Positions 1 to 17,103 of a stretch of 17,103 bases of DNA are shown piece by piece. This stretch comes from an uncultured Thermoplasmata archaeon (lineage in GTDB: Archaea; Thermoplasmatota; Thermoplasmata; Methanomassiliicoccales; Methanomethylophilaceae): assembly GCA_946545675.1 (NCBI GenBank), contig CAMNNR010000009.1, forward strand, positions 1 to 17,103, in the 5' to 3' direction. Under the pieces are notes generated by a model. It saw only the letters and a program-made list of their open reading frames with translations. It did not search any database and was not told the DNA's origin. The translations under genes were made by a program, and so were the position numbers. Within the stretch, counting starts at the first letter, position 1; every line of letters begins with the position of its first letter.

Positions 1-792
1 GTGGCCGGTGCGGCCATGCAGAGCATGATGAAGAACCCCCTTGCCGATCCATATACAACGGGTATCTCCTCCGGAGCATCCTTCGGTGCCACGCTGGCCA
101 TCGGACTCGGATTCATGCTGCCGGGACTGGGAGGATCGTCTGGGATCATCCTGATGGCGTTCATCTTCTCCCTCATCCCCGCGGCCGTGATCATCCTGGT
201 CTCCTCCCTGAGACAGACCTCGGCGGCGACCATGATCCTCGCGGGTATCGCCGTGATGTACCTGTTCAACGCCATGACCACCATCATTAAACTGGGGCTC
301 TCCGACGCGAGTCTGTCGGCGGTGTTCCAGTGGTCCGTGGGAGATCTGTCGACGTCCACGTGGGAATCCTTCCAGGTTATCGCGATCTTCGCCCTGATCG
401 GCGGAGGGCTGCTCTTCGCCATGTCGAAGAAACTCAACATCCTGATCACCGGCGACAAGAACGCCACCGCTCTGGGTCTGAATGCCCACCACCTCAGGAT
501 CCTGCTGCTGATCATCATCTCGCTGATGGCAGCCTCCGTGGTATGTTTCACCGGAATCATTGGATTCATCGGACTAGTGGCACCCCACATCGTGAGGATA
601 TTCCTGGGTTCCGACAACAGGTACCTCATCCCCGCATCGGCTGCCTTCGGTGCCGTGCTGCTGATGATATCGGACCTGATAGCTAGAACGATAATCGCTC
701 CGACCTTCCTGCCTGTCGGGGTCATCACCGCGTTCATCGGATGCCCGATGTTCCTGTGGCTGCTCATCAAGGCAAGGAAGAACATGTGGTGA
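1..792 (+). CDS. FecCD/BtuC-type ABC importer permease, 5' partial
   Basis: This is a membrane permease of the iron-siderophore/haem/cobalamin ABC importer family. The gene runs off the left edge, so the GTG at position 1 is probably an internal codon; 263 residues are visible against about 330-350 for the family. The visible part starts with the conserved FecCD block (GAAMQSMMKNPLADP, then GISSGASFGA) that lies after the first helices, so roughly the first 70-80 residues are missing. Several hydrophobic helices follow. Near the C terminus is the cytoplasmic coupling segment GFIGLVAPHIVR, which contacts the ATPase. The gene ends TGA four bases before the ATPase gene, so the two are co-transcribed. 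The substrate (Fe-siderophore, haem or corrinoid) cannot be read from the permease. A corrinoid would suit a methyltransferase-dependent methanogen, but that is inference only. Confidence 0.93.
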   Translation: MAGAAMQSMMKNPLADPYTTGISSGASFGATLAIGLGFMLPGLGGSSGIILMAFIFSLIPAAVIILVSSLRQTSAATMILAGIAVMYLFNAMTTIIKLGLSDASLSAVFQWSVGDLSTSTWESFQVIAIFALIGGGLLFAMSKKLNILITGDKNATALGLNAHHLRILLLIIISLMAASVVCFTGIIGFIGLVAPHIVRIFLGSDNRYLIPASAAFGAVLLMISDLIARTIIAPTFLPVGVITAFIGCPMFLWLLIKARKNMW

Positions 793-796
793 TACG

Positions 797-1576
797 GTGA
801 AGATAGAACTGAAAGAGCTGTACTTCGGATACAATCCCTCCAACCCTGTGCTGAAGGACATCAGCCACATATTCGAGAAACCGGAATTCGTCTGCATCAT
901 GGGTCCGAACGGAGTCGGGAAATCCACCCTCATCCACTGTATCAACCGCATCCTGAAACCCACCGGGGGGTGCGTGCTGATCAACGATGTGGACACTAAG
1001 GACATGAAGCTCAAGGAGGTAAGCAGGGACATCGGTTACGTCCCCGCATCCTCCGAGGACTCCTTCCCCCTGACGGTCGTCGACACAGTCATGGTGGGCC
1101 TGCAGAACGACTTCAAGTTCGGTACCCGCAGGGAAGACCTGGAGAAGGTCTACGAGACCCTGAAGCTCATGAACATAGAGCATCTGGCTATGCGGGACTT
1201 CAACGAGCTGTCGGCGGGTCAGCACCAGAAGGTCATGCTCGCCAGGGGACTGGTCAGGTCGCCCCCTGTGGTCCTGCTCGACGAACCCACCTCGAATCTC
1301 GACATCAGGCACCAGATCCAGGTCACCAAGACCCTCTCCGAGATGCCCAAGAAGAAGAACACGATCGTCATCATGATCAGCCACGACATCAACATCACCG
1401 CCAAGTATGCGGATAAGATCCTGATGATCTCCGGCGGAGGCATCTACTCCTACGGGACCCCCAGCGAGGTTCTGACCAAGGAGGCTCTCCGCGACGTGTA
1501 CGGCGTCGACGCAGACATCATCGAAGTCAACGGAAGACCGCACGTCATCCTCAACGAGGCCCTCGAAGAGGAGTGA
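797..1576 (+). CDS. FecE/BtuD-type ABC transporter ATP-binding protein
   Basis: This is the cytoplasmic ATPase partner of the FecCD-type permease just upstream. It has 259 residues, the usual length. The start is GTG at 797, four bases after the permease stop; it gives MKIELKELYFGY, a normal ABC N terminus. Visible motifs: Walker A GPNGVGKST (about 37-45), signature LSAGQHQKV (138-146), Walker B VVLLDEPTSNLD (from 158) and an H-loop in MISHD. An alternative GLGI/iron-family assignment changes nothing about the role: ATP hydrolysis drives import through the permease dimer. No periplasmic binding protein gene lies downstream; it may precede the permease outside the window. Strong inverted repeats follow the stop codon, so this is probably the last gene of its operon. 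Confidence 0.93.
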   Translation: MKIELKELYFGYNPSNPVLKDISHIFEKPEFVCIMGPNGVGKSTLIHCINRILKPTGGCVLINDVDTKDMKLKEVSRDIGYVPASSEDSFPLTVVDTVMVGLQNDFKFGTRREDLEKVYETLKLMNIEHLAMRDFNELSAGQHQKVMLARGLVRSPPVVLLDEPTSNLDIRHQIQVTKTLSEMPKKKNTIVIMISHDINITAKYADKILMISGGGIYSYGTPSEVLTKEALRDVYGVDADIIEVNGRPHVILNEALEEE

Positions 1577-1581
1577 AACAA

Positions 1582-1601
1582 CCGCCGGGTCCTCCCGGCG
1601 G
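1582..1601 (+). terminator. perfect 8-bp GC hairpin after the ABC importer operon
   Basis: CCGCCGGG and CCCGGCGG form a perfect 8-bp stem around the loop TCCT, starting 5 bases after the ATPase stop codon. No clean T-run follows (CCACTTCTCC), so it may protect an mRNA end or contribute to termination between two convergent genes rather than act as a classical intrinsic terminator. Confidence 0.6.
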
Positions 1602-1614
1602 CCACTTCTCCATC

Positions 1615-1647
1615 CGGATTATCATTGGGTCCCGGGAGGATAATCCG
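1615..1647. repeat. 9-bp perfect inverted repeat between convergent genes
   Basis: CGGATTATC (1615-1623) is matched by GATAATCCG (1639-1647) across a 15-base spacer that itself contains CCCGGG. It lies between the ABC operon (plus strand) and the convergent cstA remnant (minus strand). It could be a bidirectional 3'-end structure. The rest of 1648-1714 shows no gene that I can support. Confidence 0.5.
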
Positions 1648-1714
1648 AGAGCCACTTGTATAATTCGTAGAAAATCGGGAACAGTCCGCGTCACTTCTCC
1701 GCAAATAATCCTTT

Positions 1715-2520
1715 TCAGGCAGTACCCGGGGCCTCACGGCCCTTCCTGCCAAACAGCATCCTGAGATACATGGCCGCGGCGATCGCAGTGAGAATCGCAC
1801 CGGCGAACATGCCGACCGTGTGACCCAATCCGAATCCCTGTCCTGAAGAGATGATGAAGGAAGTGACCACCAGCATCATGAACACCGCAGGCAGGGCGGT
1901 CGTCAGGGGCGAATACCTGTTAGTCGCAGTCCGATAGAGGAATACGGTGGCGGCCCGTAGCATTATGCAGGCAACGGACTGGTTGAACCAGCCGAAGTAG
2001 TTCCACAGGACTGTAAAAACAAGAAAGCACAGGAGGACGATGAACGCTGTTATCCCCAAAGTGATGAACAGACTGGTCCTGAGGTCCTGGGTTCCGTATC
2101 CTTCGGCATCCTGCACCATCATCCTCGCACATCTGAGGGCGGTGTCCCCGGATGTGACGGGGCATATGATGACACCGATTATCGCCATGACACCTCCGAT
2201 ACTGCCGGCTACATCGATGGACAGGTCGTAGATGACCGCGGAGGCACCGTGGGCATCGAGCGCGACGTCAATCCCTCTGTACCTCCGTAATAGGCCAGAT
2301 CCGCGGAGGCCCAGATGAAGGCGATGACCGCTTCCAGGACCATGGCCCCGTAGAATATCCTGCGGCCCTCGTACTCCTCCTTCGTGCACCTCGCCACTAA
2401 CGGGGACTGGCTCGCGTGGAATCCGGATATCGCTCCGCAGGCCACGGTGATGCACATGGTGAGGAAGGATAACGCGTTCACCTTCGCCGACAGCAGATCG
2501 GGGATGTTCGTGATGCTCAC
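1715..2520 (-). pseudogene. cstA: CstA-family transporter remnant (5'-truncated, frameshifted)
   Basis: This is the C-terminal part of a CstA-type carbon-starvation/peptide (pyruvate) membrane transporter, read in two frames. The first frame, starting at a GTG at 2520, carries the family hallmark CITVACGAISGFHASQSP followed by LVARCTKEEYEGRRIFYGAM, and continues to LAYYGGTEG. The second frame continues with IDVALDAHGASAVIYDLS, then ICPVTSGDTALRCARMM and several membrane helices to a TGA at 1717-1715. The frames join if one base is restored in the CCC run at 2273-2275 (minus strand GAGGG would be GAGGGG, giving TEGID). Only about 268 residues remain, whereas short CstA proteins have about 470-480, so roughly the first 200 are absent. 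Upstream minus-strand sequence meets a TAG at 2559-2557 and no longer looks like CstA. The frameshift could be a sequencing error; the missing first part could not. Confidence 0.8.
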
Positions 2521-2544
2521 TTCCGCGGATACGACGTTCGATGA

Positions 2545-2629
2545 GATGATGACCTCCTATGATGTGAGGGAGATCTTCAGACTCTTCGGGCTAGAAGAAC
2601 CGAAGAGCGGCAAGATTGTGTTGGCCTGA
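2545..2629 (+). pseudogene. possible C-terminal gene fragment, unrecognised
   Basis: A short open stretch on the plus strand reads DEMMTSYDVREIFRLFGLEEP and then KSGKIVLA, ending in TGA at 2627-2629. It looks like the soluble, helical tail of a protein rather than antisense noise. It begins where the minus-strand sequence stops resembling CstA, so it could be the end of a gene that was joined to the cstA fragment by a deletion. I cannot assign a family. Chance is a real alternative because the stretch is so short. Confidence 0.2.
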
Positions 2630-2640
2630 TGTAACCTATA

Positions 2641-2661
2641 CAATCCGCAGATTTAGGATTG
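2641..2661. promoter_or_regulatory. 6-bp inverted repeat upstream of the atwA promoter
   Basis: CAATCC (2641-2646) and GGATTG (2656-2661) form a perfect inverted repeat with a 9-base spacer, ending 30 bases upstream of the putative atwA TATA box. The half-site spacing (15 bp centre to centre) could suit a dimeric regulator. It could equally be chance in an AT-richer intergenic stretch. Confidence 0.3.
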
Positions 2662-2690
2662 ATAACTGTGCTGGATATGGCGATTGCCAT

Positions 2691-2721
2691 TTTATACTGG
2701 GGAGTGTTAGGGTAATATATG
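2691..2721 (+). promoter_or_regulatory. TATA box for a leaderless atwA transcript
   Basis: TTTATAC at 2691-2697 is centred about 25 bases before the atwA ATG (2719), the normal archaeal TATA-to-start distance, so the transcript would begin at or next to the start codon. No convincing Shine-Dalgarno sequence precedes the ATG (GGTAATAT only), which agrees with leaderless translation. This promoter would drive the whole marker-protein operon. Confidence 0.6.
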
Positions 2722-4311
2722 TCATCGGTCGAACTGATCACGATCGAGAACGTCACCAAAAAATTCAACGGCAAAGTCGTTTTGGATAACTTCAGCACTG
2801 TACTCAAAACCGGACAGATTACCGGTCTGATCGGCAGAAGCGGGGCTGGAAAGAGCGTTCTCCTGCACATGCTTAGAGGCAATCCCGAGTACGAACCTGA
2901 TTCGGGACGTGTCATTTACCACGTGAACCGCTGTGTGAGCTGCGGGGCGCTGGGTCTGCCAATCGAAGGCACCCACTGTTCCAAATGCAAGTCGGACATG
3001 GAGAGGGTAGATGTCGACTTCTGGAACCTGAAAGAGTACCACCCCCTGAGGGAAGCCATCAGGCAGAGGATCGCAATCATGCTCCAGAGGACCTTTGCCC
3101 TCTGGGGAGACAAGACCTGTATCGAGAACGTGCTCGAGGCAATCGATGAGAACTGCTCCAACAAGGTCGAGAAGGCAATCGAACTCCTCGAGTTCGTCAA
3201 CATGAGTCACAGGACCATGCACATCGCAAGGGACCTGTCCGGAGGAGAGAAGCAGAGGATCGTCATGGCCAGGCAGCTTGCGAAGGACCCGCTCTTTTTC
3301 CTCGCTGACGAGCCCACCGGTACCCTCGACCCCTACACCGCGGAGATAATCCACCAGAAGCTTGTCGAGTATGTGAGGTCTCACAACATCTGTATGATGT
3401 TCGCATCCCACTGGCCCGAGGCTATTGACAAGATGGCAGATGACGCATTCTGGCTCGACGGCGGAGTTGTCAAGATGTCCGGCGAGCCCAAAGCCATCAC
3501 CTCCAAGTTCATGGAGGGATACCACTTCGACAGGAGCGAAATCGAGAACGTCGGAACCGAGATCGTCAGGCTCGAGAACGCCGAAAAGCACTTCTTCTCC
3601 GTAACCAGGGGAGTCGTCAAGGCTGTCGACGGTCTCAACTTCACAATCAACGAGAGGGAATGCTTCGCATTGGTAGGATTCTCTGGAGCCGGCAAGACCA
3701 CCACTTCCAGGATGATTGCCGGTCTCTCCAACGCAACCAAAGGAAAGGTTGAGGTCAGGATTGGTGACGACTGGGTCGACATGTCCAAGGACGGTTTCGA
3801 GAACAAAGGCCGTGCGACACCCTACATCGGTGTCCTCCACCAGGAATACACCCTGTACCCCTTCGACACGGTTCTCCAGAACCTCTCCACCAGCATCGGA
3901 CTCACCATGCCCGCCGAACTGGCACGCATGAAAGCCGCACAGGTGCTCGTGAGTGTCGGATTCGAGAAGAAGGATGTCAACAGGATCCTCGAATCCTACC
4001 CTGACACCCTGTCCGTCGGAGAGTGCCAGAGGATCGCATTCGCACAGGTCCTCATCAGGGAACCCAGGATCGTCATCCTCGACGAGCCCACCGGTACCAT
4101 GGACCCCATCACCAAGGTCATCGTTGCCAAGTCCGTCCTCCGCGCGAGGGAGACCCTCGGCGAGACCTTCATCGTCGTCAGCCACGATATGGACTTCGTC
4201 AGGAACTGCTGCGACCGTGCGGCATTTATGAAGGACGGAAAGATCATAGACATCGGAAAGCCCGACGACATGATCGCCAAATTCGACGAACTCAAAGGCC
4301 CCATGGAATGA
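2719..4311 (+). CDS. atwA: AtwA, component A2 of the MCR activation system
   Basis: This is the soluble ATP-binding protein (component A2) that supplies ATP hydrolysis for reductive activation of methyl-coenzyme M reductase. Its 530 residues contain two ABC ATPase domains and no membrane segment. Domain 1: Walker A GRSGAGKS (39-46), signature LSGGEKQR (173-180), Walker [14 protein letters not shown]-loop ASHWPE. Domain 2: Walker [10 protein letters not shown] (320-328), signature LSVGECQR (431-438), Walker [14 protein letters not shown]-loop VSHD. Domain 1 contains an inserted zinc-ribbon-like knuckle with Cys72, Cys75, Cys87 and Cys90 (CVSC, then CSKC). The start ATG at 2719 fits a TATA box 25 bases upstream. 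It is the first gene of the operon; mcrC follows after 13 bases. The tandem ABC layout and methanogen neighbours make the assignment firm. Confidence 0.96.
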
Positions 4312-4324
4312 AGAGGGTTGGATT

Positions 4325-4945
4325 ATGAAGCAGCAGATCGGAAGGCATCTGAGCTTCGTGGAGTGCAGAGACGCACAGGGTCTCGGAGTAGGAGGAGGAC
4401 TGGCCCAGAGGGCGACCATCTCGGAGAGCGGGAAGGACGTCTGCGTGATCGCAATGGGTCCCGGCAGGAGGCACATCACCAAACCTGTCTGCGAAATCAC
4501 CTACGCTCTGAGGGAGGCGGGGATCAACGCCTCCGTTCTGGTCGTGAACTCAGGATCAGGGGTTCCGACCGACGCACCTGATGTAACCACGGGTTCGAGA
4601 TTCGGACTGGATCCCATCGAAGTCGAGAGAATCAGGCAGTACAAGGTGGCGTTGATTCATCTCGGCAATGTGAGGAACCACATCACATACAAGGCTAGGC
4701 TCATCCTCAGGAACGTGGACATCCCCGCGGTCGTCGTGGCACAGTGCCCGGTGGACTTCGAGGATTTCGCGGCCATCGGGGTGAAGACCCGCGACGTCAT
4801 GCCTGACGAGGACAATATCGGAACCGTCGGGACCATCATGGACGTAGTCACCGGAGTCGTCAGGGGAGTGACCTGTTCCCAGGAGAAACTGGATGAGATC
4901 GCTTCCAAACTCCAGAAGATCCTGCCCAAGGAGGGCTCCGAATGA
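4325..4945 (+). CDS. mcrC: McrC, MCR operon protein C / activation complex subunit
   Basis: This 206-residue protein is of the McrC family (methyl-coenzyme M reductase operon protein C). McrC has been found with the ATP-dependent MCR activation fraction (component A3a) and is not part of MCR itself. Family features: N-terminal [19 protein letters not shown] (13-31), the central [13 protein letters not shown] (46-58) with Cys56, [12 protein letters not shown], then [16 protein letters not shown] and [16 protein letters not shown]. In many methanogens mcrC lies inside mcrBDCGA. Here it follows atwA and no mcr structural gene is in view. It overlaps mmp3 by ATGA at 4942-4945, so the two are translationally coupled. 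The central block resembles Mmp7, suggesting a shared fold. Function is by family; the cysteine role is inference. Confidence 0.95.
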
Positions 4946-6453
4946 AGGTCGTAGTGAACGGCAGGGAGAAGACCCTCAAGGAGGGAGCGACCCTCAAGGA
5001 TGCGGTCGCCGGCGAGAAGTTCGCCAAGGATTCCGTCATATCCGTGCACCTCTCCACCGACAAGGTGACCGAGGTTACCAACGATTTCACCATCGAGACT
5101 ACCGCAGGCGAGATGGTCCTCCATCTGTACGATACTCCCGAAGCGAAACTCTTCAGGAGCATCACCAAGGACATCAAGGCTTCCAACGTCAGGTGGGCCA
5201 ACAAGGAGCTCACCGCGTTCGGTTCCTTCCCTACGGACATCGAACCCGATGCCACTCCCGGCGTCTACAGGCGCTACGAGTGCTTCTTCTCCTTGGGTGG
5301 AAACGACAACCATTCCACCTACCTGATGGTGTCCAAGGACAACTTCACCAAGGCATACGGTGCGGGAACGGGGAAGATCGGAAAGATCACCGTCGGAAGG
5401 CACCTCCTCAACAAGGTCAAGGAAGGGCAGTCGATCGTGGACATCCGTCCAGTGGTCTCGGAGACCAGCCAGGACAACGTGGTCATCACCAAGGACCTGT
5501 CCTATCCTATGGCGGACGGATATACAGTCAGCACCAACATCCTCATCAAGCTCAGGCACGACTCGCCGAAGTCCGCGGAGCAGATTCTGGTGGTCGCTTC
5601 CAAAGGATACTTCAACGTATCCGAAGGGACCGGAACCTTCATGGGCTGCAAGGACGACATGGACGTCGACCTCGATGCAGAGGTCTGCGGAGTCCGCGAT
5701 GTCGGCGAGGTGATGGTCCGCAACAGGGGTGTCGGAAAGGGACACATCCTGATGTACAAGGAGAGGAGGCAGCTTTCGCCCGAACTCTCCACCGCCGGAA
5801 CAGTCACGAGGGGAATGGCCCTGGTCTCCAGAGCCAAGGCGGGAGACATAGTCTCCATCGAGACCGATCCCCCCAGGATCCTCTCGGTCGGAATGACCCA
5901 GAAGGCCGGGGAGGAGTTCCTCGCATCCTTCGGAATCAAGCAGATAAGGAAGGGTCAGACCACCGACGATGCGATAATCGTCGACCAGGGACCCGAGGCT
6001 ACCATGGAAGCCCTCTCCAAGGGCGAAGTGGAGACCTTCGGAGTCCCCAAGGACCAGGTCTACAGGATCGCCATCACCACCGAGGACCAGGACACTATCC
6101 ATTACTTCAAGAAGGTCACCGGACTGAGCCACAAGTCCATCGGACAGCTCAAGGTCCAGTTCTCCTTCCCCGGTTCGCCCATGGTCACCTTCTACGGGGA
6201 CGAGGCAAGGTCCCAGAACCTGTATCCCCAGGATCCGTTCAAGAAGTGCAAGAAGGGAGAGATCGGAGTCACCAACCAGTCCCGTCCCCACCACGGTCTC
6301 ATCGGAATCAGGCTGCAGGACAGCAAACAGTACGGACCCACCGGAGAGGAGGGTTACGGTACGAACATGGTCGGGAACTTCCTGGGCGATCTCGCTCAGA
6401 TGGAGCTCCTCGACGATGACGAAATCATCTACATCACGGAGGCCAAACTATGA
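4942..6453 (+). CDS. mmp3: Methanogenesis marker protein 3
   Basis: This 503-residue protein matches methanogenesis marker 3, present essentially in all methanogens and recovered with the MCR activation (A3a) proteins. It begins with a small ubiquitin/ThiS-like beta-grasp-type stretch ([20 protein letters not shown], 1-20) extending to about residue 60. The rest is a long, mostly beta-strand body with motifs such as [33 protein letters not shown] and, near the end, [18 protein letters not shown]. No membrane segment or signal peptide is seen, so it is cytoplasmic. The ATG at 4942 overlaps the mcrC stop, and its own stop (6451-6453) overlaps the mmp6 start, so it is firmly inside the operon. 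Its molecular task is not known from sequence; membership of an MCR-activating assembly follows from published purifications as I recall them. Confidence 0.94.
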
Positions 6454-6875
6454 GTGAAGCAAGAATCACAAGGCTGCTTATGATCTCCCCCAACTCGATG
6501 GTCACCCCGGACCAGCTGGTCCGTGTGGTCCAGACCATGGCCCCGGAGATTAACGTCAAGGAAACCTGCTACGGCTGCCTCGCGGAATCGGACGCCAAGA
6601 CCATGGCGGCCGTGATGAAGAAGGTCCGCGAACAGTACGGCAATGAGGTGTTCTCCAAAGTCAGGGGATACCCCGTGGGAGACCCCAGGAGGTGCCGCGC
6701 ACAGCACGGAACCAGGCCGGGCTTCGCACAGCTCGAGGCCGAATGGGAGACCCTTCCCCTCATCCAGAGTGCACTAGACGCCATCGATGCGGGAGACACC
6801 GCCTATGTGGCACCCGTGGAGAAGAAACCCCTTCCAGTCAAAGACCTCAAACAAATCAGCGAGGCGTACAGATGA
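6450..6875 (+). CDS. mmp6: Methanogenesis marker protein 6
   Basis: This 141-residue protein is recognised as methanogenesis marker 6. It is soluble, with an N-terminal alpha/beta segment (RITRLLMISPNSMVTPDQL), a CxxC in ETCYGCLAES (Cys40 and Cys43), a basic motif VGDPRRCRAQHGTRPGF and a helical tail ending [10 protein letters not shown]. The start ATG overlaps the mmp3 stop, and its stop overlaps the mmp5 start (ATGA both times), so stoichiometric expression with its neighbours is likely. The function is unknown. The CxxC plus the adjoining mmp5 and mmp15 genes suggest a thiol, metal or Fe-S role; this is inference from context. Confidence 0.92.
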   Translation: MSEARITRLLMISPNSMVTPDQLVRVVQTMAPEINVKETCYGCLAESDAKTMAAVMKKVREQYGNEVFSKVRGYPVGDPRRCRAQHGTRPGFAQLEAEWETLPLIQSALDAIDAGDTAYVAPVEKKPLPVKDLKQISEAYR

Positions 6876-7309
6876 AGATATTCATAGATCCCCCTAACAG
6901 CATGATCCTCTTCGACCTGGTGGAGAGGTTCGGCCACGAACCCCTGAGTTCGATGGCTCTCATCCAGGAGAAAGTCGACAACATCGAGGTCGACATGCCG
7001 CCCATGAACGTCACCCTTGACGACGTCGTCAAAGGACTCAAGTACGCCGGAGTGGAGGTCCCTTCCGGAATCAGGGGAAGGCTGGCCATCTGGGGACCCA
7101 TGATCGAGGCTGCCGATGCTGCCATCATCATCGAGAACCCCCCGTTCAGCTTCGGATGCGTCGGATGCGACCGTTCCAACGAGCTCACCAAGTACCGCAT
7201 CAAGAGGCGCGGCATCCCCGCCCTCACCGTGCAGTACCCCTCCAGCGAGGAGGAGGCCAAGACCATGGTCGGACAGATCAAGGATTTCCTGGGAGGTCTG
7301 AAGGAATGA
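6872..7309 (+). CDS. mmp5: Methanogenesis marker protein 5
   Basis: This 145-residue protein is recognised as methanogenesis marker 5. The ATG at 6872 overlaps the mmp6 stop and yields [20 protein letters not shown], a typical start for the family; an upstream in-frame extension would run through mmp6 and is rejected. Features: [19 protein letters not shown], a strand segment [20 protein letters not shown] carrying CxxC (Cys96 and Cys99), and [19 protein letters not shown]. It is soluble, with no membrane helices. It ends by overlapping the mmp15 start at 7306. No activity is established to my knowledge. The CxxC and the neighbouring archerase-like ATPase suggest partnership in an Fe-S or redox step (inference). 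Confidence 0.92.
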
Positions 7310-8529
7310 CCATCAGGATCGCCCAGCTCTCCTGCGGTACCGAGTACAGCGGAGTACAGTACGAGATCGAGTCCGCAGCCCGTTCCGTCGGAGCCAAGAT
7401 CGTCTACCCTGATGTCTCCTACGACCAGGTCAAGAGCGCCCTGGAACGTTTCGGATTCACCCCCAAATCGCCTCAGCTGCAGCTCATGATCGCCCGTGCG
7501 GTCAGCCTCGCCGACGGTCTCTACGAGGCCGATGCGGTATTCATCACCACCTGTTTCAGGTGTGCGGAGGCCGCCCTGGTCAGGAACGAGCTCAGGAGGT
7601 TCATCCAGGAGAACACCAGGCTCCCCGTCGTCACCTATTCCTTCACCGAGAGGCTGAAGGCATCCCAGCTCCTCACCAGGATGGAGGCTCTCGTCACCAT
7701 CGTCTCGAGGAAGGAACTCCTTGCCAGGGAGAGGCAGACCGGAATCACCGCGGGTCTCGACTCCGGATCGTCCACCACCAAGTGCGTCATCATGGAGAAC
7801 AACAAGATCATCGGAAAGGCATGGACTGCATCCGGAGATGTCGTCCAGTGCGCCACCGAGGTCCTGGAGGAGGCCATGAAGATGGCCGGTATCGAGTTCA
7901 AGCAGATCGAGGCCATGGGAACCACCGGATACGGAAGGTTCACCCTCGGTACCCACTTCAAGGCCAAACTCGTGCAGGAGGAGCTGACCGTCAACTCCAA
8001 GGGCGCCGTCTGGCTGGCCGACAGGCAGAGGGGAGAGGCCACCATCATCGATATCGGAGGAATGGACAACAAGGCCATCACCGTCAGGGACGGAGTCCCC
8101 GACAACTTCACCATGGGAGGAATCTGTGCCGGAGCTTCGGGACGTTTCCTCGAGATGACCGCCAGGAGGCTGAAGGTCCCCATCGGGGAACTCGGATCCT
8201 ACGCAGTCAAGGGTAACTGGGTCAATGCGAAGATGAACTCCTACTGTTCCGTCTTCGGAATCCAGGACCTGGTCACCACCCTCGGTGCCGGTAAGTCCTT
8301 CGAGGACGTCGCGGCCGCAGCCTGCCACTCTGTCGCGGAGCAGGTCTACGAGCAGCAGCTCCAGGAGGTCGACGTCAGGCACCCCATCATCCAGGTTGGC
8401 GGAACCTCCCTCAACAAAGGACTCGTCAAGGCAATCGGTGAGGTCCTGGGAGAGCCCCCGATCGTCCCGCCGGATTCCCAGTACATCGGAGCCGTCGGCG
8501 GTGCCCTGCTGAGCTCCGGAGTGCTCTGA
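7306..8529 (+). CDS. mmp15: Methanogenesis marker protein 15, archerase-like BadF/BcrA-type ATPase
   Basis: This 407-residue protein is methanogenesis marker 15. An N-terminal alpha/beta domain (about 1-140) contains LSCGTEYSG and a CFRC motif (Cys83, Cys86). The C-terminal domain (about 145-407) is of the BadF/BadG/BcrA/BcrD family, ASKHA-fold ATPases that activate radical or low-potential Fe-S enzymes. It has phosphate-1 [20 protein letters not shown], phosphate-2 [11 protein letters not shown], the [10 protein letters not shown] block and a late VGGTSLNKG. Cys274 (in ICAGASG) and Cys314 (in YCSVFG) match the two cysteines that bind the bridging [4Fe-4S] cluster in 2-hydroxyacyl-CoA dehydratase activators. 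The ATG at 7306 overlaps the mmp5 stop; an in-frame upstream extension is antisense-like sequence inside mmp5. ATP-driven electron delivery is a strong inference, the partner is unknown. Confidence 0.94.
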
Positions 8530-8534
8530 GGTGA
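8528..8534 (+). promoter_or_regulatory. Shine-Dalgarno sequence of mmp17 overlapping the mmp15 stop
   Basis: GAGGTGA overlaps the mmp15 TGA (8527-8529) and lies 6 bases before the mmp17 ATG at 8541. This is the only junction from mcrC to mmp7 that does not use an overlapping start, and it has instead a near-perfect anti-16S match. It fixes the mmp17 start. Confidence 0.65.
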
Positions 8535-8540
8535 GTACCG

Positions 8541-9122
8541 ATGGCAGCCGAAACAGTGGTCACCGGAACCGACGAATACGGAAACGAGAGGTACAAACAG
8601 CTCTACGAGGAGCTACTCTTCGACGTCGGAAAACTGGCGGCCATAGAAAAATCATACCTGGTGCTCAAGCCCAAGGAGCCCCTCTTCATCGTATCGGTGA
8701 AGATGAAGGCCCGTCCCGCGGCCAAGAAGATCGGGGACGTGGCATCCACCAGGTCCGAGAGGGACACGATTTACGTGAGCATCTCGGACGAGATGTATGC
8801 GCCGGGGATCCTCAAGGCCCTTTGGGATACCTACGGCAGGGACAACGTCCAGCAGCTGGACAGGTTCGACATCTCCGTCAAGGGAGCCAAGAACTCATTC
8901 GAGGTCGATGCCATAGACGTGGAATCCCACGAGCACCCCGTCCAGGAGATCCTGGGTGCCCTCTACAGGGTCCTTCCCGAGGGTATAAGGAACCGCAGGA
9001 CGTTCTCCGACAGCGACGTCGTCACCGTGGTGGCCACCGAGGAGATAATGAAGCCCGCCTACATCGAGGAGGCCACGATCGTTCACGAAGCCATGCAGAA
9101 GGGAGGCGAGATCAATGTATGA
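8541..9122 (+). CDS. mmp17: Methanogenesis marker protein 17
   Basis: This 193-residue protein is recognised as methanogenesis marker 17, one of the proteins found with McrC, Mmp3, Mmp7 and AtwA in the MCR activation fraction. It is soluble, mixed alpha/beta, and has no cysteine at all, so it is unlikely to hold an Fe-S cluster itself and may be a scaffold. Recognisable stretches are RYKQLYEELLFDVGKLAA, RSERDTIYVSISDEMYAPG and a central GAKNSFEVDAIDVESHEHP. The start at 8541 is supported by GAGGTGA six bases upstream. Its end overlaps the start of mmp7 by eight bases (9115-9122), indicating coupled translation. Confidence 0.92.
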   Translation: MAAETVVTGTDEYGNERYKQLYEELLFDVGKLAAIEKSYLVLKPKEPLFIVSVKMKARPAAKKIGDVASTRSERDTIYVSISDEMYAPGILKALWDTYGRDNVQQLDRFDISVKGAKNSFEVDAIDVESHEHPVQEILGALYRVLPEGIRNRRTFSDSDVVTVVATEEIMKPAYIEEATIVHEAMQKGGEINV

Positions 9123-10053
9123 GGTCATAATGTACGACGGCGGAATCTACCGTTCCGACGAACTCTTCGAACTCATCGAGGATGTGGGAGGTGTGGTGCT
9201 GATGAAGAACCGCAGTTCCCAGATGCTTACCGTGACGATGTCCATTCCCTCCGAGGACAGGGAGGTCGTGGAGGCCCTCTGCAAGGACATCGGAGGACAG
9301 GTCAAGGAGGTGCCCCTCGCGGGTACCGAGATCGCCGTGGTGGGTCCCACCCTCGGCCGTCACCATATGCCCCACCCCATCTGTGATATCGCGGAGTACC
9401 TCAGGAGACTCGGTGCGGTCACCGTGGTCATGGGTATCTCCAGGGGAAGGGGGAAACTGACGTCCCAGATCAGTCTCGCTGAGACCTCTACCATCGACGA
9501 GTACGATGCATGCGTGTTCATGCTCGGCAACTTCAAATCCTGTGTGGAGACCAAGGCCGACTTGCTGGTCAACAAGATCAACATCCCCACCGTGCTGGTC
9601 TGCGGACCCAAACCCGACGGTGTCGACCACACCTGCGACGCCATCGTCCACGGTGTCGGAAGGAAGGCGTCCCGTATGAGGGAGCCTGCCGACAGGGCCA
9701 AGCTCGAGGAGATCGGAGACCGTATCGAGGAGATCCTGGCAGACAAGAAGAAGGCCCTGGAGGAGGACCCGCCGTTCGTGCACCCCTCCGAGATCAAGGC
9801 CCTGCTCGAGAACTACGAACCCATCGACATGTGTCTGAGGCCCGCACCCCTGGTCATGCACCTTGACGGCATCAGGGCCAAGATCTCCTACGAGGAGTAC
9901 CACGAGGAGATCGAGAACATGGTGGTCTACGGGCGCCGTCTCGGGGATGTCTGCGAGATCACCCCTTCCAAGATCAACGACAGCAGTATGCTGATACGCA
10001 TCAAGACGAGGTCCCAGGTGGCCTACGAGGATGCGCGGAAGGCAAAACAATGA
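9115..10053 (+). CDS. mmp7: Methanogenesis marker protein 7, McrC-like activation subunit
   Basis: This 312-residue protein is recognised as methanogenesis marker 7. The N-terminal domain (1-~75) begins MYEVIMYDGGIYRSDELFEL. The middle (about 78-170) carries GPTLGRHHMPHPICDIAEYL with Cys90, then LGNFKSCVETKADLLVNK and IPTVLVCGPKP. This block parallels McrC residues 44-145 in order and spacing, so the two are probably paralogues, Cys90 matching McrC Cys56. The C-terminal part is helical and charged (IGDRIEEILADKKKALEE), then alpha/beta. It is cytoplasmic. It has been found in the MCR activation complex together with McrC, Mmp3, Mmp17 and A2. The start overlaps mmp17, and its stop overlaps the ATG of the next gene. 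Confidence 0.94.
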   Translation: MYEVIMYDGGIYRSDELFELIEDVGGVVLMKNRSSQMLTVTMSIPSEDREVVEALCKDIGGQVKEVPLAGTEIAVVGPTLGRHHMPHPICDIAEYLRRLGAVTVVMGISRGRGKLTSQISLAETSTIDEYDACVFMLGNFKSCVETKADLLVNKINIPTVLVCGPKPDGVDHTCDAIVHGVGRKASRMREPADRAKLEEIGDRIEEILADKKKALEEDPPFVHPSEIKALLENYEPIDMCLRPAPLVMHLDGIRAKISYEEYHEEIENMVVYGRRLGDVCEITPSKINDSSMLIRIKTRSQVAYEDARKAKQ

Positions 10054-10466
10054 GCGGGGTGAGGAAGGGGACCTACCTCCTCTTCGTCACGTTCCTGAGA
10101 AAGACAAACATCACCGTGGGGGCCCTGGGCCCTCACACCTTTTCAAGAGGCACGTACTGCTACGTGGGCAGCGCCATGGGTGGTCTCGACCAACGCCTGA
10201 GAAGACATCTGGCACATGAGAAGAACCTGAAGTGGCACATCGATTATCTCACCACCGTGTGTTCCACTTCCGAGGCATGGGAATCCTATCCCGATTTCCT
10301 GCCCGAATGCGACCTTGCCGCCTTGGCGGAGAGGTGCGGAGCGATCCCGGAGATGCCCGGTTTCGGCTGTTCGGACTGCGGGTGCAAGACCCACCTTTTC
10401 AAGGTGAACGGTACCGTGAAGAGGAAGATCATCGCCGAATCCCTTGTGAAACGTCACGACTCGTAA
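10050..10466 (+). CDS. DUF123 (GIY-YIG-like) family protein
   Basis: This 138-residue protein matches the archaeal DUF123 family, a GIY-YIG-nuclease-like domain often free-standing or fused to endonuclease III-type proteins. Visible family features: GTYLLFVTF at the N terminus, YCYVGSAMGGLDQRLRRHL (about 32-50, corresponding to the YIG/VGS and Arg motifs), KWHIDYL and the Cys-rich GFGCSDCGCKTHL near the C terminus. Its ATG (10050) overlaps the mmp7 stop, so it is translated as the last gene of the activation operon, though nothing in its sequence links it to methanogenesis. It ends with TAA, the only TAA among the clear genes here. A nucleic-acid role is expected from the fold; the substrate is unknown. 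Confidence 0.88.
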   Translation: MSGVRKGTYLLFVTFLRKTNITVGALGPHTFSRGTYCYVGSAMGGLDQRLRRHLAHEKNLKWHIDYLTTVCSTSEAWESYPDFLPECDLAALAERCGAIPEMPGFGCSDCGCKTHLFKVNGTVKRKIIAESLVKRHDS

Positions 10467-10475
10467 CGTGTATGT

Positions 10476-10489
10476 ATGCATTCGTGCAT
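10476..10489 (+). repeat. small hairpin with TTCG loop between DUF123 and transporter genes
   Basis: ATGCA and TGCAT flank TTCG, giving a 5-bp stem with a stable tetraloop, 9 bases after the DUF123 stop and 8 bases before the likely transporter ATG. It may mark an mRNA processing or end point, or be chance. Confidence 0.25.
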
Positions 10490-10497
10490 CAACTGGC

Positions 10498-11355
10498 ATG
10501 GATTGGCTGCTGTTCGCTGTTTTGTCAGCGTTCTTTGCCGGGATAACCTCCATTCTTGCCAAGCTGGGGATCAGAGGGATTGACTCCACGGTGGTAACAG
10601 CAATCCGTACCATCGTCGTGACCCTGTTCGCCTGGCTCATGGTGTTCGTGGTCGGTTCATTCGACGGGATTTACGACATCGGCTAGAACACGCTGTTGTT
10701 CCTCATCCTGTCTGGATTCACCACCGGTGCATCCTGGCTATGTTACTTCAAGGCCCTCGAGAAAGGCGATGTGAACAAGGTCGTACCCATAGACAAATCG
10801 AGCATAGTCATTACCGTCCTGATGGCCGTAGTCCTGTTGGGAGAAGGTATCTCAGTGTGGGGCGGAGCCGGAATAGCATTCATAGCCGTGGGTACCATGG
10901 CGATGATAGAGAAGAAGGACACCGAGAATGTTCCAGGCGGGACCTGGCTCATCTATGCTGTCGGGTCTGCCGTATTCGCAGCCTTAACTTCCATCTTCGG
11001 GAAAGTGGGCATCGAGGGAGTGGAATCCACATTGGGTACTGCAATCCGTACATTGGTGGTTCTGGGTATGTCGTGGATGATGGTTCTTCTCGTGGGGAAG
11101 AAGGACGAAATAAGGGGCATCAGCAGGAAGGCCATGGGTTACGTCGTCGCTTCCGGATTCGCCACGGGGGCTTCATGGCTGTGTTTCTACCGGGCCCTGC
11201 AGACCGGCCCCGCCAGTGTGGTCGTCCCCATCGATAAGCTCAGCATCCTGGTATCGGTGATTCTCGCCTTCGTCATATTCGGGGAATGCCTGAACAGGAA
11301 GGCGGCGGCAGGTCTGGCATTGATCACCGCCGGTACCCTTATGATGCTGTTCTGA
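10498..11355 (+). CDS. EamA/DMT-family membrane transporter with one in-frame TAG (possible pyrrolysine)
   Basis: This is a drug/metabolite-transporter superfamily permease made of two EamA repeats of about 140 residues, roughly ten helices in all. Repeat 1 includes SAFFAGITSILAKLGI and SGFTTGASWLCYFKALEKGD, then VVPIDKSSI; repeat 2 has SAVFAALTSIFGKVGI and SGFATGASWLCFYRAL, then VVPIDKLSI. The only interruption is TAG at 10684-10686 (codon 63), with perfect frame continuity on both sides. It falls in the loop before the SGFTTGASW helix, where repeat 2 reads ISRK: the TAG aligns with Arg. Without it the protein is 285 residues, the family norm. In Methanomassiliicoccales TAG is read as pyrrolysine, so the gene may be functional; otherwise it is a recent nonsense pseudogene. 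ATG 10498 (MDWLLFAVLS) is preferred over 10468. The transported substrate is unknown. Confidence 0.85.
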
Positions 11356-11415
11356 GGAAATTGTTGTCATTGTGCGGGGTTTGTACTGGCCAGCAGACCC
11401 AGGTCTTCACCAACC

Positions 11416-11434
11416 TTTATTAAATAAAATATAC
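11416..11434 (+). promoter_or_regulatory. TATA-rich promoter of the tandem FAD protein
   Basis: An AT-only stretch (TTTATTAAATAAAATATA, with C following) stands out in a GC-rich region about 55-70 bases before the start codon. A TATA box here predicts transcription starting near 11445-11455 and a leader of about 40 bases. The remainder of the gap 11356-11415 shows only a weak imperfect hairpin (GGGTTTG with CAGACCC) that may end the transporter transcript. Confidence 0.65.
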
Positions 11435-11470
11435 TACGCGGGAAACATATCCTACCGCTTAATATCTGGC

Positions 11471-11480
11471 GGAAGGAGGA
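11471..11480 (+). promoter_or_regulatory. strong Shine-Dalgarno sequence for the FAD protein
   Basis: GGAAGGAGGA ends 8 bases before the ATG at 11489. It rules out the upstream in-frame ATG at 11372, which would place the promoter inside the coding region. Confidence 0.75.
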
Positions 11481-11488
11481 AGAATAAT

Positions 11489-14191
11489 ATGGCTTGCAAC
11501 AAAAACAACTGCGAACTTTCCGCTGATGTGATCAACGACCTCAAATCCGTTGTGGGTGAGGCGAACGTCAAGGTCACCGAGAGTGGGGTCACCGTTACGG
11601 TATCCAGTACCGAAGAAGTAGCCGCTATCACCAAAATCGCCAAAAAAGCCAAGGTCGTAGCAGCAATTTGTGGAAACACCCCCATCACTGTGGCATTCTC
11701 TGAGAAGATGCAGCAGATCGAGGTCGTTCCCGAGGATCTCGCTGTGAAGGCAAAGGCCGGCGCAACCTACAGCGCCATCATCGAGGCCGTCGGAGCACAG
11801 GGACTCATAGTCGGATCCCGCCCCTTCCACACCAAGAGGGTTACCGTCGGCGAGTGGGCCGGTTCCAACGCCGCAGGATACGGTACCTACAAATACGGAC
11901 CCGCCAAGGACAACATTCTCAACCTCGAGGTCGTCCTCATGGACGGAACCGTCATCGAGACCGGTTACGACGACATCGGCGCATACATGTCCGCGTACAA
12001 CCTCAACCAGATCTTCTCCGGAGCAGAGGGTGCACTCGGAATCATCACCTCTGTAACTCTCAAATGCTACCCCGCAGGTGTCACCAAATTCGTCACCTAC
12101 GACGTCGCCGGCGGACTCAAGGAAGTGTGCCCTGCCGTCAAGGCCGTGGCCCGCCACCCCAACCTCAAACCCATCAAATTCACCATGCAGGTCGTCGAGG
12201 GCAAGACCGTCGTCTACCTCATGTACCAGGGAGACGAGAAGTTCGTCGACCAGGATGTCATCGAGACCGATGAGATCTTCGCCGCCGTCGGCGGAGTGAG
12301 GTCCGAAGAGGGAAGCATGAGCAATGCGGCCAACAAGTACAAGGTCGTCATCCCCTCCAAGAACATCTGGAAAGCGAAGGCCAAGTTCGTCTGCATCCTC
12401 GACAAGTACACCGCCCTCCTCACCACCGACAACATCGATGATTACAACTACGACCTCGCCGAGTGCGAAGGAAGGAAGGCTTGCGGATGGGCATTCGCAG
12501 AGGGCAACATCGAGAAGGTCCGCGACGAGGAGACTGCGAAGTTCATGCAGGCTCTGAAGGACTTCATCGCCAACCCTGATACTGACTCCATCGCAAAGGA
12601 CGCCGACAAGCTCTCCCGCGATTTCAGCGACGAGATCAAGAACAAGCTCATCGAGGCTGTCGGAAAGGACAATGTGAACGTAGCCGGAGAGGAGAAGCTC
12701 CTCTACAGCCACGACCTCGCACCTCTGCCCAAGATGGCAGGACTCGCATTCGACAACATGCCCGACGTCGTTGTCAGGCCCAGCACCACCGCTCAGCTTT
12801 CCGCGATCATGAAGATCGCCTACAGGCACGGTGTCTGTGTCACCCCCCGCGGAAACTCCACCTGGGGTCTCGGAGGAGCACAGCCCGCCTTCGGCGGTAT
12901 CGTCGTCGACTGTTCTTCCAAGATGAACAAGATCGTCGTCGATGCGAAGAACATGATCGTCAAAGTGCAGGCAGGAGCGACCTGGAAGGCCACTCTCGAT
13001 GCCTGTATGAAGGAAGGATACATCGTGGGTTCCTACCCCTCCTCCTTCCCCGCAGGAACCATCGGAGCCTGGCTCGCCACCAACGGTATGGGTATCGGTT
13101 CCTTCAAGTACGGTTCCGCAAAGGACAACGTGCTCAACATGGAGGTCGTCCTCTCCAACGGTGACATCATCCACACCGGATACGACAACATGGGCGACTA
13201 CAACTCCGGACTCAACCTCAACCAGTTCTTCGAGGGATCCGAGGGAACACTCGGACTGTTCGGAACCGTTACCTTCAGGATTCACCCCATGGGCGTCATC
13301 AAGCCCGTGGCGTACGAGTTCGAGCATCTGGCAGATGCCAACCCCGTCATCCAGAAGATCATCGCCCACGCAAGTGTGAAGCCCCTTCACATCGCATGGT
13401 CCGACGAGAACCACTTCGCCAACCAGAGGAGGGCCGGATGCCACGCACCCGATGTGAAGAACCTCCTCTGTGTCACCTTCCAGGGTGCCCAGAACTACGT
13501 GGACATGGAGATCGCTGAGGTGGATGCCATCGTAGCAGGAGTCGGCGGAAAGAGGATTGCAGACGAGATTGCCAGCCACGAGTGGGACGAGCGCTGCTAC
13601 GAGTTCAGGGCCAGGAAGGCCGGAGTAGGAGAGATCCCCGCCGAGGTCATCGTACCTGCCAAGCGCTGGGGCGACTTCGTCGGAGAGTGCTACAAGGGCT
13701 TCGACGTCATGAAGATGGAGATGGGAGGAGTCATCGGAGTCATGGTCGACAACCAGACCACCCTGTTCATGCCCTACTACTTCAAGGACGACGAGCTCCT
13801 CACCGGAATGCTCGCATTCTCCTTCAACTTCTATCTCGGAGACAGGGCCGTCGAGTACGGCGGAAGGACCACCGGATTCGGTATCTTCTTCGCATGGAAC
13901 CTCGACAACGTCCACGACGCCAACACCGTTGCCCTCATGAGGGACATCAAGACCTTCATGGATCCCCACGACGTCATGAACCCCGGACACGTCGTCTGCG
14001 GAATGACCAAGTTCGGAGTCAACATGAGCCACGGACTCATGGGCCTCGGAAGCAAGCTCATGCAGATGGCCAAGAAGATCATGCCCGAGGACCACACCTT
14101 CTCCAACAACCTGGAGAGGTTCAAGTTCTCCGCTTACACCGAGATCAAGGCAGAGGACAGGAAGCACGTCCTCGGCCGCGGTTACGAGTGA
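11489..14191 (+). CDS. tandem-duplicated FAD-binding (GlcD/PCMH-type) oxidoreductase-like protein
   Basis: This 900-residue protein is two homologous copies of an FAD_binding_4/FAD-oxidase C unit (lactate/glycolate dehydrogenase, VAO/PCMH superfamily). Repeat 1 (about 1-405) has NAAGYGTYKYGPAKDNILNL and LNQIFSGAEGALGIITSVT. Repeat 2 (about 405-870) has TNGMGIGSFKYGSAKDNVLN and LNQFFEGSEGTLGLFGTVT, offset by about 405 residues. Only repeat 2 keeps the FAD pyrophosphate-binding block PRGNSTWGLGG (453-463) and the C-terminal DPHDVMNPGH; repeat 1 has a shortened AAICGNTPITVAF there. One catalytic and one degenerate half is therefore likely. No signal peptide, membrane helix or HdrD-like Fe-S domain is seen, although homologues elsewhere pair with Fe-S oxidoreductases. 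Strong promoter, Shine-Dalgarno, terminator and narrow codon choice suggest high expression. The electron donor is unknown; a 2-hydroxy acid is the family default, by inference. Confidence 0.88.
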   Translation: MACNKNNCELSADVINDLKSVVGEANVKVTESGVTVTVSSTEEVAAITKIAKKAKVVAAICGNTPITVAFSEKMQQIEVVPEDLAVKAKAGATYSAIIEAVGAQGLIVGSRPFHTKRVTVGEWAGSNAAGYGTYKYGPAKDNILNLEVVLMDGTVIETGYDDIGAYMSAYNLNQIFSGAEGALGIITSVTLKCYPAGVTKFVTYDVAGGLKEVCPAVKAVARHPNLKPIKFTMQVVEGKTVVYLMYQGDEKFVDQDVIETDEIFAAVGGVRSEEGSMSNAANKYKVVIPSKNIWKAKAKFVCILDKYTALLTTDNIDDYNYDLAECEGRKACGWAFAEGNIEKVRDEETAKFMQALKDFIANPDTDSIAKDADKLSRDFSDEIKNKLIEAVGKDNVNVAGEEKLLYSHDLAPLPKMAGLAFDNMPDVVVRPSTTAQLSAIMKIAYRHGVCVTPRGNSTWGLGGAQPAFGGIVVDCSSKMNKIVVDAKNMIVKVQAGATWKATLDACMKEGYIVGSYPSSFPAGTIGAWLATNGMGIGSFKYGSAKDNVLNMEVVLSNGDIIHTGYDNMGDYNSGLNLNQFFEGSEGTLGLFGTVTFRIHPMGVIKPVAYEFEHLADANPVIQKIIAHASVKPLHIAWSDENHFANQRRAGCHAPDVKNLLCVTFQGAQNYVDMEIAEVDAIVAGVGGKRIADEIASHEWDERCYEFRARKAGVGEIPAEVIVPAKRWGDFVGECYKGFDVMKMEMGGVIGVMVDNQTTLFMPYYFKDDELLTGMLAFSFNFYLGDRAVEYGGRTTGFGIFFAWNLDNVHDANTVALMRDIKTFMDPHDVMNPGHVVCGMTKFGVNMSHGLMGLGSKLMQMAKKIMPEDHTFSNNLERFKFSAYTEIKAEDRKHVLGRGYE

Positions 14192-14202
14192 AACTGTTCA
14201 AA

Positions 14203-14240
14203 TTGCACCGGGGTCCACCCCGGTGCAAACCCTTCTTTTT
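14203..14240 (+). terminator. strong intrinsic-type terminator of the FAD gene
   Basis: TTGCACCGGGG (14203-14213) and CCCCGGTGCAA (14218-14228) form a perfect 11-bp stem with loop TCCA, followed by the T-rich CTTCTTTTT (14232-14240). It lies 11 bases after the FAD gene stop and before the convergent HyuA gene. Confidence 0.85.
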
Positions 14241-14276
14241 CAAAAGTGCCAGACTACGAAAAGGTCTGTCCATTCG

Positions 14277-16259
14277 TCAATAGAGGTCAGGTTTTCCGGT
14301 CGCCTTGACGGTGATCTCCGCTCCGCGGAAGTACCTCTTGTCTTCCGAGACGACGAGTTCGTTCTTCTCGACGAACACTTCCACGACGGGGTTCTTGGCG
14401 CCTGCGGACAATGCGGCATCCTTTGCCATCCTGATGCCTTCCTTCTCGGCGAATTCGAGGGCCTCCTTGCTCCAGGAGAACGTCCTTATCTCCTCACCGG
14501 TGAACACATCGCATTCCGGTTCCTCCTGATATTCGGGACCGGTGGCACGTACTGTAATGACCACGGTCTCGCATACGCATCCTGTTATCGCACCAATTGC
14601 ATTGCCGATGTGGGAATTCTCAGGCAATAGCAGGCGGGTGTGGAGCATCTCTGCGACCGCCGGGAGCCAAGCCCCCACCGGCGCACCGATGCCTATGATC
14701 GGATCCTTCAGATTGAATGATATCGAATAATCTGGGTCATTCCCATTCAGTACGCGGTCCAGAAGTTCCTCTTCGGATTGGACGAGGGCATCGCGGCGGG
14801 AACTGTCCAGGAGGATCTTCTCCATTGTGCATGCAGCAATCTTCTTCACGATGAGGCTTTTGGTCTCCGAGATGAACGAATCCATTGACCTCCCGCATTT
14901 CCTGGCCAGATACTCCACGGCAATCCTGGAGGATTCGGAGTCATAGCAGGTATAGCTCCCTTCCGCGTGGAGGATGTCTGTGGGGGTCACACCGATTCTC
15001 ATGATGTACCCTCTGCTCTCCATATCGGATGCGGAGATGGAATGTGCGGGAACACCAAGCATTTCCGCAGCATCGGTGAGCCTGAGCGGTTTCTTCTTCA
15101 ATGCCGTCAGGAATTTACGGTCGATGGATGACAGATTCTCCCTTTCCCTGACATGTGCCAGGGTGAAGAATTCAGTATCCTGAAGTACGTCACAGAGTTC
15201 GTAATCCTCCGCCGAACGGTCATCGGTGAGGTCTGCCAGGGAGCATATCGTTCTCTTGACGGAAGGCCATCTGCTGGCCGCTATGCACAGGGGAATCACC
15301 CTCACGGGGGACAGGAGTATGTCCTTCCCGTTTACCACGATGCGGCTGTCGCCCCCAAGCCCATACGTGGCTATGTCAGCGGCCATCACCCTGGTACGCT
15401 TACCTCCTATATTCGCACCCTCTGGCTCTATACGGGGGAACCCGTTCTTCAGTATCCCGATATCCGAGGTCGTGCCCCCGATATCGATCACCACTGCATC
15501 GTCCTCGCCGGTGAGGGACTTGGCACCCATGAGGCTCGATGCGGGCCCGGAGAGGATGGTCTCCACCGGTTTCCTCATGGCGGTGGTGTCCTTCATCAGG
15601 GCACCGTCCCCTTTGACCATCATCAGCGGGGAATCCACCCCCAGTTCGTTCATGATCGCTTTTACCGAGCGGAGCAGTTCTTCGATGACGGGGATGAGAC
15701 GGGCATTCATTACCGCAGTGGTGGTGCGCTGTTCGAATCCGAGTTTGGAAGTCAGGTCGTGAGCGCATACGACCGGGACATCCAGGATCTTCTTCGCGAG
15801 TGTCTCCACACGGTTCTCGTGCGAAGGGTTGCGGACGCTCACATAACCGGAAATGGCCAGGGCATCGATCTTCCCCTTCATGCCGTTCAGTGCGGACTTG
15901 ACGGCCCTTACGTCAAGCGGGACTTCTTCCTTCCCGCTCATACTGAATCTCCCGTCCACCACGGCATAGTGTTCGGGTTTGGATACGCGGACGTAGTCGG
16001 TGCCGATGCATATGAGTCCGACCCTGCACCCTTTGTTCTCTACCACGGAGTTGGTGGCGAGGGTGGAAGAAAGCGAGGTAAGGCGGACTTCGGAGAGTAG
16101 ACTGCGGTCCAGACCCTCGAGGGAATTCCTGATACCGATGGTAAGGTCCTCGCGGGTGGTGAGTGCCTTGTTGCCGCACACGACCTTCCCCGATTCCAGA
16201 TCGACTATCACGGTGTCGGTGTAGGTCCCGCCTGCATCTATCCCGAGTCCGTAGATCAT
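14277..16259 (-). CDS. HyuA-type hydantoinase/oxoprolinase family protein
   Basis: This 660-residue protein is of the hydantoinase A/oxoprolinase family, ASKHA-fold enzymes that use ATP to open cyclic amides (hydantoins, 5-oxoproline) or carboxylate related substrates. The N-terminal domain (Hydant_A_N, about 3-170) begins GLGIDAGGTYTDTVIVD (phosphate-1 loop). The main domain carries ILSGPASSLMGAK (235-247) and VVIDIGGTTSDIGIL (256-270, phosphate-2). The tail has ENSHIGNAIGAITG and a final beta-rich segment ending GKPDLY. No HyuB partner lies in the window, so either it acts alone or the partner is elsewhere. It begins 4 bases after the stop of the HAD gene, so the two form one transcript read leftward. 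Exact substrate unknown; archaeal single HyuA genes are poorly characterised. Confidence 0.9.
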   Translation of the reverse strand: MIYGLGIDAGGTYTDTVIVDLESGKVVCGNKALTTREDLTIGIRNSLEGLDRSLLSEVRLTSLSSTLATNSVVENKGCRVGLICIGTDYVRVSKPEHYAVVDGRFSMSGKEEVPLDVRAVKSALNGMKGKIDALAISGYVSVRNPSHENRVETLAKKILDVPVVCAHDLTSKLGFEQRTTTAVMNARLIPVIEELLRSVKAIMNELGVDSPLMMVKGDGALMKDTTAMRKPVETILSGPASSLMGAKSLTGEDDAVVIDIGGTTSDIGILKNGFPRIEPEGANIGGKRTRVMAADIATYGLGGDSRIVVNGKDILLSPVRVIPLCIAASRWPSVKRTICSLADLTDDRSAEDYELCDVLQDTEFFTLAHVRERENLSSIDRKFLTALKKKPLRLTDAAEMLGVPAHSISASDMESRGYIMRIGVTPTDILHAEGSYTCYDSESSRIAVEYLARKCGRSMDSFISETKSLIVKKIAACTMEKILLDSSRRDALVQSEEELLDRVLNGNDPDYSISFNLKDPIIGIGAPVGAWLPAVAEMLHTRLLLPENSHIGNAIGAITGCVCETVVITVRATGPEYQEEPECDVFTGEEIRTFSWSKEALEFAEKEGIRMAKDAALSAGAKNPVVEVFVEKNELVVSEDKRYFRGAEITVKATGKPDLY

Positions 16260-16263
16260 TGTA

Positions 16264-16941
16264 TCATAACAGTTTCAGGATATCCGCGACACTCGGAAGG
16301 AGGAAGATATCCTCCCCGGCCGCTGCCTTCCATGCGGCCTCATCGGTGTGGCCGGAGGTGACCCCGATGAATTGCGAACCGGCGTTGACAGCTGTCAGCC
16401 AATCCGCGGTTCCGTCCCCTACAAAGAGGACTTCGTCACACTTGACTCCAATCTGCTGGCACATGTGCTCCATGGCCTTCGCGCTGGGTTTGGCCTCGGC
16501 TCTGGGATAATCGTCACGGGCAACAAGTCCGTCGAACAGATCGAGGATGCCCGATTTTCCCATGATGAGTTCCGCATACTCCCTTCCGCCCCTGGTCAGT
16601 ATGGCGACCTTGTAGCCCCTGGATTTCAGTTCGTTAATGAGATCCACCGCACCGGGGAAGGGTTTGGCGATGTCAGCGTGCTCGCACTCCACGGCGGTGG
16701 CACGGTCGTTGATCCTTTTCTCAAGACCCGTGAGCACTTCGGGTTTGTTCTCCTTCAGCCACGCCAGTCCGTGAGACATAGCGTCGATGGCCCGGTCCTG
16801 TTCGATGACTTCTTCGGGTACGCCTTGGAAAACGAACTCATCCTCTACGATGCGTGCGAGCTTGACGTAGTCCACCTTGGTGTCCATGATGGTCCCGTCC
16901 ATATCGAATCCCACTGCTTTTATCCGAGGGTCTAATGCCAT
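16264..16941 (-). CDS. HAD-superfamily phosphatase
   Basis: This 225-residue haloacid-dehalogenase-type hydrolase resembles phosphoglycolate phosphatase. Motif I is GFDMDGTIMDT (Asp13 nucleophile, Asp15 acid), motif II Thr116 in AILTRGG, motif III Lys151 in AKPSAK and motif IV GDGTAD (175-180, metal-binding Asp176 and Asp180). A helical cap of about 80 residues sits between motifs I and II (subclass I). The ATG at 16941 is chosen because it gives the usual short lead to motif I and lies about 25 bases after a TATA-like TTTTTATG, implying a leaderless transcript; longer in-frame starts (16965, 17004) run into the RNase P terminator. It is followed after 4 bases by the HyuA-type gene. The substrate is unknown; the family contains phosphoglycolate, pyrophosphate and sugar-phosphate phosphatases. 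Confidence 0.9.
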   Translation of the reverse strand: MALDPRIKAVGFDMDGTIMDTKVDYVKLARIVEDEFVFQGVPEEVIEQDRAIDAMSHGLAWLKENKPEVLTGLEKRINDRATAVECEHADIAKPFPGAVDLINELKSRGYKVAILTRGGREYAELIMGKSGILDLFDGLVARDDYPRAEAKPSAKAMEHMCQQIGVKCDEVLFVGDGTADWLTAVNAGSQFIGVTSGHTDEAAWKAAAGEDIFLLPSVADILKLL

Positions 16942-16962
16942 GCCCAGAGATAGGTCTGATGG

Positions 16963-16970
16963 CATAAAAA
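16963..16970 (-). promoter_or_regulatory. TATA-like box of the HAD/HyuA unit
   Basis: On the minus strand TTTTTATG (16970 down to 16963) is centred about 25 bases before the HAD ATG at 16941, with no Shine-Dalgarno between, as for leaderless archaeal genes. The same Ts form the tail of the preceding RNA gene's terminator. Confidence 0.45.
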
Positions 16971-16995
16971 GACCCCCTCGGATTACCCCGAGGGG
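16966..16995 (-). terminator. terminator hairpin of the RNase P RNA gene
   Basis: Read on the minus strand, CCCCTCGG (16995-16988) and CCGAGGGG (16981-16974) form a perfect 8-bp stem with a 6-base loop, followed by GTCTTTTT ending at 16966. It lies directly after the 3' end of the RNase P RNA. Confidence 0.75.
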
Positions 16996-17103
16996 AAGTG
17001 TCAATTCAGAGTAGTAGCCCCCCTTCTGTTTCAGACAGCATTCAACTGACGCACTCTACCCGCCGGTCGCAGGCATCTCATCCCGGCTGTGTGAGCTTGC
17101 TCC
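16996..17103 (-). ncRNA. rnpB: RNase P RNA, 3' part (5' part beyond the window)
   Basis: The minus strand reads through the conserved 3' blocks of RNase P RNA in the right order: GGAGCAAG at the window edge (17103-17096), CGGGTAG (17062-17056), then a GAATGCTGTCTGAAACAG stretch leading into the CR-IV motif ACAGAA (17029-17024) and GGCT (17019-17016). The same order and similar spacing are seen in the E. coli molecule (GGAGCAAG, GGGTAGG, AATGACTGTCC, ACAGAA, GGCTTA). The 3' end is placed just before a terminator hairpin. The 5' half, including the rest of the universally conserved core, lies outside the window. It is the catalytic RNA for 5' maturation of tRNAs. The exact 3' end is approximate. 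Confidence 0.85.

Follow-up and report, generated by a model that had tools for sequence, protein, structure and literature searches.

What does a single in-frame TAG mean in a transporter gene that is otherwise open from end to end? The gene in question encodes an EamA/DMT-family protein (PF00892) and lies on the forward strand at 10498..11355 of the window, by which we mean the whole stretch of 17,103 nucleotides that was analysed. It comprises 285 codons plus a TGA stop when its one TAG, at 10684..10686 (codon 63), is read through. A sequence-only reading had proposed pyrrolysine (Pyl) at this position, through either a proteome-wide tolerance of TAG as sense or a regulatory switch set by Pyl supply. 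We consider it very likely that this TAG is read as sense and that the transporter is made by read-through with Pyl. The pyl genes, the disuse of TAG as a terminator and a tolerance of TAG beyond the methyltransferases are upheld; the switch is not.

The interrupted gene and its neighbours

The TAG is the sole interruption between 10498 and 11355, where there is no further stop and no frameshift. When the read-through protein is scanned against Pfam, PF00892 matches it in two stretches (E=1.7e-35), the best of which (residues 3-135) spans the TAG. The claim of a frame intact on either side of a single TAG is therefore borne out, by the 285-codon open frame together with the full EamA match. 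Family membership is seen in two tandem EamA repeats and in the two helical repeats of a predicted structure (mean pLDDT 85.5, pTM 0.83), whose helix list we read as suggesting ten transmembrane (TM) helices. In an alignment of 121 proteins, made up of the 120 database matches listed and protein P0002, the window protein retains 121 of the 123 columns in which conservation reaches 95% or more. Pairwise NG86 estimates of dN/dS against three DNA relatives come to 0.038 for the part preceding the TAG and 0.039-0.048 for the part that follows; these are rough ratios, with dS near saturation, and pairwise dN/dS cannot separate recent loss from function.

Under the standard code the gene is split into open reading frames of 72 and 219 codons, and the standard-code caller returns solely the second piece (10696..11355, forward strand; 219 aa), opened at a TTG, which would be without TM1 and TM2. 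By eye, no ribosome-binding site is visible before TTG 10696, nor before ATG 10498, a comparison that does not decide whether two proteins are made.

On either side, and on the same strand, lie a DUF123 protein (PF01986; 10050..10466) and an FAD-linked oxidase (PF01565, PF02913; 11489..14191), for which the ATG at 11489 was chosen although the longest frame opens at 11372. Further upstream (2719..10053, forward strand) is an mcr-accessory cluster identified with NCBIfam models: component A2, McrC, Mmp3 and methanogenesis markers 6, 5, 15, 17, and 7, of which markers 6 and 7 score under the curated cut-off. Together with the short PylS described below and the relatives, these genes suggest that the organism belongs to the Methanomassiliicoccales. 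Adjoining this cluster, on the reverse strand, is a truncated piece of a carbon starvation gene, CstA, at 1715-2520, which lies in two frames matching positions 295-346 and 415-557 of the Pfam CstA profile and is a real pseudogene.

Pyrrolysine decoding and the use of TAG

The sequence-only reading had suggested looking for pylBCD, pylS and the tRNA-Pyl gene in the same genome, and a complete set is present on contig C16 (L050), in the order two mtmB genes, tRNA-Pyl (CUA), pylS, pylB, pylC, and pylD. The tRNA gene at L050:7317, with anticodon CUA, is one that we take to be pylT from its resemblance to tRNA-Pyl sequences of this order, together with its position adjoining pylS and its anticodon. 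ARAGORN does not report it at L050, and its free fold alone (z -0.43) is not a cloverleaf. Nor did ARAGORN, which is clearly incomplete in that it misses tRNA-Pyl, find another suppressor tRNA: none of the seven tRNAs in 20 stretches of the genome has a CUA anticodon.

The pylS gene (L050:7423-8247; 274 aa) reaches 271 bits where the domain cut-off is 178; it exceeds the cut-off of the C-terminal-domain model and not that of the full-length one, which is what the short form of PylS described for this order (PMC3941956) should give. For pylB, pylC, and pylD the NCBIfam scores are 432, 347, and 229 against cut-offs of 348, 248, and 150, respectively. Each of the two adjoining mtmB genes carries a TAG at codon 202, with Pfam matches running across it (E 4.3e-223 and 3.5e-211). 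With pylT, pylS, pylB, pylC, and pylD alongside TAG-bearing methylamine methyltransferase genes, the genome is, by gene content, one that decodes UAG. No Rfam match to a PYLIS element, PYLIS_1 included, was found near the transporter TAG (10400-11400), and such signals are not obligatory (PMC4153887). An mtmB sequence (L002:278-380) matches PYLIS_1 below the gathering score, at 39.7 against 70 bits.

How TAG is used as a stop was examined in 21 contigs that total 358,359 bases, or 31% of the assembly. Gene calling by codon usage, with a simple caller restricted to genes of at least 60 codons, returned 337 genes, 13 of them open at the 3' end; the remaining 324 end in TGA (284), TAA (33), or TAG (7). 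By comparison, TAG makes up 21.7% of intergenic stop triplets (678/3,121), and within the window it ends none of the 14 other called genes. TAG as the normal stop of many genes would have spoken against decoding; it is nearly absent in that role, and the observation that other secure genes avoid it extends from the window to the sample. Five of the seven nominal TAG ends are internal to genes (the two mtmB genes, an ABC ATPase, a CbiR-like gene, and a transposase), and two end doubtful open reading frames, one of low complexity and without a domain match on scanning (L039), the other of 60 codons and without a supporting domain (L038). There is thus no convincing TAG terminator among the seven, and in the sampled 31% of the assembly TAG is effectively not a terminator.

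The three interrupted genes outside the mtmB pair deserve a closer look. The ABC-exporter-like ATPase (L049:2-742, contig C15, forward strand) has its TAG at codon 176, past the end of the Pfam ABC_tran match at 166; NCBIfam ABC matches (16-227, for example) do span it, all those shown being below full-length cut-offs, and at this position H, R, L, or K is found in nine loci that are 32-36% identical. The CbiR-like/AP_endonuc_2 TIM-barrel gene (L055:7833-8792, contig C21, forward strand) carries TAG at codon 76. Its Pfam match (88-247) begins past the TAG, and an NCBIfam match (55-204) spans it below cut-off. Eight same-genus relatives (56-71% identity), aligned through the site, show D, T, V, E, T, T, M, and M, and two further relatives (36-38%) show Q and W; all ten have a sense codon there and an unbroken frame. 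The DDE transposase (L041 18773-19999, contig C6, reverse strand) is cut by the end of the stretch; in what is left of it, the TAG is codon 265 and falls within the Pfam match (28-305).

As a control we turned to the other two stops. Coding-like in-frame extensions of at least 25 codons follow 32 of the 317 TGA- or TAA-ended genes, of which 30 were fused and scanned, leaving out L038:8493-8912 and L038:11881-14553. Counting such genes as themselves read through was considered and set aside; many are adjacent in-frame genes (pylS-pylB, for instance), and a domain-crossing test was therefore used. The listed Pfam stretch spans the TGA or TAA in none of the 30 fusions, the scan giving the best stretch per family, so that a further match within a repeat family might go unseen. 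Pfam matches over cut-off span four of eight TAGs, namely the seven nominal ends and that of the window, seven of these eight having been scanned. The comparison to be made is this one (4/8 vs 0/30, Pfam over cut-off), since TAG cases were judged by Pfam, NCBIfam, and relatives and controls by Pfam alone. Fisher values for read-through count all 317 TGA and TAA stops as uncrossed, with 30 scanned, and count NCBIfam matches and relatives for TAG.

The pattern can also be followed across the family, in which pylS is found at E <= 1e-40 in 75 of 102 genomes. We compared stops in our own sample with those in 88-100 kb from each of eight relatives, using genes of at least 100 codons. The five genomes with pylS, our own included, use TAG for 9 of 620 stops (6/301, 0/78, 1/80, 2/92, and 0/69), and the four without a pylS match for 28 of 310 (4/73, 14/73, 0/83, and 10/81), so TAG stops are rarer where pylS is present (Fisher p=9e-8). 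A strict link is contradicted by genome G059 (L107-L111), which has no pylS match and is 96% complete, yet ends none of 83 genes in TAG; this would be explained if a contig is missing or if Pyl decoding was lost recently. In another genome, G011, one TAG-ended call (L085:1228-2586, reverse strand) has an in-frame extension that resembles MttB by eye, and is probably an mttB gene cut at its Pyl codon.

Codon 63 among the relatives

In the predicted structure, residue 63 is the first of the helix spanning 63-89 (TM3), with a short loop before it. Among 282 columns of the 121-protein alignment, column 63 ranks 16th in variability, with P in 53 proteins, G in 36, S in 14, R in 8, A in 5, K in 2, and F, Q, and E in a single protein each. 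Because the column is variable and the position opens TM3 behind a short loop, codon 63 is a permissive site for TAG.

Three DNA relatives of 81-82% identity have TCC (Ser) here, and five proteins of 81-92% identity (P0006-P0008, P0012, and P0015) have Gly. Remoter relatives show V, G, A, S, R, Q, T, P, or L, and one at 32% identity shows M. The relatives were aligned from residue 1-3 on, and the comparison leaves out an Asp in L031 (a repeat-against-repeat alignment), the L033 and L034 rows, and the second L024 row. The relatives aligned in this way have a sense codon at codon 63, and their frame continues.

These residues do not fit the history offered by the sequence-only reading, which noted an Arg at the corresponding place in the protein's own second repeat and derived the TAG from AAG or CAG by one base. 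That Arg does not serve as a guide to the ancestral codon. The relatives span S, G, A, V, R, Q, T, P, or L, with K in 2 of 121 proteins, and the expected contrast of K or R with TAG in orthologues gave Gly or Ser in the nearest ones. With TCC or Gly in these, a one-step origin from AAG or CAG is not supported. By the codon table, at least two base changes separate TCC or any Gly codon from TAG, and a path through an unsampled intermediate is needed.

None of the listed relatives shares the TAG. Apart from the window itself, none of the 44 listed matches from the 102 family genomes has TAG at codon 63; transporter matches, weak ones included, occur in 39 of the 102, and the TAG is confined to the window's own genome. 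None of the 120 listed protein matches is a near-identical or independent same-species record, the best being 92% identical over the full length with Gly at codon 63. The allele is thus known from one metagenome-assembled genome (MAG). An orthologue of the EamA gene in another genome (L017, G013) has one internal TGA.

Known amber genes and competing readings

Pyl outside the methyltransferases has a history. Archaea with a so-called "Pyl code", reportedly described in Science in 2025 with proteomics, are said to read all TAGs as pyrrolysine, and would resemble the present genome in their genome-wide use of TAG as sense. The tRNA-His guanylyltransferase is likewise said (Heinemann, 2009) to have acquired Pyl "by neutral evolution"; it is also a case outside the methyltransferases with a neutral origin, in a different gene.

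Closer to home, "Ca. Methanomethylophilus alvus" has 16 predicted non-methyltransferase Pyl proteins and uses TAG for 1.6% of its stops (Borrel et al. 2014, PMC4153887); the list (Table 7) includes a 289-aa "bacterial/archaeal transporter family protein", AGI86346.1. Here too there are TAG-interrupted non-methyltransferase genes, one of them a transporter, and the same neutral argument. The species is a different one, and AGI86346.1 is set beside our gene by its description as a transporter. A search for EamA genes in 15 family genomes gave no full-length gene with a TAG, the sole TAG-bearing row being a 111-aa frame in G022. The rumen isolate ISO4-H5 has 46 genes interrupted by an in-frame amber codon, among them metabolic genes as well as 10 insertion sequence elements (PMC5011839). 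It shares with the present genome a complete pyl operon and amber codons in non-methyltransferase genes, and its insertion sequence elements parallel our interrupted transposase; its amber account, in the available portion of that source, does not name an EamA transporter. In the light of PMC4153887 and PMC5011839, which report many other amber genes, the statement that Pyl is known mainly from methyltransferases no longer holds for this order. The transporter adds one more example to a use of TAG as sense that has already been published, and the idea is thus not a new one, although we found no mention of this particular EamA gene in the available portions of the two papers.

How, then, might the transporter be made? 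The tRNA-Pyl (CUA), charged by PylRS with pyrrolysine from PylBCD, would decode UAG genome-wide. UAG is all but given up as a terminator in this genome, and Pyl-tRNA would compete with a release factor that, to judge from stop usage, may have little UAG work left. Where a site is permissive, a change to TAG would be nearly neutral, and the EamA transporter would have gained its TAG at codon 63 on its own lineage, remaining full length with Pyl63. The sequence features, the pyl operon, the scarcity of TAG stops, and several further in-frame TAGs are observed; actual incorporation of Pyl, neutrality, and a working transporter are what we infer.

It is unlikely that an assembly or sequencing error lies behind the TAG, the true codon being sense and the gene ordinary. 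The MAG is fragmented (153 contigs, 70.6% complete), no second record of the species is among the listed matches, and relatives have sense codons at this position, all of which an error would accommodate. If pseudogenes or sequencing errors were the cause, however, TGA and TAA should show such interruptions too, and the control fusions contain none spanned by a Pfam stretch while several TAGs are spanned; the distance of at least two base changes from the codons of the nearest relatives also argues against error, though a one-step ancestor may have gone unsampled. A recent pseudogene, with translation ending at the TAG and the transporter lost, would suit a lineage-specific TAG in a gene that is not universal in the family. 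We judge it very unlikely in a frame that has neither frameshift nor second stop, keeps nearly all of its conserved columns, and is interrupted by a codon that terminates hardly anything in the sample; the real pseudogene in the window, the CstA remnant, is frameshifted as well as truncated.

The methylamine-dependent switch, by which the TAG would act as a regulatory device and full-length transporter would appear solely at high Pyl supply, is highly improbable. The pyl genes do adjoin mtmB, and Pyl supply could in principle track methylamines, but the TAG is not common to the other listed matches, the site is among the most variable columns, no PYLIS match lies around it, and PMC4153887 interprets a very low frequency of TAG stops as pointing to Pyl being expressed constitutively. 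Termination at the TAG with re-initiation at TTG 10696, 10 bases past it, giving two proteins, is scarcely conceivable: the relatives are single proteins, and the second piece would, on the predicted structure, lack TM1-TM2 of the DMT fold. That Pyl63 is functional, such that the full-length transporter depends on Pyl supply, is highly doubtful; if true, it would tie transport by this EamA protein to methylamine metabolism.

Read-through as Pyl is the preferred reading. There is a practical message for annotation: when MAGs of this family are annotated with standard-code gene callers, TAG-bearing genes are split. In our sample an internal TAG accounts for the cut in five of the seven genes that nominally end in TAG. 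The transporter itself offers a clean, testable case for UAG as an ordinary sense codon in some Pyl-decoding archaea.
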